DNA from: Mytilinidion resinicola
Lineage: Eukaryota > Ascomycota > Dothideomycetes > Mytilinidiales > Mytilinidiaceae
Assembly: GCF_010093595.1 (NCBI RefSeq)
Contig: NW_022985446.1
Location: forward strand, 248,001 to 312,000
Direction of reading: 5' to 3'
DNA length: 64,000 nucleotides
Position 1 is the stretch's first letter. The number at the start of each line of letters is the position of its first letter. Positions 1 to 64,000 of the stretch are shown here, piece after piece. The notes beneath the pieces were generated by a model. That model ran no database searches. It was not told where the DNA came from and was given only the letters and a program-made list of their open reading frames with translations. A program made the position numbers and the translations under genes.

Positions 1-572
1 AACGCTCCGCCTACGACGCGCAGTACCACGCCCGCCTCGCGCCCGCCACCGCGCGCCACACCCAGCACACCGGCAGCTTCTCCTCCGCGGGCTACGCAGG
101 CTCGCGCCCGCCCAGCGGCCTGAGCCGGCGACGCACGCAGTTCCGGGGCCCGCCGCCCTCGTTCTACAGAGCGGGCGGGTATGGCGCGCACGGCTCCAAG
201 CGAACCACAGGACACGCCCACTCGCACGCTCATGAACCCTCAGGACAGCCGGACGCAGACGCGTCGACGAGCACGGCGGGCGGGTTTTCGCCCGGGCAGC
301 AGCACCACGGTGCCGCGGTGCCGCACTTCGACCACCGCGGGCACCGGCGCACGCACGAGGGCGTGTCGCAGCATTTTGCGCGCAAGGCGGAGCGCGCGGG
401 GGCGCATTTCGCCGAGGACCTGGCGGGGAGCAGCGGGAGCATGCTGTTTAACTTTGTGGCGGTGGGGAGTGCGGTCGTGGTGATTATGCTGAGCGCGGTG
501 TGGTTTCGGCGGGATGGTGGGGAGGCGGGGAGGAGGGCGAAGGGGAGGGGGAAGGAGAAGGAGGGGGGTTGA
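1..572 (+). CDS. J-domain (DnaJ/Hsp40) protein, 3' end, C-terminal membrane anchor
   Basis: Partial: the gene enters from the left edge in the frame whose codons begin at base 3 and stops at 570-572. The first residues read RSAYD, which matches the end of a J domain (helix IV, 'R..YD'). A His/Gly/Ser-rich low-complexity linker follows, then a basic helix (HEGVSQHFARKAERAG), one hydrophobic segment of about 17 residues (FNFVAVGSAVVVIMLSA) and a short basic tail ending KEKEGG. J proteins stimulate Hsp70 ATPase; a C-terminal anchor with a basic tail would place this one on an internal membrane, possibly mitochondrial. The HPD motif lies outside the window, so the J-domain call rests on the end of the domain and the architecture. 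GC content is very high compared with the flanks. Confidence 0.55.
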   Translation, partial: RSAYDAQYHARLAPATARHTQHTGSFSSAGYAGSRPPSGLSRRRTQFRGPPPSFYRAGGYGAHGSKRTTGHAHSHAHEPSGQPDADASTSTAGGFSPGQQHHGAAVPHFDHRGHRRTHEGVSQHFARKAERAGAHFAEDLAGSSGSMLFNFVAVGSAVVVIMLSAVWFRRDGGEAGRRAKGRGKEKEGG

Positions 573-937
573 GCTGAGGGTGGCGAAACTATGCTTGTCT
601 AGTAACTGCGAATCGTGGCTGGATTGGGTGCATATGGAAGGAAGGGAGGGAGCTGTATATATGGGTATAGAGGATATACTGCCGGCGTCATACGGAGGCA
701 TATATTGATATCAAGAAGTGGCTTTTGAACAGGTTCACGATGTTTGATATGTGGGACTGGAAAGGCGCTTGCATACAGATTCTAAGCCGACTGTTGATAC
801 ATGCCAAAACACACCCACAAAAGCATGGCCAAAAAAACGTCACAGAAGCAACATGTTTTCAATCCCAATTCATGCCAACTGAACTCATTCATCTCCCCTC
901 TCCATGTCTATCGCTAAATATACAGAGTATAAGACGC
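573..937. other. convergent 3' intergenic region
   Basis: Lies between the stop of the J-domain gene and the stop of the porin gene on the other strand. It holds the two 3' ends only; I see no gene or repeat. Confidence 0.5.
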
Positions 938-2275
938 TTAACCCTCGAAGGTGAAGCTGGTGCCGAACTTGTGGCCAGCCTCGTTGAATTTTTGGGTATC
1001 AAAGGAGCCGCCGATGCCGAAGGTCAGGCCAGAGTTAACCTTGGTGTTGTAGGCGAGGGAGGCGATGCCGCGGTCGTTGATCTTGGCCTGTAGTAGATGG
1101 GGTTAGCGAAGCTCGCAATTGCGGAAGACCACTACTCAGTAGACTACTAGCTGTTGTGATTTGGACGTACCTTAGCGAAGGAGAGAGGATCGATCTTGTA
1201 CTTGCTGGCAAGCTCAATTCCGACGGCGGTGCCAGTCTTGGCGTCGTAGGTGGCCTTGGTACCGGCTTCGACAGACTTGTTGACCTTGTGGTAGTACGAG
1301 GCGGCGAAGATGTTGAAGTTGTTCGTGGCAGTAACCGCAGCAGTGTATGTCGGGGTACTGTAACCAACGGCGGCGGAGTACTTGGTGACAGCAGCCTTCT
1401 GGACATCGTATGCGACCTCGCCACCGACGAGGAAACCCTCATGGCCAACAACAATATCCGCGAGAGCGGTAATCTTACCAGACGGCTGGTAGTCGAGGAA
1501 CGCCCGGCTGTGGAACTGCTGTTGCTTGAAGTAGATGTTCAACTTCTGGCCCTTGTTCCCGGAGGCGGGGCTGAAGTTGTTGAGGACCTCAACCTTCAAG
1601 TCCTTGGCGAATGAGTCTGCGAGCTCGACCTTGGTGTTCAGGACGTTGGCCGTGTTCCACGATTGGATAATGCTGATGCCTGCGCCATTGCGCGTCAGTC
1701 GACCATGTAAACCAACAAATCGCCCACTGGGCGATTGTGTGTGTTGAAACAACGAGAGATGTGCGGTTCGCGAAGAATACACGGGTATCGATAAGGCGGA
1801 ATGAGAGTGAAAGTATGTACCGTTCTGGATGCCTTTCTTGGCTTCGAGCTGTAACAACGCGTTAGACCTAGGACTGGCATTGGCGATGGGCAATTGGGAG
1901 AAGCAGCTTACAGATGAAGAAATAGGACCATCGTGCGCCGAGGTGCCCTTGGCGGTGAAGTTGACACCATCCGGGGTCTTCAGCTTGACCTCGAGAGCGG
2001 CTGCGAAAAAAGTCAGTAGAGGGTCTGCGCGGCTCAATTGGGCGACACGTACCGGCAGCAACGTGGTAGAAGTCCTTGTTGATGAGCTAGAGCGACGGCC
2101 ATCCGCGGTCAGTATGTCATCGAAGTCCTCGAGGTTCAGGGCTACGTACGTCGTTGGAGGGCTTCGCAATGTCGGAGAAGGCCGGGATAGACATCTTGGG
2201 CGCGCTGAGTTTGGGCGTGGGGAAGGCCTTTGTGTCTGAGGTCTTAGATACGTCGGAGAAGTCTGGAGCGGCCAT
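938..2275 (-). CDS. mitochondrial outer-membrane porin (VDAC)
   Basis: Voltage-dependent anion channel, a 19-strand beta-barrel for metabolite exchange across the mitochondrial outer membrane. Six exons read in order: N-terminal helix (MSIPAFSDIAKPSND), LINKDFYHVAA, a VKLKTPDGVNFTAKG strand, the SWNTANVLNTKVELAD block, then GHEGFLVGGEVAYDVQKAAVTKYSAAVGY, the SYYHKVN block and KINDRG, ending GTSFTFEG before TAA at 938-940. The last intron lies at about 1090-1170. The eukaryotic porin signature (YHKVN.....G..A.Y....G) is present. Introns are short with GT-AG ends. The reading frame is open from ATG 2275, giving 27 residues ahead of the usual porin start; the conventional start would be the in-frame ATG at 2194. 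The extra stretch (MAAPDFSDVSK) resembles the canonical helix (MSIPAFSDIAK), suggesting duplication of the N-terminal helix. The family is certain; the start is not. Confidence 0.93.
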
Positions 2276-3835
2276 GGCGATGGACTTACAGGACGCACGG
2301 AAAGTATGTATGGGCGGGGTGCTGGGGCGGTGATGGAGCAAATTACAAACAGTGGAAGAGATTGGTGTTTTGCGTTGGACGTCGTAGCTCCGGGAAAGCA
2401 CTCGCGGGAACCTCCGATCTATCCCTTCGCCCAAACCTTTAACACTGACACCGCACCCATTGACCGCATCCACGTGGGCCATCTCCCAGCCGAACTCCCC
2501 CACACCGCCTCAATGCGATGCTATTACGCTTGACAATTCGCGTGGCGTTCTGGTTGACGGGGCTCAACGCAGCATTTCCACAGGACGAATAAAGCTAATC
2601 TGAAATGCGGAATATGCCAATTCCCAACGGACTGAGTCGAAGCTTGAAGAGCTTGTCTTCTGCAAGGAGCTCTGTGTAGGTTCTATGCTGATCACAGCCA
2701 AGGGGTTTCTGCCTTCATGAGTAGATCACTCTTCCTTTCTGGTGTCCAGTTTCTTGCTATTGTCATAGTTGCCTCCACATTTCGACGCGCTCTCCAAAAT
2801 CCAAGCGAGATCGAGAACATCCTTCTGCGTTATTGATGAACACGAGGGGCCATGGACAGTGGCATTTGGGAACGCGTTCGTCAAGGTCTGAACTCAGAAC
2901 TCATTGGGAAGATATCTGCACATTCCTAAAGAGGCATGGGCACAGGCACAAAGAGTCGAAGAGTGACGAATGAATGTGACTTTCATATTGCCCACCTCTC
3001 GTGCTGCTGCCACGTGAGTGATCTTGCAGATGAAACCTACAAGCCTTCCCTTGTCTTCTAGCTCCCCTTGTCCCGTCAAGTTTGATCAATTGGATAAGCC
3101 TTCCATCCCGACACCACTGCACCGTTTTGAGCAAGGGCTTTCATTGGCCACTCCAGCATCATGCTGTCTGCACCGTGGCTAGCATGCTGCATGGCTTTCA
3201 GCTTCCCCGCACTGGCATTGGCTCCTGAGTGTCATTGCTTTATCGCTGCCCGTCAAGCCTTAGACGGTCTTCGAAGAGATTGAGAAGACATAACAGGAAG
3301 TAATGGGTTCCAGCGGCAACGGCGTGTCATCTCGAGCTCTCTTCTTGGATGGTCAAGATTAGAGCCGTATTGATTTCGCCATCAGCTGTAGACAGGCATC
3401 ATTTGAACGGAGTAGCGAAGCTTGTGCCCTGCCCTGTTCTCATCCCACCTCTTCTTCGAGGGGCAGTGGACGGTTTAGACTGGCATGTAAATCTCTATCT
3501 ATCCGTTGCGAGACCCTGGGGGTCGATTGAAATAGGTGGCTATGCCAAAAGCGGCTAGCAGATTGGAGCTTTGACCACCCAGCGCCCGCCAAATCTTCAA
3601 GAGGACCGACGTCAACACCTCACTTTGAACTTCGACAACGTGCGCCAAACCTCAACACCAACGCTCGCTCGTCGCCCGTTCGCCCGTCGCCGTGCCCGCC
3701 AACACTAACTGCGCTTTGATTGTTAGATTAGAGGCGCAATCAGTCTGACAGTCCACAACAGTTCCATGGAGGCCCGTGGGCTGCTGTGCTTATCGCGAAC
3801 TGCTTGAGGACTTTCGAGTCTTCGAGCCGCAAGCG
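2276..3835. other. intergenic region between divergent porin and carrier genes
   Basis: About 1.56 kb between two genes transcribed away from each other. It must contain both promoters. Only short unsupported reading frames occur. Pyrimidine-rich sequence at about 3600-3700 is compatible with the carrier gene's 5' leader. I see no further gene. Confidence 0.4.
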
Positions 3836-5280
3836 ATGGCCAGCATGCCGGACGGTAGTAACGGCAACCGCAATCCCGCCCTGCGAACGTATTTTTCCTG
3901 GAATATCGAGGACGCCAAATGGTGGACGAAGCACTATCGGACGGAAATAGCGGCAAGCACTGCCAGCATGCTCGCGACTGGGGTCACTGTATGTCAAGCT
4001 GTCCACATACGAGCTCTCCAATCCTTTCAGAAATACTGACTTCCCATCAGTACCCCTTGGATTCTACTAAAACTCGCATGCAAGTGTACGTACACTTTTC
4101 CATCGCTCGGACTTGGAAGAGCGCTGACCTTGATACAGCTCTACATACAACTCCGTCCGCGATTGCATACGCAAGACATATCAAAAAGAGGGGCTTAGTG
4201 GTTTTTGGCGTGGTCAGTTGAACCTCTCCAACCCCACTCCTGAATGCTCGCTCACAATCTGAACAGGCGCCTTTGCCCCTCTGGTTAGCATTACCGTTGT
4301 CCGAACCGTCTCCTTCTCGGTCTATCAGCGATCCAAGTACTTGTACGATGGCTGGATGCACCGATCGGTCGGTGTATCTCCGCTTATGATTGCCAATACC
4401 AAGGGCGCGACCCCGAATCTTGCTACGGTGATATGCTTCGGAGCTGCGGGAGCGACAGCTGGGGTGGCTATTACTGCTATTGCCTGTGAGCAACCTGAAA
4501 ATCTTGGACACAACGAAGGAAGATGCTGACAGACCATACAGGTCCATTTGAGTTGATAAAGCTTAGCGCACAAACCGCGATCATCAACGCTAATAAGAAG
4601 AGTTCCTCCAGCCTCGACGAACCTCTACGAGGCAGTTATCAGGGCCTGGGGACTTTCAGGACCGCGCGGAAGTTGGTCCATGATAGAGGGTTTAAGGGCC
4701 TTTATTCTGGTTTCCATTTGCACTTGTGTAAGCAGACTCTCCGACATCGCCCCCAAAACAAAGTTAACGATGGACTAGTGAGAGATTCTATTGGAACTGG
4801 CGTCTATTTCATGGCTTATGAGAGTGCGAAACAGTTCCTGGCCAATGCTCGTGGCAACTCGCCCACCACGCCTACGGCTGTTGTGATTGCGGGTGGTCTT
4901 TGTGGTCTCGTCAGCTGGGCTGTCGTAAGTTAGAGCTTTTGCTTTCTTTCTCCATAAGCTGACTAATGATTGCAGATATACCCAATTGATACGACCAAGA
5001 GCCAGTATCAGCGGAATTGCTTGACGTCGCATAAAGACCGGACTGTCGTGCCGAAAATTCAGTACGGTAGAATGAGCATGTATCAAGGTTAGTCGATCCT
5101 CAAGTTAGCCCTATTTACAACCATAATTTGTACGCTAACCCCCTGATAGGTCTCACCGTCTCAATGACCCGCTCCTGCATCCTGAACGCAATCTTCTTCT
5201 CGCTTTTCGAGTACACGAAGAAGGGCATCAACCGTCTGGAGGTCAACGAGGAGCTGCTTAGCCGCCGTCCTTCTAAATGA
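3836..5280 (+). CDS. mitochondrial carrier family (SLC25) transporter
   Basis: Six-transmembrane solute carrier of the mitochondrial inner membrane. The three signature P-x-[DE]-x-x-K motifs appear in order: YPLDSTKTRMQ, PFELIKLSAQT and YPIDTTKSQYQ, each ending the first helix of one repeat. Between them are typical matrix-helix sequences (GLSGFWRG, GFKGLYSG). ATG 3836 begins MASMPDG; no plausible upstream ATG is in frame. At least six exons are separated by 50-75 bp introns (for example donor after ATGVT, acceptor before YPLD). The stop TGA is at 5278-5280. The substrate cannot be told from sequence alone; the overall pattern is nearer to the carnitine/amino-acid-type carriers than to the ADP/ATP carrier. 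Confidence 0.85.
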
Positions 5281-5849
5281 GCGAGAAATTTCCCTAGTCC
5301 TCTGCGGTTTATGAACGGGCGTTTTTCTTGAAGCTTTTTGCATACGGGACTCTTTTTTGGAATCGATCCCTTTTTGGGAACGATCCTTGCATCGAGACCT
5401 CGTCATATTGGGGAGCTTTGTATCATACAGACAGCTGGCTAGCTGCACTGGGGCATGGGGGATTGATCATATGGCGACTGGGCCGCCGAATAGGGATACT
5501 GGGATTATCCGGTAGATTGATTAAACCAATCGATACGTTCCCGGTTATTGAGCGGATATGCATGTGTAAGAACTTGAGTGCGCGTCCTTGCCGCTGGTTG
5601 TGGTGTCTCACGGTGGGTTTAGACTCTCGGATGGGATGTTCATTCTGTGATTTTGAACAATCTTGAAACTCGCGGAGCTCCCTCAGGCGGCAACAGCCTG
5701 ATGTACACAGATAGTGAACTGCACCGCTCCGCCATGGCGCGCAACCGAGTTGCGCAGTATATCTCACTTCGACCCCGTTTAGCACATGAAAACCAGTCCC
5801 CTACCATCCTCCCCCCAAAACCCTCCATTCCCACCCTCCCCCCCTTCCT
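5281..5849. other. convergent 3' intergenic region
   Basis: Separates the 3' ends of the carrier gene and the WW-domain gene. No supported gene; small reading frames have no recognisable features. Confidence 0.4.
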
Positions 5850-7237
5850 TTACCCAAACACCCTCCGATGATTATCCAGCTTGGTCGTCTGCGCCTCCAT
5901 GACCTGCGCGGCCGTCTGCACCGTATCCATGCGATGCAGCTCGGGCCGCTGCTGGTCCGTCTGCTCGTCGGGGTGCTTATCCACGAATAAGTCGATGATC
6001 TTGCCCTTGCCGGTCGCCCGCTGGTAGACGGCGAAGCTGGTGGCAAACTCCTTGTGCGCGCCGACTTGGATGGCGTCGAGCAGCGCGACGGCGAAGTTCT
6101 GGCAGTTGTTGCTGATGATGTTGTAGGCCGGGCGCACGGCGCGCATGTTGTGGATGACCATTTCGCCTGTGGGGGGTGGTTAGGGTGGGGCGTGGGGAAG
6201 GGGGAGGGGGGAGGGGGGAGGGAAGGGGGGACAAACCGGCTTGGCGCAGGGCTTCGTCGTTGAAGCGCGTCTTGCCGACGGAGAAGGTGTGCCACTCAGC
6301 GCGGTTTATTTTCTCGTTGATGTAGATGACGTCGAGGTGTTCGTCCTGCCGCCAACAACCACTGTTTGCTTAGTCCAGTCCACTTCCCAATCCGTACTGC
6401 TTGGAGAAATCGAGAAAAGTGGAACAGGGGAAGACAAAAACATCTCACCATCCAAAGCTCATGCGCATACTCGTCCACCAACACCGCCCAGTGCTGCGTT
6501 GGGTCTGGGTACTTGTTGATCTTCTCCGTGATCTTCTTGCCCAAGCCGGTCTTCTCGGCGAACCACTTGCCGCCGAAGCCGCCGACGGGGTGCCAGCCGA
6601 TCTCGACGAGGCGGGGTTCTTCGTCGATGGAGGCGTCGCCGGGGGGGATGGCGTTGGGGCGGTGGCCGAGGCCGAGGGAGTGCTCGAGGACCAGCTTGCT
6701 TTTGACGAGGCCGGTGTTCAGGCTTTCTTTTCTGGGGGAGGTGTGTGAGAGAGAGAAAGAAATGAAGGAGGAGAGAGCGGAGATTTTGAGACTTTTAGGA
6801 GATATATGAGATGTGATTTCTGAAATTGAAGAGGTGGCTCACAGGAATACACCCATCTTGCTACTAGCTGACTGTGGCCCTGGATCGGGGGTTTCAGTTT
6901 GTGGGACTTGCGGTCCTGTAAGTTGAACCTCTTGCGGGCTTGCCTCTGGCGCATTGGGATCGAAGCCTCTCTGGCCCTCGTAGTATGGCGCAGGAACTGG
7001 AGGCGGGGGATAAGCGCCGTATGTCTGCGGCGGCGGCGGCCCTGGTGGTGGTGCGAACATAGGGGGTTCCCATTGTGTAAGGCCTGTGGCTGTCTGAACG
7101 AAGAACCAGCGTTGGCTGCTCTGGTCGAATTGGGCGATCCATCCGGGAGGGAGCGGAGGCGTGTTAATTGTTTGAACGGGAGAAGGCGCTTGGACGGGAG
7201 TAGGGGGACCGGATGCTGAGTGGTTGAAATGATACAT
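5850..7237 (-). CDS. WW-domain protein with a possible permuted papain-like (LRAT/PPPDE-type) domain
   Basis: Starts at ATG 7237 (MYHFNHSASG). Residues about 29-60 form a WW domain (LPPGWIAQFDQSSQRWFFVQ...TQWEPP) with both signature tryptophans and the terminal Pro; WW domains bind Pro-rich ligands. A Pro/Gly-rich linker follows, then after an intron at about 6730-6840 a second domain containing HWAVLVDEYAHEL and, further on, SNNCQNFAVALLDAI. A His-containing strand preceding an NCxxF helix is the order expected of permuted NlpC/P60-like folds such as LRAT or PPPDE, where His and Cys form the active site. Three introns were placed by GT-AG signals. The stop is at 5850-5852. Function is unknown; deubiquitinase-like or acyltransferase-like activity is possible. 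The WW assignment is strong, the second domain is inferred. Confidence 0.7.
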
Positions 7238-7509
7238 GCTGAGGCTTGGTGTTGCGTGCTTGTATATGTGCTATAAGGAGGGGTAGAGCAGGATAAGGGT
7301 TGCGGACTACAGTGCAGTGAAACCTAGCTGGTGACCGTCCTGGCTAGCAAATCGCTAGCAGTAATGACTACTTCCAGCACAGCGAGTCTCAAGGAGGACC
7401 GAATGGGGCTCTTGGAGAACGTCTTGATGCTGGGAAAGCTGACCATAGCACGTGACCGGCGACAGATTGGGCAAAAGGATGGCTTGCTTACTAACCTACA
7501 GACATTCTA

Positions 7510-7947
7510 ACGTAGTCGGCAAGCTAGTGGGCCATGCAAGCTAGTGGGCCACCCAATTATTGGTGCGATTTAGACCTTTTAGCACCCCAGCAATCTCAAC
7601 AATCACAGAATATTCCAGGTTATGACTTAGGATAATGATATCCGTGGTTATTTTAATATCATCTGTTAATTTTTTAGATCTCTTGATAGCCCTGTTTAGC
7701 CGCAGTAAAATGTTGCCTAGTTTTGGCCCCCAAAATCAAGTAATACCTACAATATAATAGGATTACGCTGCCATACTGCTCCAAACATTCTTTTAGCTAT
7801 TAAAATGAGCTAGATAGTATATGCAATCTTAAAGCTATACTTTATATCTCGTGGTTGTTGAGATTGCTGGGGTGCTAAAAGGTCTAAATCGCACCAAAAA
7901 TTGGGTGGCCCACTAGCTTGCATGGCCCACTAGCTTGCCGACTACGT
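7510..7947. mobile_element. 438-bp MITE with about 90-bp terminal inverted repeats
   Basis: The left end (7510 onward, beginning ACGTAGTCGGCAAGCTAGTG) is matched by the reverse complement of the right end (to 7947) over about 90 bp with almost no mismatches. The element is flanked by TA on both sides (7508-7509 and 7948-7949), the target duplication of Tc1/mariner/pogo elements. Each inverted repeat contains a direct repeat of the 12-mer AAGCTAGTGGGC, a likely transposase-binding repeat. The interior is AT-rich and has no coding capacity, so the element is non-autonomous. Near-identity of the ends suggests recent insertion. Confidence 0.9.
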
Positions 7948-9475
7948 TAGTTAGTTACAACTCGCATTCTATTATTTCCATAGCAGCATCTGATCATTCC
8001 GAGATTAGGAGAGTTTCCTCACAGTACTGTGAAGCTTCTCCGCCAAAACCTCAGATTATACATTTGAGTCATGCAAAAGTTTCAAAACACCTCTGGGCAT
8101 TACACACTCGGACCCCGAAGCGTCTAATCTGCCCCCCACCATCCGTCGATCTGATATCCACAGCGGTGAGAGCGTCCACGAATCGGGTCGCTGCTGACAC
8201 GCCGCTATCGCCTCGCGCACCGATTGGCGTCGTCCTTCTCCAGACACAACCTCGACGACAGTTCATCAAAAGTCTCGAATCCGCGTCAATTACCCCCAAC
8301 AGCACCGCACAGCATCAGAGACCACGCTCTAGACGCTCGCGTGATCAGATTCCCGACCTCAACATGTCCATGGCTCTTATCACCACCACCACCCATGCTT
8401 CTGGAACGGTCCACCACCAGACCGCCTCGAGGGAAGGGCAGCCAATTGAAGCACCTCCCCACCCTCCGCTAAGAGGCTACCGAGTCCCTGCATTTGCGAC
8501 GACTTAGCTCTAACGACGCCGATCCAGGGTCCCGGGGGACTTCCTCAGGGCCACGAGCTCCGTTGCTCGGAAGAAATCGCCAGCGATAGAGAGTACCACG
8601 GTATCAGCTACATCGCGTGCTTATCCATGACCCCCGGGATGACTCGCAACTGGCGTAGACTTGATTCCAGAAGTTCCTCAAGCGGTGGAGGAAAGCTGAA
8701 TTGAAACTCTGCATCTGTTAGGAGCAGCTGCACGCGAGGTGCATTGAGGCTGCTCGCTACTGTACTCCGTATGTAGGTGCTGGAGTGCATAGCTCTAGCC
8801 ACGCCGCGGTATGCAATGCAAGTATGGGAAGAGCGCGCTCTCATCGGTAAGGCGGGCGTCCTCGGGACCGCCTCACTCCAATGGCACCACGTTCCCGCCA
8901 TGTATAGGTACCAGTACATGCACGCTCACCTTATCGCCCGCAGCCGGCGCTCCGGGGCGAGCATCGGAGAAGCACCCCCCTCCCCATGCACACACACTTG
9001 CATGGCAGCTGAAGATTGGCGGCAGGTCCGGGGTTGGCTGGCTGACTGCCCACCGACTCTGCGTATAAGAACTGCCTTTGTCCCCGGGGCTTCGGAGAGG
9101 GTGGTTCGGAATTCTTTATTTCCTTTACCGAGAACAGAGAAACAAAGGCAGTTTTCGATAAGGCAGAGTTCCAGAACACGCGTGGAAGCGAGAGAGAAAT
9201 ATACGAGGTCGATCTTTTGAAGCTGTCTCGCGATCGCGTATACGTTTGCGTGAGTCTTTTCGGCGCGAATTCTTTTTCAGCGCGTGAGCATTTCTTGGAG
9301 TCGAGGTGAGTGATTTAGTTAGAGGCGACCATGTTGCCTCTTCTGCCTTCTTGCTTGTACACCACAGCCTTCAGCTCGAGACACCGTGCAGTATGACCGG
9401 AATGATCCATCCTCCCGATTTTCCTCAGCATATATCCCGCGCACCCCGCTAACTTCTTCACCTAAACAGCCATCA

Positions 9476-9476
<1 letters not shown>
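7948..9476. other. intergenic region without a supported gene
   Basis: Open frames here (for example 7935-8507) begin inside the transposon or lack any recognisable domain. The 3' portion (about 9240-9476) contains a GTGAGT donor-like sequence and an ACAG acceptor-like sequence just before the poly-C tract, so part of it may be the 5' leader of the small Cys-rich gene. Confidence 0.35.

Positions 9477-9542
<66 letters not shown>
9477..9542. repeat. 66-nt uninterrupted poly-C tract
   Basis: Sixty-six consecutive C residues, ending 32 nt before the ATG at 9575. The G-rich complement could form G-quadruplexes and the C strand an i-motif. Homopolymers of this length are easily mis-sized in sequencing, so the exact length is uncertain. 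Confidence 0.95.
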
Positions 9543-9544
<2 letters not shown>

Positions 9545-9574
9545 CCCCCAAAAAGGCTATATACACCGCGCAAC

Positions 9575-9799
9575 ATGTGCTCCTACACCTACTCCTGGTA
9601 CTACTGCAACCACGACTACTACATCTGGGCCAACAGCGTCGAGGTCTGCCCCAACCGCCTGCTGAGCGGCTACTCGTACGACTGCTGGAGCATCGACATG
9701 TGCAAGAACAGCAAGGTCACCTGCGGCGGCTTCTCGAACTACTACTGCTCCGACTGCTCTGAGGATGTTAGTCTTGAGTTCGAGCTGGATGAGATGTAG
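9575..9799 (+). CDS. small cysteine-rich protein (74 aa)
   Basis: ATG 9575 gives a 74-residue protein with eight cysteines (positions 2, 11, 25, 37, 43, 50, 58, 61) and many Tyr/Trp residues, starting MCSYTYSWYYCNHDYY and ending in an acidic tail (LEFELDEM). There is no signal peptide, so despite the Cys content it is not an obvious secreted effector; a paired-Cys zinc-binding cytosolic protein is as likely. Fungi have many short proteins starting with a Y-x-C-x-H pattern of this kind, function unknown. Codon third positions are strongly C-biased, which supports real coding. Frame is open upstream through the poly-C tract, but no ATG upstream looks better. Confidence 0.6.
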   Translation: MCSYTYSWYYCNHDYYIWANSVEVCPNRLLSGYSYDCWSIDMCKNSKVTCGGFSNYYCSDCSEDVSLEFELDEM

Positions 9800-10225
9800 A
9801 TTGTGTAGGCTCGCTTGCAGAATAGTAAGTGCCCCCTAATTGGAATTTGCGTTAAGAATGCTGTGCTAGGAGTGTGCTAATGGGTTGGCTAGGGGTAGAC
9901 CCTTTTTCTCGAGTCGCTCGCCGGAGTTTATGGGGTTTACGATGCACCTACGATGCGATACGATACGATACGAACTCGAAGCATCTTGTGACACGCGCGC
10001 GACGTATGATACCACTCCATTCTCGCAAATCATGTTATTGGCAGCATTTTCTGGCGCTGGGCTTTTTCTTAGCGTTATAGCGTATGGGACATATCGGCGT
10101 TATCTCTGGCGTCCGTTTCTGCATTTGCACCAAGACTGGTATCTGGAACTTGAATTTGGGATATTTAGACTGGCATTTGCAGCGCTGCGTTGAATATATA
10201 TACGTTTTTTATCAATGGTCATGCT
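9800..10225. other. convergent 3' intergenic region
   Basis: Sits between the small Cys-rich gene and the 3' end of the thioesterase gene. It contains a short GATACGATAC-type repetition near 9958-9971 and nothing else that I can support. Confidence 0.35.
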
Positions 10226-12152
10226 TCACTCTGTGACGCTCTCCCGCGTTATAGCCGGCGCCTCCGCTCCGCCCAAGCTAGCCGACACCTCCTCCGCCCG
10301 CCGCCGCGCATCGATGTACATCATAAATTCACCGTACGTCCGCGGCATCACCCGTATATTCTTATTCACCGTGAACGTGTAGTTGAACTGGCCCGTCGGC
10401 TTCGTCTCGCCGTGCTCTACGTTCCGCACCTTCGAGTCGACGCGTATCTGCACGCGCGTGTACGGGCTTTCGGCGTCGTACGTCTCGCCCGGCGCGGCGA
10501 TGAGTGGGGGGTCGGTGTAGACGACGCGCGCTGTGAGGTACAGGATGGAGCCGACGGGGACGGGGTTCTGGAAGGTGCTGGGGTCGAGGGAGACGAAGGT
10601 GGGGCGGGCGTGGGAGAAGGCGGCGGCGCAGCTGAAAGCGAGCTCGAATGTCTGCTTGAGCAGGAAGCCGCCGAAGATCATGAAGTTGTGGCGGTTGCGG
10701 TATTGGGGCTGCATAATCATGGCTGTGCGGAGCTCGGTCGAGTTCATGAAGTGGGCGTTTTTGGGCTTGCGGTGCGGGTCGTTGGGGTCTGGGGCTGTTA
10801 GCGGGATATCAGATGGATAGTGGGGTGTGACTTGCCATGGTATTGGATCTGGTGCTGCCAGTACGCGTGGATGAGGTCTGATTCTAAGTCGTTTGGGGTG
10901 TATTTGATCAGAGATGTCTTCGAGCGCTTCTTTCTCTGATTCGAATGCTTTTCCCCTAGAGCGAAAAGCTCCTTTTCTTCTGTAGTCTCTGCTACAACGG
11001 AGTTGATAGGAACGGGCCTTCCTTGCATTAGTTCATGCGCTAGTATAAAGGTTTGGGACGCACTTCTTGGTGCCTGGGTCTAGAGAAACCATGGTGAATG
11101 TACACTCAATGAAGACATCCGACTTAGGTACTTTCTCGCCATTTTTGGGAGCTTTCGCGACTTGCAGAGATATTTCCATACTGGACCTGCCAGTCGCATA
11201 TGTGACCTGCCCGCTCAACTCCAGATCGCAAATCTCAGTCAGCGGAGAATTGATCTTGATCCTGTCGCAAGCTGCAGTGACAGTCGTCACGGCGTCGCCC
11301 GTATGCTTGTATGCAACCACGCCAGATAGAGCGTCTAGGTCCATGAATAGTGTACCAAGCCTGTCCGGGCGTCAGCTTTTTGAGGGGTCCGGTGGGTTTC
11401 GAGAATTAGGCGGCACCTTATTTGTCCGGACGAATTAAGGTAGGTATCGAGTAACCAAGGGTCTTGGGCAAGTGGTAGTATCTATCACTAGATTCGTCAG
11501 TCTGCTGGTCTGTATAGGCACGCTGGGCATGAAAAAAGTGGCACAGTCATCAAGTGCTCTGCTCATATGTACACCTGTCTGCCACTGCATGAAGTGCTTC
11601 AACAAGTTTCCACATAGCCCAAGGTGAGGAGCTTCTATCTCGCTCAGATTCCTGAAAATGCATTGAAGGAACTCAAGCAGTGGCAGACAGGTGTACACAT
11701 GAGACAGCTTGTTCTAGAATCAGAGTGCCGCCTTTTCTATGCCCCGCATGATAGGCTAGGTCTACAGGCGGATACTCACCACCGAGTGATAGCTATCAGA
11801 CATCTTTTTTGGCTTCAGATCGCGGTTTGGTGGTACCTGAGGTATCCCCGATGGTTTCGAGAGGTCTTGCTTCTCCGCTTGTTGTCTTCGGAATGCTTCG
11901 ATCCATGGTGTCCTCCTGTCATAGCGGGAAGAGTGAGATCAAGTCGCGGTATATTCAGGCCCTCGCGACGACATACCCAGTCCGTGCTGCTGTCAATTCT
12001 CTGAAGACACCATCTGTATTCCGATGTGCCGTAGCATGTAAGCTGCGACTGCTGTTACGCGGTATAATCACGTTATATTTGACGGTATGGTTCGCGGAAT
12101 TGAGTCGATGGCACAACGTCCTTGGGGCAGACATGGCCCGATAAGACGCCAT
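10226..12152 (-). CDS. mitochondrial acyl-CoA thioesterase, ACOT9-like double hot-dog
   Basis: Hydrolyses acyl-CoA to free acid and CoA, probably in the mitochondrial matrix. Exon 1 starts at ATG 12152 with an Arg/Ser-rich presequence (MASYRAMSAPRTLCHRLNS) typical of mitochondrial import. After a small intron the next exon carries RTPWIEAFRRQQAEKQDL and MSDSYHSV. A long intron (about 11482-11783) follows, then LPLAQDPWLLDTYLNSSGQIR, spliced to LGTLFMDLDALSGVVAYKHTG, the first hot-dog core. The second hot-dog domain is in the last exon (MIFGGFLLKQTFELAF, the GG-containing helix, to SVTE and the stop at 10226). Matching the family along its whole length made the exon order clear. The long intron contains a MITE (11562-11703). 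Confidence 0.85.
11562..11703. mobile_element. 142-bp MITE inside an intron of the thioesterase gene
   Basis: The ends are inverted repeats of about 28 bp with few mismatches, sharing the core TGTACACCTGTCTGCCACTG on the left and its reverse complement on the right. No coding capacity. A degenerate relative is present at about 39255-39447. I could not identify a clean target duplication. Confidence 0.75.
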
Positions 12153-12422
12153 GGCGGTAGCTGGATTCCTGAGGGTTAAAAGTAAAATATCAAAGCAATT
12201 ATGTAGCCGACTGCTTTGTTGTTGGTAGGATTGCTGGGTTTCGTGGAAGAGATGTGAGAGATGACGTTGGAGCGTTTGTTTTCAAGGGTCCCTGAGCTTT
12301 CGCGCGAGCTTCAACCCCTCCACCACATCTCAACCACTCCTCCATAAAACTCATGAAACTGTTAGCCAACCCTCAAAAGACGAGCAGAATCTAGATATCA
12401 GCACTTCAATGTTTCAGGCTAC

Positions 12423-14306
12423 ATGCCAGACGCTGTGGAGCTGGGACAGCTGGTCCTGAGCTATCCTCGAGCTAACCTACAGCTGGAGCTAACCGCCTCT
12501 CTGACCGCATCTCACCCGGAAAGCTCAATTGACATACAGCAATGCCCTCACCGAGACATCTTGACTCTGTTAACTTCGAAATCTGTGTGGGTTGGTCGAG
12601 GATGCGGATTGCATCTCGAGATCCAGCTAGATGTCGAGGGACAACGGCTGGGCGACCACGATCTCGATACACTGACGGCGACTCTGAGTGACGCAGCGGT
12701 AATTCACATACCTGATATTGTTGTTGGAAGGATGCTAAACATGCCTACAGCTGTGGAGCCAGCTCAACCTCCAAGCGTCCCCGAAAGTCGATTCATCGAG
12801 TCCTCCATCGTTCACGAGGACGATTCACTTGGATATATCCCATAGCCGTACGGAATCGGATACACTGAAGCAATCAACACATCGGATAGCGATTGGGGTG
12901 CCATCTGCAGACATAAGACCTCCGGATGGTATACCTGTTGTCGGCCTCGAATCAATGGTATTTCAGGTGAAAGTCGGCAAAGCTCGGCAACGACACAAGG
13001 ATAAGAGAGTTAAACGTGACAGAGGATGTGAGGAGAAGGCCACCATAGCAGATGGCATATCAGATGGAGAGGGAGACGACTATTTTGCCAGCCTCGAAGA
13101 GGAATCGCAATCGAATATGCATTACGACGATATGATGTTGCTCGATCAGCCAATTGCCCCTCATCAAAATGATCTCTCGATTCTTGAAGATGCGAACTCT
13201 GTACCGCCAATCGTGGGTCCATGGCCGCCAGCAAATACTCGCAGCCCCAAGAGACTAGCGGCGCGACCAGACAATGACAGTCTCGGGCGGCATACAAGCG
13301 ACTACAGTATTGATACTATCACGAGCTTACTAGACGCAGCGATACGCATGGCCATTTGCAAGAGCCCTTTGAAGGTGAATCCGGGGATCAAGTTGAAGAA
13401 ATCCAACTTCGTTGCAAGACTCGCCGATATCGCCCCTAGTCTGTGGAGTCCGGAGTACCTTACGGTAATATCTTCCAATATCATTTGGCTACAACTACTA
13501 CTGACACTCGGTCTCAGTCTGTTTCACAGCGCTCGTGCTTGTTGCCTACTGTCAGTCGCGCCCTCTCTCGTACCGTTTACTCGAAATCGCGGTCGATGAC
13601 TTTGAGATCGAAAATTGATGCAATATGCGAACGCGCTTTCTGTCGGTGCAACAAATGCAATCGTAGTCACTCACAGTCTGTTCACGACATATCTAGTGGC
13701 AAAGATAAGGTCCAATCGATTGAAGTCGAGCTGTGGAACTTTCTTACACCTGCGTTATTTGACCCAAGCGCCGCGAGACGATTGAAACCTCTACGACAGA
13801 GAGAAGACCCTTCACCAAGCTTGGCTGGACCTGACATATTTCTCCAGGAACAGCCTGTCACAAACTTCGAGTGGAGTATGGGGACATTCATTGAGAATAA
13901 CGACGTCTTATACGAGGAAGATGCTACTGCAGATGACGCAGACCGGGAGATGCTTGCAGAGTTGATTTGGGGAGCAAGCGCGTCTCAAGACGAGTATCAA
14001 GACAGTGACACTGAAATCGACTCTATCTGGCTCAACGACAAGGAGCCATTACACAGCGGATCTCTTTGTGAAGTGATTAGACCTCTCACATTCGGGCCTT
14101 TGGAAGAGACCTCGAATGAGACTGGCATGGACACTATTCCAAACTCCGATGACAACCTGTGGGAATGTCCTTTACCCTGTCAAGCTTCTGTTCGATTTCC
14201 TACCAATCTTGAAGTACTCGGGCCTTTCACGGATAGGTTATCGCATTTAGAAGAGGCGGCGGGTCGATCGGCGATTTCTACCGATATATTAATGTTGAAT
14301 ACTTAG
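12423..14306 (+). CDS. hypothetical protein, interrupted by one frame change
   Basis: I do not recognise this protein. An open frame from ATG 12423 (MPDAVELGQL) runs to TAG near 12845, a second frame continues from about 12829 (ISHSRTESDT) to about 13460, and after a good intron (GTAATA...CTCAG, about 13463-13515) a third segment continues to TAG 14306 (ILMLNT). The three segments are long and mostly acidic and Ser/Asp-rich, with clusters such as DGISDGEGDDY and DSDTEIDSIW. A short basic stretch (RQRHKDKRVKRDRG) near the middle could be nuclear-localising. The frame change at about 12830 has no obvious GT-AG intron, so either a sequencing error, a real frameshift (pseudogene) or separate gene starts are possible. 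The downstream ORF may be the authentic gene. Confidence 0.4.
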
Positions 14307-14641
14307 AGAGAAAGGAGCATTTGATATCTACACCTTTTGGCACATATTGGGCGCGGTAATGTCGAACTGTACGCATTCTTAGGGAGATATTGAGTTTCTA
14401 GGTTATTATGGGATCGGGTTGACTTGAGCTTGGAGAGCATGGTGTTTCTCCAACCGAGTGACTAGCTGGCAACTCTGCATGCCTGCATGCAATGCGCCAT
14501 TTTGGCCCCCAAAAGAAGCATTACGAGTAGTAGCTTTGCCCCGCACCAGCCGCCCAGCAAATTTCCCCGCCCGTGGTGAACATCTCAGCTTACAGATTTC
14601 CTTGAACGTTGCGGCCTTCATACACCCTGAGTTCAACTTTG

Positions 14642-16001
14642 ATGATGGCTTCTTCCGGCTATTTCCAGAAGCCCGAGAACAGGATACTACCTGCCATTAT
14701 ATTCGGCCAATGGGCGAGTCCAATTTGGTGGAGATGTATGGTGCTTCTAAAGTCGGGTTGCTCTACCTTGTACTTCTTCAGATACATAAATCCGGTTTAC
14801 TGGCTCTGGATTATTTTACGCTCGCTGATATGGGCAGCCCTTTACTACTCCAGCTACGGCTTCGGCTTGAAACGTGCAGGAGCCTCACCTTCTGCATTCA
14901 TTTATTTGGGCATCTTGGTGAGTGTCTTCACATTCGAAAGGACAAAAACTCCGGGGCGGATGAAAAAGAGCAAAGTCATATACAAGATTACACTAGACAT
15001 CTAGCTCTAACGGAGTATCGACATACAGGGAGTATTCGTAATAGCCAGTATGTCGTGGAAAGATACCTATACGTTGTATGGAACACGTGGAGCGAGTCAA
15101 AAAGCCTTGTATACTGTACTCGTTACGTTCTGGTGTCTGTACTTCATTACAGACTTCGGGAACAACTTTCATGAGAACTATATGCAATCGCATCGCGATT
15201 GGCGCAGCTCGTCGAAGTTTGTCATGTTCATTGACAATAAAGTGCGATTGGAAGTACCCTTCTGCGAAGAGATAATGGACGATCGCACTTTCCTCAAAAT
15301 GCTCGGGCATTTTTACTACCTACGGAAGGCCGAAGGAAGACTTATAGAAGCGCTTAGTGCGAAGTCTCTCGCAAGAATAGATGTCGTGAAGGGTAAAGTT
15401 TCTCAAGCTCTCAGTCCCAGTGAAGTTACTGACGAATCTATAGCTGGAGCGCGGGGTTGCTTCTGGTGACACTCAGTCTACTCTCCAGCTCGGACTGTAC
15501 GGTAGTGCTAATAGGGCTATTTACTACTTCAAAAATCCAGAGGAGATCACAGGCGATGGGATCGTTACGCGATTGAAGAAAGACGAAGCACCATTAAACC
15601 CGACTGCAGACCCGACTGCAGTCAGGCCCGAGCGGAAAGTCGTCATAGTTCCATCCGAGGAGCAGAATTTGTACGCTCTGAACATGGTTCGCTCATGGGA
15701 CATGCGCATGATGCGCTTCCTAGTTCTGCTACCTACGATCCTCAGCCTCTTGACGGGAATCATCTGGACTGTGATGGCAGTAAAGTGCTACGGTGAGGAT
15801 GTCCAGACAAGTGCGCAGACGGGCTTCACGGTGGCTAGCTACGTGGTCACCACTGGTATGTTCTTCTGTCGGGCACTTCATAAGGCATTATTGCTGACGG
15901 GATTACTAGGAGCCCTACTCATTGCTCTAGTTACTTTCATCGATTCACAAGCTGGAAAGGGGCCACGAAGTGGGAGCGATGAGAGATCAGGATCTAGCTA
16001 A
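14642..16001 (+). CDS. multi-pass membrane protein of unknown function
   Basis: Starts at ATG 14642 (MMASSGYF). Three exons: 14642-14917, 15029 to about 15386, and from about 15443 to TAG 16001. Intron 1 (14918-15028) has GTGAGT and ACAG ends; intron 2 (about 15387-15442) uses GTGAAG and TATAG. Hydrophobic segments: INPVYWLWIILRSLIWAALYY, SAFIYLGILGVFVIASM, ALYTVLVTFWCLYFITDF, then two near the C-terminus (MMRFLVLLPTILSLLTGIIW and the block after QTGFTVASYVVT). Between them is a soluble loop with VRLEVPFCEEIMDD. Similar proteins are widespread in Pezizomycotina without a known role; I infer family membership only from the DVQTSAQTGFTVASYVVT tail, which recurs in them. Confidence 0.65.
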
Positions 16002-16969
16002 TCAATCTAAACGAATCAGATGTTTCGATGCTGGATTTCAAAGTATCGATCCTCAACGGGACTTTAACCTTACACGGTGTGTTACCTGAAAGACAAGGAC
16101 CAGGGATTCTCCATGTTATTCACATTACTACGCACGCTAGCTCACTTCCAACGTCAATTTCGCTTTTGTTCACACGTTTGGTTAGAGTAAGCTACCACAA
16201 TCAAGTCTGCCGTTTCGATCTCAAGAGCTGGCCACACTAGTAGTTCCCTCTCCCTTTAATTTTTCTTGATGATTTTTCAGCTCTGTGGCAAGGATAGAAC
16301 GTCCCACGCCAGAATAGGAGGCCGTACTGCACCGCATAACCACTTCTTCCATCAACGGTCAGACGCTTTACTTCCATGTAATTCTACATCTCAGTCTCCA
16401 TCCTCAGGCTACCTCGACAGATGAAGAATGGCCATCTATGATCCCCGTAGCCTGCCAGAACGCCTTGTGTCCCCGCTGCGCACCGCCCTGTACTTCCTCG
16501 AGAGGACAACCTTAAAATCGTAACGGAGACGGTCTCAATCTCTTCCGTGTCTCTCTGTAGAATCTGAAGTACGCCAACCAGCATCCCAGCGGTCTAGGAG
16601 ACACCCCATTTCCTCCACCAACGTCTACTCTTTGTGCCCAGACATGAAGCGCGACAAGAAGGACGACCTAAACGTGGATCATGTTGATAGTACCCACAGG
16701 AAGTCGCGAAGAGCTACAACGAAGTCTTGCGTCGTATGCTTCCTGCTTGACGGGGAACACCATAATGCACTTTCGGGAGCCGCAAGGCACTCTAAATCAC
16801 CGGAAGAGTTGAGTAACTGTTCTTCCAAAAACTCTACGCGGTATTTCTGCCGCCTTAACACGTCTCGTGGACTACTCGAATTTGATCTGGGCAACCGCCT
16901 CAAAGCCGTGGCCTGAATTAAGAATTTAAGATACTAGACATCCATGTGAAGCCGTTAATGAATCACATG
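16002..16969. other. region without a confident gene
   Basis: Contains small open frames only. The largest on the plus strand (16632-16916) is basic and Ser-rich with no domain and sits directly in front of the HET relic, so it may be degenerate sequence of the same former gene. Confidence 0.3.
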
Positions 16970-17250
16970 TGGATGTAGCCGCAACCATTGCTAGGTATCT
17001 CTTTCTAAATCTCACCGGACGAGCTTTGGGGTCTTGGGCATCCTCTAAGGAGAACTTTGCGACAATTCTTCGATGGGATGAAGACTGCTCACGGAATAAT
17101 GAGGCATGCAAATTCTGGGAGCAGGCTAGAACCAAAATGCCGACGACAACTGCTTAATGTGGCACCTACGGTCCGGCTCATTGGATCTCGATTAAGTTCA
17201 CTTCACGATGGAGGTCGGTATGTGTGCCTCAGCCACTACCGGGGTGGCTT
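16970..17250 (+). pseudogene. decayed HET-domain gene fragment
   Basis: Two short blocks in different frames match the conserved start of fungal HET proteins. First frame: FATILRWDEDCSRNNEACKF (about 17050-17115), matching the 'I..W...C..NH..C' block before HET. Second frame: PTVRLI (for PTRLI) followed by GRYVCLSHYRGG (for 'YVCLSHCWGG'), about 17165-17250. The change of frame, the missing Cys and Trp in the core motif and the absence of the rest of the domain point to a broken relic. Confidence 0.55.
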
Positions 17251-20219
17251 AAATTGGTTTGCCTTACCATGTAGGCCAACTTTCACGTGTTTTGACGCCA
17301 GTCATGTGCTGCTAAGGCTAGAAAGGGTTTCGAAACTTTCGGGTGGTATATTAGCCTTTCCTCTTCTGCTCTACCTTCCTCTTTTCAAGAGCGAAGCTAG
17401 GAGGTCATCAAGAATATTTTACGATCCAATTTTATGGAGTGGTGTGGAGTGGAGTGAGAGTAGCTTCAAAAGAGATGCAGAAGGCTCGTCATGGTGGCTG
17501 CTGTCAAACCGAGAGTCCTCATCGTACATGGAGGGGAGATTTGGCCGGAGCGTTGGGAAGTTACCGCTATCCGCTGATGCTGTTCGTCACGTTGTTTCTT
17601 GATCACACAGACCATCCTCGGTCCAGGATTGAAGCCACGCTTTCCACTGAGCGCTGGAGATTGTCATTCTTCTGAAGGAGATGGACATTATCATCAATCA
17701 CCGTTCTACCACCCACTCCAACCGCCGACACCTCCAACTCCATAAAGGCTGAAGCTTTGAGAAGTTTGAACACAGCCAACGCCCATGGAACATCGCACGG
17801 GGAAGTGTCGACCACCATGAAAAAGTAATCGATTTGTTGTTGAACCCTCGCCCAAACTCCACCCTGTTGAAGAAGAAAAGGAAAGACGTCGAGAGGTCTA
17901 TATACGTTAGAAGATAGCGGCACAAGTGTGTTGCACGTGGGAAGTCTGGCAACGCGTGACCCGCCCACCACGGACCACGGGACCAGCACTCTTCGTTGGC
18001 GATCTAGGGTGACAGTCTCAGGAGCTAGGTCATAGGGCTTCCACGTGGGCTCACTACAAATCTTCTGCTGGGAGGTATAAATACTCTAGCCACTGCGGCT
18101 CGTTGGGTTCTTCAGAGGGTTGCGGTGTTGTGATCAACAGACTATTTGAGTTCGCATCATGGTCTGTTGTGGGAGTGTGGTGGATTGCAAAAGACTCCTC
18201 GGATGTGTTCATGGGAGGTGTTCAAAATATCATCACCAAAATGCCATGGAGTTGCTGGAGTGGAGTGAAACTCGCGCCGAGGAATACCTCGTGGAGCTTG
18301 GAGATATTTCATTGCCGGTTGATGATGTTCGGACTCGGACAATGAAGATGATTCCATTGGTCGAGGACGGTGGATTTTCATGAAGATTAGAAGGTAGTGA
18401 TGGCTATGTTACGTACCTGGAGATCGATGATGAGTGGCTATGGAAGTAGGCTGTCGAAAAAATAGCTCTTATGGTCGGCATCACTGCCATCAATTGAGTA
18501 GCTGGATTCTCCTCCGCTTCATGAACTTCGGGAGATCCGGGTTCGCAGCAAATCATAGCTTCCCAGATTTCATTAGTTGATTCTTCTGCTGCATTTGCAC
18601 ACCCACCATACAGTGGTGTTCCATTGAACGGCCAAGCCGCCGACTAATAAGTGTAGCGCGACTGTTACTCTTCCTTGTTAGAAATCAAGACTGAAGACCG
18701 CGGTAGAAGTTTTATACCCTGGCCCAGCCTGAAGTCATCCGTGTATTCGTGATAAGGAAGGGAAGCATGTGACTAGGAACGCTCAAGCATGATTCGCGGC
18801 GCGATCTGAGATTACTTGATGGTAGAGGATTTGATAATTAGCTAGGAATGAGTCTTGGAGATGATGATGCGAAAGAGCATAGGCATAGCGCCAGGGAAAT
18901 TTGGGAAGACCGAATTTGAAAGAGCCCTTCCTATTTTCTTACAACTCATCTTTTTAGTTAGCACGGCCCTGGCTACTAGATGTGGTACCACAGCGCTACA
19001 GTTCCCAACTCGAGGTCGCTACAGCTGAGAAACAACTCCTGGTTGACCTTCAGGATACACTTTCTCTGCACGGTTCCGCCGCTTTCTCAATTGAGATTGA
19101 GCTGTAGAATATCACTGTGCTACGCTTCAGAGGAGACCCTTGCTCTTTTCAAAGATATCACCTACAATCGCTCGAATTTCCGCGGTATCTCGAGGTGCAA
19201 TCCGACCATTCTGCCCCCGTTAAATTCCAGTTTGACTCGGGTTGCAGCACTACAACCTAGGGTCAGCAACTCATATGCAGTAACGTATCAGGATAGCATG
19301 CTGATACAGGAGGAAGTAACAGGTAGTGCAACAGCAGTGCTGCAGCACGGTATCAGTACTGTATCAGGAAACAGGATGAATCAAGTAACGCGTCAGGAAG
19401 AGATNNNNNNNNNNNNNNNNNNNNNNNNNNNNNNNNNNNNNNNNNNNNNNNNNNCGAGCTAGACACCCATAGAAATCAGAGTTCACATCAATTTCAACCT
19501 GAGTGTTTGAGATGGTGGCAATACATCCGGAAATTGATTGAGGTCCTGTGCTATAGCTCTAAATTATCGAAGAACGTCTCCGCTAGCTGGAACTGGAGGA
19601 AATCGCGACTTGGACGAATGCGACATGAATGGCTACGAGTGTTTGAGATAACAAGACGCATTGGTGACCATACTGCTCCTTTTTCGGTCAAATGCCGAGG
19701 GACATAATGGTTTCAGAACGCAACTTCCCCCTAATAGTGAATTACGACCTCTAAGAAGCGCTTGCTTCCCTGAAATACACATTACGGAATGCACAACAGC
19801 GATACTAGAATAGAGTTGTCAGAATGAAAAATGGAGTCAGGAGCTATCTAAGAGGACAGTATCGTGGGAAGGACGTGGCCGAAGTTCGAATTGATGTTTC
19901 TAGTTCGGGAACAGTGGGACCCCTTGGCATGATTATGGATAGTTAAATTGTGCTATTATACTCTGAATTGTATCGATTGAGACTGCTCAACAGTTTGGAG
20001 CATATGATAAGAGAATATGTCCTTGCGCGTGGGCATGCCGTTAAGGGCCATGTGATGTCGCGGTTGGTGCTTGGGCCATGCACTTTACTTCAACCTCGTT
20101 CTTGCTTCCTTTCAACTACATACACTCCATTACATCTGAACCTTGCCTATACTCGTTGTCTGGTCATCGCTTTGCTCGTTGGAAGAAGGGCAGAACGACA
20201 ACAAGAGCACGCAATTACA
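17251..20219. other. gene-poor stretch with a 50-N assembly gap
   Basis: About 3 kb with only short frames. A TATAAATA at about 18075 precedes a 74-codon frame (18159-18383) that I cannot support. Sequence next to the gap (about 19280-19404) repeats GTATCAG/TGATAC-type words. N residues fill 19405-19454. Open frames through the N run are artefacts. Confidence 0.4.
19405..19454. other. assembly gap (50 N)
   Basis: Fifty consecutive N residues, a round number used for scaffold joins; the true distance is unknown. Confidence 0.98.
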
Positions 20220-22109
20220 ATGGCTTGCACGCTGGAGCTACCGAATATCAACTTCCAAATATCTGTCAGCATTACCACACCATCCCAGAACCACCCATCT
20301 TCATCTCGCTACGCTGTTACATTCATTCAAGATGGAAGCGTAAAACATCGATCAGAGCACGTAATTGAAAAGGATTTCCTCTTGAAGCTGCCGAATGAAG
20401 TTCTCCTCAACATCTGTGGACGACTCGATCACCAAAGCCTTAAGTCTCTGCGCCTGACGTCCAAACACTTCGATAAAAATGCCATTATCACGGGTCCGCT
20501 CTTTTCAGAAGTCCACTTCTTCCTATTTGAAGAGAGCCTCATGACGTTCATGAACATTGCAAATACGAACCACTTATGCGCTCTTGTAAGGAAAATTGTA
20601 TTTCGCGGGGCCGTTGCAAGGGCTTTTGATAATCAGGAAGACTGGGAAAAGAAACGCTGGGGGTGGGAGTTAGTAGACTCTGGATGGGAGATAGATAAGG
20701 ATTACCTGTGTCAATTCGGGCTAAGAACCTGTGAAGTGGAGGGATGTAAGAGTTAGTTGGTCGCATTCGTACCAAGTATGGCATCGCTTTCGCAATACTG
20801 ACATGACTTTCCAATAGGATGGCATCTAGGAAATGGGTACTCCAGTTTGGACCTCCGTCGATACTACGAACGGTACGAGGAACTCCGGTTGCAGTGGCAT
20901 CAGTTCAATAAATGCATGCGAGCCGCCCATGACAGAAAAGATGGTCATAAGCCGTACAGCATCATGGGTCGTATCCTCGACATGTTCACGGAGGCGATTG
21001 GTAGATTCCCGAACCTTGAAGCGGTTGTTGTTGCTGGAATACACGACGGCGAGGAATCATATTACTGGTCTGATCACTCCTACGCGCACACTCTTCACCA
21101 ACAAACCCTTTATGCCCCCATGCATTGGAGGGAAGATCAGCCAGACGGTGGAATCATTCCAAGGGACGGCACTGACGCTCAAAATCACGACTACTGGTTC
21201 GATGCCGTCTCTCAACTGAGCTGTATCTTGACCGCCATCAGCTCAACAACAGCTCGAAACCGCGTCACATCCTTGGGGTTTTCGACAATGGGCCAAAACT
21301 TTTGGGATCAGAGACATCTTGACGGGGGGGATTTGCAATGTGGCCCACAGCTATCTGAGCGAGCGAGAGATGGCATTCTCAACACCATGGTCGGGGCGTT
21401 CACGAATCTTCGCACTCTTGTGGCACAAGTACACCTAGATTTCAAAGCTGACGAAGGTCGGACCAATGAGGCCAAGATTGCAGGGTGTCTCGCTCACTTT
21501 CTACTACAAGCGACCAGTCTTGAGCATCTGTACCTTTCCTTCGGCGAAGTCTCTCGGGGCCATCCCCAATTTCCACTACGCGGAAGTTTTTGGGGTGAAG
21601 TTAAGGTTGACTTCCTCGCATTAATTCAAGACGTTTCATGGTCTTTTCTGCGGGTGCTGGAGTTTGACATGATACCTACCACGAGCGAGTCTCTCGTGGG
21701 TTTCGTTTTAAAGTTCTCGGCTACTCTCAAGCAACTCTGGATCCAGGATCTTCGCCTCGTCGGCGATAGAGACACTACTGATGTTATGCTCACTAAAGAG
21801 GAGTACTTCTACCGGTCTCAGAGGGAGAGACACCTTCAAGCTTCGCTCCGAGCGGCCCTCCCTGACACGCGCAACAAAACTGGCGGCAATACCTTCTTAC
21901 GCGAAAAGTACCAGGACCCAGCAGGCGATTTGGAGGACAAGAGAGGAGCGGATTATACGGTCTCAGAGGAGAAAGGGACTTTAGGCTACACTTCGACTAG
22001 TTCTATCGAATACTACAATAAAAGTCGCCACGATTTCTTCACGAAAATGTCGGAAAGCGGAATGAGCGGATTATGGGTGGAAAGGGACGGGTGCATTCAG
22101 ATCAATTAG
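20220..22109 (+). CDS. F-box protein
   Basis: Probable substrate-recognition subunit of an SCF ubiquitin ligase. ATG 20220 (MACTLELPNIN) opens a frame with an F-box at about residues 58-90 (LLKLPNEVLLNICGRLD, then SLKSLRLTSKHF). The second exon (from 20818 to the stop at 22109) encodes a long Leu-rich, LRR-like C-terminal part (FPNLEAVVV, LTSLEHLYLSF-like, LRVLEFDM, TLKQLWIQDLRL) usual for fungal F-box proteins. The intron 20746-20817 has good GTAAGA and ATAG signals, but joining T (20745) to GA (20818-20819) produces TGA in frame. The next AG at 20828-20829 gives TGA as well. Without splicing, the frame stops at about 20756. So the gene may be inactive, or a base is wrong. Codon use and conservation-like features argue that both parts belong to one gene. 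Confidence 0.7.
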
Positions 22110-22675
22110 CAGTAATTTCCACAAGTGCTATGCTATACTTCCATGCGAGGAACCACGGCTATTGTGGACATTCCTCTCATAATTTGAAGGGATTGGGGGA
22201 TACGGTGCGTATACAAGAAGCGCATTACGTTGTCTATAGGTATGGTGGCTGCAGTCGGCTCCAAACGCAACCTTTAGTTGTACGGTAGAGCGTTTGACCA
22301 ATTTCACTAGCTCTTTCATCTTCAAAGATCGCCGCGAAAATGTGTCAGCTCTCTTCAAAAGCACTTGGATAAATAATTTCTCATTAGGACCTTAGCTTCA
22401 TTGGACCTCCTAATCATCGTTCTTTTCGTCGCTCTATCCGCCTTCGCATTACTTACTTCTCTAAAATGCCTAGACACTCATCTCAACTCAACAGAAACAC
22501 CAAGCCCCTGAACTGTAAGTGTGAGTGCCACAACCATTTTTACCATCGTCCTCATGACCGTCTCACTTCCACCACACAGGTTCGAATACGTAATATGCTC
22601 GCGCCGAGCCTGAGGACACAGCTACACCCGCCTTCTCCATTCATCTACGACACAGGTGCGGTTCTTGGCATTGGC
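22110..22675. other. intergenic; weak small gene candidate at 22466
   Basis: A pyrimidine-rich leader precedes ATG 22466 (MPRHSSQLN), and a good GTAAGT donor follows after 16 codons, with an acceptor CACAG at about 22579. The spliced frame closes after a few codons, so I cannot support a protein. Confidence 0.25.
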
Positions 22676-22891
22676 TCACGAGAGCTCTAGTGCAATCTCG
22701 AGCGCTTTGATGATGCTGAATGCTTCGGCCCTGTCGGGGTCGACGCGACCTGCGATGCGCGTTGAGCGCGTCACTTCAGTGGGTAGCGAAAGGCTGCAAG
22801 TCGCTCGAGGGAGCATGTACACCACCGCTGCAGCGGTCCTTTGGCCGAGGGATCTGATGGCGTTGGAGAAGAAGACTTTATGGAAGGGCAA
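22676..22891 (-). pseudogene. RNase H-like domain fragment
   Basis: A 71-codon frame contains FFSNAIRSLGQRTAAAVVY, shaped like the first RNase H strand pair ('F.D.S...G..GA..V'), and GRVDPDRAEAFSIIKALEIALEL, which matches the helix carrying the second catalytic acidic residue ('N.RAE..A...AL'). The first catalytic Asp position reads Asn. The third and fourth motifs were not found and the frame ends directly after the helix. It may be a remnant of a retroelement RNase H or of a free-standing RNase H-like gene. Confidence 0.35.
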
Positions 22892-24548
22892 GCGGCATCA
22901 GGCATCCGATTTTGCGGGGCGGGTCTTGCGGCCGATACTTATGCTGGGCGTGGGGCTGAGGGTGAGGAAGAACGTGTAAGAAACGCCGGTGGCAGTGAGA
23001 TTTCGGCCCATAGCTCTAGATCATCTTGGGCTTCGTGTTGGGGAAGCGGAGCGTGCGATTTAATTAGGAATGGTAGTAATAGAACCGACAATCGGGTTAG
23101 TGGCTTCTAAGGGTTTGTAAAGAATGTCAGGGTGTGGAGTTGTGCGAGCGGTTCATGATAGGGATTTTCGTGACTAGCCCACGATTTAGAACACACATGC
23201 AAATTGCTCTTCTTTCCTACGGAAGGATCAGAAATGACCTGTGTTCCTCTAAATCAACATCGGCTCCTTTTAATATTCTCCTTAGGTGAGAGTTTTCGGT
23301 CAACCAACCACGGCCGATTCCTAGTTAGTAGAACTCGATGTTAGTCACGTGCCATCCAGTTGACTTCGTGGAGACTCTCTTTCTTTGGCCTATAAATCCA
23401 TCTGACGGCGAAATCCTAGCTTCTCATGAGCTCCTACTATCGAAATCAAAACCGGAGATTCTGATCGCTCATGGTGCGGTCGTTGGAGACGGTGGCTTGC
23501 AAAATGTAGCTCGATGAACCTGCCATGGAAGGCGAAGCAAATAGAGGACGAAGGTGCAGCATGGAGATTGGAGACAAATGTAGGAGAAACGATGATGACA
23601 GCTAGAATCATTAGCTTAAGATGGACACAATAGATAGAAAGCTACAATTTTCATTAGCTCTTCCACAAGAAGACGACGTATCCCTACTTCATGTCTTCGG
23701 TATGATTAGAATATCTGGATGATTTCGACGGCTTAATGATTTCGTGGCGCTGAACATCACCACTGCCAATGTGATATCCGATATTCCACCAAAGGCTCCA
23801 TCGCATGCTTCCGAGCGCAATTTCAACCTCCCTCTTGGAAAAGATTGCCATGAAGGGTGCGTCTGGACTTGGTTTGACCCGGAAGATCCTATAGACGAGT
23901 TCGGGGAATGATTTTGAAGCTTCAGGGCGCAAGGCCATAGTGAAACCGCAGACCCCATTCTTGATACCCCACTTGATTCTCTTTTCTGTTCGGAAACCAA
24001 AGACGGATCTCATACGTGAGATTTTATACTCCAGCCAAGCTCTTTCATGTGATTACAATGATAGGCGACCAGAGTAGGCATGCTGACAGGATTGTAGGAC
24101 GGAATCGTGTTCCGTTCTAGGTAGCAATAGGAGATAGAGGGTAATAATAAGAGTGACGAGGTGATTCCACGTGTGCCCGTAGTTTCGTTCTAGATTCACA
24201 GCTCCTTGGGTTCAGATGGCCTCTCACAGCTCGTGATTGAGGACATTGGGATAGAAGTGTGGTGTTGACCTCGGCAAGTTCGGTGGCTGGGGGGTCACGT
24301 GGATGGCTGGATCCGTGTGTTGTGGCTAGCTGACAACACTGCGACCTCGACTCCATCACAAAACACCCCTGGTTGATGCTCTCCCGCACTCCAGCACATC
24401 CATCCCATCAACCGCGGCGCTCTCTCCCCTCGACCCGGCTTCCACCTCGAGGAGGACCAATTGCACTCCGATCAATCGCGCGTCGCGACTTTCTTAGGAG
24501 CTCTTCCGCCCAGAACACCACCCCCAGCCCCCTCAAAGATCCACCACT
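22892..24548. other. intergenic region without a supported gene
   Basis: No frame has recognisable features. A 109-codon minus-strand frame (23684-24013, MRSVFGFRTEKR) starts with a true ATG but cannot be assigned. CACGTG words are at about 23345 and 24295. Confidence 0.35.
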
Positions 24549-25572
24549 ATGGCGAAAGGCAAAGGGCTCTTCGCCGCCATCGGCGCCGGCACCGCCATCT
24601 CCGCCATAGCGGGCACCTACAAGCTTTCCGAATTTCTGGTCCGAGCCAAGAAGCTCCACGAAGTCGGCCGCGAGAACGAGGTCTTCATGCGCCTGGTCCG
24701 CCGCGTGAACGAAGACCTCGGGGAGACGCGCCGCCTTGTCCAGCTCGAGGAGGTCGAATACGCCCTCTCCACCGCGCCCGAGAAGGTCGCCTGGATCAAC
24801 TCCGTCATGAAGAGCACGCGGGGCGCGCTGGAGCGCATGATGCCGCTCGTCGAGCCCGTCGCGGCGGATACCGAGGGCGGCCATCATGTGGGGCTCAGGC
24901 ATCGCATGAAGTGGGTGCTGGATACGAAGGAGAGGCTGGTCAACCATAACTTGGAGCTCGTGGCGTGCCATAATAGCTTGACGCAGGTGTTGGGGTTCTT
25001 GGCGGCTATGGAGCCGTTGGCGTGCTGTGTGGCGGAGAAGAAGGGGAAGCAGCAGCAACAACAACAGCAGCAGCAGCAGCAGAGGACGGTGACGAGGGAG
25101 ATTGATGTGGAGTTTGACAAGAAGAGGGGTGGGCACAAGGATCTTCAATTCGAGAGGAGGCATCAGGGGCCGCCGAGGGAGATTCGCTATCAAGCAGAGG
25201 TCAGAAGGGAGGGTCCGCAGGGTCCGCCGCAAGACTTCCAATACCAGGCGGACATTAGACGTGGAGGCCCTCCACAGAACTTCGGTCCTCCTCCACAGGA
25301 CTTCGGACCTCCACAGGACTTCCGCTATGAGAGGGAGCTCAGACGCGAGGGTGGGCGCCCCGAGTTCCAGTACAGAGCAGAGGTCCGAAGAAATGGCGGT
25401 GGCCAGGAAGAGTGGATTGAGGAGAGAGAGGTAAGGATGGACCAATTCTGTTCTCACAATGACCAATACGCTAATTCGATGCCAACAGGTCCGTCGCGAT
25501 CAGAAGCCCTACTACACTCCCGATCCCCGTGATGTCCCTCGCATGACTACCTGGCCGCGAAGTCGTCTTTGA
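24549..25572 (+). CDS. helical N-terminal domain protein with poly-Q and charged repeats
   Basis: Two exons: 24549-25430 (294 codons) and 25489-25572, joined across a 58-bp intron with GTAAGG and ACAG ends; the product is 321 residues ending TTWPRSRL. Residues about 1-160 begin MAKGKGLFAAIGAGTAISAI and form a helical domain (LRHRMKWVLDTKERLVNHNLELVACHNSL) resembling the N-terminal helical domains in front of some fungal STAND/NLR-type proteins; this is a resemblance of pattern, not a firm assignment. Residues 168-178 are eleven Gln. The rest is a run of five or so imperfect modules of the type DFQYQADIRRGG / EFQYRAEVRRNG separated by Pro-Gln linkers. High charge and low complexity suggest an intrinsically disordered C-terminus. 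Confidence 0.75.
25050..25082 (+). repeat. CAG/CAA triplet run encoding 11 Gln
   Basis: Eleven consecutive Gln codons, mostly CAG with CAA interruptions, within the 24549 gene. Such runs are length-variable between strains. Confidence 0.9.
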
Positions 25573-26186
25573 AGCAGTCAAACGCATTGTCCACGGCAGT
25601 GATACTTAGGAAGATATGGAGGTTTGTTTTTGTATGTTATTTGGGAATGGAACATCAGTGCAAAATGCCGTCGAGCTCTTGATTCGTGCGTTTTGCAATT
25701 ACTTGGATTTTCGCCAGAACTTTGGTTGATTTGCCGCAATGGTTTGTTGCTGGATCACCTAATCATGCTCAAGTTTGTAGATCCTTTATCCGTGGTACTT
25801 CTACGCGAAATTCACTCCTTTTGTCCATAGTCTCTTCTTTAGTCAATACGATACCCGATGATCCCATGACTTCTTTAGTATACTCCCTTCTTTTCGCTCC
25901 CATTTTCATTTTCATTTGTAAACATAGCTCACGTTAGTCACTTTTACATCGTCACGTCAATTTGGGTCAAAGAAATTTGGGGAAAGGTTTTGTATTGTGA
26001 GGACCCCAGCAGTTCACCTGCTAAGGAAATGTGTGTTAAGGAAAGCTGCTGGACCATTAATCAACAGCAGCCAAGATATCTGTCAAACTGCGGATGTACT
26101 ATTCCGAGCTATCGTCTGAAATCAAGACTTTGGGAAAGTCATGAGGAGCGTCTCTTCGACACTCACCGGGATGGATCTACTACTCA
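25573..26186. other. convergent 3' intergenic region
   Basis: AT-richer than the flanking genes. Small frames only; no gene supported. Confidence 0.35.
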
Positions 26187-27032
26187 TCAATCCGATTCAT
26201 CGCCAGAACAATCACAGTAATCGAAGCTAGATCGCCTGGGCCGCCTGGAACGATACCCTCGCTCGCTACCGGCATACCCAGAACCGAAACTAGAGCGTCG
26301 CTCAGAGCCGAACCGACTCCTAGACTCTGTGGGGTAATATTCATCGTGGCTATAGCTCACTGTGAGCCCGGACAATCCGATTTCCACGTGGTAGCCTTCA
26401 TCGCCGTAGCTGCTTGTCGTGGGAGAGCGAGTGATCACGCCGTAGCTGCATGTCGTGGGGGCGCGAGCGGTCATGCCGTAGCTGCTTGTCGTAGGAGAGC
26501 GAGTGGCCACGCCGTAGCTGCGTGTCGTAGGGGCGCGAGTGGTCACGCCGTAGCTGCGTGTCGTGGGAGCGCGAGTGGTCAGACTGTAGCTGTTCGTCGT
26601 GGGAGCGCGAGTCGTCACGCCGTAGCTGCTTGTCGTGGGAGCACGAGTGGTCCTACCAATACTGGATGAAGGTTGGTATCGGTCGCTGCGAGAGTCATCG
26701 AAGGTAGTTCGACCCCGCTGGCTGTCATGGCCTGACTGGTGTGATCGCGATTGGGATCGTGGTGTCCGAGTCGACGGGCGTAACATCGAGAAGCTCTGGG
26801 AGTTGGAGTGATGCGGCCGGGAACGGCTCTGGGACTCGGAGCTCTGGTGGTGCGAGCGGGATGCTTCACGCCTCGTATCTTGGGAATAGGATGATGATGA
26901 AGGCGCAGCACGTCGCTCTGGTCGAGGCGCCGGCGAGCCCGGGATGATTGGGCGGGCGGGCGTGAAGTTGCGTACGTCGTGGCAGCGCGTTGCTCTATCG
27001 GCCGCTGAACTATTGAGGTAGTTGAGAGGCAT
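26187..27032 (-). CDS. Ser/Arg/Thr-rich low-complexity protein, paralogue of the RING gene
   Basis: ATG 27032 begins MPLNYLNSS, chosen because the neighbour at 29271 also begins MPLNYL and both continue to an R(N/E)FTPAR...PG signature (here VRNFTPARPIIPG). The frame is open further upstream but that part is low-complexity and unlike the neighbour. After about 60 residues of signature and Ser/Arg-rich sequence, seven tandem 12-residue repeats (consensus TTRAPTTSSYGV) fill the middle; the C-terminus is Arg/Ser-rich (YRSRRPRRSSFDY) and ends DCSGDESD. It lacks the RING and the 70-residue repeats of its neighbour. Function unknown. The Ser/Arg content could invite phosphorylation, but nothing more can be said. 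Confidence 0.6.
   Translation of the reverse strand: MPLNYLNSSAADRATRCHDVRNFTPARPIIPGSPAPRPERRAAPSSSSYSQDTRREASRSHHQSSESQSRSRPHHSNSQSFSMLRPSTRTPRSQSRSHQSGHDSQRGRTTFDDSRSDRYQPSSSIGRTTRAPTTSSYGVTTRAPTTNSYSLTTRAPTTRSYGVTTRAPTTRSYGVATRSPTTSSYGMTARAPTTCSYGVITRSPTTSSYGDEGYHVEIGLSGLTVSYSHDEYYPTESRSRFGSERRSSFGSGYAGSERGYRSRRPRRSSFDYCDCSGDESD
26402..26655 (-). repeat. in-frame 36-bp minisatellite, seven units
   Basis: The plus strand shows the word GCCGTAGCTG recurring about every 36 bp along with CGTGGGAG and GCGAGTGG. Units are 36 bp, so the frame is kept when copy number changes. Confidence 0.85.
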
Positions 27033-27577
27033 GGTTAGATGACCGTGTTTGTGAGTGTGGTTGTGGTTGTGGTTGGGATTGTGGGGTTTGGGTTTGGGAA
27101 GCGGAGATCTGTTGGGAAGTGCTTTGCAATTGTGGGTGTAAGTGGACTTCTGAAGATTGGTGACGAGAAAGACTATTAACGTGAATTTAGGCAGGGTTTT
27201 ATATGGTTGCGATGCGGGTCTTTGGAGGGAGTTGTTCAGGTGGAACAACGGGGTTGTGAGGGTTGCGTATTGTGAAGATGGTGAACAATCTGGAACGCAT
27301 TCTTCAAGAAGAGTAGTTTAAGGGAAATGGAAACGTATATTGTAAGTCAACAATGAGTACTGCCATTGAGTAGCGGAACGATGCGGTGCTATAGGTCTTG
27401 AATCGTTGCAAGATCTCCTCCTAACGTATGCAGGAATCGATATCGCCACCTACGAAGCTGTCAAGTCCTCACATCAATTACTATCTTACGAACTACAGTT
27501 GCTTTCACGGTCGCATCACGATCAAGGCGAAATAAGTTTTGGTAAAGGTTTTTCATTGGTTTAAGGAGGATATCAAC

Positions 27578-27753
27578 TAGCCTATGAGAATTTGCTAATT
27601 TCTGGCGCCGAATATCAGCGCCAGAGCAGTAGGCTAACCCGCGAAAATGGGAGATTTTGAAGAGATGATTGAAAGGAACGAGCCATCAAGGCTCATTCCT
27701 ATTGGTTAGGAAAGAATGAAGGACGGTACGATTCCTAGCCCTATTTTAGGGCT
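27578..27753. repeat. cluster of three short hairpins
   Basis: Three perfect or near-perfect inverted repeats in 180 bp: 27578-27636 (outer TAGCCTA/TAGGCTA, inner TCTGGCGC/GCGCCAGA), 27675-27699 (GGAACGAGCC/GGCTCATTCC, one mismatch) and 27737-27753 (AGCCCTA/TAGGGCT). They lie between the two paralogous genes. Each may form a stem-loop; role unknown. Confidence 0.6.
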
Positions 27754-27849
27754 TAGTCTTCGCAGGGAAACGCCAAAGTCCCGCGGCTATAACCGTGCTC
27801 TGTTGCCAGTGCAATGGTAGGGCCAGCGGTCCTAGCCAAGCTAGCGAAA

Positions 27850-29271
27850 CTAAGAACGATAATCCGGGACTACGATCGAATCGCCACTATAGTCAAAGAT
27901 GAATCCTTCTTCACCAAAGATCTCGACCAATTCCTTGCCTTCTGCAAGCAGGAATCGTTTCTTGGCGGCATCCGGCTCTGTCCTATACCAGTCCTTTTCC
28001 GCATTCTTCTGAGCTCTATAACGATCGATCCACGAAGCGCCCAATGTTGCATTCTCTCCTCCAGCGTCTTCGCGGACGAGGATCTTATCTTCATAGCGAA
28101 ACTGGAGAGCCTTTTGGCCAAATTTGGCGACAAGCGCTTTCCCTTCTGCCAACATCTCGCCATATGGTGGTGGCCTTCGCCATTGCGCTGAGACTTCAGA
28201 CTCGCGCCCTCGATGTCGTAGCAAGCAAGCACGTTCGTGCCCGCGCTGGGTCTCAAGCCGCCTATCCCATTCTGGACCACCTGATATGGTGGGCGTAGAA
28301 TCAGTAACTCTATGACGATGTTCGGGAGCTTCTGGATCTATGATCTCGTCGCCATCATAGTTGAAGACAAGGACAGAAGGATCATTGAAGTGGCGAATCA
28401 GATCCTTGCCTTCTTGGAGAAGTCGACGCTTTTTAGCCGCGTCTGGGATAGGTCGCCATTTCGCAGGGATCTCATTCATACGGCCAACAGCCCGATACCA
28501 CATAGCGCGCTCTTCACAAAGCTGGTGCTCAAGCCGCTTCTCCCACGCCGGAGTCGACCTCGGTCGATCTAGCTGGGCCCTAGACACCTCAATGCCGTGC
28601 TCTTGTCGCAGCCATTCTTCCTCCGGCACGATGCCGTCCAAATTCGCTCGGCTTTGCTTGACAGCGTTTGGATCTAAGGAAAAAAGGGTGCACCTTCCTG
28701 TAGGGCAGAGATTTGAGGTCTCTCGCTGGCTTCGGAACCAGATGATTATACATTCGCGGCCGAATACGTGCTTGCAATGGCGGTTAGTGTTGACGGTGAC
28801 CGCCTTGTGCGTTCCCATATCGAATTCGTTGGTGCATATTATGCAAGTCTCTCCCGACTTGACGTAGGTGGGAACGAGATGGTTCCGAATTGTTGTTTCC
28901 AGGTCGGGCAAGCTGCGGGTCGTAGTATGGGTATGACCCCGTGGCGCAGAGCTGCGTGTTGTGGTATGGGTGTGACCCCGTGGCGCAGAGCTGTGCGTGG
29001 TCGTTCGATGCCGACCATCATCGTCTCGCATGGAACGATCGTGTCTAGATTGGCGTTTAGTCGTGCCTCGCGAGGAGCCCCCGCGGCTAGGCTCTAGTGA
29101 TAGTGCGTCGAAGCCCCAAGTGGGGTCGTCTTGCTGTCTAGATGCTGGGGACTCGTTTTGAGGCCGAGAAGACCCGCCTGGTAAATTTGTTCGGGCTGGC
29201 GTGAACTCGCGGACCTCGCGTCGTCGAGACGCAGGAGCTCCGGAGCCCGGGCCTAAGTAATTGAGTGGCAT
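27850..29271 (-). CDS. RING-finger protein with three C-terminal tandem repeats
   Basis: A probable E3 ubiquitin ligase of 473 residues, single exon, from ATG 29271 (MPLNYLGPG, signature VREFTPARTNLPG) to the stop at 27850. Residues 143-194 hold the RING-like finger: CIIC at 143-146, CKH at 166-168, C174 within GRECIIIW, and C189/C194 (CPTGRC). Position 171, where most RINGs have Cys or His, is Gly ('CKHVFGREC'), and the last pair is spaced by four residues instead of two. The C-terminal half is three tandem modules of about 70 residues, each with an early W(E/I)(K/D)R and a later LL.EGK.L...F followed by F.YD.D.I. A 13-residue repeat (HTHTTTRSSAPRG) lies before the RING. The neighbour at 26187 shares only the N-terminal signature. 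Confidence 0.8.
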   Translation of the reverse strand: MPLNYLGPGSGAPASRRREVREFTPARTNLPGGSSRPQNESPASRQQDDPTWGFDALSLEPSRGGSSRGTTKRQSRHDRSMRDDDGRHRTTTHSSAPRGHTHTTTRSSAPRGHTHTTTRSLPDLETTIRNHLVPTYVKSGETCIICTNEFDMGTHKAVTVNTNRHCKHVFGRECIIIWFRSQRETSNLCPTGRCTLFSLDPNAVKQSRANLDGIVPEEEWLRQEHGIEVSRAQLDRPRSTPAWEKRLEHQLCEERAMWYRAVGRMNEIPAKWRPIPDAAKKRRLLQEGKDLIRHFNDPSVLVFNYDGDEIIDPEAPEHRHRVTDSTPTISGGPEWDRRLETQRGHERACLLRHRGRESEVSAQWRRPPPYGEMLAEGKALVAKFGQKALQFRYEDKILVREDAGGENATLGASWIDRYRAQKNAEKDWYRTEPDAAKKRFLLAEGKELVEIFGEEGFIFDYSGDSIVVPDYRS

Positions 29272-29816
29272 GTTCCTGGAGTTGTTGTGTGTAGAGTTGT
29301 TTTCAGAAACGATGGTTGAAAGATTTGTTGGAAGATCTGATTTGTGGGAAGTGTGACTTGAAGAGTGTATGTTGCAAGTTTGGTTTCCAAAGATCCGATG
29401 AAGAGATTCAAACGCAGAGTGGGGAGGTTCTATATTTTTGGATTCGGTACAATGTTGTCGTTGTGAAGGGACATGCTGGAAGACTATGGAAGAGGAGCAG
29501 TACAATTCGCATTGTGAGTAACATTTTCCTTCCATGTATCGTCAAGTTTACTAACAATGGACTTTCTATATCTAAGTATTGTACTTACATGGTAGACATC
29601 GTCTTCTGCATTATTCATTAACGATGTATTCGTGGACTATGTACTTAAATAGAGTCTTTTCACCCACTCTAAATTCCACATCACTCTCATTGCTCAAGTT
29701 AAGCAACATACAGACTTCCAACCTAGTTGACCGCAACACACATCTCCCTGCTAACTGACACCAAAATAAATCAACCGCAACACAACTTTCGCATCCTAGT
29801 CAACACACTTAGCATC
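29272..29816. other. intergenic region between the RING gene and a pseudogene
   Basis: Divergent: the RING gene starts at 29271 on the minus strand and the pseudogene frame starts at 29817 on the plus strand. No further gene seen. Confidence 0.4.
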
Positions 29817-30485
29817 ATGGAAGCCTTCACGCCCGACGCCCCAGTTGATCCCGCAATTACTTAGACTCCCCTTCCGGATGTGAATTACGACATCCTCGAC
29901 ACGACCCTAAGGCTTGAGGGCTACTAGGCATGTGACAACGTAGACCTATGGGTACTCCGTGGGATGTTGCTGCGTTCCTTCAACACATTTCAGGATCGAA
30001 TATTCTTTGACGCATTCCATAGCGACGCTCCAAGCCCTGACGTCCACCGTTGCCTACGCGATGTCTTCCATCTACACCCTGCCGCAGAAAGCCTCTTCCC
30101 CTCCACAGAAGATCTTGAGCCCTTTGTACAGTCAGTGCGGGACCGAGGAAATATCAAGAATTATCAAAAATCATGGGAGGGACTACCTCGCCCGATTGGA
30201 TCGTGAGTTGAGCAGCCCCCAGGTTCAACTAGCAGACGGGAGCCTGATTACCGCGGAAGAGCGTATTGCGCATGGACTAGGCAAATACTATGCCTTCTCC
30301 AACTCAGTTGAGGAAGCTACCACTAGCTTTTATCGGTATCGTGCTCTGTTCTTGGAATGCGGGTCTGATCTGCTGCGGCTGCCTACGCGCCAGGAGTCGA
30401 GCCAGAACTCCTAGATCTTCAATATCAGTACGCTGAGCAGTTAGACGATGACCCTAGCGAGTCGGACTACTATTCTGATTTCTGA
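29817..30485 (+). pseudogene. pseudogene with two TAG stops and frame changes
   Basis: ATG 29817 (MEAFTPDAPVDPAIT) opens a frame that meets TAG at codon 16 and codon 38, both explained as CAG (Gln) to TAG by a single C-to-T change. The frame then continues clean through about 70 codons (GMLLRSFNTFQDRIFFDAF onwards), shifts near 30175 into another frame (DYLARLDRELSS, ITAEERIAHG) and shifts again near 30380 into a third (GVEPELLDLQYQY to DDDPSESDYYSDF, stop 30483-30485). No introns with usable signals explain the shifts. No domain is recognised. The CAG-to-TAG pattern (CpA to TpA) is what repeat-induced point mutation produces, although two sites cannot prove it. Confidence 0.6.
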
Positions 30486-30883
30486 TACCTAATGCTTCGC
30501 GGATGACGACGTTGAGACTACCGAGTAACTCATTCCAAGAACTTGAGTCGATGGTCGTTTCAATTTCTTCCGACACTACATGAGAATGTTTGACTACGCC
30601 CCATGATTGAGAGTAACCAATGTTTCCTTCTTCAATCTTCTAGAACCACTTGAAAATGGATGATACGATTAGCGTAGCTAATCCATCCAAAGCTCGACCA
30701 CTCAATAGAACAAACCTTTCCTCCTCCAACTTTCGCATTTTCTATGTTGTACTCAAACGGTTAGATTATGTGATGCGACGCAAAAATAAATGTACTTGTT
30801 ATGTGAACCCCTTAGCGTAGAAGCTAGCAATGAATGATGAAATCCGCGTAGCGGGAGCGGTAGATTCCATGCTACAGATTGTC
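30486..30883. other. intergenic region
   Basis: Lies between the pseudogene and the 3' end of the gasdermin-like gene. Only a 3' region is seen. Confidence 0.4.
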
Positions 30884-31771
30884 TCAGCTCCCCGTAAAAG
30901 CAAGTGCTAACTCCCCAAGCTCCTCAGTCTCCAATTCGCCATCATCCTCGTCTAACACATCCGTCCAGCTTACAAGATCTTCGTCCATTTCTACCTCCAC
31001 CGGCCCGTCTTCCGTCTTACTTTCTTCCTCCAATTTGCCCGCGAATCTCTTCACACCCTCCACCCGCGGACCCTTATCCTCCAATCTCGGCGTGAAGCTG
31101 CGCCCGATAGCCCATGCAGGTCTCCGCACGGCCTTGTACTGCACCGCGAAGATATGGCTCCCAAGGCTCAAGCCAGCTAGCTTCCGCGAGGTACTGCTTC
31201 CCTTCTCGCCCTTCAGCTTAGGGTTGATTCCAGGGACAACCACACCCGTTGTGGCCGCAAGAGTTGCGGTCAGGGGCGCCGTCACGCTGCCGGATACAGA
31301 GGACTCAAGAGATCGGACGTCAGTGAAACTTGCGTCGGTCCATATCAGCACCGCAACAATCATGAATGCTGGTTTCCCTCCTGGTGTTAACATTCGCCCT
31401 AAGTCGGCTTTGACTTCGTCATTCTGTCGCATTGAATCGAAAATCGTGTCGTATTTTTGCACCCGTACGCTTAGGATTTCTGGCGTCTTGAAGTCTGTGC
31501 CGCCTGAGCTTGACTTGGACGCGGCGGCGGAGGCGGATTTGGAGAGTGCAGCCGATAAGGATGCGTTGTTTGAGCCGGAGAGAATGCTGCTGGTGTTGAC
31601 GAGGGCGTTTGCGGAGACGGGGGTTGTGATAAATGGCGAGGGGTCAGAAGGTGTGTATGAGGCGTCGGGTTCTGCATAATGTTTGACAATTCGGCCAAGC
31701 CAGAGGGCGATGTCAGAGGCGGGGATCAAGCGCTCTGGGTCGAGGAGATAGAAAAATGGAGTGTCGGCCAT
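30884..31771 (-). CDS. gasdermin-like (RCD-1/HET-Q1 type) cell-death protein, candidate
   Basis: Single exon, 295 residues, ATG 31771 (MADTPFFYLLDPERL), stop at 30884. The open frame extends upstream but this ATG gives the family-like start: a hydrophobic strand FFYLLD, an amphipathic helix (IALWLGRIV) and Tyr/Pro-rich sequence ending YTPSDPSPF. The middle is alanine/serine-rich (SLSAALSKSASAAASKS), then alternating beta-strand sequence (AFMIVAVLIWTDASF, HIFAVQYKAVRR), and an acidic C-terminal tail (EVEMDEDLVSWTDVLDEDDGELETEE). Fungal gasdermin-like proteins of this length are pore-forming cell-death executors, and by published work many sit next to a gene for a subtilisin or CHAT protease that cleaves off a short C-terminal tail. 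Here the divergent neighbour is a CHAT-STAND gene. Assignment rests on length, start, tail and neighbourhood; no alignment could be run. Confidence 0.6.
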   Translation of the reverse strand: MADTPFFYLLDPERLIPASDIALWLGRIVKHYAEPDASYTPSDPSPFITTPVSANALVNTSSILSGSNNASLSAALSKSASAAASKSSSGGTDFKTPEILSVRVQKYDTIFDSMRQNDEVKADLGRMLTPGGKPAFMIVAVLIWTDASFTDVRSLESSVSGSVTAPLTATLAATTGVVVPGINPKLKGEKGSSTSRKLAGLSLGSHIFAVQYKAVRRPAWAIGRSFTPRLEDKGPRVEGVKRFAGKLEEESKTEDGPVEVEMDEDLVSWTDVLDEDDGELETEELGELALAFTGS

Positions 31772-32238
31772 GATGTGGATTGTGGGTATGATCACGTGAC
31801 GTTGGATATGATGGAAGTCGCGGCTGCCAGAGGCGATGGAGTCCTGGAACACTTTAAAGACTTTCTCGCCTCGCTCCGTCGTTTCGTTGCTGCCTAGGAG
31901 GGGTACGTAGTAGAAAAAGCAAGTTCTGGGCCGCAGCAACCTTGGCTAGACCAATATTCAGCCGCAGACTGCGGATACCACGGAATCGCCAGAGCTGAAC
32001 TCGCAGCTCAGCCTCGCCAACAATGCGCAGCCTTGAACTCTTTGGGAAGTGGTAAGCGGGATCTAGACCATTTATCACGCTCTATAGCCCATGTGAATCC
32101 AGTTTCTGTCGCATACGTTATGCCCAGCAAATTGCTACCACGTCTTTTATATCAGGCGTCTGCCCAGGGCTGAGGCAGCAAGGTGGGCACCAAGTACGCA
32201 AATCCAAAACCAGCGAATTGAGTTGAATAACGAGCAAA
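31772..32238. promoter_or_regulatory. shared divergent promoter of gasdermin-like and CHAT-STAND genes
   Basis: A 467-bp region between two genes transcribed away from each other, compatible with co-regulation. It contains a palindromic TCACGTGA at 31792-31799, 21 bp upstream of the gasdermin-like ATG. Confidence 0.5.
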
Positions 32239-35200
32239 ATGAGCGTTCTTACAATCACTCCGTTTCTATCAAGCCATAAACATCCAACTTCGATCTCCTA
32301 TGACAGTTCTGCAACAACGTGCCTGATCGTGGACCATGAACTTGGCCGCCATATTGAGCGGGAAATCCCCACACTGTCGACAGCATCTTTAGAGGAGTTT
32401 CGCTGGTACCTCGAGGACTACGCCGAGCTTGATCCATTCAATAGCGAGCGTGCGTCGAAAGCGTTCTCCGCTCTCGTAGCTTACGGCAAGGAGCTTGTAG
32501 CCTCACTCAACCTCGCCGCTTTCCTACCCCCATCGAAATTAAACGAGCCACTCGTAGTCAGAGTCGAGGAACCGGCGCAGGAAGAATTAACCGCAATTGT
32601 GTTCTGGGAAGTATTGGAACGCTTAGAACTGTGGCGCCCCTCGCAACGTCCTACGTCGGTTAATATCATCCGAGTCATTGTCCGAAAACAAGGTCGCGAA
32701 GAGGCAAACTCGTCCACTGCCAGAGCAAAACACACGAGTATCCTCCGTGTACTCATTGTGACTGCCCGCTCCGGTGAAGACAATGATGTTGCGCCACGAC
32801 TCGTATCCCGGCTCATCGTAGAGGCCTCAAAGCGGTATGAAAACACCATCAACGTGGAGGTCGTCCGTCCAGGTACATTCGAAGCCCTTAAGACGCACCT
32901 TGAATCGCAAGAGCCAGGCTACTTCAACGTTCTTCATTTCGATATGCACGGCGTGGAGGACACGGCAAGTGGCACTATGTTCTTGAAGTTTGTCAAGCAC
33001 GAGGCCGGATCCGAGTATCTCAAGCTGCGGTCTGATTATCGCACTGCCGCAGAAGTGGGCGAGTTGCTCCAAAAGCGAGCAGTGGGCCAGGTTGTGCTGA
33101 ACGCGTGTCGATCTGCGTATGGGTCTAGTCCAGAGACGAACATTGCGAGTGCATTCGTCCATGCCGGGGTGCCTGCCGTCGTGGCCATGAGCTTCACAAT
33201 TGCAGACCGAAGCGTGGAAGTCTTCACTGAAGCGCTCTATCGAGGACTAGCAGAACACAGATTGCCACTAGAGGCGGCAGCATCTCTTGCACGGCGAGCC
33301 ATGGTTCGCAACTCGAATCGAACCACAAAGATAGGGAGTGAGGTCAAGGTCGTGGACTCAATTGTGCCAGTCGTTTACCTAGATGCCTCAGTCGATAGAC
33401 CATTCCCAGAGGCGCTCCCGGAGCTCGAAGGTCTGGAAGAGGAACAAGACCTACGACGATTATTCCCGTATGGGCGCGAAACAGATATTATGCACCTTGA
33501 ATCAGCCCTGCTTATCGGAAGCAAACCCGTCCTCCTCACCGGACCCCCTGGAATTGGTAAGACGACTCTGCTGAAGCATCTCCGCCGCTGGTGGGCAGTC
33601 ACGGGCCTTGTGGAAGATGCCATACATATCCAATTGCCCGCGGACCCATTTGATGCGGATGCTCTTTACTCTCGCTTACAGGGCTACTTTACTGGTATCA
33701 AGTCTCCCGTGGTGCCAGCGAAGCTCTTTGCACATCTGAATAAACACAGATGCGTCATTATTCTCGATCGCCTCGAAGCAGTAAACATGGCTCGGAAGTA
33801 CGGCGTCTTCATCAAATTCATAAAAGCCCTTGCTAAAACGCAAGCGCTTGTGGTGATCGCTTCCCGGCGCTCAGAGAAATGGCTCGGCGCAGCAACAGTC
33901 CCTCATCGCCTATCTGGCCTTCGCACCGTTCCTGGAACGCAGGTTGTTTACGGCATATTGACTAGTGCGCAGCAGCTGATGAATATCGGAGATTATAAGT
34001 CCGAGGAAGACTTCCAGTATCTGGAACAGATAGTAAATCTGACCTATGGAAACCCACTAGCGATTCGCCTCCTGGCTCAAGATGGGCTGTGTCTACTGAA
34101 GAGTCCTAAAGAGTACTACTTCGACATGTTAAGTGGCAAACATGTCATGCTGAACCGGTGGGAAGCGAGACGAACGGAGAGCTTGCGCAGCGTTATGCAA
34201 CTCGATGAGATCGCGGACGAGCTCATGCCGAAGCGCTTGGGGGATGGTTTCACACCCGCCGTCTTTGCTTGCTTTCAACAGGTATTACCAGTGAATGACC
34301 TGGGGAAGTATGTCCAGCTGTGGAGCATGGCTACACAAAAGTTCATGGGCAACACTCCGCAACAAAAGGCTAAGGCCACACTCGAGATGTTGGAGAACTC
34401 TGGAATGGACATGGATGATATGAGTGAGAATATGAAAAATATGGTTCTATTGATGCGACTTGTGGCTAGTTCCAGCGAAGAGGAGGTGCCGAAACCAAAA
34501 GCAGACTTGGCAAGTATCATTATTGCCTATGAGGAAATTGATTTTCCCGAAGTACCTATGGTCAGTGAGATACTGGAGTCCGGCTGCACAAGGTTCGTGT
34601 CAATGTTGGAGGAAGCAGGATTTCTGGAGAAGTTGCCAGCGAATACGGCCACGATCGAAGGGGATCAGGGTAGGAAAGATAGGGGCTCCATGGCTCTACA
34701 CCCACTGATCCCCATACTCATGAGGGCGCAACCGGGTTATGAGGAAAACGCACTGAGGATTGCTGAGTCAATAAAGCAAGGGTTCGTCCACTACTACTGC
34801 TATCGCACGAAACAGTGGCCCTGGTCCAAAATCTACTACAGCCCGACCTGGACACAACCTCGGGAAGAGTTGCATACAGAGTTTGGTAATTTCGCGGCTG
34901 CCACCTTGATTGGACTGCAGAGCGATACATCCGACTCCTTGCAACTAATGTGCCTGTTTCGACTTGTCAGCGTTATCCAGCGCGGTGTACTCAAGGACCC
35001 AGGACGACTCCGAATCGTTGCCGTTCTCTGGGAGCTTGCCCTTACCCGTATTCTCAAAGAAGTAGACACCCTTAAGATTGAGGCGAAGGAGAAGCCATCC
35101 AATCTCTTGGCATCTCTCGAATCTCTGATCGGCGGACTCACGTCTTGGACCCAACCCACTCCAGAACCACGGTCCGAGGAAGAAGAAACGGCCGAAATGG

Positions 35201-35898
35201 CCATTTTTGTTCTACGAGGTATTGCGATGAACTTGGCTGCCAACCTTGGGGGACACTTCCACCGTCTACATTCCCCTGAAGCCGCTAAGTTCATCAAAGT
35301 CGCCCAGTCGATCATTGACGATGCCCGGGCGCACCTGCCAGCAAGCATCCCGCCGGAGCAGAAGGAAAAGATGAAGCGCGCTTTTCAACACTGCGAATTC
35401 GGTATCCGACTTGTGCTTAATCCTCCTAGTAATGAGCGCGCGAAGAGTGAAGTCTTTAAGGAAAGAATGGCTTATCAGCGGCTCATATTGGCGGACGAGG
35501 GCAGTGAAGAGTATCCGGAGAACCAGAAATCGTGGGAGGACATTCCCGTTGAGATTTTGTCGTTATCGGCGCCGTTTGGGCACATGATTCCGATATATAG
35601 GGATATCCGTGCTGCGATCAAGAGGAAGGACTGGAAAGAAGCAGAAAGAGTTGTGGATGAGGCCTTTGTGATGGAGCTGAACGACGCGAGTAATGATATT
35701 ATCAACAAAGCGGGTCTTCTACAAATTAGAAGTGAGATTGCGCAGGGCCAGGGACAGTGGAAGAATGCTCTTGAGCATTTGCAGGAAGCTTGGAGGCTGC
35801 AAGATGGGGTCAGTGGTGGATATTTGTCGGAAGAGGAGCAAAAAGAGAGGACGAGGATGGTAGAGCAGTTGAAGAGGAGAGGTGGGGAAGTTGGGTAG
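32239..35898 (+). CDS. CHAT protease - STAND NTPase - helical/TPR repeat protein (NLR-like)
   Basis: Single exon, 1219 residues, from ATG 32239 (MSVLTITPF) to the stop at 35898. Order of domains: N-terminal segment about 1-170; CHAT (caspase-like) peptidase about 170-390 with the catalytic His in HFDMHG (H237) and the catalytic Cys in VVLNACRSA (C290), followed by GVPAVVAMSF, the usual CHAT motif; STAND/NTPase about 410-640 with Walker A GPPGIGKTT (435-443), Walker B CVIILDRLE (505 onward) and a sensor-like VVIASRRSEKW; then helical repeats, with TPR-like pairs near the end (WKEAERVVDEAF; GQWKNALEHLQEAWRL). CHAT-NLR architecture is known for proteins controlling fungal gasdermin-like partners by cleavage. 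The adjacent divergent gene is the candidate substrate. Both key residues and the P-loop are intact, so an active enzyme is expected. Confidence 0.9.
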   Translation: MSVLTITPFLSSHKHPTSISYDSSATTCLIVDHELGRHIEREIPTLSTASLEEFRWYLEDYAELDPFNSERASKAFSALVAYGKELVASLNLAAFLPPSKLNEPLVVRVEEPAQEELTAIVFWEVLERLELWRPSQRPTSVNIIRVIVRKQGREEANSSTARAKHTSILRVLIVTARSGEDNDVAPRLVSRLIVEASKRYENTINVEVVRPGTFEALKTHLESQEPGYFNVLHFDMHGVEDTASGTMFLKFVKHEAGSEYLKLRSDYRTAAEVGELLQKRAVGQVVLNACRSAYGSSPETNIASAFVHAGVPAVVAMSFTIADRSVEVFTEALYRGLAEHRLPLEAAASLARRAMVRNSNRTTKIGSEVKVVDSIVPVVYLDASVDRPFPEALPELEGLEEEQDLRRLFPYGRETDIMHLESALLIGSKPVLLTGPPGIGKTTLLKHLRRWWAVTGLVEDAIHIQLPADPFDADALYSRLQGYFTGIKSPVVPAKLFAHLNKHRCVIILDRLEAVNMARKYGVFIKFIKALAKTQALVVIASRRSEKWLGAATVPHRLSGLRTVPGTQVVYGILTSAQQLMNIGDYKSEEDFQYLEQIVNLTYGNPLAIRLLAQDGLCLLKSPKEYYFDMLSGKHVMLNRWEARRTESLRSVMQLDEIADELMPKRLGDGFTPAVFACFQQVLPVNDLGKYVQLWSMATQKFMGNTPQQKAKATLEMLENSGMDMDDMSENMKNMVLLMRLVASSSEEEVPKPKADLASIIIAYEEIDFPEVPMVSEILESGCTRFVSMLEEAGFLEKLPANTATIEGDQGRKDRGSMALHPLIPILMRAQPGYEENALRIAESIKQGFVHYYCYRTKQWPWSKIYYSPTWTQPREELHTEFGNFAAATLIGLQSDTSDSLQLMCLFRLVSVIQRGVLKDPGRLRIVAVLWELALTRILKEVDTLKIEAKEKPSNLLASLESLIGGLTSWTQPTPEPRSEEEETAEMAIFVLRGIAMNLAANLGGHFHRLHSPEAAKFIKVAQSIIDDARAHLPASIPPEQKEKMKRAFQHCEFGIRLVLNPPSNERAKSEVFKERMAYQRLILADEGSEEYPENQKSWEDIPVEILSLSAPFGHMIPIYRDIRAAIKRKDWKEAERVVDEAFVMELNDASNDIINKAGLLQIRSEIAQGQGQWKNALEHLQEAWRLQDGVSGGYLSEEEQKERTRMVEQLKRRGGEVG

Positions 35899-36234
35899 TT
35901 TCATTGATACTGGGATAAGGAGAGAGTAAAGATAGTTACGGTTAGCCTAGGAGCGAGGGCTTCCAATAATATACCATGAGATTGCCGTGAGTGTCTTCTC
36001 TGATGTTTCAAGTAGAAACAGTGACTAAAGAAACAAGCTTCAGATGACATGGTGGAAAAGATCACGACATGGTTTCATGACCTGTGCTATGGTGTCCGGG
36101 GCAAGTGTTGTAGGTGGAACGTGCTCGGCATTCACCTCGTATTTTAGGGCACCAATCACAACTCTCTTTGTATGTATCAAACTGCTCAGTAAATACTGTT
36201 ATTGGTGTCTCGTGAAAACAAGGTGAAAGCTTTG
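35899..36234. other. intergenic, downstream of the CHAT-STAND gene
   Basis: 3' region with no supported gene. Confidence 0.4.
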
Positions 36235-36418
36235 TGTCACGGCCGTGACGGACACGTCAGCGTTAAGAGGCAGGCACGTGGACGGGACCGTATATAGATT
36301 ACTAGGGTCGAGCCTTATGCTCGACAAGACGATACTCAATACAAAACTTATTTGCAATCGCAACACAACGATCCTGACGTGCGCGTACGCGCGCGAATGC
36401 ACGCATACGTCCCTTACA
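36235..36418. mobile_element. solo LTR with 5-bp target duplication
   Basis: The 184-bp element begins TGTCACGGCCGTGACGG and ends TTACA, so it has the TG...CA ends of a retrotransposon LTR. It is flanked by CTTTG on both sides (36230-36234 and 36419-36423), a 5-bp duplication typical of Ty1/copia or gypsy LTRs. An internal TATATAGA is a promoter-like word, and the sequence near 36335-36370 (CAATACAAAAC, GCAATCGCAACACA) resembles LTR ends of the copia type. No internal retrotransposon body is next to it, so it is a solo LTR left by recombination. Confidence 0.85.
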
Positions 36419-36423
36419 CTTTG

Positions 36424-37115
36424 CATGCTCCATCCATCACACTGACCCTGGGTACTACTGTATGTTAGTTCAAAGATTCGTTGAAATGAGATTCTAGACC
36501 AATGAGATAGGCTGTATAGCAGTAAATATAATTTGAGTGCAGGGGATGGTCATCGCTCCACTTATTCTTCCGATCCCTTGCCCATTATTACGATAGTATG
36601 AACGCGGCACGTACTGCCATTGGAAGATCGAAAGGTCAGTGACACCCAGTGGCACTAGCGGGGAGTGTGTTTCATGATTTCTCAGTACTCATAATATGAT
36701 TTTTCCTGTTCGCAAATTAAATCCCCGGGAATGCCTATCGTTTGTGTACTTTTTCCTGTTCCTTTAGCCCCCATTTGTTTGACAACCGCTGATTTCAGGC
36801 ACGAAATTGGTAAATGCCTATGGCTTAAATTTAGGAACTCATTGAGGTTTGAGGAGTGTACAAGGTCTAGGTTTATGTCTATATGCAAGGGATCGAGGCC
36901 AGGCTGGCCGGTGGCTGATACTTATACGAGAAGGATTCGACGATCTGTTTATTCATCCGACTACTACATCATTCTTTAAAAGTAGAAGACGCGGATATAT
37001 ATAGTGTCAATGAATTCATGCACTCTTCTAATAAGTACGATTCAGATTCCGTTCTTTTTTGACATTTTGCTTTCTTTCCTCAAAAACCCTCAATTATGAC
37101 ATATATCGATTCGTT
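36424..37115. other. intergenic, 5' side of the esterase gene
   Basis: No supported gene. The TATATATAG at about 36994-37002 lies roughly 115 bp upstream of the esterase ATG and could be its TATA element. Confidence 0.4.
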
Positions 37116-39089
37116 ATGAAGGTCAAGTCGATGGTCCAATCGCTCTTTCTTCCCACGTGCACTCTCACTGCTTTCCCTGGCCATGCTCTGGCTCTTCCAA
37201 CTGTCACGGTTTCCGACGGGGTCCTTGTTGGGACGACCACTACTCTGCCTAGTGCTACCGCATCTGTAAACAAGTTCCTAGGCGTGCCTTTTGCTGCTAT
37301 TCCAACGGGCAGCCTCCGTTGGGCCCCGCCGGCAGCTGTTCCCACCTATACGACCAGACAAGCAAATGCATGGAGCAACTCATGCGTCCAACAGTTCATA
37401 GGTATGCCACGCTCTCCATTCAGGGCTATGTGTGCCCCCAAAGCATACGGCTAATCTACAGCAAGATTCGCCTTACCCGCCAAATCGCACTCAAACCATG
37501 CAGCTTTTCAACAATCCTGCCCCGGTAGAAAGCGAAGACTGTCTTTACCTCAATGTTTACGTTCCCAGCTCAGGAGCTACAGGAAAGGCAGTCATGTTCT
37601 GGATTCACGGCGGGGGACTGGTGTATGGCACTGCCTCGTATCCATGGTATGATGGATCGAGCTTTGCAGCCCATCAAGATGTTATTGTCGTGGCCGCAAA
37701 CTATCGCACCAATGGTAAGAAGCATACTTGTTAACAAGGAATAATCGTTCTAATCATACGTTTTCTAGTCTTTGGCTTCCCTCATTCCGGCGATATAACC
37801 GACAAAACCAAATGGAATATTGGCTTCCTAGATCAACGGCAGGCCCTACAATGTAAGTCACTGCCACGTAAACGTAAGAGTGTGGTTGGCTTACTCAATC
37901 AACTCCAAGGGGTCCAAAAGAACATCGCGGCCTTTGGAGGCGATCCAACTAAGGTAACGATCTTCGGTGAAAGGTATACCCACTATCCAAACCCAAGCTC
38001 CTCCGTTCTGCAATACATGTCTAAGCCATAGCTTCAGCTCCGGAGCAACATCAGTCGACCGCTTGGTGACTACCATGGGTAGCAACACCCCCTTCCGCGC
38101 CGCCATCATGCAAAGTGGCACCTCCTCAGTCACAGCAGGCGGCGCCGACACCAGTACGACTTATTGGGACTCCCTCGTCCAACTCTCTGGCTGCGAGGGT
38201 GCATCACCGGTCATTACCTGCATGCGCGGAGTAGCCGCCACCGCCATTAAGAGCACCATTGAAAAGGACTACAACGCCACTACCCCGTCGACCCCTTTCT
38301 TCGCTTTCAATCCTATACCAGATGGTGTCACGGAGCTCGCAAGCCCCGAAGCCTCACGACTCGCAGGATCGATTGCCAAGGTACCAGTTCTACAAGGCAC
38401 AAACGCGCAGGAGGGACGACTCTTCTCAGCCCCATATGCGGTATCAGGTGGGCTGGGCGCTTTCGTGCAGCAATATTACGGCAAAGCTCCTGGTGCAAAC
38501 GTAAATGCTATCGATGCCGCCTATCCGGTCCCAGGGGCGTTTCCAGATGATGATACCGCGACGGCACAGGCCTGGACGGAGTCGGTGTATCAATGCGTAG
38601 GTTCTCGTTCATTATTCCCACGTTGACGTCCCATTTCTTAACAACAACGTCTGACATTTTTCACAGCCGGCGGCAGTCGTAACCTCCGACGACGCCAAAG
38701 CTGGCATACCAGCCTGGCGCTACTACTTCAACGCCTCTTTCGCTAACTACGGAAGCGTTCCTGGCTTCACGAACCGCGGCGTCTACCACACGACCGAGAT
38801 CCCGATCGTCTTCGGGACATACCCATCGTCAGGTGCCACTGCTCAGGAGATCTCGCTCAGCAGTTACATGCAAACTGCTTGGGCTACATTCGCGAAAAAT
38901 CCTACGAGCGGGCCGGACCCGGCGTGGCCCAAGGTCGGAACGGCGAGCGGGAGCGCGTATATTGGTGTGCTGGGGAACTCGGGGAACACGTTTACAAATC
39001 TTACTGTGATCCAGTCGACTACCTTGGATGGGAGGTGTTCGCTTTTTTACCCTATCTATGGTAATTCAACGACGGGGAACACTTGGTAG
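37116..39089 (+). CDS. secreted type-B carboxylesterase/lipase
   Basis: Alpha/beta-hydrolase that cleaves carboxylic ester substrates outside the cell. ATG 37116 begins [20 protein letters not shown] with a hydrophobic signal peptide, cleavage near ALALP. Family blocks in order: FLGVPFA and [20 protein letters not shown]; the oxyanion loop [28 protein letters not shown], followed by [20 protein letters not shown]. The nucleophile Ser lies in a codon split by an intron (GAA AG|C), giving GES followed by FSSGATSV. The acidic residue sits in TNAQEGRLF and the His in [11 protein letters not shown]. Five introns with GT-AG ends were placed (for example 38601-38666). The stop is at 39087-39089. Substrate unknown; cell-wall, cutin or cinnamate ester substrates are possible. 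Confidence 0.85.
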
Positions 39090-39475
39090 GGCCGAGGGAG
39101 GATGGTGGTGGAAAGAGTTCATCTCAACATGGACTTGGCTTTGCAGCAGGCTGAAGACTTGGATTGAGAGCAGGGGTATAAACCTCAGTGGTGAGAAAAG
39201 ATTGGAGTAAGAAAATTGTGGTACAATGCGCCGTATAGAAACCCATACACTAATTTGCTGCTGCATGAAGAGCTTCATACTATTTTCCACATTCCGAATT
39301 AGAGAGAAGTTCAGCATTTTGGGCAACTACTAAACCAATGAGGCTACCCTAGACAGCGTCAACAGGGTGTACGCAAGATTGGAAGTGTATCCGCTTCTAT
39401 TAGTATGTTGAAGCCCCATAGACAGTGGCAGGCAGGTGTACGGATTTCTATGCCGAGGCATTGTAGATAGACAGT
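39090..39475. mobile_element. degenerate relative of the 11562 MITE (about 39255-39447)
   Basis: The right side carries CAGTGGCAGGCAGGTGTAC, a near-copy of the inverted repeat of the intronic MITE, and the left side at about 39265 reads TGCATGAAGAGCTTCA...TTTCCACAT, matching the subterminal sequence of the other element. The left repeat is degenerate. The element lies downstream of the esterase gene. Confidence 0.45.
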
Positions 39476-39700
39476 TCAATACTCAAGTGACATCGCGATA
39501 GAGTAGATGCCGAATCGTAGTTTGGAAATATCACTCTCCAACGTGTAGTGGGAACAGCCGACATATCTGCCCATGTAGTCGCTGGAGGTGAGTAGTATGA
39601 GTGCCGTAGTCTCCTTCTCCGCATCCCACCCCACGCCGGTAATGAAGTGACGTCCGTTTTGACGCCAGTACCTAGCTTTCCCTTTAGCTTTGCAGCCATA
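39476..39700 (-). other. possible 3' exon of an unrecognised gene
   Basis: A 74-codon frame open to the stop at 39476-39478 has protein-like composition (WRQNGRHFITGVGWDAEK, LLTSSDYMGRYVGCSHY) and is preceded by a CTAG that may be an acceptor. No upstream exons or domain could be placed. Confidence 0.25.
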
Positions 39701-39975
39701 CTAGATATGTCAGGTCTAGCCGAGAAACTTCCGTAGTCCACCCATTCATTGGTGCTCGTCGTATTGCGGAGTAGGCTTGTTTGTAGTTTGACTTTATCAA
39801 GCGTTGCTTTCTCATTCAACGTCCCAATTCCGCGCTTTGGTAATCGGTGATCGGCTTACATAACTACCCACTGTGGAGGTATTGTGTAGGCAGTGAGACG
39901 GAGAGATATAAGTGTAAGGCTGTCGTTACGCTCGTCAGTTTCGAATTTGAAGTATAGATCTTCTTATCAATAATA

Positions 39976-41107
39976 ATGGCGCCAAAGGCAATCCTCAAGA
40001 CCTCCAATGACCTCTTGATCTGCACCGCTTGCGGCACCCAATTCGACGTCACAGGTTCGTCGAATAAGAAGGTGTGTCGGGACTGCGATGTTAGCCGCTG
40101 CTTTTCCTCGCCTATACAGAAATCAAGGAACTCAAATATCTTCAGGATCCACGACAATTCGTCTCCCCTACCGGTCAAGCCTTCACCACCCTCTCCAAGA
40201 TCCGTGAAGCAGGCCACAGAAACACCTTCAAAAAAGACGAAGTCAACCCGAAGCTCTGAAAGATCTTCACAGAGCCCCAGGTAACCGACCATCATCCTCT
40301 GCACCCAAGATATGAAACAGAACAACTCACCAACCTCACAGTTCTCAATCGGCGAACGCACCATGCTCCTCCAAACCCCCAACGGCAACGTCCTCTGGGA
40401 CCTAATCACCCTCCTCGACCAAGAGACCGTGGACAAGGTAATCACCAACCTCAACGATCACAATTGATCATACTCTGCTAACGAAACTGGAGCCCCAAAT
40501 CAACTCCCTAGGCGGCATCGCCGTAATCGTAATCTCCCACCCGCACTACTACACCGCCTACGCCGACTGGACCCTCACCTTCCACTGCCCGATCTACACC
40601 GGCGCCGCCGACTTCCCCTGGCTCGAGCGCACCTCCACCCAGGCCTAACCCTCCGCCCCATAACCGCCCACCTGACCCCCATCCTCCCGGGAATCACCGC
40701 CGTCCTCTACGGCGGGCATTTCCCCGGTAGCTTATGCTTGCACTGGGACGCTTATTCTTCACTTTTCATCGCGGACACCGTCGTGACGGTGCCCAGCGCC
40801 TCGAACCCGGAGCCGGGGAAGCCTGCCTGGGGTGATTTCGTACACGTTCTTTTGGAGTATCCCGAACCGGATTCCGCTGGATGCGGCGGCGGTGGTGGGA
40901 ATTTGGGAGGCAGTGATGGGGCTGGAGTGGGATGCGACGTATAGTGCGTTTATGGAGATGGATGTGCGGAGAGGGGAGGAAGAAGTGAGGCAAGGGACGG
41001 GAGGTGTGAAGGGGGGGTTTGAGGAGAGTTGTCGGAATTTTGTGAGGGCGATGGGGGTGGAGGTGCCTAAGGGGCTTGAGGGGGTGAGTGGGGAGGATGA
41101 GAGTTGA
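39976..41107 (+). pseudogene. metallo-beta-lactamase superfamily gene, disabled
   Basis: Starts at ATG 39976 (MAPKAILKTSNDLLICTACG). The fungal MBL-protein pattern is seen in order: Cys-rich start (ICTACGTQFD, CRDCD), DPRQFVSPTGQAFTTL, TEPQ, FSIGERTMLLQTPNGNVLWDLITLLD, INSLGGIAVIVISHPHYY, TAVLYGGHFPGSL, LFIADTVVTVPS, FFWSIPNRIPL and FVRAMGVEVPK to TGA 41107. Damage: TGA at 40257-40259 where the family has a Trp (KL-W-KIFTEP; TGG to TGA), one frame change near 40640-40650 and another near 40825-40835. The acceptor before INSLGG reads CCCCAA instead of an AG. With four defects an inactive gene is more likely than sequencing error. Introns with good signals lie at about 40085-40142 and 40285-40343. 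Confidence 0.7.
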
Positions 41108-41345
41108 TAAATGAGATCGGAGTAAACTATAGGAACGGGAGTGGTGCTCCCAGGAAGAAAATAATTCGGATTTGTTTATACCGACAGGATAGCATCTTAT
41201 ATCGCGGCGATTTGACTTAGACCGTTACGTTCCTATAATGTGATCACCACGTGACTGAACTCTATTGATAGTATGAGAATCAATTTATATCTTTCTCTCA
41301 CACTTCAGGAATGTCCTTCACTGAACCCTCTCCCAAAACCCCTCT

Positions 41346-43411
41346 TCATGTCTTCGTAAGTTTAGTGACAGTAAGTGGCAGCGCCGACTTTGTGATAGTC
41401 AAATAACTCTCCGTCGCAGCCACATAAGCCTTCGGATCAAGATTCGGATCAATCTGGAAATCGTAATTCTGGAACATCCTGAACAAACAATCAAAGTTAG
41501 CAAGTCTTCCCATCAGCGTCAAAACAATCCAGGGTCTGACTCACCTGACCAAAAACATCCTCGACTCCTGCAACGCCAACCGCCTCCCAACACACTGATA
41601 CGTCCCCTGTGAAAACGGGATAAACGCAGCCGCATTATGCGCCCCCTTGAACCCCGATCCCTCAATCCACCGCTCTGGAATGAATTCTTCTGGCCTTGCG
41701 AAGTTCCGCGGGTCGTGCATCACGCTCCAGCCGTGGACGCTGATCTTCGTGCCCTCGGGGACGTACCTGCCATTTAAGGTAATGCCGCCGGGGGTGTTGA
41801 CTACGCGCTGCATGCCGTTGGGGCCCGGTGGAATCATGCGGAGGGCTTCGTTGATGCAGGCGTTGAGGTAGGGCGGCCCGCCCAGTTTGGCAGCGTCGAA
41901 GGGTTCGTCTTTGAAGAGAGTGTTGACTTCGGCTTGGAGCTTGGCTTTGGCGGCGGGATGGCGGGTGAGATAGAAAAGGAGAGAACTAAAACAAACGTCA
42001 ATAATTGAGTATCACGGAGTGGAGGTGCACTCACGTCATTAGAACTGCGGTAGTATCACCACCTCCCAGAAGTACATTGCGAGCATCAGACTCGAGTTTC
42101 GCATCAGTGAGCCCGCCTTCTTCTCGAGCTGCGAGTAAGAAGCCGAACACATCGTTCTTGATCGGTCCCTTTGCTAGCCTGGACTTGAACCTATCTGCGC
42201 CATAGGCGAAGAATCGAGCCGTGACCTCCCTGGTCTTCTTGTCGACAGGAACGAAGCTGAGGAGCGGCATGGCCCACGATATGGGTGCAAGAGTGCACAT
42301 AAACTTGAGTCCTATATGGACGAATTCCACATAGTGGTGGAGCTCTCCTGATTCGAGCATATGGAACGAATCGCCCTAAGCAAAAAGAAGTTAGAATATG
42401 TAATGTATGAGGAAGGAGCGCTGGGGGCTGAAGAGACCCACAAATCCGAGGTCCCCCATAACATCAAATGCAAGCAGCTCAGCCCACAAGCTCATATCAA
42501 AATACTCCCCCGTCTTTGCAAATTGATCTAACCTGGCACAAAGGTGATCAAGCGCCGTCGCAATTCGTGGTTCATACGCCTTCAACGACTTTACACCGAA
42601 AGCAGTGTCCCATGCTTTTCGGCGGGCCTTATGCTCGTCCCAGTCCTGGACGGAGAATAGCCCTGGCTCTGGCTCGTTGAGGTTCTTCCAGTACCACGGG
42701 CCTTTATTAAATTTAGATCTAGGAACGAGTATAAGTAAGTTTTTTAAGCAATCCTTTTAAAAGCAAGTTGTTTACCTATTGCCGTGTATGATAGGTAGAT
42801 CATCAACGTTGGTTACGGAAAGCTCGTTGGGGCCAACGCGCACGTAGTCGCCGTACTTCTGGTGCTGGGCAAAGAGAAAGTGGTGAGTCTGGCCGTATTT
42901 AGCTACCCAGAAGGATTGCCATTTTGTAAGTGCTGGAAGTGTGTCGCCAGGGAAGCGTCGGAGGGGGTTGAGGAAAAGCCTGTAGAACGCTATCGATATA
43001 CTGTTGCGGTAAGTTTATGTCGTTTCAAACAGTTTCGATGATTGCTTACCCGAGGGTGGCAAAGTAGACGCTCATGACAAGGACAACTGGAAGAACTGCG
43101 ATGTTGGACCATCTGAAATCGTCAAGGTGGTCTCGGTTGAACAAAGTGAACTCCCCAGCCGCGAGCGCAAAAACCCAGAAGATAAAGCCAAGAGCAGAGG
43201 GTTCAAAATTCCTGAAGACAGTGTGGGAGAACTGCCATATTATGTCAGTTATCAAAGCTGTGAGTTAGATTGAGCGAGTGAACTGTACCAGGCCCAGAAC
43301 AACTCCCTGAATGATCACATGCTCGGTAGCTCGTTCAAGCACAAGAGACGCTCCTGTCAACACTCTAGGAGGAATTGCCGTCTCGACCTTGTGGAGAAGA
43401 TCGTTAGACAT
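41346..43411 (-). CDS. cytochrome P450 monooxygenase, membrane-anchored
   Basis: Heme-thiolate oxygenase, anchored in the ER. ATG 43411 (MSNDLLHKVET) was chosen; the open frame extends to 43468. An N-terminal part with hydrophobic segments (GFIFWVFALAAGEF, IAVLPVVLVMSVYF) is followed by LNPLRRFPGDTLP and, in the core, the I-helix LLGGGDTTAVLMT, the ExxR motif (EALR), PERW, and the heme loop FSQGTYQCVGRRLAL with the Cys ligand. The heme loop has T-Y where many P450s have P-R. The stop TGA is at 41346-41348. Seven or so introns of about 50-100 bp were seen. It is transcribed divergently from the transcription factor at 44380-46926, whose promoter side shows repeated CGGA-type motifs. Confidence 0.9.
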
Positions 43412-44379
43412 GATGAGAAGAATTGGAATACCAAATACGAGTGGGAGACCCGATTCAATCAATATCAAGATTTAATCCCGTATATATGCACAAGGCATTA
43501 CCTGGGAGAAGATAAATATAAGAGCCTGAAGATTCGGAGAAGCTTCAGAGGAAAAGATCAGCCGGCTCCTCCGCTGACACCTAATCGATGTATTGCTTCT
43601 CTAGATTCGGAGAACATGTGGCCTGGAGACTCGGGCATGGCATCAAGCGCAGTACTTCCCCGGATTCTCAGAGTCAAGATACGAGCTACGAATCCGGGGA
43701 AAGACTCGAAATGGACGCTTGGGCAGGATTTGACCATCCGGATCGCCTCAAACGGCTTGACTAGACCACTCCGCGGACCCTTTCAGGCGAACAGAATGTG
43801 TCTCCTGTGTAATGAGGTACCATTCGGTTTTCGATGCAGTCGACCGATACCATTTTTGTGACATAGCAATTGAGACTGACTGAATACCTCTATATTAGGC
43901 GGTCCGATACAAGCGCTAACCCATTAGAGTAGGATTTCATCCGTCCGATACGAGGTAAAGTAAGCTGGCTCTCTGTAGAATCCGAGCTTCCGAGACCGAA
44001 CATCGATACATGACAGAGAGAAAGTCGATATGGATCTCGGATGCAGCGGTTTGTGTATCGATGTTGCGTCATGGCTCTACTAAAGATATAGACCCCCGGC
44101 ATCCCTAGGATTAATCAGGTACTTAGCAGAAAGTGCTGATGGAGAAGAAAAAACATCTCTTGAATCTTTTTGACGTTGGACATGATGAATAAATCAAGCC
44201 TTGCCTCTCGCAGGATAATAAACAATAACCGAGGTCATAAAAAGCCGCTAGAACAGCTATGGTATTGGAGTTACCCCGTGGGGAAAAAGCGGGGAAAGGG
44301 CCGTGTTTCTGCATCATTCCCGCGTACCCGCTCTCAACCCTCAACCTCACTTTGTGCGACCTCATCTATCTATATCTAG
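43412..44379. other. divergent intergenic region between P450 and regulator
   Basis: About 970 bp. Apart from the inverted repeats noted at 43530-43701 I see no gene. Confidence 0.4.
43530..43701. promoter_or_regulatory. candidate Zn2Cys6 binding sites in the P450/regulator promoter
   Basis: The word AGATTCGGAGAA occurs twice (43530-43541 and 43603-43614). Further on, TTCCCCGGATTC (43656-43667) and GAATCCGGGGAA (43690-43701) form a perfect 12-bp inverted repeat with a 22-bp spacer. CGG-type inverted repeats are the usual targets of Zn2Cys6 dimers. Function is inferred from position. Confidence 0.5.
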
Positions 44380-44652
44380 ATGGCCTGTGACAACTGCCGC
44401 GCTAAGAAGGTCAAATGTGCCTTTGAGGCTCAAAGTCTGAGCCCTCGAGACCCTGTTGACGAGATAGCCTGGACTAATCTTGCGTCCAGGCAATGTAACG
44501 CATACAACTACATGTGACTACTGTAGGGTGCGTAATGGCTTGCCTCTTATTCGATCAGTCAATTAAACACCCGTCAGAACCATAACCTGCCGTGCACGAC
44601 TGCGCCGGGAAAGAGACAACGTGCGAATACAGCCGAGACTCCGCGGAAACGA
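44380..44652 (+). pseudogene. remains of the Zn2Cys6 zinc cluster in front of the regulator gene
   Basis: ATG 44380 (MACDNCRAKKVKC) gives the first half of a Zn2Cys6 cluster (CxxCx6C). The second half is present at about 44590-44630: PCTT then CAGKETTCEY, but these two parts are in different frames, off by one base around 44599-44601. A further change of frame is needed to reach the frame of the downstream gene (RKRMRFGWARI). No good GT-AG intron repairs both. Confidence 0.5.
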
Positions 44653-46926
44653 ATGCGCTTTGGGTGGGCACGTATCAATGAACAACATGGCGGCCGTCCA
44701 CCTTCCGATAGCCATCCAACTCTCCAAAGGTCGAACGACGAGAACTCCACGGCGTTCCTAGAGTTCAGGCGCCTCTCTGGATCTGAGTCCTCATTCTCGT
44801 CCAGCGAGTCAACCCTATCTCAAGATGTCAGAACTATGCCGTTATCGGATCTCCCAAATCTGGATCTCGCGAACGACCCTCCAAGAGCTACCTTACACGC
44901 CATACCGCACATTATCCAAAACAATCAAACAAGCCTCATAGACACCATTCTCTGGAACCCCGACGTAGACGAAGGCAATGAAGACAACTCAATCCTCCTC
45001 CGCCACGAGACGTCAGGCTTCGAGTTCACCGGCCCCTCATCCGGCATCTCCCTCCTTTCAAACAACGGTCTGCGCTGGATTCTTGAAAAGACTGAGGATG
45101 AAGAAAGCGTTGCCACGCTTCGCGAATTCGCTGAAGAGATAACGTCGCATTTCGCGATGCCGACAGCCGAAGACGAAGGCATGAGGATACTAAACTCCAT
45201 GAAGAGTCAACTGAACCCTCTTCCGAACCCCGCAATAGCCAGGGAATACGTCAAGGCATATTTCGACGCTGACCAGAGCTGGTTCCCGCTACTGGACCGC
45301 GAGGACTTTATGCGACAGGTTCAGTCTTACGCACACTCAAGCAATTCCTTCCTAAATAGTGTCCCCTGGTACGCCCTTTACACTACTGTCCTCGCCCTCG
45401 GCTGCCGCGTCGTCGGCTCCAAGCAAAATCCTAGCGATCGGCCCGCCCGTTTCGCGGAGGCAGAGTCAGAAGCAATGAAATACTTCCACAACGCTCTCGT
45501 GGTCCAATCAGAGTTGATAAGTCGCCGAACTACTCTGACAACCGTCAAAGCGTTCGCCGCCATGACGCTCTACGCTCAGCACTCCACGACCCCTCAATGC
45601 GAATACAAGTTCTGCTCGATGGCTGTTCGACTCTCTCAAGGAATGGGGATGCATAAAAGGGCTAGTCCGCAATGGGATATCACTCCCGCGGAGAGCGAAG
45701 AAAGAAGTCGGGTTTTCTGGGTGCTCTACTGGATGGATAAGACGATTTCGCTCCGTATGGGGCGGCCATCAGCTATTGACGACGGCGAGGTCAGCTGTCC
45801 ACTGCCGCGTACATTGGGGATCTCGAGCGCGTCGTTCAGTTTTTACCTCTTCGCCGCTCGCTACGCTCGCATATGCTCACAAATCACGAGTTTGATGTAC
45901 TCCGCAAAGGCGCTCATAATGCCGCTGTCTGAACTTTTGGAGACGGCGGAGGAGCTGGAAGCGAAGCTGCAAAGGTGGCATGATGATATTCCAGAACATG
46001 CTCGCTTGGAGAACTCGACGAAGGGGCAGCTGGATTCAAGCGGTACTGTACCACACTTGCAGGCCTTAGCTTTGGAGTACTTTTATCACTACGCGATCTG
46101 CGCCATCCATCGGCGGTTCCCTGCGCAGACTTTTTGGCACTCAAAGTCTCAAAACTCGCCAGACGATAGTGCTACCGAGAAAATGGTGGAGAAGGGGAGG
46201 AAGTGCTTGGAGGCTTCGAGGTCAATTTGCCTCCTTACCAGCAATCTCGAAGTCCATGCGTACAATCCTAGCTGGTAGGTTATGAGATGTCTTCCTCCAT
46301 ATAAGCAGTGCACTGATCCATCTTTCGTAGGCTTCTAATATACTACCCCCTCAGCGGCATAATCACACTCTTTACCAACGTAGTCACAGACCCGTTAGCT
46401 CCAACCGCCAACACTGATATCGCACTCATGGAAGTCGTGACTGGGTTCTTCGGGAAGCTGGAATTCTGCACCTCTGGGGGAATGGCGTTTACGAAGACTG
46501 CGGAGCTCTCGCGATTGGCGAGAAAGGCTATTAAGAAAGCGAGGAGAGAGAAAGGTATGCTTCAAGCCCTTACTTTTCGAATGCTCATTCGCTAACGAGG
46601 AAACAGGCCTTGACCACAGGCCCGGCACCTCTCGAAGCCAGGGCATCTCTTCTGTCTCTCCGCAATCAGACATTCTGTCTGCAAACACTGCCACGACAGA
46701 CTCAATCCTGAGGCTTCCCCAGAGTGCTACGGATGCTACACCCGGAAGCAGCTGGATAGACTGTCCCGATTGGGCCAACATCAGCATCGGCAATGGTGTG
46801 CCAGATGCCGAAGGCGAGGCTGGCTTTGATATGAACTTGGAATCGGGGATGCAACTAGAGCATAATTTTGGCTTCAATGGCACCTCGCCTTGGCCCGGAA
46901 CCTGGAACCTGGATCTATTGACTTGA
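44653..46926 (+). CDS. fungal_trans-domain transcription regulator (Zn2Cys6 family)
   Basis: Body of a fungal-specific regulator. ATG 44653 (MRFGWARI) is in frame with the body; a zinc cluster lies upstream in disturbed frames (44380-44640). The fungal_trans domain spans about residues 195-460 with VKAYFDADQSWFPLLDREDF, LALGCRVVGS, KAFAAMTLYAQ, CSMAVRLSQGMGMHKR, and SRVFWVLYWMDKTISLRMGRPSAID, the standard landmarks. Two introns near the 3' end have good GT-AG signals (after NPSW and after RREK). The protein ends GTWNLDLLT at 46926. It probably controls the neighbouring P450 or the oxygenases downstream. If the zinc cluster is truly frameshifted, the protein would lack DNA binding. Confidence 0.8.
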
Positions 46927-47515
46927 TGGAGTGGTATGAAGTCGTTATTTTGCGATTCGATAGCGATGATTGCTCGTGTCCCTATATACCCGGACTGACG
47001 TTAATCGTATCTATACATCAAGTTCCAAGAACTTATTGATATGCATGTGTCTGGCCAACGATAGCCTTCAAATGCCACTACCGCAACCATCATCTTCGCA
47101 TCTTGGTAGCTTGCAGCCCGCCCGGATCTTCCAAAACCACCCGGATCTTCCAGAACCACCAGTGTAATATACAAATTACGGTATCGGAGCCCCCAAACCG
47201 AAATGATTCCGAAATGCGGGGATGATCTCACTCGGACGCCCACACCCGGACCCACCCCTGCACCTCCCCTGCAGATCCGGGGCATTTTCCAGAGGGGTGT
47301 GGGGGCGCCCGGGGTAACTTAGCTTCGCTGACCACCAGGTGCCTCATGTGAGCGCTTTCGGTAGCTCGGAGCAGAACTTCCACGCGCGACGCGTTTCCTC
47401 AGGCGAGATACTTTATCTAAGTCCCGCATCTCCTACGATATTCTATCCAACTACTCCTTTTCTCTCGAAGTCGACGCTGTAGTTCTAGCAAGATCATCTC
47501 GCCTCTTCCTTCAAG
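46927..47515. other. intergenic region before the FAD monooxygenase
   Basis: Contains the 3' region of the regulator and the promoter of the monooxygenase. It shows a local repeat, GATCTTCCA(G/A)AACCACC, at about 47126-47160. No gene. Confidence 0.45.
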
Positions 47516-49518
47516 ATGTCCAAGATCCAAGAAGTCCCTGTGATCATCATCGGCGGGGGCGGCTGCGGCCTGACGCTCTCCTCTCTTCTCTCTGACTATC
47601 ATGTCGAGCATCTGCTCTTCGAGCGCCACGATGCTACTTCCCGTCTTCCGAAAGCGCACTATCTGAACCAGCGCTCTATGGAGGTCCTGCGCCAACACCA
47701 CATGGAGTCCGAGATCTTGGAGAAGGGCTCCCCGCTGTGGAACATGAGCCAGGTGGCGTGGCAGTCCAGTTTGGGAGGGGACGGTCCGCTGGATCGGAAG
47801 GTGATCCACAAGTTTACCAGTTTTGGGGGGGACGATGGGTCAGCGAAGGCGGAGAGCTATAGGTACGTTTCCACTTGAATCTTGGAGCTGGGCGTGTTGA
47901 ATTTAACGGAAACGCTAATCGGCGCAGACGTGATGCCCCCCTCCGCTCTTGCAACCTGCCTCAAATTCGCCTAGAGCCTCTACTCAAGAAGATCGCGGAA
48001 TCGCGCAACCCGGGAAACGTGCGCTTCAGCCACAACGTTGTTGACTTCGTCGACGAGGGCGACTCCGTGCTTGTGACTGTGGAAGCCAATGGACAGCAGA
48101 CCCAGTACCGGGCCCAGTTCCTCGTCGGCGCGGATGGTGGGAAGTTGGTTAATGAGAAGATTGGCGCGGTGCTCGAGGGACCATCCGGGATTGCGGATAT
48201 GGTCTCGACCCATTTCAGCGCCGACTTGTCGGAGTACTGGGATGACCGCTACTTCGCGTGCCACTTCATCAATGGATCCGGTGGGACCGTGCTGGAGAGC
48301 GGCGCTATGGTGCCTATGGGCCCGACGTGGGGCAGGCATTCGGAGCAGTGGTCTGTCCATTTTGGGTTCAGTATGGACGACGAGAAGCGACATGAGGAGG
48401 AGGCGATCGTGCCGCGGATTCGGGAGCTGCTCAAGCTTCCGGATCTGAAGATGGACGTGCATAAGATTAGCCATTGGAATTTGGAGCGGGTGCTGGCGAG
48501 TAAGTTTCAGAAAGGACGGGTGTTTATCGCTGGGGATGCGGCCCATCGTCATCCGCCTACGACTGGGTTGGGGTTGAACACGGCGATTGAAGATGCGAAT
48601 GTGAGTTTTGTTGCGTTGATCATACGGTCCATATCGCTAATAGGTCCTCTAGAACCTCGCATGGAAACTGACCGCCGTGACGAAAGGGCTTGCCGACAAG
48701 AGCTTGCTGGATACGTACGAGACGGAGCGGCGATACGCAGGAAAACGAAACTGCGACTGGGGGCTCTTCACCTTCGCAAACACGGTCGTGATCAACGCAG
48801 CTGTTGGTCTTATCAAAGGCCAGCCCGAAGCCAATAAGCTGCGATTCCAAGCTCTTTGGGAAGACTCCGAGTCGGGACGAACCTTCCGAGCACAGGTGCA
48901 ACGAATCATCGATTCGCAGGTCGTAGAGTTCAGCGCTCACGATCTGGAGCTTGGCTGTAAGTTAGACCTCCAGATCTGTTTTCTCCGAGACTGACTCGTT
49001 GTGATATAGTCAGATATCCTTCCGGGGCAATCATTCCAGACGGAGTTGATGCACCACCAGTTGACCCGCTCGGTCAGATCTACACTGCAAATACTGGACC
49101 CGGTAATCGGCTTCCTCACGTTTGGCTGAATGATGGCAAGAAGGTGATATCGACACATGACTTGATTGCCTCAGACTCGACTTTCCTCATAATTACCGAC
49201 GAAAGCGGAGCAGCGTGGCTGGAGGCGGCAAAGAAGGTCGCGAAATCGAACAATATCAAGATCTCCACGGCTGTCATCAGCAGCTCCAATCGTAACGGTA
49301 CGTTCAGAGACCGAGAAGAGAGATGGGAGAAATTGAAGGGTATTAAGGAAGGAGGAGCCATCTTGGTGCGGCCGGACAACTTCGTTGCCGCAAGGTGGCA
49401 GAAACCTAGCAAAGAAGCCGAAAAAGAGGTCGCAGGAGCGGTCGCTACGTTGCTGGGTAAATCGAGCGAAGAACTGGGAAGGATTGACTCCCATTCTGGC
49501 ACCAATGGTGTTCATTAG
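47516..49518 (+). CDS. FAD-dependent aromatic monooxygenase (phenol/dichlorophenol hydroxylase type)
   Basis: Flavoprotein that would hydroxylate aromatic rings with NAD(P)H. ATG 47516 (MSKIQEVPVIIIGGGGCGLTL). The dinucleotide-binding GxGxxG is at the N-terminus (IIGGGGCG), the middle has the DG motif (LVGADGGK) and the C-terminal part has GD-x-AH (GRVFIAGDAAHRHPPTTGLGLN). These three together define the class A flavin hydroxylases (PheA/TfdB family). The C-terminal thioredoxin-like region (ATNTGPGNRLPHVWL, DKAEST-like) is the usual dimerisation domain. Introns lie at about 47862-47927, 48600-48650 and 48955-49010. The stop is at 49516-49518. The next gene on the same strand is an extradiol-dioxygenase-like protein, so both may act on a phenol-derived catechol. 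Confidence 0.85.
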
Positions 49519-49988
49519 AATAGCTTGTAAATGTCGAGATATCATGGCGTTTAATGCCACGTCGGAATGGTGCATGAAACAGCATCCGCCTTTTTCGTTG
49601 CTATGTATATTTTATATCGTACCTTCAACTTGTATGGAGTTAGTGTTCTGTTCTTCGTCCTGATTCTGTTAGCAAAGTTGAGCTCTGGTCTGATCACGGG
49701 ACCCATGACGTCGCGGGGCCACGAAGTTGCTCATTGGATGCGCCCGAAATCCGGGGTGGAACCTCAAGACGTACATCAATACTGAAAACAGTGCCGAGCC
49801 CCGAGCTCGGTGGTGGCACATGTGCGAGCGCGAGCTCACAAGCAGCCAAAAGCGGTCAGTTTCCGCAATTTGAGCTTCTCGGGCTATTCCCCCATAAATC
49901 AGCAACGAATCCGCTCCCTGTTGCAGACGCAAGCACGAACGAATTCGCGACTCCTCTGTCGATATCGTCCCAGGAACCTGTTCTCACC
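49519..49988. other. intergenic region and promoter of the VOC gene
   Basis: 470 bp between two genes on the same strand. The palindromic CCGAGCTCGG at about 49800-49810 and CAAT-like words are seen; no gene. Confidence 0.35.
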
Positions 49989-50546
49989 ATGTCGAAAGTC
50001 ACAAGCCCTTCGAAGCTGGCACACGTGGTGCTGCGCACCCAGCAGTTCGCTCCCATGGTCTCCTTCTACAAGACATTCTTGGGCGGCCACGCAACCCATG
50101 AAAACGACTTCGTCTCCTTCATCACGTACGATGATGAGCATCATCGCATCGCGATTCTCGCTGCTCCATCTACAACGCCAAAGGTCCTGGGATCGGCGGG
50201 CTTGGAGCATGTGGCTTTCACATTCCCGACTCTTGATGAGTTGGCCCTGTCCTATACGCAGAGGAAAGAGCACGGGATTGAGCCCGTATGGAGTGTGAAT
50301 CATGGACCGACGACAAGCATCTACTACAAAGACCCAGATGGCAACCAGATCGAGACGCAGGTGGATAATTTTGACAGCATCGCAGACGCGGATAAGTTCA
50401 TGGCGTCGAAAGAGTTCGCGGAAAATCCTATCGGGACGGACTTTGATCCGGAGGAGTTGATCAGGAGGCTGAAGTCTGGAGAGGATCATGCGTCGATCAA
50501 GAAGCGGATCGAGATCGGGCCAAGGGGTTTGCCTCCTGGGATGTAG
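49989..50546 (+). CDS. VOC-superfamily protein, extradiol ring-cleavage dioxygenase-like
   Basis: ATG 49989 (MSKVTSPSKLAHVVLRT), single exon, 185 residues, stop at 50544-50546. It has a VOC fold pattern: KLAHVVLR with H12 as the first metal ligand, GLEHVAF with the second His, and QIETQVDN with the Glu ligand, in the order seen in biphenyl-2,3-diol 1,2-dioxygenase and related glyoxalase-like proteins. It is short (one VOC module pair), so ring cleavage is inferred only from family and neighbourhood. The preceding monooxygenase makes an aromatic catechol route plausible. Confidence 0.75.
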   Translation: MSKVTSPSKLAHVVLRTQQFAPMVSFYKTFLGGHATHENDFVSFITYDDEHHRIAILAAPSTTPKVLGSAGLEHVAFTFPTLDELALSYTQRKEHGIEPVWSVNHGPTTSIYYKDPDGNQIETQVDNFDSIADADKFMASKEFAENPIGTDFDPEELIRRLKSGEDHASIKKRIEIGPRGLPPGM

Positions 50547-50821
50547 TACAATGCGTGGTCATAGATATCCGCACACTGGTCTACGACCGCTGGTGGTGTC
50601 TCATCATATTCTCGGATATCCAAGTTGGCAGATCACACTTCTCTGCATTTGTTTGGGGCGGCTTCAGGAGTTTATCAGTTGTACAAAAGGTGGTGCTTCC
50701 GTCAAGACACTTCACTCCGACTGTGGGATTTGGCGACGGGTAATTATTGTATTGAACGCAGTCATTATCCTACCACTATAATATCAATTCCCAACTTTGT
50801 CTGACCCAGAAGCACAGCTCC

Positions 50822-51718
50822 TCAGAAATTCCCAGGAGTACAACTATACTTAAAATTCCCAGAACTTGAAGTGTACACACGCCGCTCTTCCTGCGCATTT
50901 GCAATCGCCTGCGCCCTCATTCTCGCAGCATTCAAATCCGCAGCAGCCAAACTATTCTGCGCGCTCGTCAAGCTTGACTGTGACGCAGCTGCTCTCCCCT
51001 TCCGCGCCGCGCTCATGATCCTCGCCCTTTCTTCCCGCCACCTTGGCTGAATCTGTCGAAATGTTGCTGCGAGTTCCTCAACCGGCTTTTCCGGAAACGC
51101 GCACCGTGGAATCTGCGGATACGCAAACTCTTCCTCCGTAAACGGGTCAATAAAGAGATGATCCTTCTTCGCCAGCAGCGCATTAAGTCTCCGGTGCGCA
51201 TCGTCCTAGAGTTGATAAGCACAATTCGCCACGCAAAAGCAACTTGCAATCAGATAAAACAAACCGGGTCCATGATAATCCGAACAAGAAGCCACATGCG
51301 CAGGCCCTCGCGCGTAATCAGCGGAGCATTGCCATCCGGCCCGTCGCGCGGGTACGTGTATGGCTCCTGGCCGGCGCAGAACAGCTTGAAGTACACATAA
51401 TACAACTTGTTCATGGTCTCCAGCGTCATCTCCTGCGCCTCGGCGGGCGAGATGTGCAGGTCGATGATGTCCATGAGGGTGCAGAGGTTGCCCATCATCT
51501 CGGCGTTGAGATAGGGTCGTGCGCCGTTGGGTTTCATCTGCGCAATTGGGATTGCGGATGTGCTCCGGAGGTGGTCAAAAATGGCTATGCGGTCAGATGT
51601 ATGAGAGAGATGGATGCTGGCTTGACATACAGATGTAGAGACGGCAGAAGGCTGGAGCTTGGACAGAGCCCGGGGCTACTAGCGTGCCCCAAAATGCGAT
51701 GCTTTCTGGAGAATCCAT
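50822..51718 (-). CDS. conserved hypothetical fungal protein, three exons
   Basis: ATG 51718 (MDSPESIAFWGTLVAPGSV). Exon 1 is followed by an intron with GTATGT and CATAG ends (about 51580-51632), exon 2 carries IFDHLRSTSAIPIAQMKPNG, ARPYLNAEMMGNLCTLMDII and NKLYYVYFKLFCAGQEPYTY, exon 3 (after a GTTTGT...CTAG intron) DAHRRLNALLAKKDHLFIDP, FAYPQIPRCAFPEKPVEELA and an Ala/Arg-rich tail to the stop at 50822. The proline-tyrosine-rich core has the look of a conserved fungal protein of unknown function. It is unrelated to its neighbours. Confidence 0.7.
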
Positions 51719-52381
51719 TGTTGATGGCGGGATATTGATTCTAATCTTGATGTAAAGTTGGGTTTGAGGTGCTCGATTGAAATCTGCGAACGAAGCTTAT
51801 TCCGGCTTCAGGGGCTGCATTTTATCCTAAAGGTTTTATACTTGAATCTGCAAAGTTCATCACAAGCTGAACCGGGAGCCTGGACTGCTCTTAAATGAGA
51901 GCTTGTGCCATTTTGGCTGCGCGTTAGCCTGTGTTCGCCGTCTTTGGAAAGCTGAACTCCCAGTCTCTAAATTCGGCGCAAGCCGCCTGCGGGGATTTAA
52001 GAGCCGGCCGAGACTTCGAGGCCAGCAAACAGCATCTGTGCGAGGCGCTTTCGAAGTTTTACTACCAGGACTACGACGTGGCAAAGCTTCGTGCAAAAGG
52101 CAATATAGTAGATGGTTGTTGATGTGGAAGGAAAAGAGCTGTGATGAATTGGCGTTAGAATACCGGTAGGTACCTGGCAGCCTGGCAATCCTAGGCAGCG
52201 CCACAAAGCGGATCTTGCACAGCCTCACTAGCACAGCCATCTACTCTTCATCCTTCGTCCGATACCCATCAACGCCTTCAAACATACTTTTGCCAACTCC
52301 AAACGTAAACCTCATTGTCTATTAGAAAGTTTTGGTATTCGTCTTTTCTTACCCCCTTCTCCCACTCCGCCCCGATCCGCA
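51719..52381. other. intergenic region without a supported gene
   Basis: Divergent promoters of the hypothetical gene and the HET gene. Small ORFs at 51903-52169 have no features. Confidence 0.4.
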
Positions 52382-54913
52382 ATGTCCACCCTACCCCCCA
52401 CCACTGCCTTTCGAAACCCCGGCCTCGAAACCCCCGGCCTCGAAAACCTCGAAAACCTAAAACAGCACTTCATCCATTCTGCTCGCATGATGAGCATAGC
52501 CGCCTTCCATGCCGTCCTCCGAAGCCCACTCGTCTCCAAAGCCTGGTTTTATCTCCCCAGTCACTGTCAAATTTTCATCCTCCACCCCCTAGGCTCTCTA
52601 TTGCTCCTTTTTCAACTATCAGAAACACGGCAGTTGTGCCTGAGTATATTAGAATGGATCAATACCGACGCCCCATGCATAGGACTACTAGGGAAGATGT
52701 GGGGAGATGCGGGCGAAGTGTGCAAGTATCTGATTACTAGAGTTCTGCTGCATTTTGTTTCATTTCCGATTCTTAAATCCTTACTCAAGGTAGAGCTGTA
52801 CGCGCTCCTACTCTCTGGCAGCCTGGTCATTCTTTGGATCTACCTCGCCCGCGCCCACCAGGCCATCATTACCGCCGCCATCCTCATTGCGGTCCTAATC
52901 CCCAACCTCCCCCTCCTCACGATTTTCCACGGCCCCAGCGCGCTGATAAACGCGTTCACATACGTCCAAATCGACCTCTCAATCCTTTACCGTCGGTTCT
53001 GGGCACCCTTCATCCTCTCCGGCGGCACACGTGATCACAGCCACTACCCACCATACACCTACACGCCCCTCCCAACCCCTCGCTCCATCCGCCTCCTCCG
53101 CATCCACCCCCGCCGCTCCCGCACCCTCCACTGCACGCTCGAAACCCACACGCTCGGCGACCCGCGCACGCCCGCCTACGACGCCCTCTCCTACCACTGG
53201 GGCTCCTCCACCCGCACGCACACCATCCTGCTGCACTCGCCCTCGTCCTCCCCCCGCGGCGCGCAGCCGCCGCCGCTGCCAACGCCAACGCGCCTCCCCG
53301 TCCCCGCCAACTGCTTTAAAGCCCTCGCCGACCGCGCCTCGGTCCGCGAGCCGCGCGTCGTCTGGATCGACTTCCTGTGCATCGCGCAGCGCGACGCGCG
53401 CGAGAAAGCCGTGCAGCTCCCGCTCATGCGCGCCATCTACAGCGCCGCACGGCGCACGGTGGCGTGGGTGGGCGACGCGCACGACGGCAAGCGCGCCGAC
53501 AGCTTGGTCAAGCGCATGTTCGTCGCGAACGCGAGCGCGCCGGCGCGCCCCCGCGAGGCCCGGCTCGCGAGCTTGGTCGAGGCCAACAGCGGCGCTGCGC
53601 GGGATCGCGAGGCGGCCGCGCTAAGGGACATGCTGGCGCAGGCGTACTGGTTCCGCGTGTGGATGATCCAGGAGGTGGCGGTGGCGCGGCGCGTGGATGT
53701 AAGGTATGGGAATGCGTGGGTCGAGTGGGATATGCTGGCGGCCGTGTGTGCAGTGATTGGGGATCCGGCGAGGAGGAATCTGGCGCAGGCGATGGTCGTC
53801 TTTGATGGCGGGCGCGGGATTGGGTGGGCCCAGGTGAGCACGCTCGATCGGTTTAGGGAGGAGGTGCAGGAGGGGCGGGAAGTGAGTCTTGTGCACTTGC
53901 TTAGCGAGATGGGGGCGTTCGGCGCGACGGAGAAGCAAGATCATGTGTTCAGTCTTGTGGCGGTGAGTGCGGATAAGGGGGATGCGAGGCTGTTTGAGGA
54001 TTCTGGGCGGACGCCGGCGGAGGTGTTTGCGCATACGACGAGGTTGTCGCTGGAGCAGGATGAGAGGCTGTCGGCGTTGGGCTTTGCGGGCATTGGACAT
54101 GAATGGGAGGTCCAAGGGCTACCGTCTTGGGTGCCGGATTATAGCTGTCTGCCGAAGACGTCGCTGTTGCAGAAGATGACGAATAAGAGGTTTTACAAAG
54201 CGTCCGGTAGAACGAAACAGAAGGTATCGATTGACACGTCGTCGAATACGTTGTCGGTACGAGCGCTTGCAATCGACAACATCGCCACGGTGTCCAAACA
54301 CTTTGTCCGCCGAAAACAGGACGAGAAAGATGCTTCCGAGTCCTTTGCCGAACAACGCGGGCCATTCCAGGAGGATGTAGAGCTCTTAGCACGTCGCTGT
54401 GACGAGAGATACCCTGTGGGTACCAGCACTCAGAGTCGTCGAGAGGCCACATGGCGGACACTGATTGGGAATTGCGTTCATCCGATGACGACGCATGACA
54501 GTCTTGAATACCCAGCTCCAATGTCTCTTGCGAACGGAGACCAAGCAACGAAACGACTCCTTGGTTTCGAATCTCGCTCTAAAGGCTTGGATCCAAGCAA
54601 GCATCAACTAGACCCCGATATTGCAGCCTCGCTTCTGGAAGATCTGAAACTATCGAGTGAATACGGTGCTGCCGAGGCAGCTTGCGCCTATGGGAGGCGC
54701 TTCGCAGTGACTGATGGTGGGAAGATGGCGATGGTGCCACCGGGCGCGAGACAGGGCGACTTAGTAGTCGTGATTTTGGGAGCCGAGATGCCATTCCTAG
54801 TGAGAAACACTGAAAGCGAGTCGTGGATGCTAGTTGGCGAGTGCTACGTTCATGGGTTGATGGAAGGCGAGGCAGTGGGACAATATTCTCCTGAGACGTT
54901 TGCACTCATATAA
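52382..54913 (+). CDS. HET-domain (heterokaryon incompatibility) protein, membrane-anchored
   Basis: Single exon, 843 residues, ATG 52382 (MSTLPPTTAFRNPG) to the stop at 54911-54913. A hydrophobic region at about residues 138-182 (LLSGSLVILWIYLA, ITAAILIAVLIPNLPLLTIF) precedes the HET domain (about 266-430): YDALSYHWG, VWIDFLCIAQRDAREKAVQLPLM, AIYSAARRTVAWVGDAHD, and WFRVWMIQEVAVAR. HET domains act in vegetative incompatibility and related cell-death responses. The C-terminal part (GQYSPETFAL end) contains a second conserved block (WVPDYSCLPK, FAVTDGGKMAMVPPGARQGD, VVVILGAEMPFLVRN) usual for this type of HET protein. Most of the first 500 codons are extremely GC-rich in third positions. Intact, so likely functional. 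Confidence 0.92.
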   Translation: MSTLPPTTAFRNPGLETPGLENLENLKQHFIHSARMMSIAAFHAVLRSPLVSKAWFYLPSHCQIFILHPLGSLLLLFQLSETRQLCLSILEWINTDAPCIGLLGKMWGDAGEVCKYLITRVLLHFVSFPILKSLLKVELYALLLSGSLVILWIYLARAHQAIITAAILIAVLIPNLPLLTIFHGPSALINAFTYVQIDLSILYRRFWAPFILSGGTRDHSHYPPYTYTPLPTPRSIRLLRIHPRRSRTLHCTLETHTLGDPRTPAYDALSYHWGSSTRTHTILLHSPSSSPRGAQPPPLPTPTRLPVPANCFKALADRASVREPRVVWIDFLCIAQRDAREKAVQLPLMRAIYSAARRTVAWVGDAHDGKRADSLVKRMFVANASAPARPREARLASLVEANSGAARDREAAALRDMLAQAYWFRVWMIQEVAVARRVDVRYGNAWVEWDMLAAVCAVIGDPARRNLAQAMVVFDGGRGIGWAQVSTLDRFREEVQEGREVSLVHLLSEMGAFGATEKQDHVFSLVAVSADKGDARLFEDSGRTPAEVFAHTTRLSLEQDERLSALGFAGIGHEWEVQGLPSWVPDYSCLPKTSLLQKMTNKRFYKASGRTKQKVSIDTSSNTLSVRALAIDNIATVSKHFVRRKQDEKDASESFAEQRGPFQEDVELLARRCDERYPVGTSTQSRREATWRTLIGNCVHPMTTHDSLEYPAPMSLANGDQATKRLLGFESRSKGLDPSKHQLDPDIAASLLEDLKLSSEYGAAEAACAYGRRFAVTDGGKMAMVPPGARQGDLVVVILGAEMPFLVRNTESESWMLVGECYVHGLMEGEAVGQYSPETFALI

Positions 54914-55146
54914 TGGAGCCGAGGTTCAAGGCGAGAAATCCAAAGAAAATCATGGAACTTGAGTTTCGCAATTACACAAAGGTCTCTTTCCCAATGAAAT
55001 AATCGCCATAGCTAACATCAATCGAGATATGGTGAGTAGATTGATGAGCTTGTACGAAATAACGTCATCATACTAGTGTTGAGCATGCTCCTCTGGACTC
55101 GAAACACCTATCACCTAGTCGTGTGAACCCTGATGCTGAAGACTGC

Positions 55147-55544
55147 CTAGAGTTCCAACTTCTTAGCCTCTTCCCCAACCAACTTTCTCCCGGGACTTTT
55201 GCCTTGCACCCACTCGTCAGGAGTGAACAAGTCGAACATCCCAACCTTCTTAAGTACCGGGAGCGCGGCCTTCATTTGCTCAGCTAAGCCTTTCAGCTCT
55301 TCTTCGTCCTCTTTTGTCTTGTTGCTGTCTGCGGCGAGTTCGTCGTAGCGGCGTACATTCTACAGCAGAGCACCGACAGTTCCTGTTGGCACCTTGATGC
55401 CCGACGGTAGGGTGATGACGGGGAAGGAGGCTCCCAATGTCTTTGAGTTGCTTGAGGCGAGAGACGCTACCTGGATGATACGTTAGTCTTCGGTATTCTA
55501 TGCGTAGAGGTTGAATTGGTTGCTACCTCGTTTGAAGAAGACAT
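55147..55544 (-). pseudogene. small conserved protein gene with in-frame TAG
   Basis: Two exons: 55527-55544 (MSSSNE) and 55147-55470, joined by a 56-bp GT-AG intron. The protein reads VASLASSNSKTLGASFPVIT, then LPSGIKVPTGTVGALL, a TAG at codon 43 (55360-55362), then NVRRYDELA and PVLKKVGMFDLFTPDEW to KKLEL. The sequence is protein-like on both sides of the TAG and matches a small conserved family (pattern 'FPVVTLPSG...TGTVGALL.NI..YD...GMF(D/E)LF.P.EW') that occurs in fungi and bacteria. The TAG stands where Gln (CAG) is expected, a single C-to-T change. Truncated at 42 residues unless read through. Low-key family, function unknown. Confidence 0.6.
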
Positions 55545-56445
55545 GTCGTTAGTATTGATGGAAGCTAAATCGGCCTAACTAGAAAGATTGTGCAGAGTGA
55601 ATGTAGCTAGAGTTAATGGGCAATGCGTTTATATACGTTCCTGATCTCACCTTCGGCTTCAGCAGCTAGAAACCGCCAAAAATAGCTCCAGTCTGCTCAA
55701 TTGGTCGTGACAGACATGTAAGATGACACGTCAGGCGCGAAGGATCACAGTCAGTATAGGCACCCGTCCTAAATGATGACACGCATGATGAGGGACGGGA
55801 CGAAGTCGTTACAGCAGGACGGCAGGACGGTCTTCAGCTCAGGTCGGGCCGATTTCAAGGCGGGATACCGCGCGACCGAGAACGTCAGGTGACCTTTGAG
55901 CAGATGCATGAATCAATAGTAGAATAATGAGAGAGTTGTCACCTAGAGCTTCAACATAGTTCAAGAACGCAACGATGTATCCATTAGTGTATTTGAGAAG
56001 TCTGAGGATCCTGTCATGTGATGAGCCTGAACCTTCAATGAAAGATTAGAAGGTTAAAGGCTGATACTTTGCAGTCAGTCTGGAGTATCTGGTTTATCTT
56101 CGAGTATCTGAAATACCGTCGACGTTGATTTAAACTTACATTCCAGTGCCACACATCACGTGATAACTCGCTGCCTTCGGACTGGTAAGTACTCTGGTAA
56201 AAAACGCAATTTATACTGCAATCATTGCTATATTCGGAGAGCTTCCTATTCGCTATAAATGTTAATTTCTCTTATATCATGATTTATGGATAAGAGCTCC
56301 AAGGTCACGTGAAAGGATCCTTGTATCAGTGAATTGGAACACCAGCAAGCCTACTCCGAGAGGCCTAGTAGCTCAAGAGTCAGAGAGGTTACTTTAAGGT
56401 CCACGATGTCCATTGTCCGTATATGTCAGATATTCGTACATCTTC
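55545..56445. other. intergenic region with two TCACGTGA palindromes
   Basis: No gene. The octamer TCACGTGA occurs at 56156-56163 and 56305-56312. Confidence 0.5.
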
Positions 56446-58367
56446 TCACGCAACCACCCCCTTCCCATCGAAGCCCGTAGCCCCAATAACACCACCTCCA
56501 GCCTCATCCCCACTTTCACTCTCATAAGATCTCCTTGCCGCCAACTGCTTCTGATGCTGCTCCCTCTTCCACAGAAACTTAATCACAAACGTCGTTATAA
56601 TCAACGAGACACTGAGACACGTAATCGTGATATACCCCTTCCGATACTCCGGCGCATCGACCTGCTGCCACACGATCAAGGGCAGCCAAGCCTGCAACAC
56701 GTACGCGAACTCATTCATGGAGCCCACAACGATGGCGCGCTCTTCGTTGTCGTCGGCGCAGATCTCGTGCGCCCAGGACATGCATAGTCCTGAAAGCCCG
56801 CCGCCGCAGCCAAAGAGGATGAAGCAGGCCCACTTCCAGTTCAGCGGGATGTCCCAGATGGCGAGAGACACGTAGCACATGATATTCACACACTAGTCAT
56901 TTCAACTTTATTAGTATTGTTCTGAAATATCACGGGCATGAGTGGGAGTACGTACACCACCGAAAACGATCGGAGGCCAGCGAGCGCCTTTGAGGAACGA
57001 GTCAGAGCTCCAGGCATATATCAATGTCGAAACAATTTGCACCGCGTTTGTAGTAGTGGGATAGACGTTGATCTGGGCGACAGTGTACTTTGGGTGCTTG
57101 GATGCTTTTAGAAATTGGGCGAAGACGGGGGCTGCGCCGGCGCCGCCGTTGTTGAAGAAGCTGCCATCATTGCAAGTGAGTACAGATGATGAGAAAAGGT
57201 ACTGCTAGGGGCTTACATGTAGAGCAGCACGAGGGCGTAGATATGCCACAAAGTGAATATTTTCCGAAGCTTAGCTTTCGTATATGGTTGGCGCTTTGCG
57301 CGTCCTTCGAGGTCCATTCGTTTTACTGCGAGTGCGACTTCCTATGAACTCATTAGAACTATTTAACGATGTAGTTGCTGATAAAGCGTGATTGCTTACC
57401 TGCTTGGTCAAATACCACGGTCTTGATATCTCTGGCACATCCGGTAGAACAAAGTATCCTGCGATCGCGACGGGCAGAGAGATGATTCCATCGACAATGA
57501 AGAGCCTAGAAACGTCAGCTATGGTCTGCGAATCTTCTAAAGAAGGCTTGTTTGCATAAAACCCACCATTGCCACCCCTTAAACCCACCCCTCCCGTCAA
57601 GATTGTACACCGCGGCCATCAAATACCCCGAAAACATGCTTCCAATCGCAGAACTCGTATGGAAGATACAGGAGCGCTTCGCCAGTTCGTCTTTACGATA
57701 CCACGAGCCGATTATATACTGCATTCCAGGATAAAACGTACTCTCAGCCAAGCCAACGAAAAAGCGGAGAATGTAAATAGTCCTTGCTGATTCTGCGCGA
57801 GACAAAGAGAAAGTGAGCACGGCCCAGATTACCTCCATGGTCGGGATCCATAACGAAGGACGGAACTTGGTGAGGATGATGTTGCTTGGAATCTCTCCGA
57901 TGACGTAGCCGACAGTCCAACACGTTTGCATATAATTCAGTTGGTTTCCATATAGACCGAGGTCTTCTTTCCTGTGTTGGGCGTTAGCATGGCGACGGTA
58001 GGACTCGACCATTTTGTTGACGTGGAACATACATGCCCGAAACGAAAGCACTGTTGATATTGATCTGATCCAGGTATTTGATGAAATATCCTGTAGCTCG
58101 TCAGTCCCAAGAGGAGTATATCAGAAGGATTGAGGATGAGGCTGTCATACCAAGACTAGCAAACGTCAAAATCGCCGCATCAAGCTTAAACATAAACCAT
58201 CTTTCCTCTTTCGGCTTATCAAGAGTGTCCCACACATAGTGCGTCCACTTCTTCGGTTTCTCCTCCCGCACCTCGTCCGCATGCCGTGTAAGGTGGTCTC
58301 GCTCAGATGTTACCGACGAAGTATTGCTCCCGCTCGATTCCACTTCTGCAATACTCGGTACTCCCAT
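56446..58367 (-). CDS. MFS anion:cation symporter, Dal5/Soa1-like
   Basis: Major-facilitator transporter of the ACS family (allantoate, pantothenate and sulfonate permeases). ATG 58367 (MGVPSIAEVESSG) is chosen over an in-frame upstream ATG (58421). Family landmarks: cytosolic N-terminus with RWFMFKLDAAILTFASLG, YFIKYLD after intron 1, NQLNYMQTCWTVGYVIGEIPSN, the RFFVGLAESTFYPGMQYIIGSWY segment with its PG and W-Y-(R) motif, KRSCIFHTSSAIGSMFSGYL, IFTLWHIYALVLLY, and the C-terminal half through MSWAHEICADDNEERAIVVG. Six or more short introns. The neighbours are an FMO-like flavoprotein and a TauD-like dioxygenase, so an organosulfur substrate is plausible; allantoate or pantothenate cannot be excluded. 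Confidence 0.88.
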
Positions 58368-59243
58368 GGTAATGGTAGGCGACACTTTAGGCGTTATGGC
58401 GCCAGCCAAACGAAGACGCAACAGGCAACCGCAGATAGGGAATAGAAAGCTTGTCTAGGCCTCGAACTTCTTCGGCGCCCTGGAGGGAAAAGAGGCGCCA
58501 GGAGTGTTCGAGGAACCACCTATTAAAGGGCCCGAGTCCCAAGAACCACGCCACCCAAAGGGGAATTGACAATGCTGATCCTGGGCTTGCGTGCTATTCT
58601 AGCATCTCGGAACTTACTCGAGAGGGGGGAAGATCCTGGTGTGCATACGGTATGATGTCTTACTCTCACGAGGGTATCTCGAGGGCTAAGAGGGGCGAAT
58701 AGGAGGACCGCGCTTGAACCGCGAGATACCCCAGGATCTCATGTTGGAGCTACTGTAGATTGCGTGATGGTGGGTGGGACGAGTGGCATGAAATGCGGGG
58801 GATATTCGGTGATCGAGGAGAGATATGGCTAGATAGCGGGGCCAACGTTTGGGGAATAGATTGCGAAGGAAGCTCCAAAGTAGTGGAACATGGTGCAAAT
58901 TGAGTCCGTGGAAACGAAGACCCATGGTGGATTCGTGATTGAGCGTGGGGATGACGTGCCTGAACATCACTTTGGTGTGGGACTACCCGTGAAAATGGCC
59001 GATCTTCACAGCCAACGAGTTTGTAGCTGCTATAAGGAGTACCCAGGGCTTGCTTGCTAATCGCGATAACGGGTAGCCCCTCAATTCACGCTAGGGCGGG
59101 ACGGCACGTGTTCATCGGGTCATTGCGAGCCATGCTAAGAGCTCCATCACAACGGTCGTACCACCAAGGGTTCCGCGGAAAGGATGTACGAGTAGCAGTA
59201 TTATTGTTTGATTGGACCAGGCCGTAGGATTCTGGTGGTCTCG
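58368..59243. promoter_or_regulatory. upstream region of the transporter gene
   Basis: Contains a CACGTG (59105-59110), the Cbf1-type core, about 740 bp upstream of the transporter start. No gene. Confidence 0.35.
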
Positions 59244-61029
59244 CTATTGACGCGTAGAAACAAGGTTTCCAGGCGCATCTGTTTTCCCCGGACCTCCACT
59301 AAAGAGCTTCTGCATTCTCAACACCAGCTCTTTCCTCGCAGCCTTCCAAGTTTCTGAATGTCCTACCAAAGGCTTTAACCCTTTTTTCTCCAGCTGTGGA
59401 TTGACCCAAGCCAGCAACTCATCCACATAATCCACCTCATGGTCTTTCAAACTGTGGAACGGCTTCCCGTACCCCTTCTCTTCCACACGTTTCCTATACT
59501 CCTCTTTCATCTCGCTCTCGGTGGGAAGGGATGCTTTTCCGCTCAGAACCTGCGCAAGAACCATGGCCTGGAATTCGAAGAGCGTGAAGGTAGCTGTGAA
59601 GTAAGGCACCCCGATGAAAGCTAGAGTTGGCCGAGGGATGTAGAAGATGTCTTTGTGAAGATTGTGGTATTGCGTTCCGTCAGTTACCAGCGTGTGATCG
59701 TTTGCGCGTTCAGGGTCGATGTTTGCATGCAGGTGGGCGAGGAAAGGTAAGGCGACATGGTACCCAGTACATAAAATGACCCTGTGGATATCGGAAAGCT
59801 TGGTGCCGTCTTTGAGCGTAACGGTCCCTGGAATGGGTTCATGTGGCGCAAGGCTAATCGACGAATCGCCCTCCGGAAGGGTGAAAGACTCTATCTCGCT
59901 GACACGGACGCCATTCTCAGGGAGCATGCTTCCTGGAAGGTCAAACTTTCCGTTTCGATGAACCTGGTAAATCGATTTCGCAATGGGCCCTATCTCTCGG
60001 GCGATATCCGTGGAAGAGACCCCTGCGCCTACCAGAAGGACGTTCTATGTCACGGAGTCAGCCGAAGACTAGCGAAGAACTCGGGAATTTAGTCAGCCGA
60101 AGACTAGCGAAGAACTCGGGAATTTAGTCAGCCTACCTTATCTTTGAAGTCTTCTGGTTTTCGATATCTTTTCGAATGCTCGATGCGATCTGGCCAGCGA
60201 CGTTTCCACTCAGCAAGACCCGGAGTATCAGGCACCCGAGGAGTATGATAATGGCCAGATGCAACCACGACGCTGTCAAATTCCTGTATCTACTGTCAGA
60301 ATAAATTACGGTATCCTTCTAAACACTTACCGTGACCGTTTTTTCTAACGCAATGCCCGTCCCTGCTTGAGCTTTCTGCAGTGTGCTTATTTCAACCAGC
60401 CACTTCCCATTGCTTTCTTTAATATTTCGGACTTCCGTGTTGAATTTGATGAGACTTTCGACTTCGTTTTGTCTGGCAACGTCTTGGATGTAATCGCCTA
60501 AGACCTTGTGATTCACGTAGTCAGGAGTGCCTGGGGGGAATGGTGTGAGAGTCGTCTCCAATAACGGCGTAGAGACATTGTTGGTTAGCCCCTCATAGCA
60601 AGGGCTTTACTAGGCCCCTTAATTTAGTATGTGTACCAACTGCTTTAGAGTCTGCGCCAGACTTACCCAGGTGGTGCATGTTGGAGCAGACGATGTTCGT
60701 CGTCAGACTGGTACTCGCTTTCCGAACCATCGTGATCGGAGCCACTGTTCTCAGACCCGCTGCCCTCGGCGTCAATGGAATGGCGGTTTAGAGGTCTATC
60801 CGCTGGATATTTTGGCTCTAGTGGTTGCCTCGGGTCATATATCCTACTCTTCATTTAGCAGCTTCCCAAGAGTTCGGAACAGTCGCAAATCTCACCATAC
60901 GCCGCCAGCGTGCGCCGATCTTTCAAACACAACGACTTCTAGCCCTTCGTTCTTCAGATGCGCAGCTGTTACCACTCCACTGATCCCGGCGCCAATCACC
61001 GCAACGCGTTTAACGGTGGATATCGACAT
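59244..61029 (-). CDS. flavin-containing monooxygenase (FMO) family protein
   Basis: NADPH-dependent flavoprotein oxygenating N or S atoms. ATG 61029 begins MSISTVKRVAVIGAGISGVV, an FAD-binding GxGxxG, followed by VVVFERSAHAGGVW and VYDPRQPLEPKYP. A Ser/Asp/Glu-rich insertion (HSIDAEGSGSENSGSDHDGS) sits between the FAD block and the rest, as in several fungal FMOs. Next: CYEGLTNNVST, TLTPFPPGTPDYV, VVVASGHYHTPRVPDTPG, the second nucleotide motif NVLLVGAGVSSTDIA, VILCTGYHVALPF, and RPTLAFIGVPY to the stop at 59244-59246. Introns are short and GT-AG; one of them holds a 35-bp tandem duplication. Its pairing with the TauD-like gene supports organosulfur or organic-amine metabolism. Confidence 0.85.
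60056..60133. repeat. 35-bp tandem duplication in an FMO intron
   Basis: The unit AGTCAGCCGAAGACTAGCGA...AATTT at 60056-60090 is repeated exactly at 60091-60125, with a partial third copy (AGTCAGCC) to 60133. It lies within the intron before the NVLLVGAG exon and does not affect the coding sequence. Confidence 0.9.
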
Positions 61030-61688
61030 CGAGCTATAGGATGATGGCTACACTCTTGGTCAATGTGGACTATGTATCTAAAGCTTCGCAGACGCTCAAG
61101 TACGACAGGTAGTCGATAAGGCTGTCGCTACGAGCTATTAGCTTGAACGCGTCAGATGGACCCAAAATTTGCATACCGCGATTGTACAGTACCTCGACCA
61201 CTGCCCTGGATATTATCATACCACGGCCCAGCTCACTACCGAGGCATTCTAACGGTTGCAGGGAAGGCTCATTGCATCATGAAGCCCCCGGAAGGCAATT
61301 CATGAAGATTCGCTGTATCAACGATGCCGAGCTTCCATCAAGGAGCGCAGCGACATCCAGAACAGGCATCCCGTGGCGAAATGGAGGATTCCCAACTGAT
61401 AAGAAGCGTCTGTATTTCCAATCCGCGCGCGAAATGGAGATAGTGGTGCGACACGGAGGGGGAGCGCAATCGGATTGAGGAATGTCGTGCTTGTTGCAGA
61501 TCCGCACCCCGCAACACCACGCAGCTGCGCGCGCTAGTGGACAACGACGCGCTCGCGATTACAACGGCCAGACCCTTGGGATAGAACCATTGCGGGGTAT
61601 AAGAGATCGAAAGGAGTCGTGTAAGAAATATCATTCAGACTTAACTTTCCCTACCCTTCAGATCAAATCCATACATTCACATCTCAAA
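61030..61688. promoter_or_regulatory. divergent promoter of FMO and dioxygenase genes
   Basis: 659 bp separating two starts on opposite strands, compatible with shared control. No CACGTG core is seen here. No gene. Confidence 0.4.
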
Positions 61689-62961
61689 ATGGCCCCCATC
61701 GCCATTCCCAGCATCCCCTCAATCAAAGAGGCCGACACCGTCCAACCAAAGAAAGACAACCTCGGCCTCCCCGAAGCTGCGCGTGCTCGTCTCGAGAAGG
61801 CGGGCATCGACCTCTCAAATGGATACCCCTACCGCCCGGCCAAACCGCTATACATCGACGATGTCTACAAGATCCGTGACTACGACCGCCCCTTCACGGA
61901 CCCTGGTTCTCGCGCTGACCCAGAGAAGAAGGCTCTCTTCTCTGCTGCTAAGGAAGTGAAGGACCTCACCGTCCACATCGGCACTGAGATCGTGGGACTG
62001 CAACTCAAAGACCTCACGGACCAGCAGAAAGATGAGTTAGGACTTCTGATTGCGGAGCGGAGTGTTGTTTTCTTCCGTGACCAGGACCTCTCGCCGCAGG
62101 ACCAGAAGAAGCTGGGCGAGTATTATGGGGAGATTGAAGTGCATCCGCAGGTCCCTACGGTTCCAGGACTTCCAGGTGTCACGGTGCTCTGGCCAGCACT
62201 CCAGGCGCAGGAGTTCCCGGCGAGCTATAGGAACCCGGGAGGCGCGAGTCGATGGCACACGGATCTTGTGCATGAGAGGCAGCCCGCAGGTGTGACACAT
62301 CTGCATAATGATACGATCCCGAGCCTTGGAGGGGATACGCTGTGGGCGTCCGGTATGTTTAGTTTCCAAGAATCGTTAATCTTGAGAAAGGGGAAGTTCT
62401 AATACCTGTGTGATAGGTTACTCCGCTTATGACAAGCTCTCGCCCGAGTTCCGAAAGATCATCGATGGCAGGGAGGCAGTGTATCGCAGTGCGCATCCGT
62501 ATCTCGACCGCAACGATCCCACAGCAGGCCCGAAGTTCATTGAGCGAACTCATCCCCTTGTTCGTGTGCACCCTGCCACCGGCTGGAAAGCGCTCTGGGT
62601 CAACCGCATCATGACGGTGAGAATCGTCGGCCTCGACAAGGCTGAGAGCGATCTCATCTTGGGCTATTTGTATGATGTCTACGAACAGAATGTGGACATT
62701 CAGGTGCGATTCAAGTGGACTCCGAGGACGTCCGCGCTCTGGGACAATAGGTAAGTCAACCTGATATTACCTGAATCGCGCCATTTCGAGAAATAGATAC
62801 TGATTGAGAGCAGGATCACCATACATAATGCCAGCTGGGACTACGAAGGAAAGGAGCCGAGACATGGAACGAGAGTTACTTCGCTCGCGGAGAAGCCGTA
62901 TTACGATGCAAAGGCGAAGAGCAGACGGCAGGCTTTGGGATTGGCTGGGCCGGAGGAATGA
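61689..62961 (+). CDS. TauD/Jlp1-type 2-oxoglutarate-dependent dioxygenase
   Basis: Fe(II)/2-oxoglutarate oxygenase of the taurine/sulfonate dioxygenase family. ATG 61689 (MAPIAIPSIPS). Metal-binding motif HxD: WHTDLVHE with H190 and D192; distal parts: THLHNDTIPSLGGDTLWAS, the second half ERTHPLVRVHPATGWKAL and WDNRITIHNASWDY, the latter holding the distal His-containing motif. RPFTDPG and RSVVFFRDQDLSPQ belong to the usual N-terminal blocks. Three exons: two introns, one at about 62354-62416 (GTATGT...ATAG) and one at about 62752-62813 (GTAAGT...GCAG), were placed from signals. The stop is at 62959-62961. In fungi such enzymes release sulfite from sulfonates. Confidence 0.9.
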
Positions 62962-63926
62962 GAAGCTTCTGTTCTAAATAGCCAAATATCGAGTGATTCA
63001 ATCGAAATGAGAAACCAGATTGCGATACCAACATCATTCCCTTACTTTCGTATTTAAAGCTTGTGTCTCGATACCTGCGAAATGAGTAGATTGCGATTTG
63101 GGTTGGGTCGGCAGAGGCGTCCGGTGTCTCTGCAGTTATGTAGTAAGTAGACGAGAAGGCAGAAATTGGTGGTGAGATTAGTCATTTCGATCATGCTTCG
63201 GAAAAGGGGTCGTCGAGGCGAATCGCATGAGTCACGTGACTGCTATTTAAGTCCACGGTACAACGAAGTCGATACTGCCTATCAAAGCTCTGAATAACTT
63301 CAAGCCCTTTGAAGAATAGGATGTTGTCTCCACGTACGATGATATGTCATATAGGCTCTGAGCGTCATAGCACGTGATGTGCGTGAAGCCTTCCGCCAAT
63401 CGATAAGAAGACCCCTTCTCTCCACACCAACCATTCGGACATCAACTCTATCCCCATCAGCTCGCTGAACTGCTCAACAGAGTGGCTATTCATCAAGATC
63501 TTACAGCATTAATAGCAAATCTGGATCGTGCCCCTTTTGTCTCCTGGCGGTTTACTACCTAGGTACTGTCGAGTAGACCACTTTTACAGACGCTCTCTTC
63601 CTGAGCGTCAGCGTTGGATGAAAAAGCACACCCCGCCTAAGATTAGGGGGACCGGAAAATAAGCGACATTATATACTTCCAACAGTGTATTTGACCTGAA
63701 CGGAATCAATTGACATCAACTCGGAGTGCTGTAACACCAAGGAGGTAATATGAATGATCACGTGATGAGCTCTTTTGTCAAGCCCTTCTATAAATCAATA
63801 TTTCGAGGGCCGTGGTTGGGTATAGATATATGTACTTGAGTTGCATTCTAGCTACATTAACTCGCTGCCCCTATTCAAGCCGTACCTTCAACATCGAGGT
63901 TTGATGCGACAGTCGCCGTTGTAGGC
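62962..63926. other. intergenic region with TCACGTGA palindromes
   Basis: No gene. TCACGTGA occurs at 63232-63239 and 63758-63765. The second lies about 160 bp upstream of the partial gene at the window edge. A 7-codon uORF (63904-63924, ATG CGA ... TAG) is seen directly before that ATG. Confidence 0.45.
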
Positions 63927-64000
63927 ATGAGCCAGACTCTACTCACTGAGAGTGATAATCAGCGAACAAAGCAACAAAGAAGCGCCGAAGTAGAATTGAC
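63927..64000 (+). CDS. 5' end of a gene cut by the window edge
   Basis: ATG 63927 (MSQTLLTESDNQRTKQQRSA) opens a frame running to the end of the window, 24 full codons. TATAAATCAA at about 63790 and pyrimidine-rich leader fit a promoter. Too short to identify. Confidence 0.4.
   Translation, partial: MSQTLLTESDNQRTKQQRSAEVEL

Follow-up and report, generated by a model that had tools for sequence, protein, structure and literature searches.

The window analyzed here, a stretch of 64,000 nucleotides (C10:248001–312000), comes from a fungal genome of 47.1 Mb in 44 contigs and contains two divergently transcribed genes. On the reverse strand, an unbroken frame (30884..31771) encodes a gasdermin-like pore-forming protein of the fungal type, 295 amino acids in length; on the forward strand, a second unbroken frame (32239..35898) encodes a protein of 1219 amino acids that combines a CHAT protease domain with a STAND ATPase. 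An ORF check found both frames where the original prediction had placed them, with ATG starts and no internal stops, and the intergenic region common to the two start codons (31772..32238) has precisely the 467 bp given there for a shared promoter. The gasdermin gene has, at this distance, a protease (CHAT) gene as its neighbor. On its far side lies a 561-residue RING-finger frame (PF13639; 27850–29535, reverse strand), and a HET-domain (heterokaryon incompatibility) gene, an 843-residue frame on the forward strand (52382–54913; PF06985, E 8.4e-24), is located about 16 kb from the pair.

By homology and predicted fold, the 295-aa protein is a fungal gasdermin. The gasdermin fold had been set in advance as the test of the original prediction, and both the fold search and the sequence profile return fungal gasdermins. 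The best match of the predicted structure is RCD-1 of Neurospora crassa, and the predicted pore-forming domain (residues about 1–237; 31061..31771, reverse strand), delimited from the AlphaFold2 model mb0f621036568 and via the alignment of residues 4–237 to 8jyy_G, has long beta strands at 135–158 and 191–216. Among PDB sequences, profile A3 matches RCD-1-1 (E 3.3e-6) and RCD-1-2 (E 3.2e-4), with a weak match to HET-Q1 (E 0.1). A Pfam search gives no match for the protein, and a PDB sequence search with the single protein or with profile A1 yields no gasdermin among the matches. The gasdermin models are of low confidence (mean pLDDT 47–56); the model built from alignment A1 only, with the second gasdermin family (see below) left out, already singled out gasdermins, and in a PDB search with that second family alone, RCD-1 and HET-Q1 account for all five matches, albeit weak ones (E 0.017–0.53).

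The C-terminal tail of the gasdermin (residues about 238–295; 30887..31060, reverse strand) consists of a variable linker followed by a conserved acidic motif (258–276). The acidity noted in the original prediction is pronounced, with a net charge of −15 over residues 258–295, and extends to all 24 rows of alignment A3, in which the net charge lies between −9 and −19, with −9 seen in a protein that terminates early. Across a selection of six distinct sequences, none of the 22 columns of the linker (236–257) is invariant, compared with five of the 19 columns of the motif. The linker comprises 22 residues in the window gasdermin and reaches as many as 61 among the Fusarium sequences; in P0006–P0011 and P0013 (from Annulohypoxylon, Fusarium and one other source), an acidic linker of 54–61 residues precedes the conserved motif. 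These longer linkers might be accompanied by a different protease partner. Judged from the alignment, a variable tether in front of a conserved acidic end is what would be expected of an inhibitory tail that is freed by cleavage.

The CHAT domain of the 1219-residue protein is real: PF12770 spans residues 201–361 (32839..33321, forward strand) with E 1.2e-15 and 58.1 bits, against a cut-off of 24. The two residues proposed as catalytic are indeed the CHAT histidine, H237 (in LHFDMHG), and cysteine, C290 (in VLNACRSA). In 12 relatives, namely the five nearest and seven named fungal matches chosen among the 120 of 392 matches listed, the cysteine is kept throughout and the histidine in 10; of the other two, P0017 starts after the histidine, while in P0018 that block is missing and the P-loop, too, is altered. 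A P-loop NTPase of the STAND (NACHT-like) type follows (AAA_16 span 411–539; 33469..33855, forward strand), with the P-loop GPPGIGKTT at the predicted residues 435–443 and the Walker B aspartate at D510. AAA (PF00004) passes its cut-off (22.4 bits vs 21.2), AAA_16 falls just under it (32.2 vs 32.6) and NACHT stays below (21.2 vs 26.7) in the window protein, and all six members of A5 have a NACHT match at E ≤ 0.01 (best E 5.3e-6). The PDB matches with the best E-values for the ATPase are to NLRP4F, weak at 0.028 and 0.029, with NLRP9 at 0.44. The helical or TPR repeats that had been predicted for the remainder of the protein did not materialize as recognizable families: over the 1219 residues, all Pfam repeat families, TPR, ANK and WD40 included, stay below their cut-offs. 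The C-terminal region (residues 621–1219; 34099..35895, forward strand) is the presumed sensor.

The closest named relative of the gasdermin is found in Lophium mytilinum (Mytilinidiales, Dothideomycetes), and so is that of the CHAT-STAND protein among the matches listed (120 of 392). The first of these, BU16DRAFT_530324, is identical to the window gasdermin at 281 of 295 residues (95.3%) and, as a full-length protein, is itself 295 residues long, which supports the start of the window gene. For the second, BU16DRAFT_621394, 1005 of 1209 aligned residues are identical (83.1%), and the start of the CHAT-STAND protein is less secure, given the poor alignment of its first 50 residues (28 of 40 aligned residues identical, 10 gaps). 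Identity is 90.2% over residues 161–385 (CHAT) and 88.5% over 386–620 (ATPase), followed by 78.9, 83.0 and 77.6% in three successive stretches of residues 621–1219; the lower C-terminal values hint at a fast-changing sensor and, in a comparison without background genes, are only suggestive. Both L. mytilinum genes belong to a contig of 1,613,766 bases, so the two are probably linked there as well. The names of these counterparts go no further than hypothetical, uncharacterized or CHAT domain-containing protein.

The genome contains seven CHAT matches: the window gene, separase and five others. The expectation that CHAT genes would have gasdermin partners, followed here within this genome only, is borne out for one of these five, which has a divergent gasdermin, and not for three, near which none was found; the fifth is not judgeable because of N stretches. 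In the recurrent case, a gasdermin on the reverse strand (C22:73995–74816), which represents a different gasdermin family with its own set of relatives and is only 23% identical to the window gasdermin, is paired with a 1675-residue TPR-CHAT frame on the forward strand (C22:75044–80068; TPR matches below cut-offs), the first methionine of which is 242 bp from the gasdermin start. The chance of a random gene lying within 10 kb of a CHAT match is about 0.003. A third, more distant gasdermin-like frame of 258 aa (L022:1174–1950, reverse strand; C2, about 2.971 Mb) is detected by profile A3 with E 1.4e-6 among the loci compared, with no CHAT or S8 match found near it; an LCAT match of the adjoining 992-residue frame stays below threshold. 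Thus, two of the three gasdermin-like genes found in the genome with four query proteins are paired with CHAT. Because both proteins of the window pair have relatives elsewhere, their observation is not a matter of chance. At another place (C20, about 0.52 Mb), a Peptidase_C14 (caspase-domain) frame (L013:3310–5394, forward strand) converges on a TPR-CHAT frame (5486–8692, reverse strand), so that two caspase-clan proteins lie side by side, about 90 bp apart.

Systems of this kind are already known: PMC10197012 describes CHAT-bearing NLR proteins along with CHAT genes near gasdermins, counting about 1900 fungal gasdermins, about 19% of them near CHAT genes, and dozens of NLR or NLR-like proteins that carry CHAT. 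The presence of CHAT and a STAND body in one chain, which the original prediction had singled out as special, is accordingly less distinctive, this architecture having been published beside gasdermin genes (PMC10197012, PMC9815663). The nearest counterparts, as presented in PMC10197012, PMC12881547 and PMC9815663, are the two-gene gasdermin/protease clusters with NLR-type CHAT proteins (Q2L) of Clave et al. 2022, in which a gasdermin gene likewise adjoins an NLR-like receptor with CHAT as the N-terminal effector; by contrast, Pfam recognizes no repeats in the window receptor and NACHT stays under the cut-off there, and its gasdermin is distant from the second one of the same genome. According to PMC12881547, a gasdermin of Podospora anserina is activated with a TPR-bearing CHAT protease. 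There, too, the CHAT protease gene is clustered with a gasdermin gene, but CHAT goes with TPR, whereas in the window protein it is N-terminal to a STAND ATPase; as far as that system is described there, the C22 pair is the closer match in architecture. RCD-1 is the best fold match and a profile-level sequence match of the window gasdermin, which differs in its acidic tail beyond the aligned domain; the trigger of RCD-1 is the pairing of two allelic variants, not cleavage (PMC12881547). In the case of HET-Q1 of P. anserina, a protease removes a short C-terminal fragment of about 5 kDa (PMC12881547); that protease, HET-Q2, is a subtilisin-like serine protease, unlike CHAT. No paper on these particular genes was found among the three listed for L. 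mytilinum, judged by titles, and the papers listed on fungal gasdermins (CHAT, NLR, proteases, Dothideomycetes) consisted of reviews, structural papers and work on other loci or systems.

The gasdermin fold and profile, the CHAT domain and the second pair support the original reading of the locus, and the two genes probably constitute, by themselves, a module for regulated cell death of the fungal gasdermin/protease type. In the resting state, the short, strongly acidic tail would keep the pore-forming domain (about 1–237) inactive. The large protein would act as an NLR-like receptor, with an N-terminal caspase-like CHAT protease, a NACHT-type ATPase and a long C-terminal region serving to detect a signal, be it non-self, infection or fusion with a different strain. 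On detection, the receptor would assemble and activate CHAT, which would then cleave the variable linker of the gasdermin ahead of the acidic motif; the freed pore-forming domain would oligomerize in the membrane, with death of the hyphal compartment as the result. The mammalian inflammasome consists of an NLR sensor, the caspase-clan protease caspase-1 and gasdermin D. The window pair, with its NLR-like sensor, caspase-clan protease and gasdermin, would resemble it in the way it works and is no member of that system: its sensor and protease are in one chain and the proposed inhibitory tail is about 58 residues long.

The signal could plausibly be either non-self encountered after hyphal fusion or an infection. 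That the pair is specifically a heterokaryon incompatibility (allorecognition) locus, polymorphic among strains, and not a general infection sensor, is compatible with the cell-death module and concerns the signal only; we consider it unlikely, even if the gasdermins het-Q1 and rcd-1 and the CHAT gene hetB of Aspergillus fumigatus, tied to heterokaryon incompatibility, act in this process (PMC12881547, PMC11138114), the HET-domain gene is 16 kb away and the receptor is less conserved than the gasdermin with respect to L. mytilinum. The faster divergence of the receptor comes from one close named relative, compared without background genes, and may mean nothing.

Less probable still is that the two genes are merely adjacent and the gasdermin is controlled by another protease or by allelic pairing, in the manner of RCD-1. 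The action of RCD-1 without cleavage (PMC12881547), the third gasdermin-like frame without a CHAT or S8 match nearby and the lack of CHAT-STAND relatives from the named Fusarium and Annulohypoxylon gasdermin species among the matches listed (120 of 392) would agree with this, but the divergent gasdermin/CHAT arrangement is found once more in this genome, made up of distant proteins, and the tail beyond the RCD-1-like domain is acidic in every A3 row. Finally, that the protein is not a gasdermin and that a low-confidence model produced a spurious fold match is hardly credible: the low pLDDT, the missing Pfam match and the unproductive single-protein and A1 searches are outweighed by two routes, sequence profile and fold, that single out gasdermins, by the same outcome for the A1-only model and by the weak matches of the second family alone to RCD-1 and HET-Q1.

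The cell-death module admits a more speculative elaboration, which we regard as doubtful. A separate gasdermin clade, unseen by Pfam, would carry its conserved acidic motif, on a linker that varies greatly in length and sequence, as a detachable electrostatic plug of the pore-forming domain, and an unusually complete one-chain NACHT/caspase-like receptor would diverge faster than the conserved executioner, tracking changing non-self signals.

The pair is a real, well-supported further case of the known gasdermin/CHAT-receptor arrangement, which with it comes to include a divergent clade of gasdermins, from a Lophium relative (Mytilinidiales). Compact, made of unbroken frames and with sensor and protease in one chain, it lends itself to the question, posed in PMC12881547, of what the gasdermin receptors of fungi perceive.
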